Notes: generated by a model from the letters alone, not told the origin. 64,000 bases of DNA from Methanoregula formicica SMSP (GCF_000327485.1 NC_019943.1:1178001-1242000), one strand, 5' to 3'. Counted from the first letter of the stretch, positions 1-64,000 are shown. Program-made: numbers and translations.

Positions 1-507
1 GGCGATGGTCGCCGTGTTCCGGCTCGCATCCTCCCACCCCCAACCGGAAACCTTACCCCGTGGTGATCCTAATGACTGCCCGTCCCTTTCAAGGGCGGGA
101 GGAGCGAAGCGGGCGGCGGGTCGTGGCCGCAGTGGCCCGAACGAGCACCGCTTCAGGGTGCGAAGGTAACGAGATGCATCAGCATCGAGTCCGAGCCCCT
201 GATGCGTCGTGCGAGTGAGTCACTGAACGTACGATATGAGTACCATCAACAGCGACGAACACGATGCAAAGCATGGTGTGAGGAGCGGGCCGGACAGCAA
301 GCCCCGCCGCGAGCCTGCGAGCAAGGGGGTGCGTCTTCGTCTGCCCTGTCAACCGAAGAGATACAGCGAGGTGATGTGAGCGGAACGGGCGGTCAGCCCG
401 TGGAGACGAACATGACCGAGCGTCTTCCTATCACGCGAACACCGAGAGAGGACCGCCGCCCCGCTTCGCACGACTACGCCGTGCTCGCACATGCTCCGCG
501 GACCGGC
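1..507. other. Left-edge region without a convincing gene, rich in short hairpins
   Basis: I see no protein-like reading frame here. The open frames present have arginine- and serine-rich compositions typical of GC-rich non-coding DNA. The first 190 bases hold several short perfect hairpins: GGCGA/TCGCC at 1-13, GCACC/GGTGC at 144-161 and GATGC/GCATC at 173-186. This could be a structured RNA or the edge of a repeated or mobile segment cut by the window. The 3' end abuts the convergent stop of the HEPN-like gene. Confidence 0.4.
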
Positions 508-1365
508 TCACTGTTTGTAGTATGACATCAATTCATAAATTTTCTTGCAACAGGGGATGAACAGTTGAAGATTTACGTAACATTGTTCACGTGAAATTAC
601 CTTGCCATTCGGATGACCGGATTCATTCCTGTAATTTCTGATAAGAGACACAATCATATCGAGATTGGTATCGAGATCTTCTTTTAATTCCTTGGGCAAA
701 TCTGACTTTTTCTCGTTAAGCTTTTGTTTAAATTTATTGAATTTTCGGAGTAATGTCTGTTCTTTCGACACGCTTTGGAAATGAGCTGAGTGCGCTGCAT
801 TCTCCTTAATCACATCATAAAGAGATTCAAGGGAATATTCTAATGCAACGCCAAGCATTACAGCAGAGGAAAGGCGACATCCCACTATGAAAGCCTGCAT
901 AGCCTCTTTTAGATAAAACAAAGTAATTTCATCGATTTCCGGAATGTTTTCTCTAATTATTTTTTCATAGCTTGTGAGATCATGGAAAAAATATACTTCA
1001 TCATTTACCAAGACCTGCTTACCAAAACTGGAAACCCGGAACCATGGATATGAAGCGTTAGGATCTCCACTGGTTCCGAGAGTTATGATGTTCTGCCTGA
1101 AGAGGTCCCAGAATACTTCTTGGAAAAGATCCTGGTCATTTCGAGAAAGTTGTGCCTCTCTCGGATATGGATCAGGGGTGCTCCTATCCCGTTTTTGTAT
1201 GACTTCGGCAACTCCAATTCGCAGATGAACAAATTGATTTGGAGTATATGATGAGTTTTCTCTTCCGGAAAGGATATCGACAGTAGCTTTTCGAATTTCC
1301 TCATATGAATGGTCCATATTATCAATCTGGTCTTGAGACCTCTTAAAGCGAAGTAAGTTTGACAT
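508..1365 (-). CDS. Hypothetical protein with a HEPN-like C-terminal domain
   Basis: A 285-residue protein that I do not recognise by name. The C-terminal third is helical and lysine-rich. Near residues 240-250 it carries IRNYRNESGHPNG, which contains RNESGH, a match to the R-x4-H signature of HEPN ribonuclease-like domains. Related arrangements occur in DUF4145-type proteins, often found in defence or toxin contexts. The N-terminal half may be a DNA- or protein-binding region. The gene is AT-rich compared with the nitrogen genes that follow and stands alone, which suggests horizontal acquisition. Ribonuclease activity is inferred from the motif only. Confidence 0.6.
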   Translation of the reverse strand: MSNLLRFKRSQDQIDNMDHSYEEIRKATVDILSGRENSSYTPNQFVHLRIGVAEVIQKRDRSTPDPYPREAQLSRNDQDLFQEVFWDLFRQNIITLGTSGDPNASYPWFRVSSFGKQVLVNDEVYFFHDLTSYEKIIRENIPEIDEITLFYLKEAMQAFIVGCRLSSAVMLGVALEYSLESLYDVIKENAAHSAHFQSVSKEQTLLRKFNKFKQKLNEKKSDLPKELKEDLDTNLDMIVSLIRNYRNESGHPNGKVISREQCYVNLQLFIPCCKKIYELMSYYKQ

Positions 1366-1577
1366 TATTTTAAAAAATTTTTCAGTCTTAAAAACAGTTG
1401 AAAATTACATAGGGAAGCCCACGCGGCAGTGACCTGGGCCCAATTGAGCGTAAAATCTCTGAAAAAATGAGTTGATCCTGTGCGCGCTTTACATTTTTGA
1501 TCATTTTTTTATTGAACAGAAATCAGGAAAATATTTATTTATCGTGCGTGGGAAATAATTCTAATTCAGTTTTCGTT

Positions 1578-1697
1578 TCAAAATTCAGTAAAAATATCCG
1601 ATTTGCGCATCGCACTTGTTGCCCCGAATCCCATCAGAGAATCTTCGACTTCAGCGGCAAGCATCTTCATGGGGAGTATGGGGGCATCAGCCCCCAT
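1578..1697 (-). CDS. Small peptide of the MGADAPI type (39 aa)
   Basis: A tiny open frame that begins MGADAPILPMKMLAAE. A second frame at 46,134-46,286 begins MGADAPIPLIAMPAAA. The two DNA copies differ in part at synonymous positions (for example GCC versus GCT for the second alanine), which argues for translation rather than a shared RNA structure alone. However, the start region GGGGGC/GCCCCC also forms a perfect hairpin. An in-frame ATG three bases upstream is an alternative start. No Shine-Dalgarno sequence is obvious. Function unknown. Confidence 0.45.
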   Translation of the reverse strand: MGADAPILPMKMLAAEVEDSLMGFGATSAMRKSDIFTEF

Positions 1698-1816
1698 CAT
1701 TACTTCAAAAGAGTTTAAGAGAATATCTTTTCTACAGATTTTTTTTCTGCCAGAGGTCTCCTTTTTGGAACTCACACTCGTTCCGGAAAAAGATGCGGGA
1801 CCGGTGCTCTGAAAAA

Positions 1817-2839
1817 TTATTTCTTCCGGTTCTTTTTGATCTTGGCCTTTGCCAGTTTCTCTATTGCAGGAATATCCGCTCCTTCTTTAACGAGAAGTTT
1901 TTGGGCCTGAACTGCCGCGTCAACAAATGCTTTCCCCGTGGTATTCCGGATGAGGAACGTGGTCATGCCTGCCGGGCTGCCAACGGAACCGGCTGAAATA
2001 TCCGCATCCAGAGCGGTGAAGTCCGTGCAGGAATGACAGCCTTTTCGGATGCAGGCTTCCAGTTCCGGGAGGGGAATGCTTGTGCTGCTGCCATCGGTCT
2101 TCTCGATGGTGAGTTTTCCTTTCACATCGAGTTTTTTGATCTGGAAGGGCTCAATCTTGTTGCGCACCTGGAGCTGGGTGTGGATGAGCGAGGAATAGTC
2201 GAACGACTCGGTACAGAACAGGCCGATCACAAGGCGGATGGCCTTGGCATAGGGCCTGAGGAGATCGTTGTCGCTCGTGCGTATCTTTCCGAGAGCCTGG
2301 ACTGCACAGGGAACTCCGACAACTGCAATCCGCCGGTATTTCTTCTCAACAACTGCGGTTTTCAACGCTGCAAGGAGCGGCACCCACCAGCTGTACCGGC
2401 TTCCGGCAACACTGATGAGTGCTTCGGACTTTGTTATGATCGCAGACGATGGCTTCAGGGTGAACCGGTCCTCGCTCACGGTAACAACCGCATCGATGAG
2501 CCCTGCATCAAATGCGTGGGCAAGGATTGCCGTGACTGCGCCGCCGCTCTGCGCATAGGGAACTTCCGATGCTGACCGGGCTGAGAGGAGTTCGAGATAC
2601 GTGCCCAGTGTCTCCTCCGGCTGCGGCCCGGTCCTCGGGCATGCAGCATAACATGCGCCGCAGGCAACAGAATCCGTTGCCTGTTTGCAATAGCCCGAAC
2701 TGACCGGGCTTGTGACCATCTCCCCGTGGGGAAACGATAGCGCATCCGCCGGGCAGACTGCAATGCAGGCACCACAGCCCGAGCATATACCGGTCTCCCA
2801 GACCTCCTTTTTCAGATCAAGATAATTTTTTTGTGCCAT
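1817..2839 (-). CDS. FrhB-like (coenzyme F420 hydrogenase beta family) iron-sulfur flavoprotein, last gene of the glutamate synthase operon
   Basis: A 340-residue protein. The N-terminus carries a ferredoxin-like cluster region (CSGCGACIAVCPADAL, residues about 16-31, then CGACYAACPRTGP near residue 65), followed by the FrhB/FdhB family core. The motif AQSGGAVTAI and the cysteines of GVPCAVQAL and CIRKGCHSCTDF are typical of the F420-reducing hydrogenase and dehydrogenase beta family, which binds FAD and exchanges electrons with coenzyme F420. It directly follows the three glutamate synthase genes, so it probably feeds reducing power to that enzyme. The ATG at 2839 is chosen because a GGAG overlaps the stop of the preceding gene. 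An ATG-free longer frame would overlap that gene. Confidence 0.8.
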   Translation of the reverse strand: MAQKNYLDLKKEVWETGICSGCGACIAVCPADALSFPHGEMVTSPVSSGYCKQATDSVACGACYAACPRTGPQPEETLGTYLELLSARSASEVPYAQSGGAVTAILAHAFDAGLIDAVVTVSEDRFTLKPSSAIITKSEALISVAGSRYSWWVPLLAALKTAVVEKKYRRIAVVGVPCAVQALGKIRTSDNDLLRPYAKAIRLVIGLFCTESFDYSSLIHTQLQVRNKIEPFQIKKLDVKGKLTIEKTDGSSTSIPLPELEACIRKGCHSCTDFTALDADISAGSVGSPAGMTTFLIRNTTGKAFVDAAVQAQKLLVKEGADIPAIEKLAKAKIKKNRKK

Positions 2840-2844
2840 TGCGC

Positions 2845-3588
2845 TCACTCCCACGTATATTTGCTGGCAAAAGGCCGCCTGCTTGCCGGTACGATCTTCG
2901 AATAGTCTGCGGAAAAGATCGGGTCCGGATCGATGGTAAATGTCCGGACAAAATCTTCAAGGATTGGCCGGATCGCAGATTTCTCATCTTCGGTGAGTTT
3001 CTTCTGTTCCGCTCCACCCCCAAGACAGGTGTTGTCAATGCGATCCCGTACAATGATCTCACCGCCATGCATGCCGCTGCCGACACCCCGCTCGCTGACG
3101 GGAGTAACTCCGTCCACCCCGAGGACAATCACGAGACCTCCCGCCATGTACTCGCCCAGGAACGCCCGGGCTGCCCCGCCAACCACAAGAATGGGGCGCT
3201 TCTCCTGGTACTCTTTCATGTTGATGCCCCCACGGTACCCGATATTGTCCCGGACATAAATCCGGCCGCCTCGCATGCTGTGGGCTACCGCATCCCCGGC
3301 ACTGCCATGGATGATGACCTTCCCGTTGTCCATGGTGTTGCCGGGCGCATGATCGGCATTGCCGTTGACGATGACCGTCGGACCGCTCATGAACATGGCG
3401 AGATCCCCGCCCGGTACGCCATTGACCGTTATGGTTACATCCTCTCCCCGGATCCCGTCGCCGATGAACCGCTGGCCGAGCACATTGTCGAGAATGATAT
3501 CCTTCTCGCCGCTGGCAACAAGAGCCCGGACCCGCTGGTTGAGGGCCTGGTACGGCATATCTTTTGCATTGATACGAACTTCTCCCAT
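2845..3588 (-). CDS. Glutamate synthase, GXGXG (domain 3) subunit
   Basis: A 247-residue protein matching the C-terminal beta-helix (GXGXG) domain of glutamate synthase large subunits, which archaea encode as a separate polypeptide. Repeated glycine-rich turns are visible (GQRFIGDGIRGED, GSAGDAVAHSMRGGRIYV, GVGSGMHGGEIIVRD). The domain is structural: it holds the amidotransferase and synthase domains together around the ammonia tunnel. It starts three bases after the FMN subunit gene and its stop is followed almost at once by the FrhB-like gene, so the four genes form one operon. The order is domain 1, domain 2, domain 3, electron input. Confidence 0.88.
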   Translation of the reverse strand: MGEVRINAKDMPYQALNQRVRALVASGEKDIILDNVLGQRFIGDGIRGEDVTITVNGVPGGDLAMFMSGPTVIVNGNADHAPGNTMDNGKVIIHGSAGDAVAHSMRGGRIYVRDNIGYRGGINMKEYQEKRPILVVGGAARAFLGEYMAGGLVIVLGVDGVTPVSERGVGSGMHGGEIIVRDRIDNTCLGGGAEQKKLTEDEKSAIRPILEDFVRTFTIDPDPIFSADYSKIVPASRRPFASKYTWE

Positions 3589-3591
3589 CGC

Positions 3592-5103
3592 CTATGCTCC
3601 TACCGTCTTTACGTCAAGCACATCCATCAGTCCTTCATCGAGCATGTATCCCCGGAGCCGGTCACGGTTGCCGCGCAGGCTCTCGATACTGTTGATCCCG
3701 GCGGCTCCCATCAGTTCGGCAAGTTCGAGGGTCCACCCGTGGATCAGGTTCTCCACCTGGACTGCGCCCGCCTCCGGGTTCAGCCGGGCAACAAGTTCTG
3801 GTTTCTGGGTGGCGATTCCCCATGCGCAGGTGCCGCGGTAGCAGGTCCCGCAGACCCGGCAGCCCATAGCAATGAGCGCGGATGTCCCGATGTACACGGC
3901 ATCGGCGCCAAGGCAGATGATCTTCGCTACATCGGCGCTCTCCCGGATCCCGCCGCTTGCGATGATGGAGACTTCGTTCCGGATCCCCTGCTGGCGGAGC
4001 TTTGCGTCAACACTTGCCACGGCGGCTTCAACCGGAATGCCGACATGATCGCGGAACACCCGGGGCGTTGCACCGCTGCCCCCGCGGAACCCGTCCACGA
4101 CAACGGCATCCGCACCGGACCGGGCAATGCCCGCCGCTATCGCAGCCGAGTTGTGAACCGCTGCGATCTTTACAAAGACCGGTTTTTTCCATTCGGTTGC
4201 TTCTTTCAGGCCACGGACAAGCTGTTTTAAGTCCTCGATGCTGTAGATGTCGTGGTGCGGTGCCGGGCTGATTGCATCGCTGCCCTCCGGGATCATGCGG
4301 GTGCAGGAAATGTCCGCGCAGACCTTATCCCCCGGGAGGTGTCCCCCGATACCCGGTTTTGCACCCTGACCGATCTTGATCTCGATGGCCGCTCCCCGCT
4401 CAAGATAATTGATATCCACGCCGAACCGGCCGGATGCTATCTGGACGATCATGTGGTCCTGGTACGGGTAGAGCGATTCGTGGAGCCCCCCTTCTCCGGT
4501 ACCCATGAATGTCCCAATGCGGCTTGCGGCTTTTGCAAGAGCAGTCTGGGCGTTCAGGCTGATTGCTCCGTAACTCATGTGCCCGATCATGACGGGAGTC
4601 TCGATCTGGAGGTTGGGTGAGAGTTTTGTGCAGAGCTGGATGTCGCCATTTTCGAGTTGCCGCAGGTTAAGGGATGACGGCTTCTTCCCGATATAGGTAC
4701 GCAGTTCCATGGGCTCCCGGAGCGGGTCGATGCTGGGATTGGTCACCTGGCAGGCGTCAAGGAGGAGCCGGTCAAAGATGATCGGGTAGGGAAGTGCATT
4801 TCCCATGCCGGCAAGGACAATCTTTCCGGTCTTTGCCTGGTTGAAGATCGCTTCCCGTGCCTCGCGCGTCCAGACGGGATGGCTCCGGTAATCCCCGGGC
4901 TTCTCTTCAATCTCGATTGCATCGCGCGGACAGAAGGCAAGGCAGCGGTGGCAGGCAACGCAGTTGCGTGATTGTATCGCGATCCCGTCACTCTCTTCCC
5001 GGAACACCCCGTACGAGCAGTTCTCGATACAGCGTTTGCACTGCATGCACCGCTCCGTTTCGATCCGCACCCGGTATTTCAGGGGAGTGCTGCCGATGCT
5101 CAT
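3592..5103 (-). CDS. gltB: Glutamate synthase, FMN-binding synthase (domain 2) subunit with ferredoxin domain
   Basis: A 503-residue archaeal-type glutamate synthase catalytic subunit. It forms glutamate from 2-oxoglutarate and ammonia using electrons passed to FMN. The N-terminal 60 residues form a two-cluster ferredoxin (CMQCKRCIENCSYGVF and CVACHRCLAFCPRDAI). The remainder is the TIM-barrel synthase domain, with MGTGEGGLHES, KIGQGAKPGIGGHLPG, VDGFRGGSGATP and the Fe-S ligand run CRVCGTCYRGTCAWG near residues 415-430. It overlaps the amidotransferase gene by four bases (ATGA), implying translational coupling. Confidence 0.92.
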   Translation of the reverse strand: MSIGSTPLKYRVRIETERCMQCKRCIENCSYGVFREESDGIAIQSRNCVACHRCLAFCPRDAIEIEEKPGDYRSHPVWTREAREAIFNQAKTGKIVLAGMGNALPYPIIFDRLLLDACQVTNPSIDPLREPMELRTYIGKKPSSLNLRQLENGDIQLCTKLSPNLQIETPVMIGHMSYGAISLNAQTALAKAASRIGTFMGTGEGGLHESLYPYQDHMIVQIASGRFGVDINYLERGAAIEIKIGQGAKPGIGGHLPGDKVCADISCTRMIPEGSDAISPAPHHDIYSIEDLKQLVRGLKEATEWKKPVFVKIAAVHNSAAIAAGIARSGADAVVVDGFRGGSGATPRVFRDHVGIPVEAAVASVDAKLRQQGIRNEVSIIASGGIRESADVAKIICLGADAVYIGTSALIAMGCRVCGTCYRGTCAWGIATQKPELVARLNPEAGAVQVENLIHGWTLELAELMGAAGINSIESLRGNRDRLRGYMLDEGLMDVLDVKTVGA

Positions 5104-6152
5104 GCGTATAACCTCCCGATTACCGCTTCACCGGCACTGGGCATGCGGATATTGGTGACATCATCATCGATCCTCCGTATAGCCGCCTCTTCGCTGGAGA
5201 TGAAGAGCCGGTCGCCACTCTCTGCCGCAACAAGGGGACGGAGCTTGATGCGATCGGTGAAACCACAGAGCAGGTTCTCCTTTGCCACACAGATTGCGAA
5301 TGGTCCGTTCATGAGGGCAGGGCCGTATGCAAGGCGGAGAGCCTGGTTGAGTTCCTGGTCTTTCTTCTGCATACGGTCGATCTCATCCCAGAACGGGGGC
5401 GCAAAAGCCCGGACTGCCATCTCTTCTGAGAGCCCGTGCTTCCGTACCAGAAGATCGATGAGGTATGCAACGACTTCCGTATCCGTCTGCATTGTGCACT
5501 TGTAACCGAAACTTTCTATGTATCTCCGGTTTGTGCCGTAGGACGTGATCTCGCCATTGTGGACAACGCTCCAGTTCAGCAGGTTGAACGGGTGTGCGCC
5601 ACCCCACCAGCCGGCTGTATTGGTCGGGTAGCGGTTATGCGCGAGCCAGAGGTACCCCTTGTAATCCTGGATGCGGTAAAAGTTCGCCACATCTTCCGGC
5701 CAGCCGGCAGCTTTGAAGACGCCGAGGTTTTTTCCGGAGGAAAAGATCAGTGCGCCGTTTCTCTCGCTGTTGACTTTCATCACAAGCGAGGTGATGATGT
5801 CCTCCTCCGGTGAGGTGCTCTTTGGCATCATACTCGGGTTAGGCCGGAAAAAGTAACGCCATGGCGTATGGACCTTGCGTAAACCGGGCTGCTCATACGT
5901 TTTTATCTGCTCATCGTGGATGATCATGCCCCATTTCTCAAGGAGTTCCTCCAGCGGGACCTTATGTTCCCGGATATTATCGAAGAAGACATGGAGGGCA
6001 TAGTACTCCTTGTAATCCGGATAAATCCCGTACGCAACATACCCGGATCCTTCGCCGCTGCCCCGCTCGTCCATCGAAGCAAGTGCCTCCCGGATTTTTG
6101 AGCCGTCCATGCACTGGCGGCTCCGGTCAATTACACCAATTATTCCACACAT
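5100..6152 (-). CDS. Glutamate synthase, glutamine amidotransferase (domain 1) subunit
   Basis: A 350-residue class II glutamine amidotransferase. The start MCGIIGV exposes Cys2, the N-terminal nucleophile that hydrolyses glutamine. Other family features are HNRYPTNTAGWWGGAHPFNLL and VVHNGEITSYGTNRRYIE. The released ammonia would be channelled to the FMN subunit encoded next. This is the first gene of the operon, and its promoter lies in the roughly 130-base region shared with glnA, which is transcribed the other way. No GGAA-N6-TTCC site was found on its own proximal side. Confidence 0.9.
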   Translation of the reverse strand: MCGIIGVIDRSRQCMDGSKIREALASMDERGSGEGSGYVAYGIYPDYKEYYALHVFFDNIREHKVPLEELLEKWGMIIHDEQIKTYEQPGLRKVHTPWRYFFRPNPSMMPKSTSPEEDIITSLVMKVNSERNGALIFSSGKNLGVFKAAGWPEDVANFYRIQDYKGYLWLAHNRYPTNTAGWWGGAHPFNLLNWSVVHNGEITSYGTNRRYIESFGYKCTMQTDTEVVAYLIDLLVRKHGLSEEMAVRAFAPPFWDEIDRMQKKDQELNQALRLAYGPALMNGPFAICVAKENLLCGFTDRIKLRPLVAAESGDRLFISSEEAAIRRIDDDVTNIRMPSAGEAVIGRLYA

Positions 6153-6247
6153 AGCATCACGAATTTCCCTGTTTTCTCCTTCCGGACACTGAATCCTGAT
6201 CCAGTAAGTGGTTGCAAGGCTGCATAATCAGGTTAGTTCAATAACTA

Positions 6248-6255
6248 TTTATATT
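6248..6255 (+). promoter_or_regulatory. TATA box of glnA
   Basis: TTTATATT sits about 28 bases upstream of the glnA ATG at 6280. At normal archaeal TATA-to-start spacing the transcript would begin within a few bases of the start codon, so glnA is probably leaderless or nearly so. Confidence 0.6.
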
Positions 6256-6262
6256 GGTGGGT

Positions 6263-6276
6263 GGAACATTCCTTCC
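6263..6276 (+). promoter_or_regulatory. NrpR-type operator candidate before glnA
   Basis: GGAA-CATTCC-TTCC is an exact match to the GGAA-N6-TTCC inverted repeat known for the nitrogen repressor NrpR in Methanococcus. It lies just downstream of the TATA box and three bases before the glnA start, overlapping the expected transcription start. That is the position from which NrpR represses. The match is seen in the sequence. Binding in this organism is inferred. Confidence 0.55.
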
Positions 6277-6279
6277 AGT

Positions 6280-7605
6280 ATGACAACGGACATACAAAAA
6301 TTTTTGAAAAAAATTGAAGCGGAGAATGTCAAATTCATCCGCCTGCAGTTCACGGATATCCAGGGTTTGCCAAAAAACGTGTCCATCCCGGCTATCCAGG
6401 CAGAGAAAGCACTGACCGACGGTATCTGGTTTGACGGTTCATCCATCGAGGGCTTCGCGCGAATCGAGGAGTCCGATATGCTCCTCAAACCGGACCTCGC
6501 AACATACGCGGTGCTGCCCTGGAGGCCCGGTGAAGGTAAAGTCGCCCGCTTCATCTGTGATATCCAGACGTATGGCAACAAGCCGTTTGAGGGCGATCCC
6601 CGCAACGTGCTCCGCAGGACCATCGCCGAAGCAGCCAAGATGGGATTCACCTTCAACACCGGCCCGGAGCTGGAGTTCTTCCTGTTCCGGATGATCGATG
6701 GCGTGCCGACAACAGAGTTCGAGGATCGCGGGGCTTACTTTGATCTTGCGCCCACAGACGCTGCTGAAGATGTCCGCCGCGATGTCGTTCTTGCCCTCAG
6801 TGATATGGGATTCGAGATAGAGGCATCCCACCACGAAGTCGCAGACAGCCAGCACGAGATTGATTTCAAGTACGGGGATGTTCTCACAACGGCAGACCGG
6901 GTCATCACCTTCAAGTTTGCAGCCAAGTCCATTGCCCTGCAGTATGGTATGCATGCCTCGTTCATGGCAAAACCGATTGCCGGCATTAATGGAAGTGGCA
7001 TGCACACCCACGGTTCCCTTTCGAAGAATGGCAAAAACGCGTTCTATGATCCCAATGCAGAGCTCCAGCTCTCCGATACCGCGATGTATTATATCGGCGG
7101 TCTCCTGAAACATGCAAAGGCGATCACGCGCGTGGCAAACCCGACCATCAACTCGTACAAGCGCCTCGTTCCCGGCTATGAAGCACCCTGCTATATCTCC
7201 TGGAGCGCAGCAAACCGTTCTGCCCTCATCCGCGTGCCGGCAGCACGGGGCAACAGCACGCGGGCTGAGTTACGGAGCCCGGATCCGATGTGCAATCCGT
7301 ACCTCACCTTTGCCTGTATGCTCGCCGCAGGTCTCGATGGTGTTAAAAACAAGATCATGCCGCCGGATATGACCAATTCCAACATCTATCACATGGATGC
7401 GAAGCTCAGGAAGAAGCTCCGTATCGACATGCTGCCGGGAAGCCTCGCCGAGTCCAATGCTGCGCTTCTCCGGGATGACGTGCTCTGCGATACCCTGGGC
7501 GTTCATGTTGTCGACAACCTCAGCCGCATTGCAGAGATGGAGACCGATGCATTCCGGCTCACGGTTCACCCGTGGGAGCTTGACCGTTACCTTGCAACGT
7601 ATTAA
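6280..7605 (+). CDS. glnA: Glutamine synthetase, type I
   Basis: A 441-residue GS-I that makes glutamine from glutamate, ammonia and ATP. Recognised motifs in order: IWFDGSSIEGF near residue 50, the ATP/metal region TGPELEFFLF, HHEVADSQHEIDF, GMHTHGSL, and NPTINSYKRLVPGYEAP followed by SALIRVP. The start MTTDIQKF is chosen because it sits at the expected distance from the TATA box and gives the usual family length. A longer frame would run through the promoter. The gene diverges from the glutamate synthase operon, and together they form the GS/GOGAT ammonia assimilation route. Confidence 0.95.
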   Translation: MTTDIQKFLKKIEAENVKFIRLQFTDIQGLPKNVSIPAIQAEKALTDGIWFDGSSIEGFARIEESDMLLKPDLATYAVLPWRPGEGKVARFICDIQTYGNKPFEGDPRNVLRRTIAEAAKMGFTFNTGPELEFFLFRMIDGVPTTEFEDRGAYFDLAPTDAAEDVRRDVVLALSDMGFEIEASHHEVADSQHEIDFKYGDVLTTADRVITFKFAAKSIALQYGMHASFMAKPIAGINGSGMHTHGSLSKNGKNAFYDPNAELQLSDTAMYYIGGLLKHAKAITRVANPTINSYKRLVPGYEAPCYISWSAANRSALIRVPAARGNSTRAELRSPDPMCNPYLTFACMLAAGLDGVKNKIMPPDMTNSNIYHMDAKLRKKLRIDMLPGSLAESNAALLRDDVLCDTLGVHVVDNLSRIAEMETDAFRLTVHPWELDRYLATY

Positions 7606-7819
7606 GACAGAATCCCCCTGAAGGATATGGAACGCCGGATAATACCTGAAGAACGGAAAAACGGGATGCGGGGAGTCACCATCATCATGTATCGCGCAAT
7701 CCACGTTCCAGTATTTTTCTTTCGGCGACCAGAAATGAGGTACGGCCCCGGACGTGCAAACCGATCCTGCCGCTCCTGCGAAAGCGATGTTTGTCATTCC
7801 ATCACGGGCAGGTGCGAAG

Positions 7820-10363
7820 ATGCATGACCGGGTAAGCACGGGTATATCTGGTTTCGACCGGGTCATCGATGGCCTCCGGCTCGGGGACAATGTTGTCTGG
7901 CAGGTTGATTCGATCCCTGACTACCAGCGGATGGTGGAACCCTATGTTATGCAGGCCCTCAAAGAAGGACGGAGGATGGTGTACGTCCGGTTCGGAAGCC
8001 ACGAGCCGCTTTTGCAGGATGCAGCGGAGATCCAGGTTTACCACGTTGATCCAACGCTGGGATTCGAGCACTTTGCAACGGAGGTACATACCCTCGTTGA
8101 ACGCGAAGGGAAGAAGGCATTCTATGTTTTCGACAGCCTGACGGATCTGCTGCAGTACTGGTATTCCGACCTGATGATCGGTAACTTTTTCCGGGTCAGC
8201 TGCCCCTTCCTGTACGAACTGGACACGATTGCCTACTTTGCAATTATCCGGAATGCCCATACGTACGGGACCATTGCCGGTATCCGGGAGACAACCCAGC
8301 TTCTTCTCGATCTGTATCTCGTGAACGGCAGGATCTATATTCACCCGCTCAAGGTCTGGCAGCGATACTCCCCGACAATGTTCTTCCCGCACCTGATCCG
8401 TGGGAACGAGGCCGTCTGCATCACGGCCAGTTCTGAAGTTGCGGAGCTCTTCTCCAGTGTCGAGCGCAAAGGCGAGAGGCTGGATTACTGGACGGTGGCA
8501 TTTGATCGCGCACACGAAGCCCTTACCCTCCCCCCAAAGCAGCAGGAGCCGGTCAAGCGGTCGCTCATGAACATCCTGATTGGCAGGCCTTCCCGGATGT
8601 TTGAACTCTGTGCCCGGTATTTTTCCCTTGCCGATATCCTTGCGATAGCCTCACGGGAAGTCGGGACCGGATTCCTCGGGGGGAAGAGTGTGGGGATGCT
8701 GCTTGCACGGAAGATCCTGGAGAAGGACGGGGGTAATCGGTTCCTGCACTTTTTAGAACCGCACGACTCGTTCTACCTGGGATCTGATATCTTCTACACC
8801 TATATTGTCCAGAACGGGTGGTGGCGTCTCCGTACGAAACAGAAAACGCGGGAGGGATATTACAAGTATGCACCCGATCTCCAGGAAAAACTCCTGCAGG
8901 GTATGTTCCCCAATACAATCCGTGAACAGTTCATGCAGATGCTGGAGTACTTCGGCCAGTCGCCCATCATTGTGCGTTCCAGCTCGCTGCTCGAGGATGA
9001 TTTCGGGAATTCCTTTTCCGGCAAGTACGAGAGCGTTTTCTGTGCAAACCAGGGAAGTCCTGAAGAACGGTACGAGGCATTTGAAAAAGCCGTCCGCACG
9101 GTATATGCCAGCACCATGGGTGAGGACGCTCTCGATTACCGGATGACCCGGGGGCTCGTTGACCAGGACGAGCAGATGGCAATCCTGGTCCAGCGGGTGT
9201 CCGGGGACCAGTACGAGGATGACTATTTCCCGCACATTGCCGGTGTGGGCAACTCTTCGAACCTTTACATATGGGACAAAACCATGGATATTGATGCCGG
9301 GATGCTGCGGCTGGTTTTCGGGCTCGGCACTCGCGCCGTGGACCGGACTGTCGGCGATTATGCACGGATTGTCTGCCTGGACGATCCGTCGCGCCTGCCC
9401 CCGATGAGTTATGGCGATGAAAAAAAATTTTCCCAGCACATGGTCGATGTCCTCTCGCTTTCGGAGAATGCGTGGCGCAACCGGGTACTGGAAGAATTTG
9501 TCTCGTATGATCTGAAGGTCGACCGGGCACTCTTCATGAGTGTCGATTCCCAGACAGTGAACCGGCTGCGGGAGATCGGGCGGACTGATATTAAAGTACC
9601 TTACATACTTGATTTCAGGAACCTGCTCAACGAGACGGAATTTCCTGCACTGATGAAAGAAATGCTCGCGCTGCTTTCAACCGTATACGACTATCCGGTT
9701 GATATCGAGTTCACTGCGAATTTCAAATCGGAAAGCAACTTCCGGGTGAATCTTTTACAGTGTCGTCCGCTCCAGACGAGGGGTCTTGGCCGGACCGTTG
9801 AGCTGCCGTACCTTGCTGATGTAAATGACTGCATCTTCTCCGGCAAAGGTAATTTCATGGGAGGGAATGTACGGATTCCGCTCGACTTTATTATCTATAT
9901 CAGCCCGCAGGAGTATTTGCAGCTCAGCGAGCAGGACAAGCATGCAGTTGCACGGCAGATCGGGGTTCTGAACAGCAGGCTGAAAGGAAAGAATGTGATG
10001 CTGCTTGGCCCGGGAAGATGGGGTACAACGACCCCGATGCTGGGGGTGCCGGTGCGATTTGCCGAGATCAGCAACATGGCGATTATCGGGGAGGTGGCCT
10101 CAATGGAAGCCGGGTTCATGCCGGAATTATCCTACGGAAGCCATTTCTTCCAGGATATTGTAGAGTCCGGCATATTCTATGTGGCAATTTTCGATGGGCA
10201 GAAAGATGTTGTCTTCAACGCCCACCGTATCCTGGATCAGGAAAACGTTATCGCGGAGATGTCGGGCGGGAATGATCAGCTTGCCCATGTCATCCATGTG
10301 GTTGCAGCTTCCGGGATTGAAGTTTATTCAGATATCACAACCCAGACTGTCCTTTGTAAATAA
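7820..10363 (+). CDS. KaiC-like (degenerate) plus PEP/pyruvate-binding domain fusion protein
   Basis: An 847-residue protein. Residues 1 to about 260 resemble a RecA/KaiC-family domain (STGISGFDRVIDGLRLGD), but the expected P-loop glycine-lysine-threonine is replaced by QVDSIPDY, so ATP hydrolysis there is doubtful. From about residue 290 it matches the N-terminal ATP-grasp domain of PEP synthase and pyruvate phosphate dikinase (FLGGKSVGM, IIVRSSSLLEDDFGNSFSG near residue 380, LLQCRPLQTRG near 655). The swivelling phosphohistidine and PEP-binding barrel domains are absent. An ATG at 7820 with AGGTG upstream is preferred over an earlier frame start. It lies between glnA and amt. Role unknown. 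Confidence 0.8.
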   Translation: MHDRVSTGISGFDRVIDGLRLGDNVVWQVDSIPDYQRMVEPYVMQALKEGRRMVYVRFGSHEPLLQDAAEIQVYHVDPTLGFEHFATEVHTLVEREGKKAFYVFDSLTDLLQYWYSDLMIGNFFRVSCPFLYELDTIAYFAIIRNAHTYGTIAGIRETTQLLLDLYLVNGRIYIHPLKVWQRYSPTMFFPHLIRGNEAVCITASSEVAELFSSVERKGERLDYWTVAFDRAHEALTLPPKQQEPVKRSLMNILIGRPSRMFELCARYFSLADILAIASREVGTGFLGGKSVGMLLARKILEKDGGNRFLHFLEPHDSFYLGSDIFYTYIVQNGWWRLRTKQKTREGYYKYAPDLQEKLLQGMFPNTIREQFMQMLEYFGQSPIIVRSSSLLEDDFGNSFSGKYESVFCANQGSPEERYEAFEKAVRTVYASTMGEDALDYRMTRGLVDQDEQMAILVQRVSGDQYEDDYFPHIAGVGNSSNLYIWDKTMDIDAGMLRLVFGLGTRAVDRTVGDYARIVCLDDPSRLPPMSYGDEKKFSQHMVDVLSLSENAWRNRVLEEFVSYDLKVDRALFMSVDSQTVNRLREIGRTDIKVPYILDFRNLLNETEFPALMKEMLALLSTVYDYPVDIEFTANFKSESNFRVNLLQCRPLQTRGLGRTVELPYLADVNDCIFSGKGNFMGGNVRIPLDFIIYISPQEYLQLSEQDKHAVARQIGVLNSRLKGKNVMLLGPGRWGTTTPMLGVPVRFAEISNMAIIGEVASMEAGFMPELSYGSHFFQDIVESGIFYVAIFDGQKDVVFNAHRILDQENVIAEMSGGNDQLAHVIHVVAASGIEVYSDITTQTVLCK

Positions 10364-10509
10364 AGAAAATGGGCGGGGAAATACGGTTAGAAAATTTCTG
10401 GATTTTGTCAAGAAAATTTTAAGATTTGCCACCAATAATTAACCAGCCTGCATATTGTGCTGAAATAATTTTTTTCGCTCTGGTGTGAAACCCTTCGGTT
10501 TCATGCACG

Positions 10510-10554
10510 TTTTTTTTAAAAAATTCCTTTTCGTTTCCTTTGTTTTGTTTTTGT
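10510..10554 (+). terminator. T-rich terminator candidate
   Basis: A run of seven or more T residues followed by further T-rich blocks, about 150 bases after the PEP-binding gene. Archaeal transcription usually ends at such T-tracts on the non-template strand. Confidence 0.4.
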
Positions 10555-10673
10555 AAGGATTGAAAAAATCCAACTCATCTGAGGCCATGTACCCGGATTA
10601 GTCTGAGTATATCTTTCACTCATTGAGAAAACCCCATTGGTTGCTAAAAACAATAATTTTAAATATTTATGAA

Positions 10674-10687
10674 GGAAATTTCTTTCT
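10674..10687 (+). promoter_or_regulatory. NrpR-type operator candidate before amt (one mismatch)
   Basis: GGAA-ATTTCT-TTCT differs from the GGAA-N6-TTCC consensus at one base. It lies immediately after the TATA-like stretch, as in glnA. The shared placement strengthens the case for nitrogen-controlled repression of amt and the PII genes. Binding is inferred. Confidence 0.45.
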
Positions 10688-10877
10688 ACCAAACTGAAAC
10701 GAAAAACCGTGTATATGTGGTCTCTGGAATGAACGGGAACTCGCTCCCGGCAGGAGAGGCACCGGATTTATCTTCCGGCATTAGCCTCCCTGGAAGGAGA
10801 TGTTCCTGGTAAGATCCCTGGAAAATCAGTGGTCTTTCTGCCAAGGGGATAATGCAAACAGATAACAGGTGAAACGA

Positions 10878-12080
10878 ATGGCACTAGATTCTGGAGCAAC
10901 TGCATGGATCCTTGCCTCAACGGCGCTTGTCATGCTGATGACGCCCGCGGTGGGATTCTTTTACGGGGGACTAGTACGCAGGAAAAATCTGATCTCCATG
11001 ATCACCCTGTCGTTTGTCGCCTTTGCACTGGTAAGTATCCAGTGGGTCGTGATCGGGTACTCGTTTGCGTTTGGATCGGATGTCAGCGGATTCATCGGGA
11101 ACCTTGAGTACCTGGGATTGAACAACGTGACCATGGAACCCGGAGCATTCAGTCCGGTCGTGCCGGGGCTCCTGTTCATGGTCTTCCAGCTCGTGTTTGC
11201 AGCGGTGACGATGGCCATCGTAACTTCGGGCATTGCCGAACGCGTCAAATTCAGCGCATATCTGGTGTTTGCCCTGATCTGGACAACGATTGTCTACGAC
11301 CCGCTCGCGCACTGGGTGTGGGGTGGCGGCTGGGCGGCACAGTTCGGTGCGCTGGATTTTGCCGGGGGAACGGTAGTCCACATCAGTTCAGGGTTTGCGG
11401 CACTAGCGCTTGCACTCGTCATCGGCAAACGCGTGGGCTTTGGCAAGTACGTGATGGAACCCAACAATATCCCGCTGACCATTCTCGGGGCTGCGCTCCT
11501 CTGGTTCGGGTGGTTCGGGTTCAATGCCGGCAGCGCGGTTGCGGCAAACGGCCTTGCAGCAAATGCGTTTGTAACAACAAACACGGCAGCAGCAGCGGGT
11601 GCGCTTGCCTGGATGCTGGTCAGCTGGCTCAACGGCCGGCCGAGTTCCCTTGGATTCGTCAGCGGTGCAGTTGCAGGGCTCGTCTCGATCACACCGGCAG
11701 CGGGGTTCGTGACACCGATGGCAGCAATCGTGATCGGCGCTGTCGGGGGCGTGTTCTGTTACTGCATCATGCTCTGGCGCATCCGGAAAGGTCTTGACGA
11801 GAGCCTTGACGCGTGGGCAATCCACGGCATGGGCGGTCTCTGGGGTGCACTTGCAACCGGTATCTTTGCAGTGGCTGCCGTTAACGGTGCATCAGGTCTG
11901 ATCGAAAGAAACGTGCACCAGTTCGTGGCAAATGCAGCGGGAGCGCTTGCAGCGGTTGTCTACGCATTCGTTGTTACCTACATCCTTGCAGTTGCCATCG
12001 ACAAGACGATCGGCCTGCGCGTGACGGAAGAAGAAGAGTATGTCGGCCTTGATCTCTCGCAGCACGGTGAGCGCTGCTGA
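10878..12080 (+). CDS. amt: Ammonium transporter
   Basis: A 400-residue Amt/Rh-family channel for ammonium uptake, with about eleven membrane segments. Family marks include [17 protein letters not shown] at the N-terminus, [17 protein letters not shown] and [16 protein letters not shown]. The pore histidine regions are [20 protein letters not shown] and the preceding helices. The ATG at 10,878 follows AGGTG at good spacing, and an in-frame GTG nine bases earlier is less likely. Two PII genes follow, the usual partners that block the channel when nitrogen is sufficient. Confidence 0.95.
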
Positions 12081-12090
12081 ATGGGGGTGA

Positions 12091-12929
<839 letters not shown>

Positions 12930-13000
12930 GCGTATACCGGAAGGAGGAATTTTCCCGGGGAAAATCTCCTGCGTTTTTTAAAAATGTGGATGAAAAACCG

Positions 13001-14152
13001 TTATTGGGTTCTCTGCCGTTCATGGATGGTGAACGCGTCAATGATCTGCAGCGTGATCCGCGCTCCGAGCGTGGGCTGGATGGTCTCCAGCCAGAGGAAA
13101 AAACCGACCTTGGGGGGTGTGGGGCGCTCAAACTTGAAATGCCCGTCTTTCATCTGCACGAGTTTATGGTACTCTTTCTTCTGCCGTGACCTGAGGTAGA
13201 TGATCAGTTCATACCCGGGAAGATCGGTTGCGATGATCGCTTTGGAATACTGCCGGGAAAAATCCTCAAAAGCAATCTTTTTCCCTTTCACGGTCATCCC
13301 CCACGTCTCGCAGACCGCCCTGATCGCGGGGGGGAAGAGCCCGCCATAGAGCACCTTTTTGACCAGCTGGCCGGTAGGCCCGGGGATTTCAGGGCTGATC
13401 CGGCCGGGTGTATGGGCGATCCCGGTAAAGATCCGGTTCTTCACCTCGTCATGATAGCCCTTGTAATTGAACGGGTGTTTCATCCTGATATCCGTTGCCC
13501 GGATCAGTTTCGGGTGCTCCTCTGGCACGTTATAGATGATGCGGGGGCGGTAGTGCTTGACAAGCGACTTGATCTCCTCGCAGGAACTGGTATGGATGAT
13601 CGCGTTGGTCTTGTCCTTTGCCAGCCGTTTGACAACGGAATAGTTGGAGAGATCGAACGATGAGACAAGGAGGAACGGCGTGATTTTCTGGTTGTACAGG
13701 TATCCCAGCAGTTTCTTCTTGTACGCGATCTCGATCTCGAACTCCTTTAAGTCAGCCGGCGAGGTTACCACTTCGGCAAAAGCGACATGGTTGTCCGAAT
13801 CCACGAGCAGCATGTCGAACTCGGCAAGGTCCTGGCCGTTGCCCCGGATGGTGATATCCCCGTATTTTGAGTAGAACAGTCCGTTCTGCCCGACCTTCAC
13901 ATTCTCGCGCCGGCGGGGGGCATCGGCACCTTTCATGGCAATATACTGGATCGTGTCGGTCTTCTTTGCGATGTCAAGGAACATCTCGTAGACAATGGCC
14001 TCGAACCACCGGCCCTCAGCAGTCCGCATCGGCTCGATATCCGGGGAGAAGAGTTTCCTTCTCTCAATCTTATTCATGTGCCGCGTGGCATTGATGGCAA
14101 TGGCCGCTGTCGGTTTAAAATGCCGGAAATTCGCATTGAGCCACGGGATCAT
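13001..14152 (-). CDS. Unknown protein with a PD-(D/E)XK-like core
   Basis: A 383-residue protein that I do not recognise. Around residues 90-140 it has the pattern LAEFDMLLVDSDNHVAFAEV followed by a charged helix EFEIEIAYKKKLLGYL. This resembles the PD-(D/E)XK nuclease core, except that the catalytic lysine of the E-x-K motif is valine, so it may be inactive. The start is uncertain. The ATG at 14,152 lies about 30 bases after a TATA-like GTTATTTACT, which favours a near-leaderless transcript. An internal ATG at 14,077 is the alternative. It is convergent with the PII genes and follows gdhA. Confidence 0.6.
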   Translation of the reverse strand: MIPWLNANFRHFKPTAAIAINATRHMNKIERRKLFSPDIEPMRTAEGRWFEAIVYEMFLDIAKKTDTIQYIAMKGADAPRRRENVKVGQNGLFYSKYGDITIRGNGQDLAEFDMLLVDSDNHVAFAEVVTSPADLKEFEIEIAYKKKLLGYLYNQKITPFLLVSSFDLSNYSVVKRLAKDKTNAIIHTSSCEEIKSLVKHYRPRIIYNVPEEHPKLIRATDIRMKHPFNYKGYHDEVKNRIFTGIAHTPGRISPEIPGPTGQLVKKVLYGGLFPPAIRAVCETWGMTVKGKKIAFEDFSRQYSKAIIATDLPGYELIIYLRSRQKKEYHKLVQMKDGHFKFERPTPPKVGFFLWLETIQPTLGARITLQIIDAFTIHERQRTQ

Positions 14153-14301
14153 GGTTATGACAATGAATCTCTGTGGTAATAGTAAATAACCATCTGCCTT
14201 GCAGGGACGTATCTGCCCGGTTGGCGGATTTCTGGCCGGGATCACAGATAACCGGAGACGGTGCGAAGCAGTCGTTGCCGGATCAGAAAAGAAAAAAGGG
14301 A

Positions 14302-16013
<1,712 letters not shown>

Positions 16014-17120
16014 TCAGATCCTGATGAGTTCGTACTTCCGTCTCCCCATCCCGATCTCCTCGCCATACCGCACCTGCCGGTACCCGTCCGTCTGAACGTG
16101 GACGCCCGTGAACTTGTCCTCCCCCGGGTGATGGTGGGTAGTGAGGAGCGAGTCCCTGTACCCCTGCTGCTGGTTCACGAGATCGAAACTCGCGGCATCG
16201 ATTGCTACCGGGTCCTTTGATGCAAGGATGCCGATGTCCGGCACAATTGGCGCATCGGAAAACGGGAAGCAGTCGCAGTCCGGCGTGATCCGGATCAGGA
16301 AATTCATGAACCCGACCTTCTTCTCTTTCCCCTTCATTGCCCCGCACGCGTACTCAACCATCCGCTCCATGAACTGCGGGATCTCGGTCTCCCAGTCAAT
16401 ATCAATCGCATGCTCCGGGCATGCGTGCATGCATTCGAAGCAGCCGATGCAGAGCTCGTGGTCGATAACGGACTTTTTCTTCTTCACGGTTATCGCATCT
16501 TTCGGGCAGACCTTCATGCACGAAGCGCAGCCCGTGCACTTCTCCGGGATCGTGAACGGCCGTGCATTGTGCTGTGCCCGCTTTCCTTCCGGCGGTGCAC
16601 AACCCATGGCCATGTTCTTGATCGCCCCGCCGAACCCGGAGACGATATGGCCCTTGAAGTGGGAGAGGACGATCATGCTGTCGGCAGCGGCAATATCCCC
16701 GGCAATCGACACATCGTTGAAATGTTTCTTCCCGATATTCACCTTGTGGATGTTCTTCCCGTTCAGCCCGTCTGCAATGATGACCGGGGCACCGGCAACA
16801 GCATAATCGAACCCGTGGAGGATTGCAGTACCGATATGCTCGACAGCGTTCGATCGTGCCCCCAGGTACAGGGTATTAGTATCGGTGAGAAACGGCAGGC
16901 CTTTACACTCCCTGACCTTCTCCACAACCTGCCGGACATAGACCGGGCTGATGAACCCGTCGCTCCCCACCTCGCCGAAATGGAGCTTGATGGCGGTCTT
17001 GTCCTGCGGCGCAATGAGATCGGAAAACCCGGCCACATCGAACAGCCGTCGCACTTTCTCCGTTGTCGCTTCCTTGTCGGAAAACGCACGGAGGCTCGCA
17101 AAATACACGGGACTCTTCAC
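16014..17120 (-). CDS. DUF362-family protein with two 4Fe-4S clusters
   Basis: A 368-residue protein. The N-terminal 190 residues and the C-terminal part belong to the DUF362 family (KLHFGEVGSDGFISP, HFKGHIVSGFGGAIKNMAMGC, ILASKDPVAIDAASFDL). A ferredoxin module is inserted in the middle (CTGCASCMKVCPKDAI and CIGCFECMHACPEHAI). Such proteins are common in methanogens and other anaerobes, are predicted to be soluble electron carriers, and have no established reaction. The GTG start at 17,120 is chosen from the GGGGAG eight bases upstream. That GGGGAG lies inside a perfect hairpin. Confidence 0.85.
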   Translation of the reverse strand: MKSPVYFASLRAFSDKEATTEKVRRLFDVAGFSDLIAPQDKTAIKLHFGEVGSDGFISPVYVRQVVEKVRECKGLPFLTDTNTLYLGARSNAVEHIGTAILHGFDYAVAGAPVIIADGLNGKNIHKVNIGKKHFNDVSIAGDIAAADSMIVLSHFKGHIVSGFGGAIKNMAMGCAPPEGKRAQHNARPFTIPEKCTGCASCMKVCPKDAITVKKKKSVIDHELCIGCFECMHACPEHAIDIDWETEIPQFMERMVEYACGAMKGKEKKVGFMNFLIRITPDCDCFPFSDAPIVPDIGILASKDPVAIDAASFDLVNQQQGYRDSLLTTHHHPGEDKFTGVHVQTDGYRQVRYGEEIGMGRRKYELIRI

Positions 17121-17124
17121 TACG

Positions 17125-17147
17125 AACACTCCCCTGCGGGGAGTGTT
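17125..17147 (-). promoter_or_regulatory. Perfect hairpin containing the ribosome binding site of the DUF362 gene
   Basis: AACACTCCCC/GGGGAGTGTT form a perfect 10-bp stem with a three-base loop. On the minus strand the 3' arm carries GGGGAG, the best Shine-Dalgarno candidate, eight bases before the GTG start. Folding would hide it, so translation may be controlled by opening of this stem. Confidence 0.5.
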
Positions 17148-17247
17148 GACACCCATACCGTATAATCCCGCCGGTTAACCGGAGGAAAAGATCGCCGGTC
17201 CCCGTGATGAAGACACGGATGAGGGATACCTGAAAAAAGGAGAGAAA

Positions 17248-17736
17248 TTATTCCCGCTTGCCAAGCTGGTGGTCGAGCCAGAAGAGGTGGCCGACAACAT
17301 CGCCAAGCACCTTGATCTGGGAGAGGATCTCGCTGGCATTCTGCTCCTCCTCAACCTGCTCCCTGACAAACCACTGGAGCATCTCGAAGGTTGCGTGGTC
17401 CTTCTCCTTGATGGCAAGGTCCACGAGATTGTTGATCATGCCCGTGACCTTCTGCTCGTGGGCATAAGTCTCTTCGAAGACCTTCCCGGCCGATGTCCAC
17501 TTTGCCTTTGGGGCCTCGATTGCTTCGAGTGCGATCGTGCCACCGCGTGCGATGATGTAATCATAGATCTTCATCGCGTGGGCCTGCTCCTCCTTTGCCT
17601 GGATCCGCATCCATGTTGCAAAGCCCTTCATGTTTGCGGTCTCAAAGTACGCAGACATTGCCAGGTACAGGTACGCGGAATACATCTCGCGGTTGACCTG
17701 CCGGTTTAATGCAGTTTCCATAGACTTCGTTAACAT
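17248..17736 (-). CDS. ftn: Ferritin (non-haem, bacterial type)
   Basis: A 162-residue ferritin that stores iron as a mineral in a 24-subunit shell. Ferroxidase-type residues are seen in NREMYSAYLYLAMSAYFE and KEEQAHAMKIYDYI, then NLVDLAIKEKDHATFEMLQWFVREQVEEE. There is no haem-ligand methionine signature of bacterioferritin. The ATG at 17,736 follows GGAGG at good spacing, and a longer frame is not needed. It lies between the DUF362 gene and a TPR gene on the same strand, with gaps of about 100 bases that suggest separate promoters. Confidence 0.93.
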   Translation of the reverse strand: MLTKSMETALNRQVNREMYSAYLYLAMSAYFETANMKGFATWMRIQAKEEQAHAMKIYDYIIARGGTIALEAIEAPKAKWTSAGKVFEETYAHEQKVTGMINNLVDLAIKEKDHATFEMLQWFVREQVEEEQNASEILSQIKVLGDVVGHLFWLDHQLGKRE

Positions 17737-17832
17737 GCGGATTCCTCCGTCAGATCGTGAAATTGGTTTTCCGTTTGATAATAGTTTCGATAGCCGCAAA
17801 AAAGGAGAGATATGCCCGCCGGCAGGAGCGGG

Positions 17833-18297
17833 TTATCGCTGGTTGCGGATCTTCTTTGCTTCCGCGTGCATGTCGAGGATGATCTCGAGTTCGAGCGACT
17901 TCCCGTATGCTTCCTGGGCCTCGTCGCCCCGGCCCATCTCGTCGAGGCAGACCCCCTTGATGTACCATGCCGTGACATCGTTCGCGTTCAGGGTGGACGC
18001 CCGGGTGCTCGCAGCAAGGGCGTCCTCGATCCGTTCCAGATAGAAGAGGGCAAGCGCTTTCTTGGACCAGGCCTCGGAAAGGTTCTGGTTGATGGAGATG
18101 GCCTTGTCGCAGTCGGCGAGCCCCTCCATGTACCTGCCGGACTCGATCAGCGCCGAGGCCCGGAGGAAAAGCCCCTCCGCATAGTTCGGGTCGAGCGTGA
18201 GAGCCTTGTTGTAATAGGCGAGCGCCTCTTTGTATTTCGTCCTCTTTGCATAGGAGAGCCCCTTCTTTGCCAGCTCCACGGCTTCCTTCAGTGCCAT
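17833..18297 (-). CDS. Tetratricopeptide repeat protein
   Basis: A 154-residue protein made almost wholly of about four TPR units. Helix pairs are clear: AKRTKYKEALAYYNKALTLDPNY, GRYMEGLADCDKAISINQNL, ERIEDALAASTRASTLNAND and GRGDEAQEAYGKSLELE. There is no signal peptide or enzyme domain. TPR arrays serve as protein-binding scaffolds and the partner cannot be read from the sequence. It ends about 100 bases before the ferritin gene and starts 34 bases after the next gene upstream. Confidence 0.85.
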   Translation of the reverse strand: MALKEAVELAKKGLSYAKRTKYKEALAYYNKALTLDPNYAEGLFLRASALIESGRYMEGLADCDKAISINQNLSEAWSKKALALFYLERIEDALAASTRASTLNANDVTAWYIKGVCLDEMGRGDEAQEAYGKSLELEIILDMHAEAKKIRNQR

Positions 18298-18331
18298 ACC
18301 CCGCCTCCAAAAACAGTTCCGCCGTTCATCT

Positions 18332-19345
18332 TCATGCCCCCTCCAGTGTATCGGTAATAAGATCGCCGAAGATCCGTTTCAGCGCACCCTTCTCGTGCTC
18401 CGCTTTGTGGTCGTGGGCATCGAGCAGATGCTTGGGCGGTTCCCAGACAAACCAGTCCCGCATGGTCATGTACCCGATCAGGTTGTCGGTCAACAGTTTC
18501 CCGACCTTGTACAGGTCGTAATAGTAATCGATCGTGGGCTCTTCCTTCCAGTCCACCGGCCCGAGCGGCTTCTCGATGATGGAGAGCATGTTGTCCCCAA
18601 AGACCTTGGACTGGTACCAGGCCGTGTGCGTCCACCGGGTGGTCAGCATCTCCTTGACCTCGAGATGGTTGAACTTCTTCATCTGCGGGATATTCAGGAC
18701 CGGCATCAGCTCGTCTGCCGGGAGGGTCTTTGCAAGGTACATGTCCCGGGCATAGAACATTGCCTTGTTGAGAACGAAATACCGGCGCGGGACAATGGAC
18801 TCCTGCTCCATCATCTCGTCCATGTCGTTCTTGCTCTCCTTCATGATATGGTAGAGCTGGGTCTTCCGGATCTTCGGCATACGGTGATACACATCAGCGT
18901 TGATGATCGCGTTCCACGGGATCTCGTTGATGTCGTCATTGAAATGCGAGAAGAGAATGAAGAGCATCTGGATGAGTTTCTGCACTGGGAGCTTGTTCTC
19001 CTTCTTTGCTTCATCCTTCAGGGCATCGATGTAAATCTGCCTCATCCCGTTATACACCGAGTCAGCGTTATAGGAGCAAACCTTGTACTCTCCCTTCTTT
19101 GCCGCAGCGCCCTTGATCAGGAGGTGCGTGCAGTGTTTCGCGATGATGAAGTCTTTTAAGAGCCCGACATACTGCGCCGGGAAGATGATGACGTTGGTGT
19201 CGATGTCGTAGGTGAACTTGTCGACGAGTGTGCCCCCGGGCTCCGCTTCCGGCTGGCGCAGGAGCGACACTTCGGTATCGAGCAACTCTTCGGTGTGTGC
19301 AAGGATCCTCCGGATCGGCTTGGATAAGGGCATCTCGGTCTTCAT
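18332..19345 (-). CDS. Conserved-looking hypothetical protein (337 aa)
   Basis: I do not recognise this protein. It looks genuine: balanced composition, a GGTGAT ribosome site before the ATG at 19,345, and a TATA-like ACTATAAAT about 75 bases upstream. It is soluble, mostly helical and rich in charged and aromatic residues (IDYYYDLYKVGKLL, MRDWFVWEPPKHLLDAHDHKAEHEKG near the C-terminus). No metal-binding or nucleotide-binding motif stands out. The histidine-rich tail is the only unusual feature. Confidence 0.65.
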   Translation of the reverse strand: MKTEMPLSKPIRRILAHTEELLDTEVSLLRQPEAEPGGTLVDKFTYDIDTNVIIFPAQYVGLLKDFIIAKHCTHLLIKGAAAKKGEYKVCSYNADSVYNGMRQIYIDALKDEAKKENKLPVQKLIQMLFILFSHFNDDINEIPWNAIINADVYHRMPKIRKTQLYHIMKESKNDMDEMMEQESIVPRRYFVLNKAMFYARDMYLAKTLPADELMPVLNIPQMKKFNHLEVKEMLTTRWTHTAWYQSKVFGDNMLSIIEKPLGPVDWKEEPTIDYYYDLYKVGKLLTDNLIGYMTMRDWFVWEPPKHLLDAHDHKAEHEKGALKRIFGDLITDTLEGA

Positions 19346-19479
19346 GGGAAAATCACCGGGGCGGATCCGAACACCGTCCCAAGGATCTGTGGGTATTACA
19401 ATAGTTCGTACCGGTGCATTTATAGTATACACATTTCGGTGAGGAAAAAGAAAAAACAGGAGAGGTTTGATGAATTTCC

Positions 19480-20082
19480 TTATTTCCGCTTGTGGGAATG
19501 GACAAGGGAATCAAAGATGCCCGAGAGGCTTCTCTGTGCCCGGGGCCGGAACACGCCCTGGTTCACGTACCGGACATCCTCGATAGAGAAGAATGCGTTG
19601 GGGTTGGTCTTCTCGATGTGCTCCGTGATCCGTGGCACGTCCGTGCGGTTGACAAGCGTGAGGATCATCCGGACATTCCCGCGGGAGCCCCGTGCATCGA
19701 GATATGTAACCCCGAAATGTTCTGCCTCAAGGAATGCTGCGATCGCATCGGTCGATTCCTCAGTCGTGACGATTCTCAAAATCACCGTCCCGATCGAGAG
19801 CCGCTCCTCGATCACGAGCCCGACATACGTCCCCGCGGCAAACCCGAATGCATAGGCCATGAAGTATACGATATTCGAGAGGTCTTTCAACACCACTTCC
19901 ATCGCGAGCAGCCAGATAATGATCTCGAAGAACGCGATGATGGGGGCAAGGAACTTGATCCCCCGCGAGATGTAGATGACCCGTATTGTCTCCATGCTCA
20001 CATCGGCAATGCGGGCAAGGAAGATGAGGAGGGGGAGGATCACCCATGCATAGAGTTCGGGGCTGATAAGGGGAATTGCCAT
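19480..20082 (-). CDS. UPF0316 (DUF5698/DUF2179) membrane protein
   Basis: A 200-residue protein with three N-terminal membrane segments (LYAWVILPLLIFLARIADV, FLAPIIAFFEIIIWLLAM, IVYFMAYAFGFAAGTYVGL), followed by a soluble DUF2179-type domain of about 100 residues. The family mark RIADVSMETIRVIYISRG sits after helix 1. Its function is unknown and a sensor or transport-accessory role has been suggested for the family. It stands alone between the unknown gene at 18,332 and the YHS mini-gene. Confidence 0.85.
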   Translation of the reverse strand: MAIPLISPELYAWVILPLLIFLARIADVSMETIRVIYISRGIKFLAPIIAFFEIIIWLLAMEVVLKDLSNIVYFMAYAFGFAAGTYVGLVIEERLSIGTVILRIVTTEESTDAIAAFLEAEHFGVTYLDARGSRGNVRMILTLVNRTDVPRITEHIEKTNPNAFFSIEDVRYVNQGVFRPRAQRSLSGIFDSLVHSHKRK

Positions 20083-20228
20083 AGCTTCGCCTTTGTATCG
20101 CGGATTACGGATCTGCAGTACGTAGAAAAGTGTTGCCGGGTGTTTCTATATCAAGATTCGCCGGGACTAACAAGAAAAAAGGGAAATATGACTGGTTAAC
20201 CGCAATCGCGCGGATGAGAGAGCCCGGA

Positions 20229-20372
20229 TTACGCTGCGTATTTTGCCGGGTCGGAGTCGAACTTCTTCTTGCAGCCCGGGGCGCAGAAGTAATACTTCTT
20301 CCCCTTGTACTCGCTCGTGAACTTCGCAGTCTTCTCGTCAACAGTCATCTTGCAGATGGGGTCGATTGCCAT
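20229..20372 (-). CDS. YHS-domain mini-protein (47 aa)
   Basis: A 47-residue protein consisting of a single YHS domain: MAIDPICKMTVDEKTAKF, then YKGKKYYFCAPGCKKKF and DPAKYAA. The cysteines of DPICKM and FCAPGCKKKF are the usual metal-binding set of this domain, which is often appended to or encoded beside copper and other heavy-metal ATPases. A GAGGTG ribosome site precedes the ATG. It lies only 12 bases after the stop of the copper ATPase gene on the same strand, so it probably acts as a small metal chaperone in the same operon. Confidence 0.85.
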   Translation of the reverse strand: MAIDPICKMTVDEKTAKFTSEYKGKKYYFCAPGCKKKFDSDPAKYAA

Positions 20373-20384
20373 AGAACACCTCAG

Positions 20385-22817
20385 TTACCTGCCTTTCTTT
20401 GCATCGGGTATATACTTTTTTAACAGCAGCGAGAGCGTGACCACGGTGACAGAGCTCGCTGCCATCGCAAGAGCGGCGAGTTCCGGCCGGAAGGTGATGC
20501 CGAATGATGGGTAGAGGACTCCTGCGGCAACCGGGATCAGGGCAATGTTGTAGGCAAATGCCCAGAAGATGTTGCCCCGGATCCGTCCCATCACCTTTTT
20601 CGAGAGCTGGATCGCTGCAACTGCATCGACAAGGTCGTCCCGGACGAGCACGATATCCCCGCTCTCGATGGCAACATCCGTACCGCTGCCGATCGCGATC
20701 CCTACGTCAGCCTGCGCAAGCGCGGGTGCGTCGTTGATCCCGTCCCCGACAAAGGCAACGACCCCTCCTTTCTCCTGCAGCCTCCGGACCTCCGCGGCCT
20801 TGTCCTGCGGCATTACTTCCGCGATCACCGTATCGATTCCGGCCTGCCGGGCGATCGCGTCCGCGGTCCTCCGGTTGTCCCCCGTGATCATCGCGACCTC
20901 CTTCCCCATGGCGCGGAGCCGGGCGATCGCCTCGCGGGTGGTCGGCTTGATGCTGTCGGCAATCGCGATCAGGCCTGCAATCGTGCCCCCGGCAGCAACA
21001 AGCACGACAGTTTTTCCTTCCTGTTCGAGCAAAACGATCTGCGACTCGATCTCGCCGGGAATGGCCACGGCCTTTTCGTTCAGGAACGCCCGGTTCCCGA
21101 CCAGCACGGTCTCGGAGAGGATAGTTGCTGCAACGCCCCGCCCGCCGAACGTGTCAAAGCCTGTTGCCGCCTCAACCTTCACGCCCCGTCCTTCTGCTGC
21201 ACGCACAACCGCCTCGGCCAGCGGGTGCTGCGAGTTCTTCTCGACGCTTGCGGCAAGGGAGAGAAGTGTCTGCTCGTTGATTCCCACCGGAACGATATCC
21301 GTGACTTCGGGTTTTCCCCGGGTCAGCGTCCCGGTCTTGTCAAAGACAACCGTGGACACCCGCTCGGCTACCTCAAGCGCTTCGCCGTTCCGTATCAGGA
21401 TCCCAAGTTCCGCGCCTCTCCCGACACCCACGGTTACTGCAGTCGGCGTTGCAAGGCCCAGCGCACAGGGGCAGGCAACGACAAGTACGGAGATGAACGC
21501 GGTAAGGGCAAAGAGCGCTGTTGCGTGGAAGATAAAGTACCAGAGCAGGAACGATGCGGTTGCGATGATCAGCACGGCCGGGATAAAGTAGGTGACTGCA
21601 ACATCAGCGATCCGCTGGACCGGCGGCTTCGACCCCTGTGCGTCCTCGACCAGCCGGATGATCTGCGCGAGCACCGTCTCCTTCCCGACCTTCTCCGCCC
21701 GGACCTTCAGCACGCTGTTCGTGTTCAGGGTCCCGCCCACGACATGGCTCCCGCTCTTCTTGAGCGGGGGGACCGGCTCGCCCGTGATCATCGCTTCGTT
21801 GACATAACTCTCCCCTTCGACCACCACGCCGTCGACAGGGACGCTCGCACCGGGCTTCACCACAACGATATCGCCCGGTACAACCTCCTCAACTGCCATC
21901 TCGCGTTCGGTGCCGTCCCGGATCACAATCGCAACCTTTGCCCGCAGCCCCGCCAGTTTTTTGATCGCGTCGGAGGTCCGGCCCTTGGCCCGCGCCTCCA
22001 GGAACCGGCCGAGCATCAGGAACGCGGCGAGCATGATCGCCGTGTCGTAGAACATGTACTCGTGCGTGAGGATGATCGAGAATGTCCCCATCACGCTCGC
22101 GACAAACGAGACGCCGGTCCCCATCGCGTACATGACATCCATCGAGAGTTTCCGGTTCTTCAGCGAGACCCACGCGGCCCGGAAGATCGGGGCTGCGACA
22201 AAGACGAAGACCGGTGTCGCGATGACGAGCATGATGTAAGAGAGCGTGTGCATGGGAATGGGGAGCGGCACAAACATCGCGATCATCAGCGGGATGCTCA
22301 CCGCAAACCCGACCATGAACCGGACGAACTTGTCGTGCAGGTCGGCATCACGGGCCTTCTTCTCCGCCTCCTCGCTCACTTCCCCGGAGATCCCAAGGTA
22401 CTGGTATCCCGCATCCTCGATCGCCTTCTTCATATCGGAGAGGTCCGAAAGCGATGGGTTGTAGGTCACGTACGCTTTTTCCGTGCCGAGGTTCACCGAC
22501 ACGGTTGCAACGCCCGGCAGCGCCCGGAGTGCGGCCTCGATGGTCTCGACACAGGTGGCGCACATCATCCCGCCGACCTTGATGGTGACCTCGCTGTTAA
22601 CCACATCGTAACCGGCGTCCTTCACCGCCTTCTCCAGCGTCGAGAGCGTAACCCTGGCGGGGTCGAACTCGACATGGGCCTTCTCCGTACCAAGGTTCAC
22701 CCGGGCTTTTGTCACGTCCTTCAGCTGCGAAAGTGATTCTTCGATATTCACGGCGCACGTGGCGCAGGTCATTCCGGTAATCTTCAGTTCGGCCTTCTTC
22801 TTCTCCGGCTCCGGCAT
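20385..22817 (-). CDS. copA: Copper-exporting P1B-type ATPase
   Basis: An 810-residue heavy-metal ATPase. Two N-terminal HMA metal-binding domains carry GMTCATCAVNIEES and GGMMCATCVETIEAA. The membrane copper site is CPC in VVACPCALGLATP. The phosphorylation site is DKTGTLTRGKP, the phosphatase motif TGEPVP, and the nucleotide-domain signature HPLAEAVV, with GDGINDAPALAQADVG near the C-terminus. It exports Cu(I) across the cell membrane. The ATG at 22,817 follows GGGAGG, and the open frame upstream is non-coding. The YHS mini-gene follows. Confidence 0.94.
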   Translation of the reverse strand: MPEPEKKKAELKITGMTCATCAVNIEESLSQLKDVTKARVNLGTEKAHVEFDPARVTLSTLEKAVKDAGYDVVNSEVTIKVGGMMCATCVETIEAALRALPGVATVSVNLGTEKAYVTYNPSLSDLSDMKKAIEDAGYQYLGISGEVSEEAEKKARDADLHDKFVRFMVGFAVSIPLMIAMFVPLPIPMHTLSYIMLVIATPVFVFVAAPIFRAAWVSLKNRKLSMDVMYAMGTGVSFVASVMGTFSIILTHEYMFYDTAIMLAAFLMLGRFLEARAKGRTSDAIKKLAGLRAKVAIVIRDGTEREMAVEEVVPGDIVVVKPGASVPVDGVVVEGESYVNEAMITGEPVPPLKKSGSHVVGGTLNTNSVLKVRAEKVGKETVLAQIIRLVEDAQGSKPPVQRIADVAVTYFIPAVLIIATASFLLWYFIFHATALFALTAFISVLVVACPCALGLATPTAVTVGVGRGAELGILIRNGEALEVAERVSTVVFDKTGTLTRGKPEVTDIVPVGINEQTLLSLAASVEKNSQHPLAEAVVRAAEGRGVKVEAATGFDTFGGRGVAATILSETVLVGNRAFLNEKAVAIPGEIESQIVLLEQEGKTVVLVAAGGTIAGLIAIADSIKPTTREAIARLRAMGKEVAMITGDNRRTADAIARQAGIDTVIAEVMPQDKAAEVRRLQEKGGVVAFVGDGINDAPALAQADVGIAIGSGTDVAIESGDIVLVRDDLVDAVAAIQLSKKVMGRIRGNIFWAFAYNIALIPVAAGVLYPSFGITFRPELAALAMAASSVTVVTLSLLLKKYIPDAKKGR

Positions 22818-22961
22818 GCTTGCCTCCCTGTGTGGTGTCTTTGTTATGGAGATATAATCATTGTGAACGGGGCAGGTTTCATGGGTCAGAATCCGAAACA
22901 TCCCAAACGGTACTGCAAGGCTCCGGATTATTTTTTTAGCCGGCCATCCAACATCTGCACT

Positions 22962-23174
22962 ATGAGCATCCGGGATTCCATTCACCGTTTCTTCTCGCAT
23001 CTCATCGGGAAGAAAGAGGACTACCCGGTGCACGAGACCTGTGCTGCCTGCGGCGAGCGGGCCTATCTCCCGTTCCACTGCGAATACTGCGGGAAGTATT
23101 ACTGTGACCGGCACCGGCTGCCGTTCGATCACGATTGCAGAAACATCGGCCAGTGGAAGAAAAGAGGAAAATAG
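22962..23174 (+). CDS. Small AN1-type zinc-finger protein
   Basis: A 70-residue protein. The C-terminal half carries an AN1-like zinc finger: CAACGERAYLPFHCEYCG followed by YYCDRHRLPFDHDC, giving the spaced Cys/His set that binds two zinc ions. The N-terminus MSIRDSIHRFFSHLIG may be a short amphipathic helix. The ATG at 22,962 lies about 30 bases after a TATA-like GATTATTTTTTTA, which suggests a leaderless transcript, so the longer upstream frame is rejected. It is divergent from copA. Function unknown. Confidence 0.75.
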   Translation: MSIRDSIHRFFSHLIGKKEDYPVHETCAACGERAYLPFHCEYCGKYYCDRHRLPFDHDCRNIGQWKKRGK

Positions 23175-23267
23175 TGCGGGATGGATGCGTGGCACATCTT
23201 CCCGAATGGAAGCCTTTTGTAGTTTCATTCCAAAAGAATGGTAATTCAATCAGATTCCGTGATTTCC

Positions 23268-23594
23268 ATGACCGAAAAGAAGGGACATTTCGAGAAGGGC
23301 ATCTGGGTGGACGAGCCCGTGGCCCCGGCGCAGAAGCCCGGCGAGAAGCAGATCGAAGAGCGCCTGACAACCGCGACGAAGAACGTCATCTCCGCAGTTG
23401 ACGAGCTGGCAAAGGCCACCCACGACCTCCTTGCAACCGAGGAGGGCAAGAAGCACATCGAGAAGGCCGTGAAGGAGACAACGGACCAGGTCCAGAAATC
23501 CTTCGACGACATCCTCAGCAAGGCCAAGGCCGAGATGGACAAGGCAAAGGCCGATATCAAAGCCGAAGTGGAAAAATCAAAACAGAAAAAATAA
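23268..23594 (+). CDS. Helical coiled-coil hypothetical protein (108 aa)
   Basis: Begins MTEKKGHFEKGIWVDE and then becomes one long charged helix rich in Lys, Glu, Asp and Ala (KKHIEKAVKETTDQVQKSF, KAKAEMDKAKADIKAEVEK), consistent with a coiled coil of about 70 residues. There is no signal peptide or enzyme motif. Similar small proteins occur in methanogens, sometimes near stress genes, but I cannot name the family. It is convergent with the NAC-like gene, with stops only a few bases apart. Confidence 0.6.
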   Translation: MTEKKGHFEKGIWVDEPVAPAQKPGEKQIEERLTTATKNVISAVDELAKATHDLLATEEGKKHIEKAVKETTDQVQKSFDDILSKAKAEMDKAKADIKAEVEKSKQKK

Positions 23595-23596
23595 TT

Positions 23597-23884
23597 TCAT
23601 TCGTTTTTCGCGAGCGATTCCTTGTACGCAGCAAGGAGCCCGGCCGCATACTCGTTCTTCTTCTTCGTGGGCACGTAATTGAACTGCTGCACCCGCAGGA
23701 GGATCTCCTCGGCGAGCCGGGTGTCGCTGACAAGGCCGAGCTTCTTCACTTCGGCAAAGATCCAGTCAAGGTGGTCGATGCCGGTTGCCTTGCCATCGAT
23801 GAGGACCTGTTTCGTGGTGATCCTGTCCGGTGGAACGCCCCCGCAGATCGTGCAGTAGTAGCCGTCCGATTCATTTCCGCCCAT
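23597..23884 (-). CDS. Small zinc-ribbon-containing protein (95 aa)
   Basis: The N-terminal YYCTICGGVPPDRI has a CxxC knuckle. The remainder is helical (DHLDWIFAEVKKLGL, LAEEILLRVQQFNYVP). I recall similar short methanogen proteins being labelled NAC family transcription factor, but that label is not supported by anything seen here. It overlaps the cupin gene by 14 bases and is the last gene of the hcp operon. Confidence 0.65.
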   Translation of the reverse strand: MGGNESDGYYCTICGGVPPDRITTKQVLIDGKATGIDHLDWIFAEVKKLGLVSDTRLAEEILLRVQQFNYVPTKKKNEYAAGLLAAYKESLAKNE

Positions 23885-24254
23885 CGTCGCCCTCCTTGAT
23901 CATGACGAGCGACATCTTGAACTTCGTGATGGCCGAGAGCGCGTGGGGGACGCCGGCCGGGAAGATGATCGTCTCCCCGGTCTTCATCTGGTAGATCTTC
24001 CCGGCGACCCAGACCTCGCACTCGCCGTCCAGGATCGTGACAACGGCATCGAACGGCGCCGTGTGCTCGGAGAGCCCCTCGTCCTCGTCGAACGAGAAGA
24101 TGGTGATGCTCCCGCACTTCCGGTTGATCACCATCCGGCTTGCGACCGTCCCGTCCGCGTACTCCACGAGGTCCGGCAGCCGGATGACTTTGCCTTTGAG
24201 TTCCTCGCGTTTCTTGTCCGGTTTTCCCGACTCTTCCTGCTTCCATTCCACCAT
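23871..24254 (-). CDS. Cupin-domain protein 1
   Basis: A 127-residue single-domain cupin. The beta-barrel signatures are FDAVVTILDGECEVWVAG and GETIIFPAGVPHALSAI. Only one of the classical metal-binding histidines of each motif is evident, so the metal content is unclear. It is a paralogue of the next gene upstream, with the shared start DKKREELKGKV and the shared phrase EGLSEHTAPFDA. Both lie downstream of hcp, so they may be sensors or scavengers linked to nitrosative or oxidative stress. No reaction can be assigned. Confidence 0.8.
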   Translation of the reverse strand: MVEWKQEESGKPDKKREELKGKVIRLPDLVEYADGTVASRMVINRKCGSITIFSFDEDEGLSEHTAPFDAVVTILDGECEVWVAGKIYQMKTGETIIFPAGVPHALSAITKFKMSLVMIKEGDDGRK

Positions 24255-24257
24255 CGT

Positions 24258-24620
24258 TCACTCCCGGATCATGGTCAGCGTCATCTTGAACCGCTTCTTT
24301 GCCTGCACCCCGTGCGGCTTGTTGGCCGGCAGGATGATCATCTCGCCGGCCCGGACCGTGAAGGGTTTTCCCTCGATTGTCACGTCCGCTTCCCCGTCCG
24401 TGACCGTAAGGATCGCATCGTACGGGGCCGAGTGCTCGGAGAGCCCCTCGCCCGCGTCGAACGCAAAGAGCGTGATGGTGCCGGCCTTCTTGAAGACGAT
24501 CATCCGGCTTGCCACTGTCCCGTCCTGGTACTGCAGGAGATCGTTTGTGGCAAGGACTTTGCCGATGAGCTCCTCGCGTTTTTTGTCTGATGAGGTGAGT
24601 TCTTCCCGGGGGTCGGTCAT
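24258..24620 (-). CDS. Cupin-domain protein 2
   Basis: A 120-residue cupin, clearly paralogous to its neighbour: DKKREELIGKVLATNDLL, GEGLSEHSAPYDAIL, GEMIILPANKPHGVQA. The stop lies three bases before the next cupin start, so the two are co-transcribed. Tandem duplication followed by divergence is the simplest explanation. No catalytic motif beyond the cupin fold is seen. Confidence 0.8.
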   Translation of the reverse strand: MTDPREELTSSDKKREELIGKVLATNDLLQYQDGTVASRMIVFKKAGTITLFAFDAGEGLSEHSAPYDAILTVTDGEADVTIEGKPFTVRAGEMIILPANKPHGVQAKKRFKMTLTMIRE

Positions 24621-24682
24621 TGTTGTTCCTCGCTGCTCTGTACGCGTAAAGAAAATTAAATCCTATCCTTCCTCACGTGCGG

Positions 24683-26299
24683 TTATGCCGGTACCATCCG
24701 CTTCAGGTCCTCTTCGACCGTGCTGTTCTTGCCGATATTGAAATTCCTGACGAGCACATCGAGAACGCCGGGCGAGACGAAGGCCGGGAGTTTGGGGCCG
24801 AGCGTGATGTTCTTCACGCCAAGGTTGAGCAGCGCAAGGAGCACGAGCGCTGCCTTCTGCTCGTACCACGCGATATTGTACGAGACCGGCAGCTCGTTGA
24901 TCCCGACATTGAATGCCGTTGCAAGCGCCTGCGCGATCACCACGAGCGAGTAGCAGTCATTGCACTGCCCCGCATCGATGACCCGGGGGATCCCGCCGAT
25001 GGTTCCGAGGTCGAGGCCGTTGTACCGGTACTTGGCGCAGCCTGCTGTGAGGATCACGGTGTTCTTCGGCAGGGCCTTTGCGAATTCCGTGTAGTAGGCC
25101 CGTTCGGTTTGGCGGCCATCGCAGCCTGCCATGACAACGAAGCGTTTGATATCGCCTTTCTTCACGGCCTCGACAACCGTTCCCGCCAGCGCGAGCACGG
25201 CCTCGTGGGCGCAGCCGGTGATGAGGTCGCGGCCGGGAGCCGGGAGTGCGGTCGGGGGCTGGCTCTTCTTTGCGTGCGCAATGACGGCCGAGAAATCTTT
25301 CTTCCCGTCCTTTCCGGCCGTGATGTGCCTCACGCCCGGGTATCCTGCGGGACCGGTGGTGTAGATCCGGTCCTTGTACGTGTCCTTCGGCGGGACGATG
25401 CAGTTGGTGGTGACGAGCACGGGGCCGTTGAACGCATCGAACTCCTCCTTCTGGTGCCACCACGAGCTGCCGTAGTTGCCGTACAGGTGCGCATATTTTT
25501 TCAGCGCCGGATAGGCATTGGCCGGCAGCATCTCGCCGTGCGTGTAGATGTCAACACCGCTGTCCTTTGACTGTTCCAGGAGCTGTTCGAGATCCTTAAG
25601 GTCATGGCCCGTGATCAAAATGCCGGGCCGCTTCCCGACCGAGGTCTTCACGCTCGTGATCTCCGGGTTCCCGTACATCTTCGTGTTCGCGGTGTCGAGC
25701 AGCGCGAGGGTTGCGACACCTACGCCCCCGCATTCGAGCACGAGCGCCGTCATCTGGTCGGCCGGGAGATCGTGGAGCGTTGACGCGAGCCCCTTCTGCA
25801 TGAAGTCCGTGATCTTCTCGTCCGTGTACCCGAGCACGGCCGCGTGGTGGTAGTACGCGGCAATGCCCTTGAGCCCGAAGAGCAGGAGCGCCCGGAGCGA
25901 GTGGACGTCATCGTTGTTTGCCGCGTCCTTTGCGATCTGGTCGGCTTTCGCCGCGATGGTTGCATCGCTGGCCGGCTTCCACGTGCAGGCATCCGGCTCG
26001 TTTGCTCCTGCGGGCGGCAGCGCATCGCGGATCGCAGCAGCCTGCGCAATGAGCGATTTGAGCCGGGCGTCATCGAAGTTCGTGTTGGTCAGCGTGGCAA
26101 ACAGCGCCTCGGCAATGAAGAGCCCGGCATCCTTGTTCGCCTTCCCGCTCTTTGCAGCCGCAAGGTTCCGCTCCGAGATCCCCTTGCAGAGATAGATCAA
26201 AACATCCATCAGCCCGGCCGTTGCCGCTTCCTTTCCACACACGCCCTTCACGGTGCATCCGGTACCCCGGGCCGTCTCTTCGCACTGGTAACAGAACAT
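24683..26299 (-). CDS. hcp: Hybrid cluster protein (hydroxylamine reductase)
   Basis: A 538-residue Hcp. The N-terminal cysteine set CYQCEETARGTGCTVKGVC (C-x2-C-x7-C-x5-C) binds the proximal Fe-S cluster. Hybrid-cluster ligands are visible in ALVLECGGVG, TAGCAKYR and QCNDCYSLVVIAQ. The protein reduces hydroxylamine in vitro and in several organisms acts on nitric oxide, protecting anaerobes from nitrosative stress. GGAG precedes the ATG by about a dozen bases. It is the first gene of a four-gene operon with two cupins and a small zinc-ribbon protein, and diverges from an HxlR regulator. Confidence 0.94.
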   Translation of the reverse strand: MFCYQCEETARGTGCTVKGVCGKEAATAGLMDVLIYLCKGISERNLAAAKSGKANKDAGLFIAEALFATLTNTNFDDARLKSLIAQAAAIRDALPPAGANEPDACTWKPASDATIAAKADQIAKDAANNDDVHSLRALLLFGLKGIAAYYHHAAVLGYTDEKITDFMQKGLASTLHDLPADQMTALVLECGGVGVATLALLDTANTKMYGNPEITSVKTSVGKRPGILITGHDLKDLEQLLEQSKDSGVDIYTHGEMLPANAYPALKKYAHLYGNYGSSWWHQKEEFDAFNGPVLVTTNCIVPPKDTYKDRIYTTGPAGYPGVRHITAGKDGKKDFSAVIAHAKKSQPPTALPAPGRDLITGCAHEAVLALAGTVVEAVKKGDIKRFVVMAGCDGRQTERAYYTEFAKALPKNTVILTAGCAKYRYNGLDLGTIGGIPRVIDAGQCNDCYSLVVIAQALATAFNVGINELPVSYNIAWYEQKAALVLLALLNLGVKNITLGPKLPAFVSPGVLDVLVRNFNIGKNSTVEEDLKRMVPA

Positions 26300-26358
26300 A
26301 ACTCGACTTCAACTCCTTTCGTATTCTTTTGCTACAAGGTTTCTTTTGTATACCAAGT

Positions 26359-26367
26359 TTAAATAGA
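26359..26367. promoter_or_regulatory. Shared TATA-like element of hcp and hxlR
   Basis: TTTAAATAG with a palindromic TTTAAA core sits at a workable distance from both divergent genes: about 25 bases before the hxlR ATG and about 60 before the hcp ATG. It is the only strong TATA-like sequence in the 90-base gap and may serve both directions. Confidence 0.45.
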
Positions 26368-26371
26368 AAAG

Positions 26372-26384
26372 AGTTTCAGAAACT
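26372..26384. promoter_or_regulatory. Palindromic operator candidate of the HxlR regulator
   Basis: AGTTTC-A-GAAACT is a perfect 13-base palindrome between the TATA-like element and the hxlR start. This is the classic place for an autoregulatory repressor site. HxlR-family dimers bind such inverted repeats. Binding is inferred. Confidence 0.45.
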
Positions 26385-26389
26385 ATACC

Positions 26390-26749
26390 ATGGACGAGTC
26401 GTGCACGGTCAACAAGACCGTGAAATACCTGACAAAAAAATGGACGCTCCTGATCATCCTTGAGCTCTACAAGGGTCCGGACCACACGCGCCGGTTCTCA
26501 GAGCTCCGGGACTCCCTGAGCGAGATCACGCAGAAGATTTTGTCGGAGCGCCTGAAGGAACTGGAAGACGAGGGCGTCATCACGAAACATGTTGATGCTT
26601 CGACGTTTCCTGTACGGAGCGAGTACACCCTGACAAAGAGCGGGCTCGAACTTGTGGATGTGATCCGGGGGATCAAGATGTGGGCGCTGAAATGGAAGAT
26701 TGATAATATTCCGTGCGGGAAGCAGGATTGTAGCAAGTGTGTGCTGTGA
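26390..26749 (+). CDS. HxlR-family transcriptional regulator
   Basis: A 119-residue winged-helix regulator. Family marks: KKWTLLIILELYKGP, RFSELRDSLSEITQKILSERLKELEDEGVI and YTLTKSGLELVDVI. It has an N-terminal cysteine (MDESC), and the C-terminus ends CGKQDCSKCVL with three closely spaced cysteines, so a redox- or NO-sensitive metal or disulfide site is plausible. It probably controls the divergent hcp operon and itself. The start lies about 25 bases from a TATA-like element, consistent with a leaderless mRNA. Confidence 0.88.
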   Translation: MDESCTVNKTVKYLTKKWTLLIILELYKGPDHTRRFSELRDSLSEITQKILSERLKELEDEGVITKHVDASTFPVRSEYTLTKSGLELVDVIRGIKMWALKWKIDNIPCGKQDCSKCVL

Positions 26750-26879
26750 AGAAGGGGATGAGGGAATCAGTTTCACCCTGCGCATGGCGTCAATATATAT
26801 TCAACTTTCTCGACAGTGTTAAATCGAAACATATCGATATTCACTATCATATTCTTCGTAATGCTCGATGGAATAAACA

Positions 26880-28667
26880 ATGCAAAACAATCCGCTAAAA
26901 ATTGAATTCAATCGATTGAAAGTGTTATTAACAGCGGAAGCGGAAAAAATCAAAAACCCGGAAAACAGGAATAAATTCGCTCGCTCCATTTGTCAATTAG
27001 TATTAAAGGAATTCTGGTCGGACACTTGCACGAAGAATGGTTGTAACTGGAAGATATGCGAGTCATTTGTTCAGTTTGATAAACCAGAATCAACAGGTGA
27101 GTCGGAAGCCTGTGATGTTGGATCTATCCTAGCTCAACTTCCATTTTCTGAGAGCAGTTATCTTATCGGCACATTATATACCGCTTTATTACCTCAAGAA
27201 ACTCAAGCGGATTTTGGTGCATATTATACTCCGCCCGCACTTGTCGATCGCTTAGTCGGTATGGTGACTGACCAAGGGTTTGATTGGAAAAATGGTACGG
27301 TAATGGATTTGTCCTGCGGTGGTGGTGCGTTTCTCTCCCCAGTTGCTCTTCGGATGTTAGAGTCGTATTCTGTGAAAGATCGGGGTAATCCTTCCCGCAT
27401 CCTCGAGTTGATCTCCAAGAGGTTGCAGGGATTTGAAATTGATCCTTTTGCAGCATGGATGTCGCAGGTTCTTGTAGAGATTGTTTTGTTAGAAATCTGC
27501 ATCAATGCATCTACTCGACTTCCTATTATTGTGAATGTATGCGATACGCTCGAAACATTGCCAAATAATGGAGAAGAAGTCGATCTCGTAATTGGGAATC
27601 CACCATATCGGAAGATTACACTTCCTCCGCATCAGAGAAGAATATTTTCCCGTTCGCTTTATGGACACGCAAACTTGTATGGTGTTTTTACTGACATCGC
27701 AATCCGTTGGACGAAGCCAGCTGGACTTATTGCTTATGTAACCCCAACTTCATTCCTTGGTGGGCAATACTTCAAATCCCTTCGTGCCCTCCTTTCCCAA
27801 TATGCTCCACCAGTGCTAATGGATTTTATTTCTGATAGAAAAGGCGTTTTTGAGGATGTCCTTCAGGAAACAATGCTTGTGGTGTACAAGCGTACAGAAA
27901 ATGAAAAAGAAATCTCCCGCGATCAGTGGGTTACCGTTCATGATCTAAAATCAAATGGTCCTGAAAAACCTGTGGTGAGTGAAAGAATTGGCACATTTTT
28001 ATTGCCAAATGGTGGTGAGGAGCCATGGATCATACCGAAAGCACCAGATCAGGTTAAACTTATTGATAACCTCAAACGGATGCGGAATAGAATCGTCCAC
28101 TTTGGATTTGAAGTCAATACTGGCCCGCTTGTTTGGAACCGACATAAAAATCAGATGAGTACTGAAAAACAGGAGGGAAATTATCCTCTTATTTGGGCTG
28201 AATCCATCCATCCAGATGGACGGTTCTTGTTTAGCGCGAAGAAACGAAATCATCGGCCATACTTAACGCTAAAGAGGAATCAAGAGTTTCTAGTAACGAA
28301 AAAACCATGTATCCTTATTCAACGAACCACTGCGAAGGAGCAGAAAAAACGGATTGTTGCTACAACACTCCCAAAGGAATTTCTCCATATGCATGGTGGA
28401 GTAGTAATTGAAAATCATGTGAATATTATCAAGCAGACGAAGAGTCCTTCCCTAGCCTCGCTTGAAACATTGGCTGTTTTATTGAATTCAAAAATGATAG
28501 ACAAAATTTTTCGTCTGATTAACGGAAGTGTTGCGGTTTCGGCTTTTGAATTAAAAGCATTGCCATTACCAAACAAATCTGACATTAGACATCTCGAACA
28601 ATTAATCCAAAGTGGCGTTTCGAATAGTGAGATTGAATTAGCTATAAAAATGATGTACGAGCGATAG
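26880..28667 (+). CDS. Type II N6-adenine DNA methyltransferase
   Basis: A 595-residue methyltransferase. The AdoMet-binding motif is VMDLSCGGGAFLSPVA near residue 143 and the catalytic motif IV is VIGNPPYRK near residue 238, which marks it as an adenine methylase. The C-terminal half is a target-recognition region (RTTAKEQKKRIVATTLP and following). It protects host DNA against the restriction enzyme encoded four bases downstream. The gene is AT-rich compared with the flanking core genes, in keeping with recent transfer of restriction systems. Confidence 0.88.
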   Translation: MQNNPLKIEFNRLKVLLTAEAEKIKNPENRNKFARSICQLVLKEFWSDTCTKNGCNWKICESFVQFDKPESTGESEACDVGSILAQLPFSESSYLIGTLYTALLPQETQADFGAYYTPPALVDRLVGMVTDQGFDWKNGTVMDLSCGGGAFLSPVALRMLESYSVKDRGNPSRILELISKRLQGFEIDPFAAWMSQVLVEIVLLEICINASTRLPIIVNVCDTLETLPNNGEEVDLVIGNPPYRKITLPPHQRRIFSRSLYGHANLYGVFTDIAIRWTKPAGLIAYVTPTSFLGGQYFKSLRALLSQYAPPVLMDFISDRKGVFEDVLQETMLVVYKRTENEKEISRDQWVTVHDLKSNGPEKPVVSERIGTFLLPNGGEEPWIIPKAPDQVKLIDNLKRMRNRIVHFGFEVNTGPLVWNRHKNQMSTEKQEGNYPLIWAESIHPDGRFLFSAKKRNHRPYLTLKRNQEFLVTKKPCILIQRTTAKEQKKRIVATTLPKEFLHMHGGVVIENHVNIIKQTKSPSLASLETLAVLLNSKMIDKIFRLINGSVAVSAFELKALPLPNKSDIRHLEQLIQSGVSNSEIELAIKMMYER

Positions 28668-28671
28668 CATC

Positions 28672-29784
28672 ATGTCTGATATACAATCACCATCTTTACC
28701 GTCATTACCTTCGATAGATGTGATCAATCAAAGGCTTCCTTTAATTTTCCCGATGGATACTGAACACCGAAGCCAAATTATTGGGAAAATGGCGGTTAGG
28801 ACAATTTTTGTAATGTTTTATATTGGTGCAATAGAGGGAAGAAATGAATGGTTTCAACCGGCACACGTGCTCAATATGGATGATGCACGAGCATCAAGAA
28901 CAAATGAAGAATCTCGTCGATCATGGGCCAAAAGGCGAGAATTTTCATCAGATCGGAGCCTTCATAAATGGTATGCTGACACCACAAAAGAATCAGTTCG
29001 AAAACAAGTGATCCTCTTCGGTCTAATCCCATTAGGAGCAGCAGTCAAAATCGATCTCGGCCAAGAAAATGAGCCGCGATATGCATTAGCACATGATTTT
29101 TCTATATTATTTGATCAGGACCTTTCTGGAGAAGAGTTAACAAGAAAAATTTCTGAATGGCAACGGTCACATCTTACAAGAGCTGCATTGGGAGCGACCG
29201 CTTTAAGGGGATCGGATTCTGGTACTCGCCTTAAGGTCAAGATCCCAAACCACCAAATAATTAGTGAGATGAAATTACCTCCGGGCAAGAGTTCTCTCAT
29301 TATCAAAGAAGTAATTGAAAAATTTTCAGAGAATTTTCTTCATGAACCTCATGTAATCGCTATTAGTACTTCTGAAGCACCATTTCAGCCTATTGATGAT
29401 CAAGTTATCCAAATTCTCAATTTAGATTTTTCAAGCGTTGTGCAGAAAAAAATTTTACCAGATATTATCCTGTGGGATAAATACCTAGATCACGGTCGTT
29501 CTGAGAATTTATTAATATTCATCGAAGTTGTTGCGTCAACAGGATCGATGATTCAAGAAAGAAAAGAGAATATAATGGCCTTTTTACGAACCAGAGAATA
29601 TAATGCTAAAGTTGCATTCGGGACAGCATTTCTGAGCAGAACCGATGAGGCTTACAATAAAAAGAATATTGCTGAAATATCTTGGGGATCTTTTGTTTGG
29701 TTTGCTGCCGAACCCACGAATATCGTTATACTAAACCAAATGGATGCTGAAAACAATAAAAAATTGTCAGATCTAATCCTCTGA
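28672..29784 (+). CDS. BsuBI/PstI-family type II restriction endonuclease
   Basis: A 370-residue restriction enzyme. The C-terminal third carries the family pattern LLIFIEVVASTGSM (E-x-V/K core), KVAFGTAFLSRTDEAYNKKN and ISWGSFVWFAAEP. Family members cut CTGCAG and this one probably does the same, although specificity is inferred from the family alone. It follows the methylase by four bases as one operon. The N-terminal part (residues 1-170) is helical. It is AT-rich like its partner. Confidence 0.82.
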   Translation: MSDIQSPSLPSLPSIDVINQRLPLIFPMDTEHRSQIIGKMAVRTIFVMFYIGAIEGRNEWFQPAHVLNMDDARASRTNEESRRSWAKRREFSSDRSLHKWYADTTKESVRKQVILFGLIPLGAAVKIDLGQENEPRYALAHDFSILFDQDLSGEELTRKISEWQRSHLTRAALGATALRGSDSGTRLKVKIPNHQIISEMKLPPGKSSLIIKEVIEKFSENFLHEPHVIAISTSEAPFQPIDDQVIQILNLDFSSVVQKKILPDIILWDKYLDHGRSENLLIFIEVVASTGSMIQERKENIMAFLRTREYNAKVAFGTAFLSRTDEAYNKKNIAEISWGSFVWFAAEPTNIVILNQMDAENNKKLSDLIL

Positions 29785-30057
29785 TATTTTACGAGTCCCA
29801 CGCGCAAAACGCCTCGCGGGTTTTCGAAGAACGCTTATGCGTTCTTCTCGTGTCTCGACTCTGATGAGTCTCGACATTGCGCTACGCACTTACCTGTACG
29901 AGAATCTGCGTACAGTCTCTTGCCCAGCGAGGGGACGAGAGAATCGACCGTCACATCAGTGAGGGTCGATTGGAGAAGGCGAAGCCTTCGATTGGAGGGG
30001 GGGCATCGCATCAGATCTAATTAAGACGGGATCAAATCGAATTCAAAAAAAATTTCA
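29785..30057. repeat. Hairpin array and dispersed repeat (copy 1)
   Basis: No gene. There are consecutive perfect hairpins at 29,826-29,847 (GAAGAACGC/GCGTTCTTC), 29,895-29,914 (TGTACG/CGTACA), 29,942-29,971 (AATCGACC/GGTCGATT with an inner TCAC/GTGA) and 29,975-29,989 (GAAGGC/GCCTTC). The stretch about 29,872-29,935 (including TACGCACTTACCTGTAC and CCCAGCGA) matches, inverted, the sequence at about 56,223-56,286. Both copies directly follow an AT-rich accessory gene. Confidence 0.6.
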
Positions 30058-31374
30058 TTAATTTTCAATCCACGTATCCAGCGAAACCTTCGGCTTCTTC
30101 GGGAGAACATATCGTACCGGCTTCACCAGTTTCTGAACGTCACCTTTCTCAACAGCCGATGAAAGCCATGCCCGCATCTGTTTTACTTCAACATTGAAGC
30201 ATTCGGCAAGTTCCTTCTCGGTCTTGGGTGTCGCGAGTTGCTTCTCAATGCAGGGCCAGACAATGGGGAAGAGATCGTTGGGTTTCTGCCCAATGTTTAT
30301 CTCTTGGGAAATTTTCTGAGTGCTGCTTGGGATCTCAACGGGCCCTGCTGCAATTTCATGCGGGACCGGAGTTTCTTCCGATGTCGAATACGTGCTCGTG
30401 AGGTCGCATACGATGCAGGGCTTGCCCACCATGGCCTGTGAGTTTTTAAGAATGGTCAGAAATACATCGGGATCCGTAAAGGAATCCGACCGGATGGCGG
30501 TCGCTCCTCGCTCGATTAACCGGTAGTTTCCCTCGGGAACATCCACATCCTCTCTCACGAACAGCGGCACCCACTTATTCTTCAGGTTCTCCGTGGCACC
30601 TGCCCAGGTCCCGCCTTCATTATAGGAGGAGGCAATCACAAGGGTCCAGTCGCTCAGGCAGTACACGAATTTGTTCCGGGCCATCGCGTTACCGACACTG
30701 AACGGGGTCTTTGGATCGTTCGATGTCACGAGCACCAGCCGCTGGTCCCGGAGAGCCTGACGGTATTTGCCGTTTAACGACATTTTCAGGAGGCTGTCCG
30801 CGATAAACCCGATGACCTGTCCCCCCTCCTCAAGCACCGTCTGCATCGCTTCGGAGTCGACACCCCGGGCTCCCCCGGAAATCAACGGAATCCGGTTCTG
30901 GACGCAGAGACGACCGATCTTGTGCGTGGCAAGTTTTGCCCGTTCACTGATATCCCGCGACCCGACGACCGCAAGGCCGCCTTTCGATAACAGTTGGGGA
31001 TTCCCGGCACCAAATAATAACGGCGGGGCTTTGTTCGGAAGACGTTCAGTCAATCGTCGGGGATAATGTTTATCGGTTGGAGAAAGGATCCAGATCCCCT
31101 TATTGTTCCAGTCTTCGACCGCAAGGGCAAGTGCCCCGCCCCGGTTTAGTAATTCCGGTAATCGCTTTGCATCGAACCGGGAAATTTTACTGTAGCGATC
31201 GACAACTTCAGAATCAAAAAGGTCCGGCAGAGTCTTTGATTCGTTTCTCAGCCACTGGCATAATGAAAAATATTCCGCAGCATTCAGTGGGGTTTTTGAC
31301 GATTCGTTCTGTCCGAATCTCCCGCACAGCAGGAACGTTACCTGCGTATCCGGTGTTATCGAATCCGGTATCAT
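30058..31374 (-). CDS. dprA: DprA/Smf-family DNA-processing protein
   Basis: A 438-residue protein. The Rossmann-like SLOG/DprA domain spans about residues 95-330, with AVVGSRDISERAK near 136, ISGGARGVDSEAMQ near 165 and SYNEGGTWAGATENL further on. An N-terminal region of about 90 residues precedes it. A C-terminal winged-helix-like segment (TEKELAECFNVEVKQMRAWL) resembles the DprA tail. In bacteria DprA loads RecA on incoming single-stranded DNA. Here the ATG overlaps the stop of the RecQ-fusion gene (ATGA), so the two are made together. Confidence 0.82.
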   Translation of the reverse strand: MIPDSITPDTQVTFLLCGRFGQNESSKTPLNAAEYFSLCQWLRNESKTLPDLFDSEVVDRYSKISRFDAKRLPELLNRGGALALAVEDWNNKGIWILSPTDKHYPRRLTERLPNKAPPLLFGAGNPQLLSKGGLAVVGSRDISERAKLATHKIGRLCVQNRIPLISGGARGVDSEAMQTVLEEGGQVIGFIADSLLKMSLNGKYRQALRDQRLVLVTSNDPKTPFSVGNAMARNKFVYCLSDWTLVIASSYNEGGTWAGATENLKNKWVPLFVREDVDVPEGNYRLIERGATAIRSDSFTDPDVFLTILKNSQAMVGKPCIVCDLTSTYSTSEETPVPHEIAAGPVEIPSSTQKISQEINIGQKPNDLFPIVWPCIEKQLATPKTEKELAECFNVEVKQMRAWLSSAVEKGDVQKLVKPVRYVLPKKPKVSLDTWIEN

Positions 31375-33470
31375 AGGACATCCTTGCCTTGCGTATCTGT
31401 CAGAGCACAGGGATAGACCGGGCCGCTTCCGGCAGATTGCAGCATGGCCGAAAGAATCGTAAATGTCCACCGGGAATCGACCATATCGTCAATTAAGAGG
31501 ACCGGGCCTTCCATGACAGAGTCCTGATCGATCTCAAAGGCGCCGTCAAGATTGGATACCTGCATAAAGCTGTTTTTCATCATCTTCTGCGGTTGGGTTT
31601 CCTTGATTTTCCGGATACAGTCCACGAATGGGATTTTGAGCGTCACGGCGAGTGCCATCGAGAAATTTTTTACGAGAGTCTTTTTCCTGAGTGACGGGAC
31701 ACAGGTTATCCATGTCGGCATGGGATTGGGTTTCCACTGGTTAACGATCAGATCACGCATTGCATCTACAAGTTTATTATCGAAATGATTTGCGTGTTTT
31801 CCGGCTTTGACAACTTCTCCCCAGCCCCCGTCACCCCATGAAGAGAGTGCCCGCCCGGGGTTTGCCCGGAGTTCCTCAGGAATATGCCCATGCCATTTTT
31901 CCGTTGAGAATGAAAGCCCTGGCGGCCATTGACGACGCGGGGAGATGACATGCTGGTTCGAATAAAGGAACCGTCGCGCTCTTGCTACCACTTCCTCCGA
32001 TGGTTCCTCAGGAAGCAATGCATGGCCGATACAAACCGAACATTTGCCGCAGGGTATTGCTTTGGGATCTTCCAGATCCCGCTGGAGGAATTCCATCAGG
32101 CAGGAACGGCTCCGCACATAATCGTTAATCCTGCCCCACTCTGCGCGACGGAGAGATGTCAGTCGTTGTATTTTTTCCTTATTTATGGTGTAAGCGGCAG
32201 CGGTTGCACGATAGCGGGGACCGTCTTTCACGATCGGAGACGGGCTCTCGATGGAAATAATTTTGAAAACATTTTCGATCTGCGACTGCGAAAGATTGGT
32301 ACGTGCTTCTATCATGGGGACGGATAACCCCTCGGGAGTTTTTTCCAGCTCCTCAAGGATCGTGGTAACGTGATCTTCCCGGGGAAACGCGGTTTTGATA
32401 AAATATTCAACGATATCCTGATCCTCTTCGCCCGCGAGTAAAATTCCGTATGCACAAGGAAGCGACCGGCCGGCCCGACCCACCTGCTGGTAATAGGTAA
32501 CCACCGACATCGGCCTTTGGTAATGGATAACAAACCCGAGATCCGGTTTATCGAAACCCATGCCAAGTGCACTGGTAGCGACAAGCACTTTGATCTTATT
32601 ATCGAGAAGATCCTGCTCCATCTCCTCTCGCAACGATGGATCGGATTCGCCGGAATACGCACGGGAATCAATTCCCTGCGACTGCAACCACCGGGCAACG
32701 CGGTCCGAATCCTTCACCGTCATGGTGTAAATGATCCCGCTCCCTGGCATCTTTGGGACATTTTCTGCCAGCCATGCGAGGCGTATGGCGCGCGAGGGTA
32801 TGACGATATTCTGAAGACTAAGAGATGCCCGGCCGAGCGGCCCCCGGAACACCCCTAAACGTTCCCCGATTTGGGCACGGATATCTTTGATAACCCTGTC
32901 ATTTGCCGTGGCTGTCGTGGCAAGAAGAGGAATATTTTCCGGGAGCACCCGAAGAATCCGGAGAATCCGTTGATAATCCGGACGAAAGTCATGACCCCAG
33001 TCGCTGATGCAATGGGCTTCGTCAATAACAAAAAGACCCAAGGTCCGGGCGAGAGGTATTAGCTTTTCACGGAATTCCTCGTTGGATAACCGTTCCGGAG
33101 AAATAATAAGAATATCGATCTTCCCTGCTTCGAGATCGTGATATATATGATCCCATTCTTCATGATTGCTCGAATTGATTGTTCTTGCCGCCAGACCTAT
33201 TCGCTCCGCTGCTAAGATCTGGTTCCGCATCAACGCAAGTAACGGAGAAATAAGCAGCGTGGGGCCGGTGCCCCGGTCGCGCAGCAGTTTCGTTGCGATA
33301 AAATATACAATGCTTTTTCCCCAACCGGTGCGCTGGACCACAAGAAGGTGAGCATTCTCATTCACCAGCTGGTCAATTATCTCCCACTGCCCGGCCCGGA
33401 ATTCTGCATGGGGATCCTGTAATGCCGTTCTGAGAAGATCAAGAGATTTTTGGTTTAATGAGGTACTCAT
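31371..33470 (-). CDS. recQ: RecQ-family helicase fused to a ComF-like phosphoribosyltransferase domain
   Basis: A 699-residue fusion. The helicase part has TGWGKS (residues 48-53), VIDEAHCISDWGHDFRP (DEAH at 150-153), VLVATSALGMGFDKPD and YYQQVGRAGRS. A zinc-knuckle-like CGKCSVC near residue 470 follows a winged-helix linker. From about residue 586 it matches ComF-type phosphoribosyltransferases: TWITCVPSLRKK, then KETQPQKMMKN, then the PRPP loop VLLIDDMVDSRWT (about 657-669), in which the usual glycine is replaced. It overlaps dprA by four bases. RecQ, ComF and DprA functions together suggest processing of single-stranded or foreign DNA. A defence role is inferred. Confidence 0.85.
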   Translation of the reverse strand: MSTSLNQKSLDLLRTALQDPHAEFRAGQWEIIDQLVNENAHLLVVQRTGWGKSIVYFIATKLLRDRGTGPTLLISPLLALMRNQILAAERIGLAARTINSSNHEEWDHIYHDLEAGKIDILIISPERLSNEEFREKLIPLARTLGLFVIDEAHCISDWGHDFRPDYQRILRILRVLPENIPLLATTATANDRVIKDIRAQIGERLGVFRGPLGRASLSLQNIVIPSRAIRLAWLAENVPKMPGSGIIYTMTVKDSDRVARWLQSQGIDSRAYSGESDPSLREEMEQDLLDNKIKVLVATSALGMGFDKPDLGFVIHYQRPMSVVTYYQQVGRAGRSLPCAYGILLAGEEDQDIVEYFIKTAFPREDHVTTILEELEKTPEGLSVPMIEARTNLSQSQIENVFKIISIESPSPIVKDGPRYRATAAAYTINKEKIQRLTSLRRAEWGRINDYVRSRSCLMEFLQRDLEDPKAIPCGKCSVCIGHALLPEEPSEEVVARARRFLYSNQHVISPRRQWPPGLSFSTEKWHGHIPEELRANPGRALSSWGDGGWGEVVKAGKHANHFDNKLVDAMRDLIVNQWKPNPMPTWITCVPSLRKKTLVKNFSMALAVTLKIPFVDCIRKIKETQPQKMMKNSFMQVSNLDGAFEIDQDSVMEGPVLLIDDMVDSRWTFTILSAMLQSAGSGPVYPCALTDTQGKDVL

Positions 33471-34776
33471 GTCAATTTCTCCGGTATGGGATTTCCGGCA
33501 ACTTTTTCCCTACGATCGATTACGGAGATCCAATTGATGACGCGGGCAAATACCGGATATCATGACAAATTTTTATTTTATGATTTCATTAACCTCCTGT
33601 TATATTATGTGGTGTGCACCGGGAAAGTATCACAAATGCGTTCGCTCTCCTTCATTTGCATGCTAAAATTTTTCTGGAAAATTTTCTCTGTCCGGAAAAA
33701 TTTTTCCACATATTTTTCAAACATTTTTCCGGAATATTTATCGATCTCACGATAACAACCCTGAAAAAATTAAATGGTTCTGCTACAAAAAATCCATATC
33801 CCCTGTGAGATTTGGGCGTCATCTCAAACCCGTCGAATTGGACAGGATTAAAAAATTATAATCCCACCTGCGGATTTCCCAGTTCCCCTTTGTCACGCTC
33901 GTTCTCTCAAAACTATTGCAATACCACCGGAATAAAAAATTAGTAAATCGAAAAATCTCTCTCGCATTTCAAATATTTCATTTCCAAAAAAATTTCCGGA
34001 AAAAATTTCTCAAAAGTTTTTCCATTTAAGAAAAAATTTTAAAAATTTCCGTCTCGTAACAATCACAAAAAATCTCCGCCCCGCCCGTTCAGTTACTCGT
34101 TATTCCGCCTGCGAGCACCGCCTCCAGGAACCCCCTTTTTCAGGATCTGGTACATACCCAATCCGGCTCCTGTACGGGCTCCGATGTACTACTTTTCCTG
34201 AACGGAGCCCTATAAGGCCCCGGATCGGGATCCGCCGACCCCCTGTTTGATGCGATCCACCTGGAGGTATTTCCAAAACAGGAGGTCCGGGCGATCTCTC
34301 CGTCGGAAGCCCGTTTCACCGACGGAGACCTCATAGTCTTGAGGGGCTCTTTGGAACCTGAAATCCCTGAAATGCAATCTCCCCGCAAATCGTTTTGTTT
34401 TCGAATCGGAGCCCATTTTGGAAAACCGCTTTTTGGAAGATCGCATTTTTTTGCGAATTACGATACACAGTTTTCGAAATGCCTCCGAAATGTCGTTCAT
34501 TCCCCCAACAGAAGTCATAATGGGCTCGAAAAAATGTCAATATAGTCGCTCTGGTACAAAGGATCGCTGTTTTTTCTGGACATGAGCCCATGAAATGAAA
34601 AGAACCCCCCTTTTCCGGCCCCCTCTTACGACGGAGTGGGATATCCCACCGTCGAAGAAACCTGCGGTTTCGGTCGAAGACCTATGGTCTTCTCCTGATC
34701 CAGGTCATACGACCTTCATCATTCTCCACCTCCAGATCTGAAGACCTGTCGGACGTCGAAGAAACCTGATGCTTCC
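33471..34776. other. 1.3 kb gene-free region with palindromes and hairpins
   Basis: No protein-like frame. From 33,480 to 34,080 it is very AT-rich, with repeated TTTCCGGAAA-like words, including the perfect palindrome GGAAAAATTTTTCC at 33,694-33,707. From 34,170 to 34,200 it shares about 40 bases of similarity with 56,532-56,575. From 34,636 to 34,714 four perfect hairpins follow one another: GTGGGAT/ATCCCAC, GAAACC/GGTTTC, GAAGACC/GGTCTTC and AGGTC/GACCT. CTCCGTCGG/CCGACGGAG is another inverted repeat, near 34,298-34,327. Confidence 0.5.
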
Positions 34777-35871
34777 CTACTCCCTCCTCGCCTTCTGGAT
34801 CTCCTTTCCGAGTTTCGCAATCCCTTTCCAGCGTTTTCTCTCAGAACGGACAAGGCCGATCTCCGCTTTGTCCTGCTCGAATGCAAGCTCGCGGCTGAGC
34901 CGGTGGAAATTCTCGAGCCGGGCCGCGGAGAGTTTCCCGGCCTTCACGGCTTCCTGCACGGCACAGCCCGGTTCCCGCTCGTGCCGGCAGTCTGAAAACC
35001 GGCAGCGCTCCGCCAGCTCCCGGATGTCAGGGAACGCGTCACTCAAACCGGTCGAAGCGGTCCCGATGCCCACTTCGCGGATCCCGGGATTATCGATCAT
35101 GAGCGCACCGCTGTTCAGGACAAAGAGCTGGCGAACGGTTGTTGTGTGCCGGCCTTTCCCGTCATCCTCGCGGATACCCGATGTTTTCTGCGTTTCGCAT
35201 CCGAGGAGCCGGTTGATCAGGGTGGACTTGCCGACACCCGATGAACCGATAAGCACGATCGTCTGGCCGGGCCTGAGATACGGGTCGAGCAAACCGATCC
35301 CCTCACCGCTCATGGCACTCACGGGAATGACCGGAATACCGGACGAGACCGGAATAATTGTTCCGGTCAGCGAAGCAGGATCATCTGCAAGATCGGATTT
35401 GTTGATGACGATCACCGGCCGGGCCCCGGATGCGTGGACAATCGCGAGATACCGTTCGATCCGGCGGGCGTTCAGCTCAGGGCCGGCTGCGGTCACGATA
35501 AAGACCGTGTCGATGTTTGCCGCAATGACCTGGTCCGTTCCCTCCCGCCCGGAGGCTCCCCGGGTGAACACCGTCGTTTGCGGGAGGATTGCAACGATCG
35601 TTATGGATCCGGCCTCCGGCTGGTGGAGCAGCACGACAAAATCCCCCACGGCCGGAAACCGTCCGAGTTTTTTTAAGGCTCCGGAGATCCCGGCCATGAC
35701 CGGCCCGCTTCCGGTAAAAACTTCCCAGACGGTCTTCTGCCGGCACGCAACGCGCCCCGGGATGTACGGTCCCGAAAATTTTCTGAATGCTTCCTTGTGT
35801 TCTTCTGTCCAGCCAAGCTGTTCCAGGGTATAAGGATGCGGCTCTCCGCATCCGGGAATGGATGGGTTCAT
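34777..35871 (-). CDS. rsgA: Ribosome small-subunit-dependent GTPase RsgA
   Basis: A 364-residue circularly permuted GTPase. An N-terminal OB-fold (VGDFVVLLHQPEAGSITIVAI) is followed by the permuted G motifs: VINKSDLA (G4), then IGSSGVGKSTLINRLLG (G1), KGRHTTT (G2) and LMIDNPGIREVG (G3). The C-terminal zinc site is CRFSDCRHEREPGC. In bacteria RsgA acts in 30S subunit maturation. Its presence in a methanogen suggests acquisition from bacteria, although the base composition matches the host core. The surrounding islands are AT-rich, so this is an inlier. Confidence 0.92.
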   Translation of the reverse strand: MNPSIPGCGEPHPYTLEQLGWTEEHKEAFRKFSGPYIPGRVACRQKTVWEVFTGSGPVMAGISGALKKLGRFPAVGDFVVLLHQPEAGSITIVAILPQTTVFTRGASGREGTDQVIAANIDTVFIVTAAGPELNARRIERYLAIVHASGARPVIVINKSDLADDPASLTGTIIPVSSGIPVIPVSAMSGEGIGLLDPYLRPGQTIVLIGSSGVGKSTLINRLLGCETQKTSGIREDDGKGRHTTTVRQLFVLNSGALMIDNPGIREVGIGTASTGLSDAFPDIRELAERCRFSDCRHEREPGCAVQEAVKAGKLSAARLENFHRLSRELAFEQDKAEIGLVRSERKRWKGIAKLGKEIQKARRE

Positions 35872-36021
35872 AAAAAAACCTGAACGTTTGTATTGACAGG
35901 TGATTGTTTGCGGTCCAAGTGCTTTGTGGTCACGTTCTCCAGATGCGATTCTGAGATTACAAATCCCTCTGCCGTGCGGTAAGTGACGTTTCAGCCTGTT
36001 CGAAAAAGAGAGAAATGAAAA

Positions 36022-36374
36022 TTATTTCCCGGTTCCTTTCTCGTGCGCGACAATGGCTGCGATCTCCACCTGCAACAGTGGAATCTTATTGACAATAATA
36101 TCCCAGAGGATCTCCAGATCAACACCGAAATACCCATGAATGAGCGTGTCCCGGAACCCGGCAATCGATTTCCAGTCAGTATTTGGGTACCGTGCTTTCA
36201 GATCAGGGCTTAGGTGGTTTGTTGCCTCACCAACAATCTCAAAGTTACGGACAACTGCATCGATCCGCATCCGGTCATTTTTGAACTCCTCGAATGTCAT
36301 GGTGCCAACATAGGACCGGTATTTCCTGCCGCCTCAGTAATGTCATTGAGGTACCGCAGTTGCGACCTAGGCAT
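36022..36374 (-). pseudogene. hepT: hepT toxin gene (HEPN, DUF86) with an apparent -1 frameshift
   Basis: The first codons (MPRSQLRYLNDITEAA, from 36,374) and the remainder (RKYRSYVGTMTFEEF and onward) are both typical HepT, but they lie in different frames. One base appears to be missing near 36,326. The joined product would have the usual length, about 117 residues. The downstream frame also has an ATG at 36,300 giving a 92-residue product that keeps the toxic motif FRDTLIHGYF (R-x4-H-x-Y). HepT is a HEPN ribonuclease inactivated by AMPylation of the Tyr by MntA. The gene overlaps mntA by eight bases. It may be a true mutation, a sequencing error, or a shortened product. Confidence 0.75.
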
Positions 36375-36651
36375 ACACGACTTCCTGCAGGATTGGTTCG
36401 CGGATCAGCGGTTTGAGCGCTGCATCCGTCACCAGATCAACTTTTCTTTGAAATAGATCTTCAAGATAGAATTTTGTTCCCATGAAATTGTCAAACGTCT
36501 TTTTCCCTTCCTGGAAAGTAACAAGGATGTCAACATCGCTATCAAGTCGCTCCTCTCTACGTGAGAATGACCCGAAGATCCCAATCTTCGCTACACTAAA
36601 CCGCTTCTTAAGTTCCGGTTCATGCTCGCGGAGGAGTGAGAGCGCATCCAT
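36367..36651 (-). CDS. mntA: MntA-type nucleotidyltransferase antitoxin
   Basis: A 94-residue minimal nucleotidyltransferase. The active-site pattern GIFGSFSRREERLDSDVDILV (G-S-x10-D-x-D, residues about 25-44) is intact. MntA AMPylates the tyrosine next to the HepT active-site histidine and so neutralises it. The gene precedes hepT and overlaps it, as in known HepT/MntA modules. With hepT frameshifted, this antitoxin may be a leftover or may still control the shortened product. Confidence 0.88.
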   Translation of the reverse strand: MDALSLLREHEPELKKRFSVAKIGIFGSFSRREERLDSDVDILVTFQEGKKTFDNFMGTKFYLEDLFQRKVDLVTDAALKPLIREPILQEVVYA

Positions 36652-36703
36652 GATCTCTGTTGGTGAGTTGTTGGTCTGTTCTTATTATTAATCCATTGAC
36701 GGG

Positions 36704-37459
36704 CTAGGCCGCCCTCTGCTGCCCTGCTCCCTCTATCTCCCCCTTCTTCAGCATGTGCTTGTACCACACGAACCACGGGTTGTCGATGAACCCGATGATG
36801 TTCTTGATCACGATCTGGCCGAGCATCAGCGGGAGGATTGGGAGCACGCCCAGGAACGCGATGGTCACAAAGATGATCGAGTCGAGCGTGAGGCTGACGG
36901 CATCGCTCACGCTGGACCGGAGCCAGACGTACGGGTTGAGCATCGTGTGGTGCCGGAACGCAAGCTCGCGATGTAAAAATCTCTGCTTCAGCGCAGAGAA
37001 AATATGGGCATCGATGGTGGAGCAGACAAGGAACGCGATCCAGCTGGCGAGCGTGATCCGGATGCTCATGGAGAAAATGTCCTGCCAGGCCGCTTCGTGT
37101 GTGAAGACCGCTGCGGGCGTAAGCGAGTTCACCATCAGGAAAAAGATCACGAGCAGCACCTGGCTGACGAAAACGATGGCGATCGCGGCATGGGTCATCG
37201 CCTTGCCGTACACTTCATTGATCATGTCGATGACCTGCGCGATGAACGGGTAGAGCAGGACGGAGGCAGGGGCGGTGAAAACATAGATGCCGAGATCGAA
37301 GTCCACGACCCGTGCCGCAATGACCTGGGACGCGGCAAGGTACACAACGTAAAACCCGGTCAGGGCCGCAAAGCCGTACTGCGGGTAGCGCCGGACAATC
37401 CGGACCGAGGCGTAGGTCACGAGGGTGAGGCTGAGCAGCCAGCAGATCCAGACAAGCAT
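36704..37459 (-). CDS. Queuosine-precursor-transporter family (YhhQ/DUF165) membrane protein
   Basis: A 251-residue protein with about six membrane helices. The family phrases VIAARVVDFDLGIYVFTAPASVLLYPF, QVIDMINEVYGKAMTHAAI and the C-terminal LMLGQIVIKNIIGFIDNPWF are clear. Bacterial members import queuosine precursors. In archaea the substrate is probably a related deazapurine, but that is inferred. The next gene upstream on the same strand ends 55 bases away. Confidence 0.85.
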   Translation of the reverse strand: MLVWICWLLSLTLVTYASVRIVRRYPQYGFAALTGFYVVYLAASQVIAARVVDFDLGIYVFTAPASVLLYPFIAQVIDMINEVYGKAMTHAAIAIVFVSQVLLVIFFLMVNSLTPAAVFTHEAAWQDIFSMSIRITLASWIAFLVCSTIDAHIFSALKQRFLHRELAFRHHTMLNPYVWLRSSVSDAVSLTLDSIIFVTIAFLGVLPILPLMLGQIVIKNIIGFIDNPWFVWYKHMLKKGEIEGAGQQRAA

Positions 37460-37514
37460 TCCCGGGAATTTGTCGCGCGAAGTAATGGAATTTGCGGCAG
37501 GGCTAGCAGCGTGC

Positions 37515-38756
37515 TTACCCCGCCAGTGCCAGCCATCCCCAGTACACCAGCACCTGCAGCACCGTGAGCGGTACCCCGACCTTCATAAATTCAAAAAATG
37601 TCAGGGGCACTCCCTGCTTCTCCGCGTTCTGGATGATGATGACATTGCTTGCCGCCCCGAGGATCGTGAGGTTGCCGGCAATCGTACTCCCCGCTGCAAG
37701 CGCCATGAGCTGGGCCGTGCCGGCACCGGCTTCCGTCACGAGCGGCTGGAAGAGCGCAACGAACGGGACATTGGAGATGAACTGGCTGAAGACAATGCTT
37801 GTCCCGAGCAGCGCCGGGATGGACGCGAGCATCCCGCCGCTGACAAGCGACTGGAAGAACCCGGTCTGCCAGACACTCTCCATGAGGACGAACATCGCGG
37901 CAAAGAAGACGAGCGTGCACCAGTCGATCGATTTCACGATCTCAACGCGGCGGTGCGAGAAGAGTATGATGGGAAGTGCTGCGCCGATCGCGATCAGCGG
38001 GAGAGTCACGAGCATGGAGCCGGTGACGAGCGATGCGGTGATGTTGATGGCCGCAAGCAGCAGGATAATCGCAAGCGAGACTTTCGAGAGGAGCATCAGC
38101 TTGTCATCGCAGGCCGGGACCGGAAGTTCAGCGAACGTGCATTGGGCGAATTCACCGCGATATATCCACCGCAGCACGCCCCACGAGAGTGAGAGACAGA
38201 TGAGCGTCGGGATGACAAGCCAGACCGCGAACGTGACAAACGGCGAGGTTATGCCGGCGTTCAGCGCAACGAGCAGGTTCTGCGGGTTGCCGATCGGGCT
38301 CATGACGCTGCCGGTCGTGATGGCGATGGCAAGCGCGAGGAGCAGGAGTTTTGGCGAGATCTTCCGGGACGCGGCAAGCCCGAGCACGAGCGGCGTGCCG
38401 ATCACAGCGAGCGTGTCGTTCATCAGGAGCGCCGAGAGGATGCCCATGCCAAAGAGGATGAAGAGCACGACTTGGTCCGGGTTTTTCGCCCGGGCAAAAA
38501 AGCGGTGGGCAATGCAGGAGAGGTACCCGCTTGCCACCATCGCCTCGCCGACTACGAACATGCCGAACAGGAAGAGCATCACGCTGGGGTCGATGGCGAA
38601 GAGTGCATCGGCCGGGGAGATCTGGCCGGTGACGAGAACCGCAACGGCGCCACCGAGCATGATCTGCCAGATCTTGAGATTGAACCGGCCGACCTGCCTG
38701 ATTGCGATGAGCAGGAAGACTGCGGCAAGGACGAGGATGGGGAGGTATGTTGTCAT
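37515..38756 (-). CDS. ArsB/NhaD/SLC13-superfamily permease
   Basis: A 413-residue ion-transporter-superfamily protein with about eleven hydrophobic segments. Family-like marks are LLMNDTLAVIGTPLVLGL, TTGSVMSPIGNPQNLLVALNAG and, in the second half, VFSQFISNVPFVALFQPLV and GSTIAGNLTILGAASNVI. These two similar hairpin regions (with GNPQN and AASN) form the ion-binding site in this superfamily. The substrate could be arsenite, Na+/H+ or a dicarboxylate and cannot be decided from the sequence. It lies six bases after the reductase gene and may be co-transcribed. Confidence 0.85.
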   Translation of the reverse strand: MTTYLPILVLAAVFLLIAIRQVGRFNLKIWQIMLGGAVAVLVTGQISPADALFAIDPSVMLFLFGMFVVGEAMVASGYLSCIAHRFFARAKNPDQVVLFILFGMGILSALLMNDTLAVIGTPLVLGLAASRKISPKLLLLALAIAITTGSVMSPIGNPQNLLVALNAGITSPFVTFAVWLVIPTLICLSLSWGVLRWIYRGEFAQCTFAELPVPACDDKLMLLSKVSLAIILLLAAINITASLVTGSMLVTLPLIAIGAALPIILFSHRRVEIVKSIDWCTLVFFAAMFVLMESVWQTGFFQSLVSGGMLASIPALLGTSIVFSQFISNVPFVALFQPLVTEAGAGTAQLMALAAGSTIAGNLTILGAASNVIIIQNAEKQGVPLTFFEFMKVGVPLTVLQVLVYWGWLALAG

Positions 38757-38762
38757 ACTCGC

Positions 38763-39446
38763 TTACTGCCGGTGTTCCACCTTCCAGTGCAGCAATATCC
38801 CGTCCTCGATCCTCCGTGCCTCAAGGAGCACAAGCCGGCAGAACTCGGACTCCTTCACAAACCCCGGCCCGTCGGCGAGCGTGGGCGCATCCTTCCCCCC
38901 GATGATGATGTTGCCGACAAACGTGTAGATCTCATCCACGAGCCCGGCCGTGACCAGGCCGGCAATGAGCGTTCCCCCGCCTTCGACCATCACCCGCCGG
39001 ATCTTCATCCGGCCGAGTTCCTCCAGCATCTCTGCAAGGTCAACGCGGTCATTCCCGGTGACAATGACGGTTGCGAACTTCTCCAGCTCGCGGACTTTTG
39101 CCGGGTCCGCCCGTTTCGAGATCGCGATGACCCGCTTCCCCTCTTCCTTGTGCAGGATCTTTGCATCCGGAGGGGTGCGGGCGTGGCTGTCCACAACGAT
39201 CCGGACCGGGTGAAGGCTCGTCCCCCGGGCGAGCCGGTTGTTCCGGCATTCCTCGGACTTCACGGTCAGGGACGGGTTGTCGGCAAGTACGGTGCCGATA
39301 CCGACCATCACCGCGTCACTGCCGGCCTTGAGCCGGTCCACCCGGTTGAAGTCCTGCGCCCCGGAGATCTTCACCTGCCGGCGCTCGCGGGTGGAGAGTT
39401 TGCCGTCGGCACTCATTGCTGTGTTGACGATCACGTAGGGGCGCAT
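38763..39446 (-). CDS. Archaeal riboflavin-pathway reductase (RibD C-terminal family)
   Basis: A 227-residue protein of the RibD C-terminal/RIB7 family: 2,5-diamino-6-ribosylamino-4(3H)-pyrimidinone 5'-phosphate reductase. It has VNTAMSADGKLSTRERRQ, GSDAVMVGIGTVLADNP, HPVRIVVDSHART and VMVEGGGTLIAGL, all typical. It uses NAD(P)H to reduce the ribosyl side chain, a step toward riboflavin and, in methanogens, toward the deazaflavin F420. Full-length for an archaeal stand-alone reductase, with no deaminase domain. The permease gene follows six bases later. Confidence 0.9.
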   Translation of the reverse strand: MRPYVIVNTAMSADGKLSTRERRQVKISGAQDFNRVDRLKAGSDAVMVGIGTVLADNPSLTVKSEECRNNRLARGTSLHPVRIVVDSHARTPPDAKILHKEEGKRVIAISKRADPAKVRELEKFATVIVTGNDRVDLAEMLEELGRMKIRRVMVEGGGTLIAGLVTAGLVDEIYTFVGNIIIGGKDAPTLADGPGFVKESEFCRLVLLEARRIEDGILLHWKVEHRQ

Positions 39447-39501
39447 AGTCTATCGAAGGTTACCCGGCCAGTTATATCAAACCACTGATCCCGTTACGGA
39501 T

Positions 39502-39518
39502 GCCGGGCACTGCCCGGC
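39502..39518. promoter_or_regulatory. Perfect hairpin in the reductase/histidine kinase gap
   Basis: GCCGGGC/GCCCGGC form a 7-bp stem with a three-base loop, in the 192 bases between the divergent reductase and histidine kinase genes. It could be a regulatory structure or a protein-binding palindrome. No T-tract follows, so a terminator is unlikely. Confidence 0.35.
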
Positions 39519-39638
39519 TTTCGTGCTGATGTGGAGGATTCTCCCTGAGACCGGTGAGCCGTTGCAGAGGAGCCGCCTCTTCCCAACTATTTGGAGTGTT
39601 AGCCCTGCCTGCAATCTTCAAATAACAAGAGAACCAAA

Positions 39639-41447
39639 ATGGCATCAGGTATGAAGGAGACAGAGGTCTGGATCGGACCGCACGGCACACAGAAAACCGA
39701 TCTCATCCGGCTGGTCATCATCCTCTCCCTCACGATCCTGTGCATTGCCACGTCCGTAGTCTCCTTCTCATCCGGCATTCTTGGCATCATCACCTCCCAG
39801 CTCTTTTTCATCCCCATCATCTATGCCGCGTCTGTCTCCCCTAAAAAAGGGGTCTATGTTGCAACAGCATGCGCCTTCGCGTACCAGACCATCGGCTATT
39901 TCTATAGCTACCCCGATTCCGTAGCCCTTGTCAGCATCACAGCAGAGGCGATCCTCTTCATTGTCATCGCCGCCATCATCGCGTATTTCATCGAACGGAT
40001 CCATGCCGGGGAACTCAAGTATCGCACGGTCTTCGAGAACTCCCAGCTTGGGATCATCCTCTTTGATGCCGCGGACTTCTCGATAAAGCAGAGCAACGAA
40101 AAGTTTGCCACCATGCTCAATTACACGGTGGATGAAGTAGTTGCAAAGTCCCTGCTCGACATTTTCCTCTCGCCCCGGGAGAAGAGCCGGTTCCTTGAGC
40201 GGATTGGAAAGGAGATGACGACTGCCGATTTCGAGACACGTTTCGCCGCAAAGGACGGTTCATCCTGCTGGGTCAACCTCTCGTGGGGGCAGATCGGCGA
40301 TGGAACTGTCAGCTGCTCGGTCGTCAACATCAATGCACGGAAGCTTGCCGAGAAACTCAACAACGACAACATGATGAAATACCGGCAGCTCACGGAAGGC
40401 TCCCCGACAAGCATCCTCATCATCCAGAACGGGTACATCCGGTTTGCCAATCCCTCGTTTGTCGCATTCGTGGGTTATTCTCCCGCGGAGATCACCGGAA
40501 AGAGCCTTACGGCGTTTATCGAGCCCGGCGATCTCGACGCATTCAATGAATTTTCCGCAAAGTGGGTACAGAAATTCCCGACAAAGTATGCAAAGGAGTT
40601 CCGCTTCCTGACAAAGACCGGGGAGACGCGGGTTGGCTCACTGTTCACGAACCAGGTCGTGCACATGGGCAACCCTGCCACCCTCATCAACATCGTCGAC
40701 ATAACGGAAAAACAGCGCCTTGAAGACCAGATCCACAAGGACAACGAGCGGCGGAGGGGAGTCATCGTGACCGTTGCCCACGAGCTGCGGACACCGCTCC
40801 AGCCGATCCTCGGGTACCTCAACCTTCTGCTTTCCGATGCCGAGGGGTTCGGGATCAAGGAAGACACAAAGAAAATCCTCGAGCGCTGCCTTGTCAGTGT
40901 TGACCGGGAGCGGCAGATCATCAACCAGATGCTTGACCTTTCCGTTCTCGAGAGCGGGAAATTCCACCTGACCCCCTCCACGTTCCCCCTTGCCCCGCTG
41001 GTGAGGAAGGTGCTGGATGCCGGGGGATATGCGACCAAGGCCGAGCTCACGGTCGACATCGAGGACTCGATCCAGGTCATTGGTGACAAGGACCGGCTCT
41101 TCTCGGTGCTTGACGCGCTCCTCTCCAATGCGGTCAATTTTTCCAAGCCCCCGCGGAAGATCGGGATCTTCTATCGCTCGCCGGTCGGAGACCGGCAGCA
41201 TCATATCTCGATCCGGGACAATGGCGTCGGCATCCCGCAGGACCAGTTCAGTTCGATCTTCGAACCGTTCCAGCTGGCAGATGGCACCGTCCTCTCGCGG
41301 AAGTACGAGCGCCTCGGCCTGTCCCTCTCGATTGCCCGGAGGATTGTGCAGATGCATGGCGGGAGCATCTCTGTCGAGAGCGTGGTGAATGCCGGCAGCA
41401 CCTTCACCATTCACCTGCCCAAGGAGGAAATACACCATGATGCGTAA
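39639..41447 (+). CDS. Membrane-anchored PAS-domain sensor histidine kinase
   Basis: A 602-residue kinase. Three or four N-terminal membrane segments (LIRLVIILSLTILCIATSVV and following, to about residue 125) are followed by two PAS domains (about 130-240 and 250-365) and a HisKA/HATPase core. The phosphoacceptor is VTVAHELRTPLQPILGY, the N-box LLSNAVNFSKPPR, the G1 box IRDNGVGIPQ, and a late glycine region RLGLSLSIARRIVQMHGG. The signal is unknown and is probably sensed by the membrane or PAS part. The stop overlaps the receiver gene that follows. Confidence 0.9.
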   Translation: MASGMKETEVWIGPHGTQKTDLIRLVIILSLTILCIATSVVSFSSGILGIITSQLFFIPIIYAASVSPKKGVYVATACAFAYQTIGYFYSYPDSVALVSITAEAILFIVIAAIIAYFIERIHAGELKYRTVFENSQLGIILFDAADFSIKQSNEKFATMLNYTVDEVVAKSLLDIFLSPREKSRFLERIGKEMTTADFETRFAAKDGSSCWVNLSWGQIGDGTVSCSVVNINARKLAEKLNNDNMMKYRQLTEGSPTSILIIQNGYIRFANPSFVAFVGYSPAEITGKSLTAFIEPGDLDAFNEFSAKWVQKFPTKYAKEFRFLTKTGETRVGSLFTNQVVHMGNPATLINIVDITEKQRLEDQIHKDNERRRGVIVTVAHELRTPLQPILGYLNLLLSDAEGFGIKEDTKKILERCLVSVDRERQIINQMLDLSVLESGKFHLTPSTFPLAPLVRKVLDAGGYATKAELTVDIEDSIQVIGDKDRLFSVLDALLSNAVNFSKPPRKIGIFYRSPVGDRQHHISIRDNGVGIPQDQFSSIFEPFQLADGTVLSRKYERLGLSLSIARRIVQMHGGSISVESVVNAGSTFTIHLPKEEIHHDA

Positions 41448-41811
41448 GATTATGCTTGTTGAGGATGACCAGCCCATTCTCGATATGATGGACATCCTGC
41501 TGCGCAGGATCGGCTACGAGCCGGTGCTCGTGCCGGATGTACTGGATGCGCTGGAACGCGTGAAAAGCGATCCGCCGGCCCTCATCCTGCTCGACATCAT
41601 GATGACGCCGATGAACGGCTGGGAGTTTTTAGAGAAACTCCGGACCGAGTACAATATCCGCGAACTGCCCGTGATCCTCTTCACCGCATCCCCTTCGGTG
41701 GAAGAGCGGCTCGCCCTGATGAAGGACCCCTACCTCGGGGTGCTCCAGAAACCGGTCTCCATCCCGGAACTGAAGGCCGGCCTCGAAAAGTTCCTCGGGA
41801 AACCGGAATGA
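41437..41811 (+). CDS. Stand-alone receiver-domain response regulator
   Basis: A 124-residue receiver with no output domain. The phosphoacceptor aspartate is in ALILLDIMMTPMNGWEF, the acidic pair in MLVEDDQP, the threonine switch in VILFTASPS, and the lysine in LQKPVSIPEL. The ATG at 41,437 lies inside the end of the kinase gene and follows GGAGG, so translation is coupled and the two are a cognate pair. Without an output domain it presumably signals through protein contacts, as is common in methanogen two-component systems. Confidence 0.9.
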   Translation: MMRKIMLVEDDQPILDMMDILLRRIGYEPVLVPDVLDALERVKSDPPALILLDIMMTPMNGWEFLEKLRTEYNIRELPVILFTASPSVEERLALMKDPYLGVLQKPVSIPELKAGLEKFLGKPE

Positions 41812-41874
41812 TCCCTCCCGCCGGCTCCGTCGGGATGTGCATTTCCGGGAAAAAATCTGTTACTCTGAAATCTG

Positions 41875-42105
41875 TTACTCTGGTGTGTTTTCGGGTGCTG
41901 ATCCTGTTCCAGCGTCCATTGCTTTTTTGATCTCTTCCGAGACCGTATGGCCTGCCCGGTTGATCTCCGCTGAAAGATCATGGATCTGGGTTTCCAGGCC
42001 CAGTTTGTGGTGTTCCCTCTTGATTTTCTTCATCTCGTTGCCAAGTTCTTCGGACAGCTCCCTGGGGATCGCCAGTTCTGTTCTCAAATCTCTCGTCCGG
42101 GGCAT
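41875..42105 (-). CDS. Short hypothetical protein (76 aa)
   Basis: A possible small gene starting MPRTRDLRTELAIPREL with a helical, charged middle (ELGNEMKKIKREHHKLGLETQ). The ribosome site is weak and the frame could extend to 42,141. The composition looks protein-like, but no family is recognised. It lies convergent with the receiver gene and downstream of the Kef antiporter gene. Confidence 0.4.
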   Translation of the reverse strand: MPRTRDLRTELAIPRELSEELGNEMKKIKREHHKLGLETQIHDLSAEINRAGHTVSEEIKKAMDAGTGSAPENTPE

Positions 42106-42183
42106 AAAAATGATTCTTTTTCCCGCCCGTCCCCGAACCAAAAAAAATAGTGGCGCAGACTGTCGCCCATACTCCCCCGGGTA

Positions 42184-44190
42184 TTACAAAACCTGAGGCT
42201 CGCCCCGCCGGAAGAGGGGGCGGATCTCCGCTGCCACCTGGTCCGTGCAGAAGACCAGGAGGGCATCGCCGGCAGCGAGGACTTCTGTGTCATTGGCGAC
42301 CGTCATCATGGTGTTGTTCCGCCGCAGGCCATAGTCTGCGACACCATGCCGCTCCTTTAAGCCCAGGTCGCGGATTGCCCTGCCCTCCGCAGAGGAACCG
42401 GGCTCAACCGTGAGGACGTGGATGCGCAGCGAGAGGAGGACGGTGTCCATCCCCGTGGAAGGTGGCGCCGCGTCCCCGTTCTTGATGAACTTGGCATAGC
42501 CCCAGTTCTGGATCTTGCTGACAATCTTTGCAATCTCGGTGTCCGGCAGCCGGTATTTTTTCAGTGCACGGGTGAAGATCTCGCGGGCGGCCTCGAACTC
42601 TTCCGAGATGACCTCGTCGGCGCCAAGGTCCAGCAGGTACTGGGCGTGGCGGACATGCTCGGTGCGGGCGATGATGTAAATATCCGGTGACATGCGGCGG
42701 GCACGGTGGACGATCCGGGGAACCGCCTCCTGGTCCGAGACCGCGACAACGAGCGTCCGTGCATCGCGGATGCCGGCATGCTCCAGCACCTCCTCCTGGG
42801 CGGCATCGCCGAAGATGAAGTACGGCTTCCGCGCCGCTCTCTCGCGCCTGATGATCTCCGGCTTCATCTCGATGACCATGTAGGGGATACCGGTGATCTC
42901 CGCTGCACGGGCAACGCTCTTTCCCGTGATGCCATAGCCGGCAATGACCATATGGTCTTTCGGGATAGACAGGGCGGGTTCGTTCTCCTGGGCAAACGGT
43001 GCCTCAATCTTCGCCCGGTAGGGGGCGACCCGGTACCAGAAGTCAGTGAACCGGGGCGCAGCGCTCATCATGAACGGCGTCAGCGCCATGGAAAGGATGG
43101 CTGAGGCGAGGAAGAGCTGGTAGACCTTATCCGGGATGAACCCGGACGAGAGGCCGGTCTGGGCCAGGACGAACGAGAACTCCCCGACCTGGCAGAGGGC
43201 AAAGCCGGTGAAGATGCAGATCCGGGCCGGCATGCCGAGCGCTGCGGCGGCAAACGCCCCGGTCAGGATCTTGATGCCGATGATGAGCGTGACGATGACA
43301 AGGATGAGGAGGACAAAGGACGTGTCCGAGAGGATCGCGCCCGTGTTGAGGAGCATGCCGATCGAGAGGAAGAAGATGCTGGCAAAGACATCGCGGAAGG
43401 GGATGATGTGGCTGAGCGCGTCGATATTGTAATCGGACTCGCCGATGATGAGGCCGGCAACGAATGCCCCGAGCGTGTAGGAGAGGCCGGCCTGGTTCGT
43501 GAGCCAGGCAACGATGATGCAGATGGCGGCAATCGTGATGAAGAAGAGCTCGCGGCTCCGCTGGGAGGCGACCCGGAACAGGAGGCCGGGGATGACCCAG
43601 CGGGCGAGGATGACGATCATGACCAGGATGACGATGACCTTGACAATCTCAAGCGGCAGGTCGTTTAAGTCCATGCCTTCGCTTCCCATGAAGACCGGCA
43701 GGATGAGCATCATCGGGATGATGGCAAGGTCCTGGAAGAGCAGGATCCCAAAGAGCGTGCGCCCCTGCAGGGTATCCACCTCGCGGCGCTCCTGGAGGAT
43801 CTTCATGACGATGGCCGTGCTGGAGAGCGAGATGATGAACCCGAAGACGAGCGCCGAAGTGAACGGGACGTGGAGGGCATGCGTGACAAGGGTGACGGCG
43901 ACAATGGTTGTTACGATCTGCAACAGCCCGCCGATGACAACCGTCCGCCAGGATTTCAGGAGTTTCTCGAACGAGAACTCAAGGCCGATCGTGAAGAGCA
44001 GAAGGATGATGCCGATCTCGCCGACAGTCTCGACTGCTGCCTGGTCGGAGATGATCCGGAAACCGTACGGGCCGGCGAGCATGCCGATGATGAGGAACCC
44101 CACGATGCTCGGGAGCCGGAACATCTGGCCGATATAAAGCAGGAGGATGGCGATGATCCCGATGCTGACAAGGCCGAGCATGAACTCCAT
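42184..44190 (-). CDS. Kef-type cation:proton antiporter with RCK domains
   Basis: A 668-residue CPA2-family antiporter. About twelve N-terminal membrane segments (residues 1-390) include GFLIIGMLAGPYGF and LLLFTIGLEFSFEKLL, followed by a TrkA-N/RCK nucleotide-binding domain (HMVIAGYGITGKSVARAA near 410, IFGDAAQEEVLEHAGI) and a TrkA-C domain (about 575-665). It probably exchanges K+ or Na+ for H+ under NAD(H) or other ligand control. The ATG at 44,190 follows GGGGAGG. A much longer open frame upstream would run through the tRNA gene and is rejected. Confidence 0.9.
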   Translation of the reverse strand: MEFMLGLVSIGIIAILLLYIGQMFRLPSIVGFLIIGMLAGPYGFRIISDQAAVETVGEIGIILLLFTIGLEFSFEKLLKSWRTVVIGGLLQIVTTIVAVTLVTHALHVPFTSALVFGFIISLSSTAIVMKILQERREVDTLQGRTLFGILLFQDLAIIPMMLILPVFMGSEGMDLNDLPLEIVKVIVILVMIVILARWVIPGLLFRVASQRSRELFFITIAAICIIVAWLTNQAGLSYTLGAFVAGLIIGESDYNIDALSHIIPFRDVFASIFFLSIGMLLNTGAILSDTSFVLLILVIVTLIIGIKILTGAFAAAALGMPARICIFTGFALCQVGEFSFVLAQTGLSSGFIPDKVYQLFLASAILSMALTPFMMSAAPRFTDFWYRVAPYRAKIEAPFAQENEPALSIPKDHMVIAGYGITGKSVARAAEITGIPYMVIEMKPEIIRRERAARKPYFIFGDAAQEEVLEHAGIRDARTLVVAVSDQEAVPRIVHRARRMSPDIYIIARTEHVRHAQYLLDLGADEVISEEFEAAREIFTRALKKYRLPDTEIAKIVSKIQNWGYAKFIKNGDAAPPSTGMDTVLLSLRIHVLTVEPGSSAEGRAIRDLGLKERHGVADYGLRRNNTMMTVANDTEVLAAGDALLVFCTDQVAAEIRPLFRRGEPQVL

Positions 44191-44340
44191 TACGCAGTCC
44201 TCCCCGTTTCCGGTATGTCCGAAGAATCGTTTGTCGGGAATAGTATGTGAAATGGTAGGATGTATGAGCTCATGGTGATCGTAGGGATGCTCCTCTGCAC
44301 AGGGCGTATGCTCCTTGTGCGCGAATCGGGAAAAGAATAG

Positions 44341-44415
44341 TGCCCCAGGCCTGATTTGAACAGGCGACAACCAGATCTTCAGTCTGGCGCTCTCCCGGGC
44401 TGAGCTACTAGGGCA
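44341..44415 (-). tRNA. tRNA-Phe (GAA)
   Basis: A 75-base cloverleaf on the minus strand. The acceptor arms TGCCCTA/TGGGGCA pair fully with one G-T wobble. The D-arm is AGCTC/GAGC-like, the anticodon stem CCAGA/TCTGG encloses CTGAAGA with anticodon GAA, and the T-arm GCCTG/CAGGC encloses TTCAAAT. CCA is not encoded. A TATA-like CATTTATTAG lies about 30-40 bases upstream. Confidence 0.95.
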
Positions 44416-44523
44416 GGGATACAAATGTTGTTCCTGTTGACTAATAAATGATCTGTTCCCCGTTGCTCCATGACCCGCGCCCCGGGCGTTTATTTTTATA
44501 GGCCCAAAGGAGAGTAATAACCC

Positions 44524-45486
44524 ATGGCATCGCCGAACCGCAGCGAAGACTCCGGCCTTACAAACGCGATAAAGAGCCGCGCAGGACATGTTGTCCACGT
44601 AACGCACAATGATCTCGATGCGGTGGGTGCAGACGCGGTGCACCGGATGAAGTTCGGGAATGAGGGAGTCTTTACTATCTGGTGTTCGGTGGGAAAGTTC
44701 GCCGCGCTCTTCTCGCTGGTCGCCTCCTGCGACGGGAAGGGCGACCTGCTCTCCATCTCCGATCTCGGGTTCCACCCGGACGCGGAGTCCATTGCGGTTA
44801 AGGCGAAGAAGAACGGATGGGTCGTGGAGTGGCGCGACCACCACCGCTGGCGGGAGGAGGAGATCGAGAAGATCGGGCGTGCGGTCTCCCTCCTCCGGGT
44901 CGACACGTCGACCTGTGGCACGGGGATCGTTGCCCGCGATCTCATGCCCGGCGATCCGGTTGCAGCCGAAGTTGCCCGGGTTGTCTGCGATTACGATCTC
45001 TGGAAGCATGCCGATCCCCGTTCGGCCGTGCTCGGGCAGGTGCTCCAGCGAAAGGAGAACCGTGACCATGTCCGCAACTGCCTGATCAACGGGATCTTCA
45101 CGGACGAGCAGATCGAGCGCGAGTACGCGGATATCAGAAACGAGATGGAGTCGATGATGAAGCACAGCCTGCGGCAGGCAACGTTCACCGGGACGAAATA
45201 CCGGATCGCCTTTGCGCCGCTGTACGGGTATCCGAGCGAGACCGCCCATTTCATCCGCGACGAGAAGAAGACCGAGATCGAGGTGATCATCGGAAAGGAC
45301 GGTAAGTTTTCGATCCGGTCGGTCCCGCCGATCAGCCACCTCATTGCCCGCGAGTTCGGGGGCGGCGGGCACCCGAGCGCTGCCGGCGGTTCGTTCCATT
45401 TCACGGTCGTGGAGCGCTTCACCTGGTGGCTCTTCAAGAAGAGCCGGCACTTCGATGAACTGGTAAAAGTTGCCGAGAAGTTCTGA
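44524..45486 (+). CDS. DHH/DHHA1-family phosphoesterase
   Basis: A 320-residue DHH-superfamily protein. N-terminal motifs HVTHNDLDAVGADAV and EWRDHH carry the metal-binding Asp/His residues. The C-terminal DHHA1 domain ends in REFGGGGHPSAAGGSF. Archaeal relatives include nanoRNases and cyclic-dinucleotide or oligonucleotide phosphodiesterases, and the exact substrate cannot be assigned. A TATA-like TTTATTTTTATA lies just upstream, suggesting a short leader. It stands alone between the tRNA gene and a secreted protein gene. Confidence 0.88.
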   Translation: MASPNRSEDSGLTNAIKSRAGHVVHVTHNDLDAVGADAVHRMKFGNEGVFTIWCSVGKFAALFSLVASCDGKGDLLSISDLGFHPDAESIAVKAKKNGWVVEWRDHHRWREEEIEKIGRAVSLLRVDTSTCGTGIVARDLMPGDPVAAEVARVVCDYDLWKHADPRSAVLGQVLQRKENRDHVRNCLINGIFTDEQIEREYADIRNEMESMMKHSLRQATFTGTKYRIAFAPLYGYPSETAHFIRDEKKTEIEVIIGKDGKFSIRSVPPISHLIAREFGGGGHPSAAGGSFHFTVVERFTWWLFKKSRHFDELVKVAEKF

Positions 45487-45592
45487 TCTTCCCGTCTTCC
45501 GCTTCATGGGTGCAGAACCTGAGACGACGCGGTGATTAATATCACTCCGGCCATCCGCTGTTTTTATCATCCCCCTTGTCCAAGGGAATCTT

Positions 45593-46093
45593 ATGAAGAA
45601 ATTCATCCTTCCCATCACCCTCATCTGCCTCATGACTCTCGTAGTCGTGCCGGCGCAGGCATTCACCATGCATTCGCTTTCCATCGACCTTGATCCGGCC
45701 GGCACTGCACAGGTTGACCTGAACTACGAGCTCACGTTCCTCGAACAGGGGGCGGTCTTCTTCAAGATCGCCGACCCAGCAAGCGAACTCCAGAAAGCCT
45801 TTGACACCGGATCTGCGGGCAGGGTAACCGTGATCTCGGCAACCTCTTCGTCCGCCCGTGTCCTCGTGCCCGCGTTTGCTTCGGTCTCGACAAAAGACGG
45901 CGTAACAGTCATGACAACACCGGCCGTCTCATTCGAGCGTGCCGAGAAGGTTTTGAAGAACTACTGGTTTGCGCCGCTCGTTGCCGCGGATTTCTCTCCC
46001 TCGGTGACTACGGTCACATTCCCTGACGGGCAGCGGGAATATTTCTACAACCAGGTCAGCATCCCGTCCGTGAAGCATGTGATGAGCGGGTAA
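45593..46093 (+). CDS. Secreted hypothetical protein (166 aa)
   Basis: A signal peptide is clear: MKKFILPITLICLMTLVVVP followed by AQA, with a mature start near residue 24. The remainder looks like a beta-rich extracellular domain (LDPAGTAQVDLNYELTF, AVFFKIADPASELQKAF). There is no C-terminal membrane anchor or lipobox. I do not recognise the family. It is followed by the MGADAPI peptide gene at 46,134. Confidence 0.7.
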   Translation: MKKFILPITLICLMTLVVVPAQAFTMHSLSIDLDPAGTAQVDLNYELTFLEQGAVFFKIADPASELQKAFDTGSAGRVTVISATSSSARVLVPAFASVSTKDGVTVMTTPAVSFERAEKVLKNYWFAPLVAADFSPSVTTVTFPDGQREYFYNQVSIPSVKHVMSG

Positions 46094-46133
46094 AATTTTT
46101 CTTTCTTGTTCTGAAGAAACCCTATTTGTAAAG

Positions 46134-46286
46134 ATGGGGGCTGATGCTCCCATACCCCTGATTGCGATGCCTGCCGCCGCCGACTCGAAGAACCTGATGG
46201 CTCTTCTCGATTTCGTAACGCGCTATGATGCGAAGCAGCATAGAAAGCTGATGAAAATCCCGGGGATTTTCATGCCCGCAGAATAA
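46134..46286 (+). CDS. Small peptide of the MGADAPI type (50 aa)
   Basis: Begins MGADAPIPLIAMPAAADSKN and ends KIPGIFMPAE. It shares the MGADAPI start and several following residues with the minus-strand peptide at 1,578-1,697. A TATA-like CCTATTTGTA lies only about 12 bases upstream, too close for a standard promoter, so it may be read from further back. Function unknown. The conserved N-terminus with synonymous DNA differences supports translation. Confidence 0.45.
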   Translation: MGADAPIPLIAMPAAADSKNLMALLDFVTRYDAKQHRKLMKIPGIFMPAE

Positions 46287-46333
46287 TTTCTTAAATGGGT
46301 AAAAAACCTGGTTGATATTCGATAATTCTGGAA

Positions 46334-47125
46334 CTATCGCACGTACACCGACCGCTCAACAACACCCTTCCAGTACGCGTCGCACTCATCCGTGCAATAT
46401 CCTGCGCCGACAATCTGGTCCGGGTCGAAGTGGGTCCGGGCGAGTCTGATTGCGCTGTCGTCCGGGTCGAGCAGGAAGATCTTCCTGACCGTATACTCGT
46501 TCATGAGATCGAAGAGTGTCTCCAGCCGGCCTTGCGTGATTGCAGCCTGCTGCTGGTGTTCGAGGATATCCGCAAGGGTTTCGCGGTCCGGTCCGGGAGA
46601 GAAAAAGAAGACCTTCTGGCCGGCAAGCGCGATAAGTTCCGGGTCGTTCGCCTGCTCACAGATCAGGACGTGACCAAAAACTCCCGTGTCCCGCATGGCC
46701 CGCATCAGCGTGCGGTAGATCCCGCAGATCGCATCGTTCCACTCATCGGCATCGCCGTAATACGCGTCCTGTATGCCGAGTGCATGCGGCGCGGGCATGG
46801 CGCACCACGCGTCCTTCTTCTGTACCACGATTGCTGCCGCGTCCTCGATGATGTCGGGCGTATCGGCATGCAGTTCCCCGGTTGCCCGGTTTTCCGCGAT
46901 CCCCTCGATGCACTCGCGGATACGGTCCGCGTAGAATCTTCCCCCGGCGCAGGGCGTCCCGATCCCTGCCGGGAGCTGGGGTGCAAGGGACTGGTCGAGG
47001 CGGTACGTGATGAGGTCAGCAAGCCTGCCCCGGTGCTCTGCGATCCAGTCGGCGAGCACCGCACGGTCCGGGACCGGGGGTTCTGCACCGAATGCCCGCG
47101 TAGGGAGGTCCAGCTGTTTTGCCAT
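46334..47125 (-). CDS. Hypothetical protein (263 aa), possibly archaeal-specific
   Basis: I do not recognise this protein. It is soluble and acidic. Middle features include ICGIYRTLMRAMRDTGVFGHVLI and AGQKVFFFSPGPDRETLADILEHQQQAA, then TVRKIFLLDPDDSAIRLARTHFDPDQI. The alternating hydrophobic strands and helices suggest a Rossmann-like or alpha/beta fold. Several cysteines are scattered (CAGG, CEQAN, CTDECDAYW near the end). It is divergent from metG and separated from it by about 40 bases. Confidence 0.6.
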   Translation of the reverse strand: MAKQLDLPTRAFGAEPPVPDRAVLADWIAEHRGRLADLITYRLDQSLAPQLPAGIGTPCAGGRFYADRIRECIEGIAENRATGELHADTPDIIEDAAAIVVQKKDAWCAMPAPHALGIQDAYYGDADEWNDAICGIYRTLMRAMRDTGVFGHVLICEQANDPELIALAGQKVFFFSPGPDRETLADILEHQQQAAITQGRLETLFDLMNEYTVRKIFLLDPDDSAIRLARTHFDPDQIVGAGYCTDECDAYWKGVVERSVYVR

Positions 47126-47164
47126 CTACAGATCTTATTACGCAGAACCATCTAAAACATAGTG

Positions 47165-49153
47165 ATGAATCAAACGCCGCTGCTCGTCACCTGCGGGCTG
47201 CCGTATACCAACGGCCCCTGCCATCTTGGCCACCTGCGAACATACGTACCTGCCGATGCGTATGTCCGCTACATGCGGCGGGCAGGCGAGGAGGTCGTCT
47301 TCGTCTGCGGTTCGGACAATCACGGGACCCCGATCGTCGTTTCTGCCGAGGAGGCCGGTACAACGCCCCGTGCGCTCTCGGAAAAATACCACAAGCACTT
47401 CGACGAGACGTTCAAGCGGATGGGTGTCGTCTTCGACCGGTTCGGCATGACCGACGACCCGGCCAACCACCACCGGACGCAGGACATTGTCACGCGGCTC
47501 CAGGAGAACGGCTACATCTACAAGCAGGTCGTCCACCAGGCCTACTGCACGAAGTGCAAGCGGTTCCTGCCCGACCGGTACGTGGAGGGGGTCTGCCCCC
47601 ACTGCGGCAAGCCGGCCCGGGGCGACGAGTGCGACCAGGGATGCGGCAAGCACCTGGAGCCCGGCGAGATCAAGGACCCGGTCTGCAAGGTCTGCGGCAC
47701 GAAGGCGGAGTTCCGGGACCAGGAACATTTCTTTTTCAAACTCTCGGAGTTCCGGGACTTCCTCCTCCCGCATCTCGACCAGCTCCGGGGCACGACCAAT
47801 GCGAAGAACTATGCCATCGGCTGGATCAAGGACGAACTCCATGACTGGTGCATCACGCGGACGCTTGACTGGGGCGTGAAGTTCCCGGGCCGCGACGACC
47901 TCGTGGTCTATGTCTGGGTCGATGCCCCGATCGGCTACATCGCGTTCACCGAGGAATGGGCGAAGGCGAACAATAAAGACTGGAAGCGGTACTGGTGCGG
48001 GGACAACCGCGTCACACACTTCATTGGCGGCGACATCATCTACCACCACGCGATCTTCTGGCCCGCCCTCCTGAAGGGTGCGGGGTACGGGGTGCCGCAC
48101 GCGGTTGTTGCAAGCGGGATGGTCAAAGTCGACGACCACAAGTTCTCGAAGTCCCGGGGCTACGTGGTCTGGACCAACGACGACTATCTCGACAAGGGCC
48201 TGCCGGTCGATTACCTCCGGTACTACCTCCTCTCGTACACGAGCCACACCAAGGAGCTGAACTTTGCCTGGCCGCTCTTTGCGGAGCGGATCAATAACGA
48301 GGTTGTCAATATCTTCGGCAACTTCGTGTACCGGACGCTCTACTTTGCCCAGAAAGAGTTCGAAGGTATTCCCGCGGGAGATGTCGACCCGGCGATCATG
48401 GCCGAGATTGAAAAGACACTCGCGAATGTTGACCAGCTGATGCGGGACTACGAGTTCAAGGGAGCGGTCGATGCGGTGATGGGCCTTGCCGCGTTCGGGA
48501 ACACCTACATCCAGACGAACGCCCCGTGGAAACTGGTCAAGACCGACCGGGCTGCGGCAGCGCAGGTGATCAAGAACGCCTGCCAGATCGTCAAAGCCCT
48601 CGCGCTCCTCATCCAGCCGGTGATGCCGGAGGCGGCGGAGCGGTGCTGGAAGGAGCTCGGGTTCTATGACGAGGTGGCAAAACACCCGGTCAGCGATGCG
48701 CTGCACGCGGTACCCGAGGCCTGCCTCAAGCCCCCGACCCCCCTCTTTGTGAAGATGGAAGAGGCGCAGGTGAAGGAGCTTGACGCGCTCCTCCAGAAAC
48801 GCGTTGCCGATGCGAACAAGAAAGCGGAGAAGATCCCCGTGGTAACTTTCGAAGAATTCCAGAAACTCGACCTGCGGACCGGAAAAGTCCTGTCCGCTGA
48901 GCCCGTGCCGAAGTCGAACAAGCTCTTAAAACTGATGGTGGATATCGGGAGCGAGAAGCGCCAGATCGTTGCGGGCATGCAGCAGTTCTACAAGCCCGAG
49001 GAGATTGTCGGGATGGACGTTGTCGTGGTCACGAACCTTGCCCCCGCGAAGATCTTCGGGGTCGAGAGCAACGGCATGGTGCTCGCTGCCGGGGACGCGG
49101 CCTCGCTGCTCGTGCCGCTGAAGCCGGTCGAGCCGGGCACGAAGATCCGGTAA
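47165..49153 (+). CDS. metG: Methionyl-tRNA synthetase
   Basis: A 662-residue class I synthetase that charges tRNA-Met. The HIGH-type motif is [15 protein letters not shown], the zinc knuckles [29 protein letters not shown] span about residues 125-180, and the KMSKS-type loop is HKFSKSRGY near residue 327. From about residue 560 it carries an EMAP/Trbp-like tRNA-binding domain ([15 protein letters not shown]). The ATG at 47,165 is chosen. A GTG three bases earlier is in frame. The T-tract after the stop is a good terminator. Confidence 0.95.
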
Positions 49154-49840
49154 CTGTTTTTCTTTTTCCTTTTTTTAAGAAGAGGAGTGGACTGTGCCGG
49201 GCTGGTCTCCCGGCACAGCGGTATGGAACAATGACTGAACCGTCCCGTGTGCAAAGGACAGTTACATCAGGGTGCTGGTGAAAGTGAGGAGTCACGGTGG
49301 CGCGAAACAATCGTGGTCGTGCGCCAGTTCTCGCTCGGTGCGATCTCCCGGATCCATCCCATTGCCGGCATCCGGTGCGGTCGTGCACGGGTGCCGGCCG
49401 GGGATCCTTCCCGGGCATTCTGGTGTGCGGGAGGAAGGTGTGTGCCCGGGGCCGGGTTGTCTTGTGAGGTCATGGCATGGTCTCCTGGCTTTTTGCCACA
49501 GGACGCTTGCTGGTGTCCTGAAGGCAGTAAGCCCGCTGGTGGTCTGTGCTATCCGGGACATGTACGGAAGGCCACCGGGGAGAGGGTGCCGGGGAAAGTG
49601 TGCCGGCAGCCGTTCTCCCGCAGACCTCCACGACAGGTCTTGCCGGATACGAGTGCTTCTTTGCCTGCATGGGGCAAACGAAACACTCTGATCAGAACAT
49701 CGGGTGCTGCTGCACATATATTGGTAAAATAGCGAAGGTGCGCTGATCAAACCGCGCGGTTATACCAAAGAACGCGGAGATCGGGCCGCTTATACCACGG
49801 ATCCTGCCCGGCCCACCGGGGTGCAGGGCCAGGGAGGTCT
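49154..49840. other. 687-base gap with many hairpins and no clear gene
   Basis: Open frames here have proline-, serine- and arginine-rich compositions typical of non-coding GC-rich DNA. Perfect local inverted repeats are dense: GCCGGCA/TGCCGGC (49,364-49,398), CCGGGCA/TGCCCGG (49,411-49,449), CAGGAC/GTCCTG (49,499-49,520), AGACCT/AGGTCT (49,622-49,640) and TTTGCC/GGCAAA (49,660-49,678). AACCGCGCGGTT (49,750-49,761) is a perfect palindrome. A minus-strand TATA-like CAATATATGTG lies near 49,715-49,727. A structured RNA read leftward is possible. Confidence 0.45.
49156..49177 (+). terminator. T-tract terminator after metG
   Basis: Three T-rich runs, the last of seven T residues, begin two bases after the metG stop. 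This is the usual archaeal termination signal. Confidence 0.6.
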
Positions 49841-50347
49841 TCACTCCCATATCTGCCGGCTGGTGACAAACGACTGCCTGCACTTGGCGTAGAACTGCTG
49901 GTGGCACTCCTCGGCAGGCCAGAATGTCGTGGCGGGGAGGATCTCCGTCCTGATGGGCCGGTCTCCGTACCGCCTTTCTGCCGCCAGCCGGTCGCGGGAG
50001 GCTGTTGCTGCCGCTCTCTGTTCTTCGTCATGGTAAAAGATCACGGACCGGTACTGCGGGCCGGAATAATCCCCCTGCCCGCCTTCCTGCGTCGGGTTGT
50101 GCATCTCCCAGAACGCATCGAGGAGCGCCTCGTAGGAGATAACCGCCGGATCAAAGACAACGCCCACTGCCTCCGCGTGGCCGGTGGTGCCCGCGGCAAC
50201 CTGCTCGTAGGTGGGTTCCGGGACAGTGCCCCCGGTATAGCCCACGACCGTTTCCAGTACCCCGTCGAGGTTCCGGAATGCGGCCTCGACATCCCAGAAG
50301 CAGCCGGCGGCAAACGTGGCTTTCCGGTACACCGGGTCACCTGTCAT
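49841..50347 (-). CDS. msrA: Peptide methionine sulfoxide reductase A
   Basis: A 168-residue MsrA that reduces the S form of methionine sulfoxide in proteins. The catalytic motif is AAGCFWDVEAAF, with the nucleophilic Cys near residue 15. GYTGGTVPEPTYEQV, GHAEAVGVVFDP and YRSVIFYHDEEQ are also typical. There is no MsrB domain. It stands just before sixA on the same strand, with about 60 bases between. A repair enzyme for oxidised proteins in an anaerobe. Confidence 0.94.
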   Translation of the reverse strand: MTGDPVYRKATFAAGCFWDVEAAFRNLDGVLETVVGYTGGTVPEPTYEQVAAGTTGHAEAVGVVFDPAVISYEALLDAFWEMHNPTQEGGQGDYSGPQYRSVIFYHDEEQRAAATASRDRLAAERRYGDRPIRTEILPATTFWPAEECHQQFYAKCRQSFVTSRQIWE

Positions 50348-50409
50348 GGATCAATCGTTGGTGTCAGGGATTTTTGGGTGTTGCGATAGGATGCGAAAAA
50401 GCGTCCCTC

Positions 50410-50904
50410 TCACTTCCGCAGGGTCATCTGCTTTGCCGTGAGGAGCCAGTGGAGCTCCCCGGACGGGCGCTGGGTGAAGGAGACGTCGCGGATCTTTGCG
50501 AGCCCTCCCTTGGTCATCGCGATCCCCGCATCTTCGGTTCCCGAGATGATCCTGCTGATGAGCGAGGAGAGGAGCGGCTCGTGGCCTACGAGAAGAATGG
50601 CAGAGGGTTTCCCATGACGGCTGATCTCGTGGCAGACGGCATCCGGTTCGCCGCCCGGCACAAGCACATTCCATGATGCCGGCTTCTTCTTGTATTTCAG
50701 GACGCCGGCAATGATCGCGGCAGTTTCCTGCGCCCGGGCAAGCGGGCTTGCAGCGATGAGATCGAACTCCAGATCCTGCGCGGCCAAAAAGAGCCCGACG
50801 CCGAGGATCTCTTCGGAGCCCTTCTTTGTCAGCCGGCGCGCAGCATCGCCACCTTCTGGTGTGTTCTCCTCCGCTTTCCCGTGCCGCAGAATATAGATAT
50901 CCAC
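50410..50904 (-). CDS. sixA: Phosphohistidine phosphatase SixA-like
   Basis: A 164-residue histidine-phosphatase-superfamily protein. The catalytic motif IYILRHGKAEENTPEG is at the N-terminus, with the second arm ASPLARAQETAAII and the late histidine AILLVGHEPLLSSLIS. SixA dephosphorylates histidine-phosphorylated signalling proteins in bacteria. The target here is unknown. Complete and of normal length for the family. Confidence 0.85.
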   Translation of the reverse strand: MDIYILRHGKAEENTPEGGDAARRLTKKGSEEILGVGLFLAAQDLEFDLIAASPLARAQETAAIIAGVLKYKKKPASWNVLVPGGEPDAVCHEISRHGKPSAILLVGHEPLLSSLISRIISGTEDAGIAMTKGGLAKIRDVSFTQRPSGELHWLLTAKQMTLRK

Positions 50905-50966
50905 ATCCTGTCTGGTGTGCTGTCAGGGGATAAGCATTATGAAAAAAAGATGCCCGTTTCCGAAAG

Positions 50967-52061
50967 TTACGAATCCCTCTTCCGGCAGCAGAGAACGATG
51001 AGAACCAGGCTGACTGCAGCAAGGGCAGTAACGGTTTCAAACCCGGGGACTGTTTTCCGGGTGGAGAGCCCGGTGACAAATTCCGAGGTCGAGCCGGCAG
51101 CAATCTCTGTTGAGGTCTCGAAGTCCTGGTACCCGTCCAGGACAAGCCGGATCTTGTGCGGCCCGGGAGAGAGCCCGGGGATGGTTGCCGGGCTGATGCC
51201 TTTCATCTGCCCGTCAATGAACACGAGCGCACCGGGCGGGGTTGTCGTGATCGAGAGGGAACCGGTTGTTGCCGCTGCCGGCTGTGGTGCGGGGGTGCCC
51301 GGGGTCTCCTGTACTGCTGTAGCGGGAACTGACGGGGAATCTGTTGCCGGAATGGACGATTGCCGGGCAAGGGATGCGATGACCTGCGGGGAATCCGCGG
51401 TAACGGTCACTTCCCGGACCACGTCCTCGTATCCCTCAAGCCTCAGTGTCACGGTATGCCGGCCATTGGACACGGCTTTGAGGGTGACGGGAGTAATCCC
51501 CCGCAGGGTGTTGTCCAGGAAGACGTTTGCCCCCTCCGGTTCCGAAGTGATGACAATCTGGCCGTACTCCGGGGTTGGCGTGGGGGTGGGTTTGCCGATG
51601 AGGTGCCTGATCTCCGTAACTGACGATGTGATCACCCTGCTCCGCGCATCCAGTTCCTGCACCGTGATAAGGGGGAGCTCTGTCCCCTCAGGAGTAGCCG
51701 CAGGGACCTGGCCTTTCAGCGCGATATCGACAACGACTTCCTCGTTTGCAGGATAAGAGAGCTCGTATCCCCCGATGGTCAGGATCTTCCCACGATCGGC
51801 AGGCCGGGTGTTCTCTACGCCGCCTATGATTACCGTATAGACCCAGACCGGGTCGTCGAGCGTTGTCACGAACTGGAGGTCGTCAAAGGCGGAGAACGGG
51901 GTGCCCGAGGCAACATACACCTTCGTGGTCACGTTCACGGAATCACCGGGATTGAGGATGGTGGGATCCACGGTCGTTGAGGAGACAGAGAACGCCGTCA
52001 CGCAGGGGACGAGGAGGAGCAGGACAAGAAATGCGCCCCATTTCAGGCAAGAAGTATGCAT
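50967..52061 (-). CDS. Secreted PEGA-domain protein with a PGF-type C-terminal anchor
   Basis: A 364-residue surface protein. It has a signal peptide (ending near LVPCVTAF) and an N-terminal beta-rich domain, then a PEGA domain (GQIVITSEPEGANVFLDN), a Pro/Thr/Ala-rich linker, and a second PEGA domain (SLSITTTPPGALVFIDG). The C-terminus is TVPGFETVTALAAVSLVLIV followed by basic residues. This matches the PGF-CTERM pattern, in which an archaeosortase removes the segment and attaches the protein to lipid. PEGA domains are thought to contact S-layer material. It is transcribed away from guaB. Confidence 0.88.
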   Translation of the reverse strand: MHTSCLKWGAFLVLLLLVPCVTAFSVSSTTVDPTILNPGDSVNVTTKVYVASGTPFSAFDDLQFVTTLDDPVWVYTVIIGGVENTRPADRGKILTIGGYELSYPANEEVVVDIALKGQVPAATPEGTELPLITVQELDARSRVITSSVTEIRHLIGKPTPTPTPEYGQIVITSEPEGANVFLDNTLRGITPVTLKAVSNGRHTVTLRLEGYEDVVREVTVTADSPQVIASLARQSSIPATDSPSVPATAVQETPGTPAPQPAAATTGSLSITTTPPGALVFIDGQMKGISPATIPGLSPGPHKIRLVLDGYQDFETSTEIAAGSTSEFVTGLSTRKTVPGFETVTALAAVSLVLIVLCCRKRDS

Positions 52062-52127
52062 AGGATCACGTTAGGATACGGTAAACCGCCGGATCTTATT
52101 ATCCTGCCGGAGAACGCGGGTGAAAAA

Positions 52128-53597
52128 TTACTCGAAGAGCCGGTAATTCGGCGCTTCATCGGTGATCATGATGTTGTGCGGGTGGCTCTCGGTCATGCCG
52201 GCGTTGGTGATCCGGACGAACCGGGCCTTCGTGTGCATGTCGGCAATGGTCTTTGCACCGGAATATCCCATCGCGGACTTGAGCCCGCCAACGAGCTGGT
52301 AGATCACTTCACCCACGTGGCCGACATAGGGGGTGACTCCCTCAACGCCCTCGGGAACGAATTTCGTGCTGCCGATCTCCTTCTTCTGGAAGTACCGGTC
52401 GCTTGACTGCCCGCTGCTCATCACGCCAAGGGAACCCATGCCGCGGTACTGCTTGTACCGGCGGCCTTTCATCGTGATGACCTTGCCGGGCGATTCGTCG
52501 GTCCCGGCAAACATGCTGCCCATCATGACGGTGTCTGCCCCGGCCGCAATGGCTTTTGCCACATCCCCGCTGAACCGGACACCGCCGTCCGAGATGACCG
52601 GGACGCCTGCCTCGTGGGCAACCTCTGCAACCTGCGCAACGGCCGTGATCTGCGGGACGCCGGTCCCGGCAACGATGCGGGTCGTGCAGATGGAGCCCGG
52701 GCCGATTCCCACCTTGATGCCGTCAACGCCGGCATCGAGCAGTGCCGCTGCCGCCTCCTTTGTCGCGATGTTCCCGGCAACCACCTCTGCGTTCACGCTG
52801 CCCGCGATCTCCTTCACGGCTGCAACCACTTTCATGTTATGGCCGTGGGCGCAGTCCACGACAAGGGCGTCTGCCCCGTTCTGGTCCAGGAGTTCGGCGC
52901 GGGCAAAGTCGAACGGGCCGACGGCAGCAGCCACGCGGAGGTTGCCTCGCTTGTCCCGGCAGGCAAGCGGGTACTGGCGTTTCTCCAGGATGTCCTGCAT
53001 GGTGACGATACCGATCAGTTTGCCTTTGTCATTGACAATCGGGAGCCGCTCCACCTTGCTCGTGTACATGATCTCAAGGGCCTTCTCAGCAGTGATGTCC
53101 TCGCCGCCCACGATGGGCTTCCTTGTCATGATGGTGGTGATCTTCTCATTACCGCTCTTCTGCACGATGGCCCTGACGTCCCGCCGGCTCACGATACCGA
53201 TGATCTTCTCCTTCGCAACAACCGGAACCCCGCCAATATTGTACTGGTGCATGAGGTTCTCGGCGTCAGAGACCGTTGCCGTGTCCTCGACATAGAGCAC
53301 GTCGCGTTCGATGAGCTCCTCTGCCTGCTTGACAGCAACGACTTCCTGCATTTCGTGCTCGGGCGTCATGTTCCGGTGGATGACACCGATGCCACCAAGG
53401 CGGGCGAGCGTGATGGCCATCTGTGCTTCGGTCACGGTATCCATTGCAGCAGAGACGAGCGGGATATTGACGCCGATATTCTTCGAGAACCGCGAGCATG
53501 TGTCGGTCTCGGACGGTTCGACCCATGAGGCCTGCGGCTCCAGCAGGACATCGTCGAAGGTTAAGGAGAGGGGGACTTCCAGTTTTTCCACAAACAT
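52128..53597 (-). CDS. guaB: IMP dehydrogenase
   Basis: A 489-residue enzyme that oxidises IMP to XMP in guanine nucleotide synthesis. The TIM barrel is split by two CBS domains (about residues 95-205), which bind adenine nucleotides. The catalytic loop is GPGSICTTRIVAGTGVPQ with the active-site cysteine, and the flap has KQYRGMGSLGVM. The ATG at 53,597 follows GGTGATG, which overlaps the stop of mfnB, so the two are translationally linked. Two further in-frame starts upstream are possible. Confidence 0.94.
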   Translation of the reverse strand: MFVEKLEVPLSLTFDDVLLEPQASWVEPSETDTCSRFSKNIGVNIPLVSAAMDTVTEAQMAITLARLGGIGVIHRNMTPEHEMQEVVAVKQAEELIERDVLYVEDTATVSDAENLMHQYNIGGVPVVAKEKIIGIVSRRDVRAIVQKSGNEKITTIMTRKPIVGGEDITAEKALEIMYTSKVERLPIVNDKGKLIGIVTMQDILEKRQYPLACRDKRGNLRVAAAVGPFDFARAELLDQNGADALVVDCAHGHNMKVVAAVKEIAGSVNAEVVAGNIATKEAAAALLDAGVDGIKVGIGPGSICTTRIVAGTGVPQITAVAQVAEVAHEAGVPVISDGGVRFSGDVAKAIAAGADTVMMGSMFAGTDESPGKVITMKGRRYKQYRGMGSLGVMSSGQSSDRYFQKKEIGSTKFVPEGVEGVTPYVGHVGEVIYQLVGGLKSAMGYSGAKTIADMHTKARFVRITNAGMTESHPHNIMITDEAPNYRLFE

Positions 53598-53602
53598 GAT
53601 CA

Positions 53603-54289
53603 TCACCGGATCAGCGCAAGCGCCTTGTTGATCAGGTCTTCACGAACCGTTGCATTCCGGTCGCCGCCACAGACCATCCCCCGGACACCGATGATCTCGG
53701 GGTTGATCCGTTTGAGTGCATCCAGGTCCTCGAACTTCAGGGCACCGGCAAGGGCAGTGCCAAGGCCGAGTTTCCGGTTTCCTTCTGTGAACGAGAGGAG
53801 TGCTTTCTCGTCCATGAAGGCAAAGGTGCTCTGGCGGTCCTTGATGCCGGTATCGATCATGGCAAAGTCAGCCCCGCACTCAGCGGCGATGGGGGCCATA
53901 TCGAACGGGGAGATGGTATGCATCCGTTCGTAGTCGGAGTACGCGGCGATGACGACAAACTTCCGGGGGAACGGTTCCTTGACTGCCCTGACAACGGCGG
54001 CAATGAGATCGCGGGCCTGTTCTTTTCCCTCGAACGCGAGCCCTATCTTGACATAGTCAGCCCCGGCACAGGCAGCGCCGTACGCAGCAAGGGCAGCCCC
54101 GCCGGGTCTGAAGTCGAAATCCCCGATGGCAGCGCTCACCGGTTTTTGGGCGAATTCCTTGATCTCACGGATCACCCAGGGGAAATTGGCACCGAGCGAG
54201 CCTTCGGATGGTTTCTTGACGTCGATGATGTCAGCGGCGACGGAGTGCCTGGCTTCGTCGATAGAGCTGGGGCTGACCAACAATTGCAT
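53603..54289 (-). CDS. mfnB: (5-Formylfuran-3-yl)methyl phosphate synthase MfnB
   Basis: A 228-residue MfnB/DUF556 protein. It converts two glyceraldehyde-3-phosphate molecules to the furan precursor of methanofuran, the first C1 carrier of methanogenesis. Typical segments: LLVSPSSIDEARHSV, ADIIDVKKPSEGSLGANFPWVI, AIGDFDFRPGGAALAAYGA, ADYVKIGLAFEG and FAMIDTGIKDRQSTF. The ATG at 54,289 is about 24 bases from a TATA-like element, so the mRNA is probably leaderless. It runs into guaB. Confidence 0.93.
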   Translation of the reverse strand: MQLLVSPSSIDEARHSVAADIIDVKKPSEGSLGANFPWVIREIKEFAQKPVSAAIGDFDFRPGGAALAAYGAACAGADYVKIGLAFEGKEQARDLIAAVVRAVKEPFPRKFVVIAAYSDYERMHTISPFDMAPIAAECGADFAMIDTGIKDRQSTFAFMDEKALLSFTEGNRKLGLGTALAGALKFEDLDALKRINPEIIGVRGMVCGGDRNATVREDLINKALALIR

Positions 54290-54310
54290 AAGATTTAATG
54301 ATCTTTTGAC

Positions 54311-54316
54311 ATAATA
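54311..54316. promoter_or_regulatory. Central TATA element shared by two divergent leaderless genes
   Basis: ATAATA lies almost exactly midway between the mfnB start (54,289) and the hisA/hisF-related start (54,335). The gap is only 45 bases, and the element is about 24 and 22 bases from the two starts. Both mRNAs would begin at or beside their ATG. Confidence 0.55.
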
Positions 54317-54334
54317 GTGGTTTTGGGTTCGTCT

Positions 54335-55006
54335 ATGGAACTGGTCCTTGCAATGGATTTGAAAGAGAATCTGGTCGTGCATGGCAAATCCGGGCACCGG
54401 GAGCGTTACAAACCGCTTGACTGGGGCATTTCTCCGACGGCGGATCCGCCCGGGTTTGTCCGGGCCATCCGGCCTCGGTCCATCTATATTGCGGACCTCG
54501 ACCGCATCACGGGGACCGGTTCGCATGACGCCACTGTCCGGCAGTGCGCATCCCTTGTCAGGCACTGTTACGTTGACCGCGGGTGCCGGGGGCCGGATGA
54601 CCTGCTCGACGGGTACCACATCACGAACATTGTCGGCACAGAGACGGGAGGAAATGATCTCTCGCAGTATCAGGGCGGGTTTATCAGTATTGATGTGAAA
54701 GGCGGCCGTGTCATCCCCTCAGGGCGCAACCCGGTCGACTTCCTGCGGCAGGCAAACGGCTGGAAGTTCGACGGGTGCATTATCCTGAATATCAGCGCTG
54801 TGGGGACCGAAACCGGGCTCGATCCGGCAATGCTCGATTCGATGCGGGCTGCGTATCACCGGAAATTATTCTGGGGCGGTGGTGTAGCATCGCAGGACGA
54901 CCTCGCGATGCTCTGTGATGCCGGGTTCGATGGCGCAATCATTGCCACAGCCCTGCATCACGGAAAAATCCCGGTTGACTGGATCCGGAGGGGCAGGGTA
55001 TGCTGA
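54335..55006 (+). CDS. HisA/HisF-related TIM-barrel protein
   Basis: A 223-residue member of the hisA/hisF-related family found in methanogens. It has MELVLAMDLKENLVVHGKSG with the barrel-start Asp, then SIYIADLDRITGTGSH, FISIDVKGGRVIPSG and LFWGGGVASQDDLAMLCDAGF near the phosphate site. The true substrate is not established. The genes beside it suggest a biosynthetic role in methanofuran or another phosphate-sugar pathway. The ATG at 54,335 is preferred over an earlier frame start because of the TATA distance. The stop overlaps tmk. Confidence 0.85.
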   Translation: MELVLAMDLKENLVVHGKSGHRERYKPLDWGISPTADPPGFVRAIRPRSIYIADLDRITGTGSHDATVRQCASLVRHCYVDRGCRGPDDLLDGYHITNIVGTETGGNDLSQYQGGFISIDVKGGRVIPSGRNPVDFLRQANGWKFDGCIILNISAVGTETGLDPAMLDSMRAAYHRKLFWGGGVASQDDLAMLCDAGFDGAIIATALHHGKIPVDWIRRGRVC

Positions 55007-55623
55007 TCACGCTGGAAGGTATCGACGGGAGCGGGAAGAGCACGCTTCATGCATCGCTCAAAGATCTTCTCGCGGATCTCGACCCGCTGATGACCAGGGA
55101 GCCGGGGGCAACGTGGGTGGGCGACCAGGTCCGGCGGGCGATCAAGGAGCAGATCGATCCGATCACGGAGGCGACGCTCTTTGTCGCCGACCATGCTGCC
55201 CATCTCGCAAAGGTTGTCCGCCCGGCGCTTGCGGAAGGCAGGCTTGTCATCTCCGACCGGTACAGCGACAGCCGGTATGCGTACCAGTCCGTGACCCTGC
55301 AGGGCATTGTGCCGGAGCCGGAGAAGTGGCTGCGCTCGATGCATAACGGGTGGACGATTGTGCCGGACAAGACATTTCTCTGTGTGTTGCCGATCGATGA
55401 GGCCCTCACCCGGCTGAAGCCTGATACTGAACGGGAGCATTTTGAGAAGCGGGAGACGCTCGAGAAGGTACAGAACAATTATCTTTCCTACGCGAAGGCC
55501 GAGCCCTCGCGGTTCGTGATCGTGGATGCAATGCTTTCTCCGGAGATTGTTGCCCGGTTCGTGGCGGATGCGATCCGGGTGGAGCTGGAGACTGGAAAGA
55601 AGCGGAAGGGCCGGAAGAAGTGA
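55000..55623 (+). CDS. tmk: Thymidylate kinase
   Basis: A 207-residue dTMP kinase: P-loop LEGIDGSGKSTLHASL, the DR-x region LMTREPGATWVGD, and the lid/Asp region VISDRYSDSRYAYQSV. It phosphorylates dTMP to dTDP for DNA synthesis. It starts inside the end of the preceding gene and is likely co-transcribed with it. The C-terminus is lysine-rich (KKRKGRKK). The AT-rich island begins just after its stop. Confidence 0.93.
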   Translation: MLITLEGIDGSGKSTLHASLKDLLADLDPLMTREPGATWVGDQVRRAIKEQIDPITEATLFVADHAAHLAKVVRPALAEGRLVISDRYSDSRYAYQSVTLQGIVPEPEKWLRSMHNGWTIVPDKTFLCVLPIDEALTRLKPDTEREHFEKRETLEKVQNNYLSYAKAEPSRFVIVDAMLSPEIVARFVADAIRVELETGKKRKGRKK

Positions 55624-55706
55624 GCTGTTCCGTTTAAAAAAAAGATAAATGAAAAAATAATTTTTCCCCAATAGATTAATCATAGATAATTTTGATTAGT
55701 AACATT

Positions 55707-56135
55707 ATGCCGCCGAAAAAAATGGGATCCGGTTTTGATGCTCCATCGATGTTTCTGAAAAAAGAGAAAAAAAGCTTAACCACCCCACAACTTACTGGAG
55801 CGCAAAGCAGAGATATTCAAAGCTGCCTTACTAACCATCGATGTGAAATTCCAAAATGTCCATATGGTAAATCACAAACGGTTCATCACATTACTCCAAG
55901 GGCAGCACAAGGCAAGCACACATATCTTAACATGATAGGAGTCTGTGAATCTCATCATAGAGAAGCTGAACGAAACATGATCACTCCAGCCCAATTGCGC
56001 AGTTACATTAAAATGAGAAGTCCAAAAGAAGAAAATTGTATAAAAAAGGTTATTGAGAAAATAAATGGAAATGCAAAAAAGAGTAGTAAGAAAAAAACTC
56101 CAGAAGAAGAATGGATGGATCGTTTTAGAATCTAA
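55707..56135 (+). CDS. HNH endonuclease
   Basis: A 142-residue protein. The HNH/zinc core is CEIPKCPYGKSQ-VHHITPRAA and then LNMIGVCESHHREAE: two CxxC/CxxH-type zinc pairs flank the catalytic His-His. The N-terminus is lysine-rich and the C-terminus (KKSSKKKTPEEEWMDRF) is charged. It may be a free-standing mobile or defence nuclease. Strongly AT-rich compared with tmk, so probably acquired. The ATG at 55,707 is chosen. It is followed by a dispersed repeat copy. Confidence 0.82.
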   Translation: MPPKKMGSGFDAPSMFLKKEKKSLTTPQLTGAQSRDIQSCLTNHRCEIPKCPYGKSQTVHHITPRAAQGKHTYLNMIGVCESHHREAERNMITPAQLRSYIKMRSPKEENCIKKVIEKINGNAKKSSKKKTPEEEWMDRFRI

Positions 56136-56955
56136 TTAATTATTTTTGGATTTTTTTCACAGTCCAAAATAAGTATCGGGATTATGGAGGATTCCCACCC
56201 CCAGATGAGGGTCGCTCCGCCGCTTTATCGGAGCTTCGCTGGGTAAATTTTAATCAAGATTTTGTACAGATAAGTGCGTTACGCAAATGTCTAAGGACTG
56301 TTTATGTGTCATGCCGTGTAAAAATAGTATCATTTCACAATCATTGTTCCGAAAATCCCCCCGTTGCCGGTCCCTGCCACATCGTAAACCCCATCCTCCC
56401 TTGTTTTCGGTCCTTGTAACGTTGCTAAATATGACCTGATTTATTCCCGCCGAAAATCGCCCGATTATTCCGGCCCAATTCCGTGTTTTTCTGAATTATG
56501 ACCTCTAAAATTGGGGGTATGAGGGAAAAGAGGTACAACCGGGACCGTGGCGGGCTCTGATGTACCAGAATTTCCACAGGGGGGTTTGGGTAGTAATTTG
56601 ACTCTTCCACTGACAATCAAATTCAAATGAACATATGGAATTACGAAGGCTTCCCGCCTCAGGGCCCCTCACGGGGCACGGCGGGGCAACGGCCTGCATG
56701 TGTACATGAAACCGTACTAACGCCGCCGCGGGGCGCCCTTCGGGGCGGCGGCAGGCATCGTAATTTGATAAATGAAACTCATAGTTTTTGTTAGGGCACG
56801 GGAAAAATTTTATTCCAATAGTTTTCCAATAGATTGAAAAAATGTAAGATTAATAAAAGAGGATTCATTTATCAAGCAATTGTATAGTATTACGAGTTTA
56901 TAATTGGGTAAGGGGAATCCTGGAAAAAAATATCAAACACCAGAATTTTGGTAAA
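56136..56955. repeat. Gene-free region with the dispersed repeat (copy 2), hairpins and GC-rich stem
   Basis: No gene is seen. At about 56,190-56,292 the minus strand repeats the element found at 29,872-29,935 (shared GACATT-GCG-TACGCACTTA-CTGTAC and CCCAGCGA). The hairpin GCTCCG/CGGAGC is at 56,214-56,234. At 56,532-56,575 about 40 bases resemble 34,150-34,200, including GATGTAC after CGGGCTC. At about 56,660-56,755 GC-rich stems (GCCCC/GGGGC and GCCGCC/GGCGGC) form strong local folds. The final 150 bases are AT-rich and hold the promoter of the 2H gene. Confidence 0.5.
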
Positions 56956-57675
56956 ATGAATGACGCACACTATTTAATTGAATATCGTTTTCAGGGATCT
57001 TCGAAATATGAAATTCGAAGTATGATTGATCACCTTAAAAAGAAATTTCGTTTATCATCGTTTCGGAAGACAGTACCTCATATCTCTCTTGTTGGTGGCT
57101 TAACTACTGATAACGAAAGTCGGCTCATCAAAGATTTTGTGTCAATATGTTCGGAAACACCTCTCTGTAAATATACTGTTGATGGATTTGGTTATTTTGA
57201 AAATGCGACAGGAGTTGTTTTTATTAATATACACCCAAACGAAAATCTTAAAAATTTTCGTTGGGCACTTGCTCAAAAATTCACTCCTTATTGCAAATTA
57301 AAAGAATTTGATTATAATCAGGATTTTAAATTCCATGCCACATTGGCAATGAATCTAAACGATCGAGATTTTGCCAAAATACGGAAATATATAGACACTC
57401 AAACAGAACCAAAATATAAACAAATTCTGATTCGGGTCACTATCCTCAAAAATAGTAAAATATTATGTGAATATGATTTTCTTCAGAGACGATTGTTAAA
57501 TCGGAATGAAGCCCTTTCAAAGAAAGAACTGACAAAAACATTTCAACTTCTTGAAGAATTTTTTAAAGGAAATTATAATCCTAATGAAAAAACTGCGCTA
57601 AAGAAAATAATCAAACAAGAATCGTGGCTTAGTAAAATCCCATTTATTGGTAAACGATTTTTGGGAGGGCAATAA
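56956..57675 (+). CDS. 2H phosphoesterase (LigT/2'-5' RNA ligase family)
   Basis: A 239-residue AT-rich gene product. The two hallmark motifs are PHISLVGG (H-x-S) near residue 40 and FHATLAM (H-x-T) near residue 118. The superfamily cleaves 2',3'-cyclic phosphates or ADP-ribose cyclic phosphates and joins some RNA ends. The C-terminal 80 residues are a basic helical tail (FLQRRLLNRNEALSKKEL). It is followed, one base after the stop codon, by a metallophosphoesterase gene, so they are probably one operon for RNA or nucleotide end processing. Confidence 0.82.
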   Translation: MNDAHYLIEYRFQGSSKYEIRSMIDHLKKKFRLSSFRKTVPHISLVGGLTTDNESRLIKDFVSICSETPLCKYTVDGFGYFENATGVVFINIHPNENLKNFRWALAQKFTPYCKLKEFDYNQDFKFHATLAMNLNDRDFAKIRKYIDTQTEPKYKQILIRVTILKNSKILCEYDFLQRRLLNRNEALSKKELTKTFQLLEEFFKGNYNPNEKTALKKIIKQESWLSKIPFIGKRFLGGQ

Positions 57676-57676
57676 T

Positions 57677-58237
57677 ATGGAAACTCCGCGAATTTTTATT
57701 ATTTCTGATTTGCATCTCGAACATGCGAATATAATGAAATATTGTCATAGGGACCAATTTGAGGATGTTCAACAGATGAATTATGAAATGGTTTCGCGAT
57801 GGAACCAAACAGTTGGAAAATTTGATACTGTTTATTTTCTTGGCGATTTGGTTTTTTCCAGGAATAAAGGGAGAAATATCAGAGGATGGTTGCACAAATT
57901 AAATGGAATAAAGATTTTTATTTGGGGAAACCATGACACTTACCTAAAATGTAAACTTCCATACCTTGTGATAAAATTCAATGGGGAGCCTCTTCTTCTC
58001 GTACATAGTGAAGACCCTGATGGAAGGCATAACAAGGAAACATTGGCTCATACTGAGGTTTGTAAAATCATAACAGAGTGGAAACCCCGGTGGATAATTC
58101 ACGGTCACCATCACAATAACAATCTGCAAAAACACCCTTTGATAAATAATGAATCCCACATGATAAATGTCAGCGCGGAATTGTTAGATTACCGTCCAAT
58201 TGAATTGGAAAAACTATTATCTATGAGGTCACGGTAA
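57677..58237 (+). CDS. Calcineurin-like metallophosphoesterase (phage-type)
   Basis: A 186-residue metallophosphoesterase. All motifs are in order: FIISDLHLEHANIMKYC (D-x-H), VYFLGDLVFSRN (GD), IFIWGNHDTYLK (GNHD), LLVHSEDP, and WIIHGHHHNNN (GHxH). The arrangement with HANIMKYC is like the stand-alone phosphoesterases of bacteriophages. The ATG at 57,677 follows GGGAGGG. It is the partner of the 2H gene. The substrate is unknown. AT-rich, so probably part of the same acquired island. Confidence 0.88.
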   Translation: METPRIFIISDLHLEHANIMKYCHRDQFEDVQQMNYEMVSRWNQTVGKFDTVYFLGDLVFSRNKGRNIRGWLHKLNGIKIFIWGNHDTYLKCKLPYLVIKFNGEPLLLVHSEDPDGRHNKETLAHTEVCKIITEWKPRWIIHGHHHNNNLQKHPLINNESHMINVSAELLDYRPIELEKLLSMRSR

Positions 58238-58301
58238 ACAGACTGTATTCACAATTCAAGAAACAAATTTAGAATAATTATTCGTAAAAACGGATGCGAT
58301 T

Positions 58302-60899
58302 CTATTCCTTCTTCGCAATCGTCACAATGACATCCCCAACCGTCAGCACATCCACCTTCGCGCCCTCCTCCATATAGGAGAACTTGGGCGTAAATGCATC
58401 GGCAGGGATCTCGGTCTCGACGCCATTGATCTTCAGTGTCTTCGGTGGCTTCTCCAGTTCAGCTGGAGACAGTGCCTTCACCGCGTCCATGAATGCCTGC
58501 GCATCCTTCCGGAATGTCTTGCCCACGACCGAGCGGTTGAACTCGATGTCGGTGATGGCCCGGTCGAGCTTTGCCACATCGGTGCGCCAGTGGACATCGG
58601 CATTGATGGTGCGGCCGGTGTCGCCCTCGTCATTGACCGAGTGCGGGGCATAGATCGTGACCTTGCCAAGCGGGGCATTGAGGGCCATGTTGTTGTCGTG
58701 CTTGTACTTCCGCACTTCAGCTACGACCTGTACGAGCGTGTCTCCCTCCTTCCGCGCTGCATCGTCATCGTACGTGAAGTTGACCCAGGGCTGCTTGTGC
58801 ACGCTCTGGCCGGGGTTCAGGTACGAGTAGCACTCCTCGGCAAAGTAGGGGATGAACGGGGCGAGCATCCGGCAGAGGGAGTCGAACGCAGTGTGGAGCG
58901 CGAGGCAGGCGCCGGCCCGGGAGCCGTCCTGCTGGTAGAGCCGGCCCTTGACGAGCTCGATGTAATTGTCGGCCAGCACGTCCCACGCGAACTCGCGGAT
59001 CGCTTTGAGCGCAACATCGAACTGGTACTCCTCCATCGCCTTGCTGACCGCCTCGATGGTGTCCGAGAGCCGGACGAGAAGCCAGCGGTCGGCGAGTGCC
59101 GTAACCTCGGTGTTCTTGTCAAAGCCGCCCTTTTCGAGCTGGATGAGCGCGAACTTCGTGATGTTCCACATCTTGGTCTGGAACCGGGACGCGGCGACCA
59201 CATCGTTCCAGTTGAACATGATGTCGGAGCCGGTTGCTGCTCCCATCGCACCCCACTGGCGGAGGGCATCGGCGCCATACTTGGAGAGGATGTCCTCCGG
59301 GACAATGATGTTGCCCCGGCTTTTGCTCATCTTGAACCCGTCCTCGCCCAGCACCATGCCGTTGACCAGGATCTGGTCCCACGGTTTGCTGCCGGTCAGG
59401 GCAACGGAGCGCAGGATGGTGTAGAACGCCCACGTGCGGATGATGTCGTGCCCCTGCGGGCGGATCTGGGCCGGGAAGTAGGGGGGATTCCCGTTCCCGT
59501 CCCAGCCGGTGACGTTTAAGACCGAGATGGATGAGTCCATCCAGGTGTCAAGGACGTCGACCTCTCCTTCAAATTCCGTGCTGCCGCACTTTTTGCACGG
59601 GTGTTTCGGTTTTGTCAGCGTCGGGTCGCATGGGAGGTCCTTCTCGTCCGGCACGGTCATCTCGCCGCACTTCTTGCAGAACCAGACCGGGATCGGGGTG
59701 GCGAAGATCCGCTGCCGGGAGATGCACCAGTCCCATTCCATCTGGTCCACCCAGTTCTCCATCCGGCGAAGCATGTGCTCGGGGTACCAGGTTATCTGGT
59801 GGGCGGCCTTCTGGATCTCGTCCGGCTTGATCTTCACGAACCACTGGCGCTCGGAGAGGATCTCGATCGGGGTCTTGCAGCGCCAGCAGGTGCCCACGCG
59901 CTGGGCGAGTTTCTCCTGCCGGTGCAGGATGCCCTGTGCCTTCATGTCATCGAGGATTGCCTTCCTGCAGGCCGTGGTGTCGAGGCCCTGGTACTTGCCG
60001 GCAATTGCGGTCATCTTTCCCTGTCGGTCGATGGCTTTCCTCAGATTGAGGTTGTGCTGCTTCCACCAGTGGACATCCTGCTTGTCGCCAAAGGTACAAA
60101 TCATGACTGCGCCGGAACCGAATGCCGGGTCAACGGCCTCGTCCTGCACGACCGGGACATCGTGGCCGAAGAGCGGGACCTTCATGGTCCGGCCTTTCAG
60201 TTTGTGGTACCGGTCGTCACCCGGGTGAACGGCAACGGCAACGCAGGCGGCAAGGAGCTCGGGCCGGGTGGTCGCGATCTCCACGCCATCAAAATCGAAG
60301 TAGTTGAGCTGGGTTTCCCGGTCATCATAGGTGACTTCGGCAAACGCAATCGCGGTCTCGCACCGGGTGCAGTAGTTGACCGGGTGCTCGCTCTGGTAGA
60401 TATATCCCGAAGCCAGCATCCGCAAAAAGGAGAGCTGCGTCTTGCTGTAATACTTCGGTGTCATCGTGATGTATTCGTTGGACCAGTCCGTGGAGAAGGC
60501 CATCTTACGCAGGGTGAGGCGCATTGCCGCGATGTTCTTCTCGGTCAGCTCGCGGCACATCTTCCGGAACTCCTCGCGGGAGACGTCGTTCTTGGTGATA
60601 TTGTTAAGCTCTTCGACCTTCACTTCCGTGGGCAGTCCGTGACAGTCCCAGCCCTGCGGGAACATCACGTTGAAGCCCTTCATGCGCTTGTAGCGGGCAA
60701 AGAAGTCGATATAACACCAGTTCAGCGCATTGCCGATATGGAAGTTCCCGGTCGGGTAGGGTGGCGGGGTATCGATGACGAACTGCGGTTTCTTCGAGGT
60801 TTTGTCAAAAAAGTTGTCCTCGTCCCGCCAGGTGTTCCTCCAGCGCTCCTCCACTTGTGCAAAGTCATAGTTTTTCGGCAGTTGATCAGATGACACCAT
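58302..60899 (-). CDS. valS: Valyl-tRNA synthetase
   Basis: An 865-residue archaeal-type ValS that charges tRNA-Val and edits mischarged threonine. The HIGH motif is PTGNFHIGNALNWCYIDF, the signature DCHGLPTEVKVEE follows, the editing domain includes ATTRPELLAACVAVAVHP, zinc pairs are CKKCGEM and CKKCGSTEFEG, and KMSKSRGN lies near residue 525. The ATG at 60,899 is about 34 bases from a TATA-like AGTATATTTCT, so the mRNA is nearly leaderless. The upstream extension of the frame is rejected. Confidence 0.95.
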   Translation of the reverse strand: MVSSDQLPKNYDFAQVEERWRNTWRDEDNFFDKTSKKPQFVIDTPPPYPTGNFHIGNALNWCYIDFFARYKRMKGFNVMFPQGWDCHGLPTEVKVEELNNITKNDVSREEFRKMCRELTEKNIAAMRLTLRKMAFSTDWSNEYITMTPKYYSKTQLSFLRMLASGYIYQSEHPVNYCTRCETAIAFAEVTYDDRETQLNYFDFDGVEIATTRPELLAACVAVAVHPGDDRYHKLKGRTMKVPLFGHDVPVVQDEAVDPAFGSGAVMICTFGDKQDVHWWKQHNLNLRKAIDRQGKMTAIAGKYQGLDTTACRKAILDDMKAQGILHRQEKLAQRVGTCWRCKTPIEILSERQWFVKIKPDEIQKAAHQITWYPEHMLRRMENWVDQMEWDWCISRQRIFATPIPVWFCKKCGEMTVPDEKDLPCDPTLTKPKHPCKKCGSTEFEGEVDVLDTWMDSSISVLNVTGWDGNGNPPYFPAQIRPQGHDIIRTWAFYTILRSVALTGSKPWDQILVNGMVLGEDGFKMSKSRGNIIVPEDILSKYGADALRQWGAMGAATGSDIMFNWNDVVAASRFQTKMWNITKFALIQLEKGGFDKNTEVTALADRWLLVRLSDTIEAVSKAMEEYQFDVALKAIREFAWDVLADNYIELVKGRLYQQDGSRAGACLALHTAFDSLCRMLAPFIPYFAEECYSYLNPGQSVHKQPWVNFTYDDDAARKEGDTLVQVVAEVRKYKHDNNMALNAPLGKVTIYAPHSVNDEGDTGRTINADVHWRTDVAKLDRAITDIEFNRSVVGKTFRKDAQAFMDAVKALSPAELEKPPKTLKINGVETEIPADAFTPKFSYMEEGAKVDVLTVGDVIVTIAKKE

Positions 60900-61009
60900 T
60901 TGAGGTGAAGGTTGATCGTTGATAGAAATATACTGATCGGATTTTTGTGAAGTGATGGACCCTTGCAGCACAATAAAACTCTTTGTGCTTGAAGACAAAT
61001 GACTGGTTA

Positions 61010-62212
61010 ATGCAGCGACAACCGGGCCTCGGCTATGCAGCGGCACTGGTCGGGGGGGTCACGCTCCTTGGGCCGTATCTGGAACCGGCGTGGCTGATGG
61101 CGCTTGTCGTCATCCTCTTCTCGCTTATCCTCTGGCGGTTCTTTGCCACAAAATACCTGACCTACACGATGTGCGCCCTTGCCGCACTCTATGGTGTCGG
61201 GCTCCTCCCCTTCTTTGTCTTTGCCACAACGCTTGCCATGATCGTGCTGGGGGAGCTGGTCTTCCAGCGCGGCGCCGACGACCTGAACACCTACCTGTAT
61301 TACATCATCTCGACCGCATGGGCGGGTGTTCTCGTGATGGTGTACCTCAACGAGTCCGCAATCCTGACCATTATTTTCGGGATCATCGCGGCCGTTCTCC
61401 TCAAGGTCATCCTCCTGAAGTATGAGGACTCGCTGGTTATCGAGGGCGTGGGGACGGCAATGACCATGCTCCTGATCCAGGAGCTCAACTACCAGGCCGA
61501 CCTCCAGATCGTGGTGATGGCGGTCATTGCCGCGTTCACGTTTGCCTATTTTGCCTACCGGTCAAAGACCGCCGACCTCTCGGGGCTTTTCTCCATTGCG
61601 CTTGTCGGCATCATCCTCCTTGTCTTCACAACCCCCCGCTGGCTCATCATCATGATCGTATTCTTCGTCCTTGGTTCGATTGCAACGAAGTACAAGTACG
61701 AGTACAAGAAGCGGATCGGCGTTGAGCAGGGCCACAGCGGTGCACGGGGCTATAAGAATGTCTTCGCAAACGGGATGGCGGCAACCGCTGCGGCAGTCCT
61801 GTACGGCCTCTTCCAGGATCCCCTCTTTATTGTCCTCTATGTGGGATGTGTTGCCACCGCTGCGGCGGACACGCTGGCAAGTGAGATCGGCATGACCGGG
61901 GGAGAACCCCGCATGATCACAACATTGAGACCCGTCCCGGTCGGGACAAATGGCGGTGTCACGCTCGTGGGCGAGCTGGTTGCACTGGCCGGGGGTATCG
62001 TTGTTGCAGCTGCCGCGTTCCTGCTCGGTGTCATCACGCTCCCGATGCTGGTTGCCTGTTCACTGGCTGCCTTCATCGGAACAAACGTGGACAGCCTGGT
62101 CGGGGCAACGCTCGAAAACAAGGGATTTTTAGGCAATGCGGGAACAAACTTTGCTGCTACCATCAGCGGTGGGATCGTTGCTATCGCGCTGTATCTCGTA
62201 ATCCCGGTATAA
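61010..62212 (+). CDS. DUF92-family membrane protein (VTE6-like)
   Basis: A 400-residue membrane protein with about eleven hydrophobic segments. The second half has the DUF92 signature: KRIGVEQGHSGARGYKNVFANG, ATAAADTLASEIGMTGG, TLRPVPVGTNGGVTLVGE and TNVDSLVGATLENKGFLGNAGTN. Plant VTE6 of this family phosphorylates phytyl phosphate. In archaea a role in prenyl-phosphate metabolism for membrane lipids is plausible but not proven. The ATG at 61,010 is about 34 bases from CAATAAAACT, fitting a short or absent leader. It diverges from valS. Confidence 0.87.
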   Translation: MQRQPGLGYAAALVGGVTLLGPYLEPAWLMALVVILFSLILWRFFATKYLTYTMCALAALYGVGLLPFFVFATTLAMIVLGELVFQRGADDLNTYLYYIISTAWAGVLVMVYLNESAILTIIFGIIAAVLLKVILLKYEDSLVIEGVGTAMTMLLIQELNYQADLQIVVMAVIAAFTFAYFAYRSKTADLSGLFSIALVGIILLVFTTPRWLIIMIVFFVLGSIATKYKYEYKKRIGVEQGHSGARGYKNVFANGMAATAAAVLYGLFQDPLFIVLYVGCVATAAADTLASEIGMTGGEPRMITTLRPVPVGTNGGVTLVGELVALAGGIVVAAAAFLLGVITLPMLVACSLAAFIGTNVDSLVGATLENKGFLGNAGTNFAATISGGIVAIALYLVIPV

Positions 62213-62284
62213 AAAAGAGTATTTTGGATCTTTTAGGATCTGTTTGGGACCTGCTTTTCCGGAACCGAACCGGCAGTGTCCAGG

Positions 62285-63124
62285 CTAATACTTATACCAG
62301 CGTCCCTTGCTGTCGTACTCGCCGGTCACCTGCTGGATCAGGACGGTGCTGCCGGCAAGCTTGCGGAAGGTGCAAGCCTTGTAACTCATGAGCAGCGGGA
62401 TGAGGAGGAGCCCGGCAAGGAAGATGACCACGGCCGTTACCCAGGTCCCGTCGCTCCCGATCATGGTGAGGAGCTGGTCGGGTGTGAATGTCTTCAGCTG
62501 TTCTTCGGTATAATGGGTGAGGGGTTCGAGCTTATCGAAAAGAAGTGCTTCCCAGACGATCATCAGCGAGAAGAGGATGGCTGCGCCGGCCAGTGCCGAG
62601 ATGAGGACAAAGGAGATGACCTTACCGGTGTTCTGGCTCACGATGTCGATACTTCTCTGGATCGATTCAAACACCTTCCGGTCCTCAAAGACCGCGGCAG
62701 TGTCGGAAAAGAGCGTCATGAGGATGCTCGGTATTGCAACACCAAACGAGAGGAAGACCAGCAGGGCAGGGTCGGAGGGGATCCCGATGAGGGTGAGCGT
62801 GAGCATGACAAGGACGAAGACCAGCAGGATCATGAAGAGCACAACAAGCAGCGGGAGCAGTACGCGGAAGAAGTACTGGCGCCCCCCTCCTGCGAGCGTC
62901 CCCATGCTCCCTTCGTTCTGCCGGATCACTGCCAGCATCCCGGCAATGAAGAAGAGCACGATAAGGCCGGCGATCACCACGAACCTGCCGGCAAAGAACG
63001 CCCCGGACAGGATGAAGAGCAGCCAGATGAAGGCAGCGCACAGGCCCCCCACAACCCCCGGTATCCAGAGGACCGGCATCCGGAGAAGAAGCCCGCAGGC
63101 CTCCCTGAACTCCGCCACCGACAT
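62285..63124 (-). CDS. Multi-pass membrane protein of unknown role
   Basis: A 279-residue protein with about six membrane segments (VLWIPGVVGGLCAAFIWLLF, FVVIAGLIVLFFIAGMLAVI, LLVVLFMILLVFVLVMLTL and others). The tail is soluble (LIQQVTGEYDSKGRWYKY). It resembles DUF7847-type archaeal membrane proteins, which have no assigned function. It starts three bases after the stop of the pyruvate-kinase-like gene, so they are co-transcribed. Confidence 0.75.
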   Translation of the reverse strand: MSVAEFREACGLLLRMPVLWIPGVVGGLCAAFIWLLFILSGAFFAGRFVVIAGLIVLFFIAGMLAVIRQNEGSMGTLAGGGRQYFFRVLLPLLVVLFMILLVFVLVMLTLTLIGIPSDPALLVFLSFGVAIPSILMTLFSDTAAVFEDRKVFESIQRSIDIVSQNTGKVISFVLISALAGAAILFSLMIVWEALLFDKLEPLTHYTEEQLKTFTPDQLLTMIGSDGTWVTAVVIFLAGLLLIPLLMSYKACTFRKLAGSTVLIQQVTGEYDSKGRWYKY

Positions 63125-63126
63125 GG

Positions 63127-63717
63127 TTACCGGGCCCTCGGCATGGCAACGATCTCCCGTACCTGGAGGTCGAAGAAGTTTGCGGTGTGGGCCGGGCGGA
63201 TGACGCAGACGGTGTCGGCGCCGCTCATGGTCCCGCCAACGGCAATGACCTCATCGGCGATGCCGATTGCACCCTGGTCGGCAGCGATGAGCACGCACTC
63301 AACAGCGACTTTGAGGCCGATGGCGACTGTCCGGCGGAGCGCCTCGGCAATCGCCTCGGTCCGGGAACCCCCGCCGACTTTCGGCGACCGCGAGAGCGCC
63401 CGTTCAAGACCGGAAAGGGCATGGGTGCCGGTCACGATCTTCACTCCCTCTTTCTGCAACTGCGCGGCGATGCCTTTCGAGAACTCCCATTCGCCGGGTT
63501 TCGTGAATCCCACAACATGGGTGACCACCACGAGCTGGATCCCGGATCCTTTCAGTACCGTCGAAAAGACCTGCGCGGTCTTACCTGATGTACTGGCAAC
63601 AACGACCGTCTTTATCCCCGTCTCCTTGGCCCGTTCAAGGGAAAACCGGGCAGCGTCTTCCGTATTGGCCGGTCCCGGCGTATCGAAATAGTAACTTCTC
63701 TTCTGGACAAACGACAT
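63127..63717 (-). CDS. Pyruvate kinase C-terminal (alpha/beta) domain protein
   Basis: A 196-residue protein that matches only the C-terminal allosteric alpha/beta domain of pyruvate kinase: DAARFSLERAKETGIKTVVVASTSGKTA, QLVVVTHVVGFTKPGEWEF and EVIAVGGTMSGADTVCVIRP. The catalytic barrel is absent, as is known for stand-alone archaeal versions. A ligand-sensing role is likely. It is co-transcribed with the membrane protein that follows. It may bind a sugar or nucleotide phosphate. Confidence 0.85.
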   Translation of the reverse strand: MSFVQKRSYYFDTPGPANTEDAARFSLERAKETGIKTVVVASTSGKTAQVFSTVLKGSGIQLVVVTHVVGFTKPGEWEFSKGIAAQLQKEGVKIVTGTHALSGLERALSRSPKVGGGSRTEAIAEALRRTVAIGLKVAVECVLIAADQGAIGIADEVIAVGGTMSGADTVCVIRPAHTANFFDLQVREIVAMPRAR

Positions 63718-63813
63718 AAGTACCTTTTAATAAGCCACAGGGGAAAAACTTTGTCAGATTCTTTCGGAGTGTTCTCCGGTTTTATCGTTACCTGCCTATG
63801 GAGAGGAAGAAAC

Positions 63814-64000
63814 CATGCTCACGCTTGCGCTTGCCGGAAAACCCAACTGCGGGAAGTCCACGTTCTTTAAGGCTGCCACGATGGCCCATGCCGAGATTGC
63901 GAATTACCCGTTCACCACCATCAACCCGAATTTCGGTGTCGCCTACGTGCGGACGAAGTGCGCCTGCACGGAACTCAAGGTGAAGTGCAGCCACTGCGTT
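63814..64000 (+). CDS. Obg/YchF-type GTP-binding protein (5' part)
   Basis: The frame is open to the window end and encodes the first 62 residues. The G1 loop [17 protein letters not shown], the switch region [15 protein letters not shown] and the cysteine-rich start [13 protein letters not shown] match the archaeal YchF-related GTPases. A ribosome site (GGAGAGGAAG) precedes the ATG by five bases. These proteins bind ribosomes or act in translation-linked stress. The remainder lies outside the window. Confidence 0.88.

Follow-up and report, generated by a model that had tools for sequence, protein, structure and literature searches.

A PsyrTA (RqlHI) operon of probable bacterial origin in the methanogenic archaeon Methanoregula formicica SMSP

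The window considered here, a stretch of 64,000 nucleotides from the genome of Methanoregula formicica SMSP, carries at positions 30058-33470 two genes on the minus strand, and these limits, drawn in the original prediction, proved exact for the pair. A RecQ-like helicase with a C-terminal phosphoribosyltransferase (PRTase) domain is encoded by psyrT and a DprA-family protein by psyrA, with the following features:

31371-33470, minus strand: psyrT (rqlH-like), 699 aa, RecQ-like SF2 helicase with a C-terminal ComF-like PRTase; predicted toxin
32421-33470, minus strand: helicase core, residues ~1-350 (Pfam DEAD and Helicase_C; Walker A GWGKS with K52; DEAH box at D150)
31392-31883, minus strand: PRTase domain, residues ~530-693 (profile match to PRPP synthetase/PurF, model fold and alignment)
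31464-31502, minus strand: PRPP-binding loop motif VLLIDDMVDSRWT, residues 657-669 (conservation in the PsyrT set and RqlH alignment)
31371-31374, minus strand: ATGA overlap of 4 nt between the psyrT stop (TGA) and the psyrA start (ATG), read from the sequence
30058-31374, minus strand: psyrA (rqlI-like), 438 aa, DprA family; predicted antitoxin or partner
30493-31110, minus strand: DprA Rossmann (SLOG) core of PsyrA (PF02481, DNA_processg_A, E 1.9e-35)
30100-30273, minus strand: C-terminal HTH-like domain of PsyrA (model helices 369-379, 386-393 and 397-409 plus a beta hairpin)

The N-terminal part of PsyrT matched the Pfam families DEAD (E 3.8e-24) and Helicase_C (E 4.5e-17), while Pfam gave no match in the C-terminus, so that the PRTase tail is missed by Pfam alone. 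A profile made from the last 200 residues of 22 homologues matched PRPP synthetases (E 1e-5) and the PurF amidophosphoribosyltransferase (E 2.5e-3) in the PDB, the alignment being centred on the PRPP loop. Besides, the AlphaFold2 model of PsyrT (mean pLDDT 91.1, pTM 0.87), which had RecQ (4tmu/1oyw) as its best Foldseek match, presents the C-terminal domain as an ordered alpha/beta fold. The PRPP-enzyme matches and the ordered model make the PRTase reading of the tail sound and, together with the full-length family match described below, confirm the fusion of RecQ to a ComF-like PRTase that had been proposed. Within the PRPP loop, D661 and S666 were invariant among 36 aligned PsyrT sequences. 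Alignment with the E. coli plasmid copy showed that K52 corresponds to K49 of RqlH, D150 to D148, and D662-M-V-D665 to the DIVD motif; the RqlH residues mutated in earlier work (PMC4670107) are therefore conserved in the Methanoregula protein.

The start of psyrA is best placed at the ATG at 31374, and a GTG located 96 nt upstream, which would give a longer frame, is not needed. The overlap between the stop of the RecQ gene and the dprA start had also been anticipated. In the structure model, a disordered linker (residues ~320-364) precedes the HTH-like domain of PsyrA, and Foldseek matched the model to the crystal structures of DprA from S. pneumoniae (3uqz) and of the E. coli antitoxin ShosA (8zva).

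Both proteins belong to families dedicated to a known system. PsyrT matched the PADLOC family PsyrT PDLC03928 (E 7.1e-286, 948 bits, residues 7-697 of 699) and PsyrA the family PsyrA PDLC03927 (E 1.6e-124, 414 bits, residues 8-426), and chance is excluded, since these matches extend along the full length of both proteins and the same gene order is seen in many phyla. The pair at 30058-33470 is the known PsyrTA (RqlHI) module and not a new one, so the original prediction of a candidate DNA-processing or defence module has to be supplemented: the pair has already been described experimentally as PsyrTA/RqlHI and is catalogued in PADLOC. A housekeeping RecQ was discarded as the identity of PsyrT (286 bits vs the TIGR01389 cut-off of 640), all the more because an ordinary RecQ is encoded separately in the same genome (C1:2711018-2712016).

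PsyrTA has been reported to be a functional toxin-antitoxin pair (Sberro et al., 2013, as cited in PMC8790059). In pathogenic E. coli, RqlH is genotoxic without RqlI, its toxicity requires the PRTase and is abolished by changes in the DIVD motif, and RqlI binds RqlH and counters the toxicity through its DprA-containing N-terminal part, the HTH of RqlI being dispensable (PMC4670107). Helicase-dead RqlH was not milder (PMC4670107), which suggests a restraining effect of the helicase on the PRTase. What has been demonstrated for PsyrTA/RqlHI is behaviour resembling that of a toxin-antitoxin, in which the DprA-like protein is the antitoxin, rather than DNA processing. For the E. coli homologue, the genotoxicity was shown to depend on the PRTase, and the DprA-like partner to interact physically with the toxin and to neutralise it; these properties would extend to the archaeal pair by analogy; within our incomplete coverage of the literature, we found no paper describing PsyrTA in a methanogen and no experiment on an archaeal copy.

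The two genes travel together. PsyrA lies directly downstream of PsyrT in 72 of 78 informative loci, as counted among the best 80 homologous loci of one-per-species genomes, where two of the eight remaining loci are cut off by contig ends; this survey of genome context agrees with the expectation of a fixed dprA partner. Intact psyrT is present in 4 of 39 Methanoregula genomes, including the source genome, and in a phylum sample of 393 genomes PsyrT-class and PsyrA-class proteins were each found in nine. A closely similar locus occurs in Methanoregula sp. STB_131, whose PsyrT is 85% identical, and in another genome of the genus (G012) the contig ends within the psyrA that follows psyrT.

In a maximum-likelihood tree, the four Methanoregula PsyrT sequences form one clade (support 100) within a large bacterial group of cyanobacterial, Chloroflexota and Gemmatimonadota sequences, and two other sets of archaeal PsyrT (families f13/f23 and f10) branch elsewhere; the tree was made by a quick method and has short inner branches, so the donor is not identifiable from it. 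Because the Methanoregula sequences are nested among bacterial ones and lie apart from other archaeal copies, psyrTA was probably acquired from bacteria in this genus, and we favour several separate archaeal acquisitions of PsyrT, as the branching suggests.

PsyrT without PsyrA was observed at four archaeal loci (L146, L163, L164 and L170), one of them on a plasmid of Halanaeroarchaeum, much as RqlH occurs alone in Gram-positives. As many Gram-positives carry RqlH/PsyrT without PsyrA (PMC4670107), and the haloarchaeal-type copies examined also do so, toxicity may not be universal. Additionally, a rearranged psyrT on contig C9 of another genome (L161:2312-5557 of G046) lacks residues ~181-524, comprising the second helicase lobe and the zinc region; a TPR-like extension is attached to its N-terminal lobe, and a separate frame that overlaps an intact psyrA encodes the PRTase. 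Near-identical copies of the E. coli plasmid psyrTA were found in 53 of 5,426 complete E. coli genomes, almost all of them chromosomal. Carriage as phage cargo appears rare and was rejected as an explanation, given that 50,697 phage records held no full-length PsyrT and viral contigs gave only two full-length and two partial close matches.

The genomic surroundings of the pair in the window comprise the following genes:

26880-28667, plus strand: Eco57I-class N6-adenine methyltransferase of a type II restriction-modification (R-M) system (PF07669; PADLOC MTase_II, 699 bits)
28672-29784, plus strand: BsuBI/PstI-type restriction endonuclease (PF06616, E 5.2e-47; PF17728, E 1.1e-29)
34777-35871: rsgA, between psyrTA and the HEPN/MNT pair
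36022-36651: HEPN/MNT pair, with the HepT (HEPN) RNase gene at 36022-36380 and an intact MNT gene at 36367-36651

The type II R-M pair adjoining psyrTA is complete and lies on the opposite strand. Both the R-M system (26880-29784) and the HEPN/MNT module had been named as neighbours, correctly as to their presence, but the HEPN frame is broken and rsgA intervenes. The break in the HepT gene lies near 36300, with the N-terminal part in another frame and a 92-aa open frame left. G+C content is 0.40-0.43 in the R-M genes, 0.50-0.54 in psyrTA and mostly 0.56-0.63 in the genes on either side. What lies between hxlR and rsgA varies within the genus, since one Methanoregula genome (G031) carries the R-M and psyrTA block at the same place, another (G037) has only ~2.1 kb between the same flanks, and a third (G021) has ~13 kb of unrelated content. 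No convincing terminal repeats bounding an island were found within 26700-36700. A dispersed non-coding repeat of ~225 bp is located at ~34370-34600, with ~15 full or partial copies in the genome, in both orientations and at 71-88% identity.

Beyond Methanoregula, three plasmids illustrate the settings of psyrTA. In a conjugative plasmid of E. coli the pair interrupts a type I R-M operon (hsdM-hsdS-psyrT-psyrA-hsdR), in one from Acinetobacter it separates pglX from pglZ within a BREX operon, and in one from Nostoc a copy has parA/parB as neighbours. When the genes directly flanking 47 other loci were tallied with PADLOC, members of type I R-M, Hma and BREX (BrxL) systems were among them; the tally was made without a control set and offers examples, not a measure of enrichment. 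The mobile or defence contexts that had been expected thus exist as R-M, BREX and plasmid examples, but in a published survey (PMC10924106) PsyrTA was under-represented in defence islands as a whole, though found together with other systems where it did occur in such islands.

We consider it probable that the pair is a bacterial-derived PsyrTA (RqlHI) operon, working most likely as a protein-protein toxin-antitoxin or abortive-infection module. PsyrT would bind DNA through its RecQ helicase part and carry the PRTase tail as a latent toxin acting with PRPP on nucleotides or nucleobases, whereas PsyrA, through its DprA/SLOG fold, would bind PsyrT and either silence the tail or undo its damage; the helicase part may also hold the PRTase in check. 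PsyrA could be disturbed when foreign DNA invades, when replication is under stress or when the operon is lost; the PRTase would be left active, and altered nucleotide pools or DNA bases would then lead to DNA damage and growth stop. For the archaeal PsyrT, we infer toxicity, trigger, PRTase substrate and defence benefit. A conflict role is favoured over transformation, in keeping with the earlier preference for a role against foreign DNA, which is the more plausible in a genome without ComEC; an anti-phage effect, however, is not uniformly supported (PMC12409345).

The same features could describe a selfish addiction module that stabilises its island or plasmid without antiviral benefit, an alternative that we regard as rather unlikely. 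RqlHI does behave as a toxin-antitoxin, the Nostoc copy sits beside partition genes, and one E. coli PsyrTA expressed in K-12 gave no detectable phage protection (PMC12409345), a result that keeps both simple addiction and genome maintenance as live rivals. However, the copies inserted in operons for BREX and type I R-M suggest that the pair has become part of defence, and the stand-alone relative ShosTA is reported to be anti-phage, with ShosT combining PRTase and pyrophosphatase activities on purine pools, ShosA binding DNA, and T7 Gp0.7 serving as a trigger (review, PMC12593503).

It is quite unlikely, in our judgement, that the proteins form a DNA-repair or genome-maintenance complex working on host DNA, toxic only when unbalanced and concerned with neither defence nor addiction. 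Russell and Mulvey favour a cooperative function of RqlH and RqlI on DNA (PMC4670107), and the apparent restraint of the PRTase by the helicase, as well as the solo PsyrT of many Gram-positives and some archaea, would fit such a complex. Nonetheless, a patchy, accessory distribution in Methanoregula, transfer between phyla in the tree, residence in R-M and BREX operons and on plasmids, and an E. coli deletion of both rql genes with no fitness cost detected (PMC4670107) argue against it.

The survey of DprA in the genus bears on the two remaining alternatives. At the threshold used, DprA-family proteins occur in only 5 of 39 Methanoregula genomes, and all seven copies adjoin a PRTase: three belong to PsyrTA (G000, the source genome, G001 and G031), two to ShosTA-like pairs (G001 and G024) and two to ComF-DprA pairs (G000 and G012). 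DprA is therefore present in Methanoregula only as a PRTase partner. The source genome has a second PRTase-DprA pair at L116:461-2102 (C1:279460-281102), in which the gene for a ShosA-like DprA (E 1.3e-69), at C1:279553-280158, overlaps that of a ComF-like PRTase bearing a zinc ribbon. One contig of G001 (C133; L113:1498-10100) combines psyrTA with a ShosTA-like pair ~3 kb upstream of it, and the same 9 kb also encode a Cas4-like nuclease and a DEDDh exonuclease.

A bolder reading, which we hold to be doubtful and offer as speculation, is that PsyrTA is a cross-domain, DNA-guided nucleotide weapon and that these methanogens keep interchangeable PRTase-DprA modules (PsyrTA, ShosTA-like and ComF-DprA) as their sole use of DprA; the PRTase would ride with the helicase along DNA that is invading or damaged, and might there phosphoribosylate bases or consume PRPP locally. 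A module for DNA uptake by natural transformation, suggested by the ComF-like PRTase signature, the DprA fold and the transformation or competence GO terms given to homologues in public records by sequence similarity, is highly improbable, because the genome gave no match to the ComEC family (PF03772), consistent with the earlier remark that the window shows no other competence genes, DprA is confined to PRTase partners across the 39 genomes, and PsyrA scored 83.8 bits against the curated cut-off of 191 for dprA, so that a canonical competence identity was rejected.

Taken together, these results extend to methanogens a module that is characterised in bacteria as a toxin-antitoxin and is a candidate for anti-phage action; it seems to have reached them from bacteria, independently of the other archaeal copies. 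The new element is small, namely an archaeal PsyrTA member probably acquired from bacteria and the exclusive partnership of DprA with PRTases in Methanoregula. The pairing of every DprA found in the 39 genomes with a PRTase supports the view that PRTase-DprA pairs recur as units of conflict with no tie to natural transformation, and the methanogen psyrTA provides an archaeal test case for the PRTase substrate.

Among the known systems, DpdF of the Dpd 7-deazaguanine DNA modification has a related RecQ-like helicase, and several PADLOC DpdF models match PsyrT; this identity was rejected (158.8 bits vs the NCBIfam equivalog cut-off of 550), and no other dpd genes were recognised among the neighbours examined. 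ShosTA shares the combination of a PRTase toxin with a DprA antitoxin, and PsyrA has a secondary match to ShosA (E 4.6e-24), but ShosT is a stand-alone PRTase without a helicase; with its PRTase fused to a helicase and PsyrA scoring 414 bits vs 83 for ShosA, the pair was not assigned to ShosTA. The likeness to RqlH-RqlI of E. coli F11 (PMC4670107) is closer, since a RecQ-PRTase toxin is joined by a DprA/HTH partner and K49, D148 and DIVD are kept; the HTH occupies the same place in RqlI and in the Methanoregula PsyrA, whereas the linker and C-terminus diverge. Finally, the pair agrees with PsyrTA as defined in PADLOC and DefenseFinder in the full-length match of both proteins and in gene order, orientation and domains, and differs in having a methanogenic archaeon as its host and in its identity of ~51% (PsyrT) and ~36% (PsyrA) to the enterobacterial pair of the E. 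coli plasmid.
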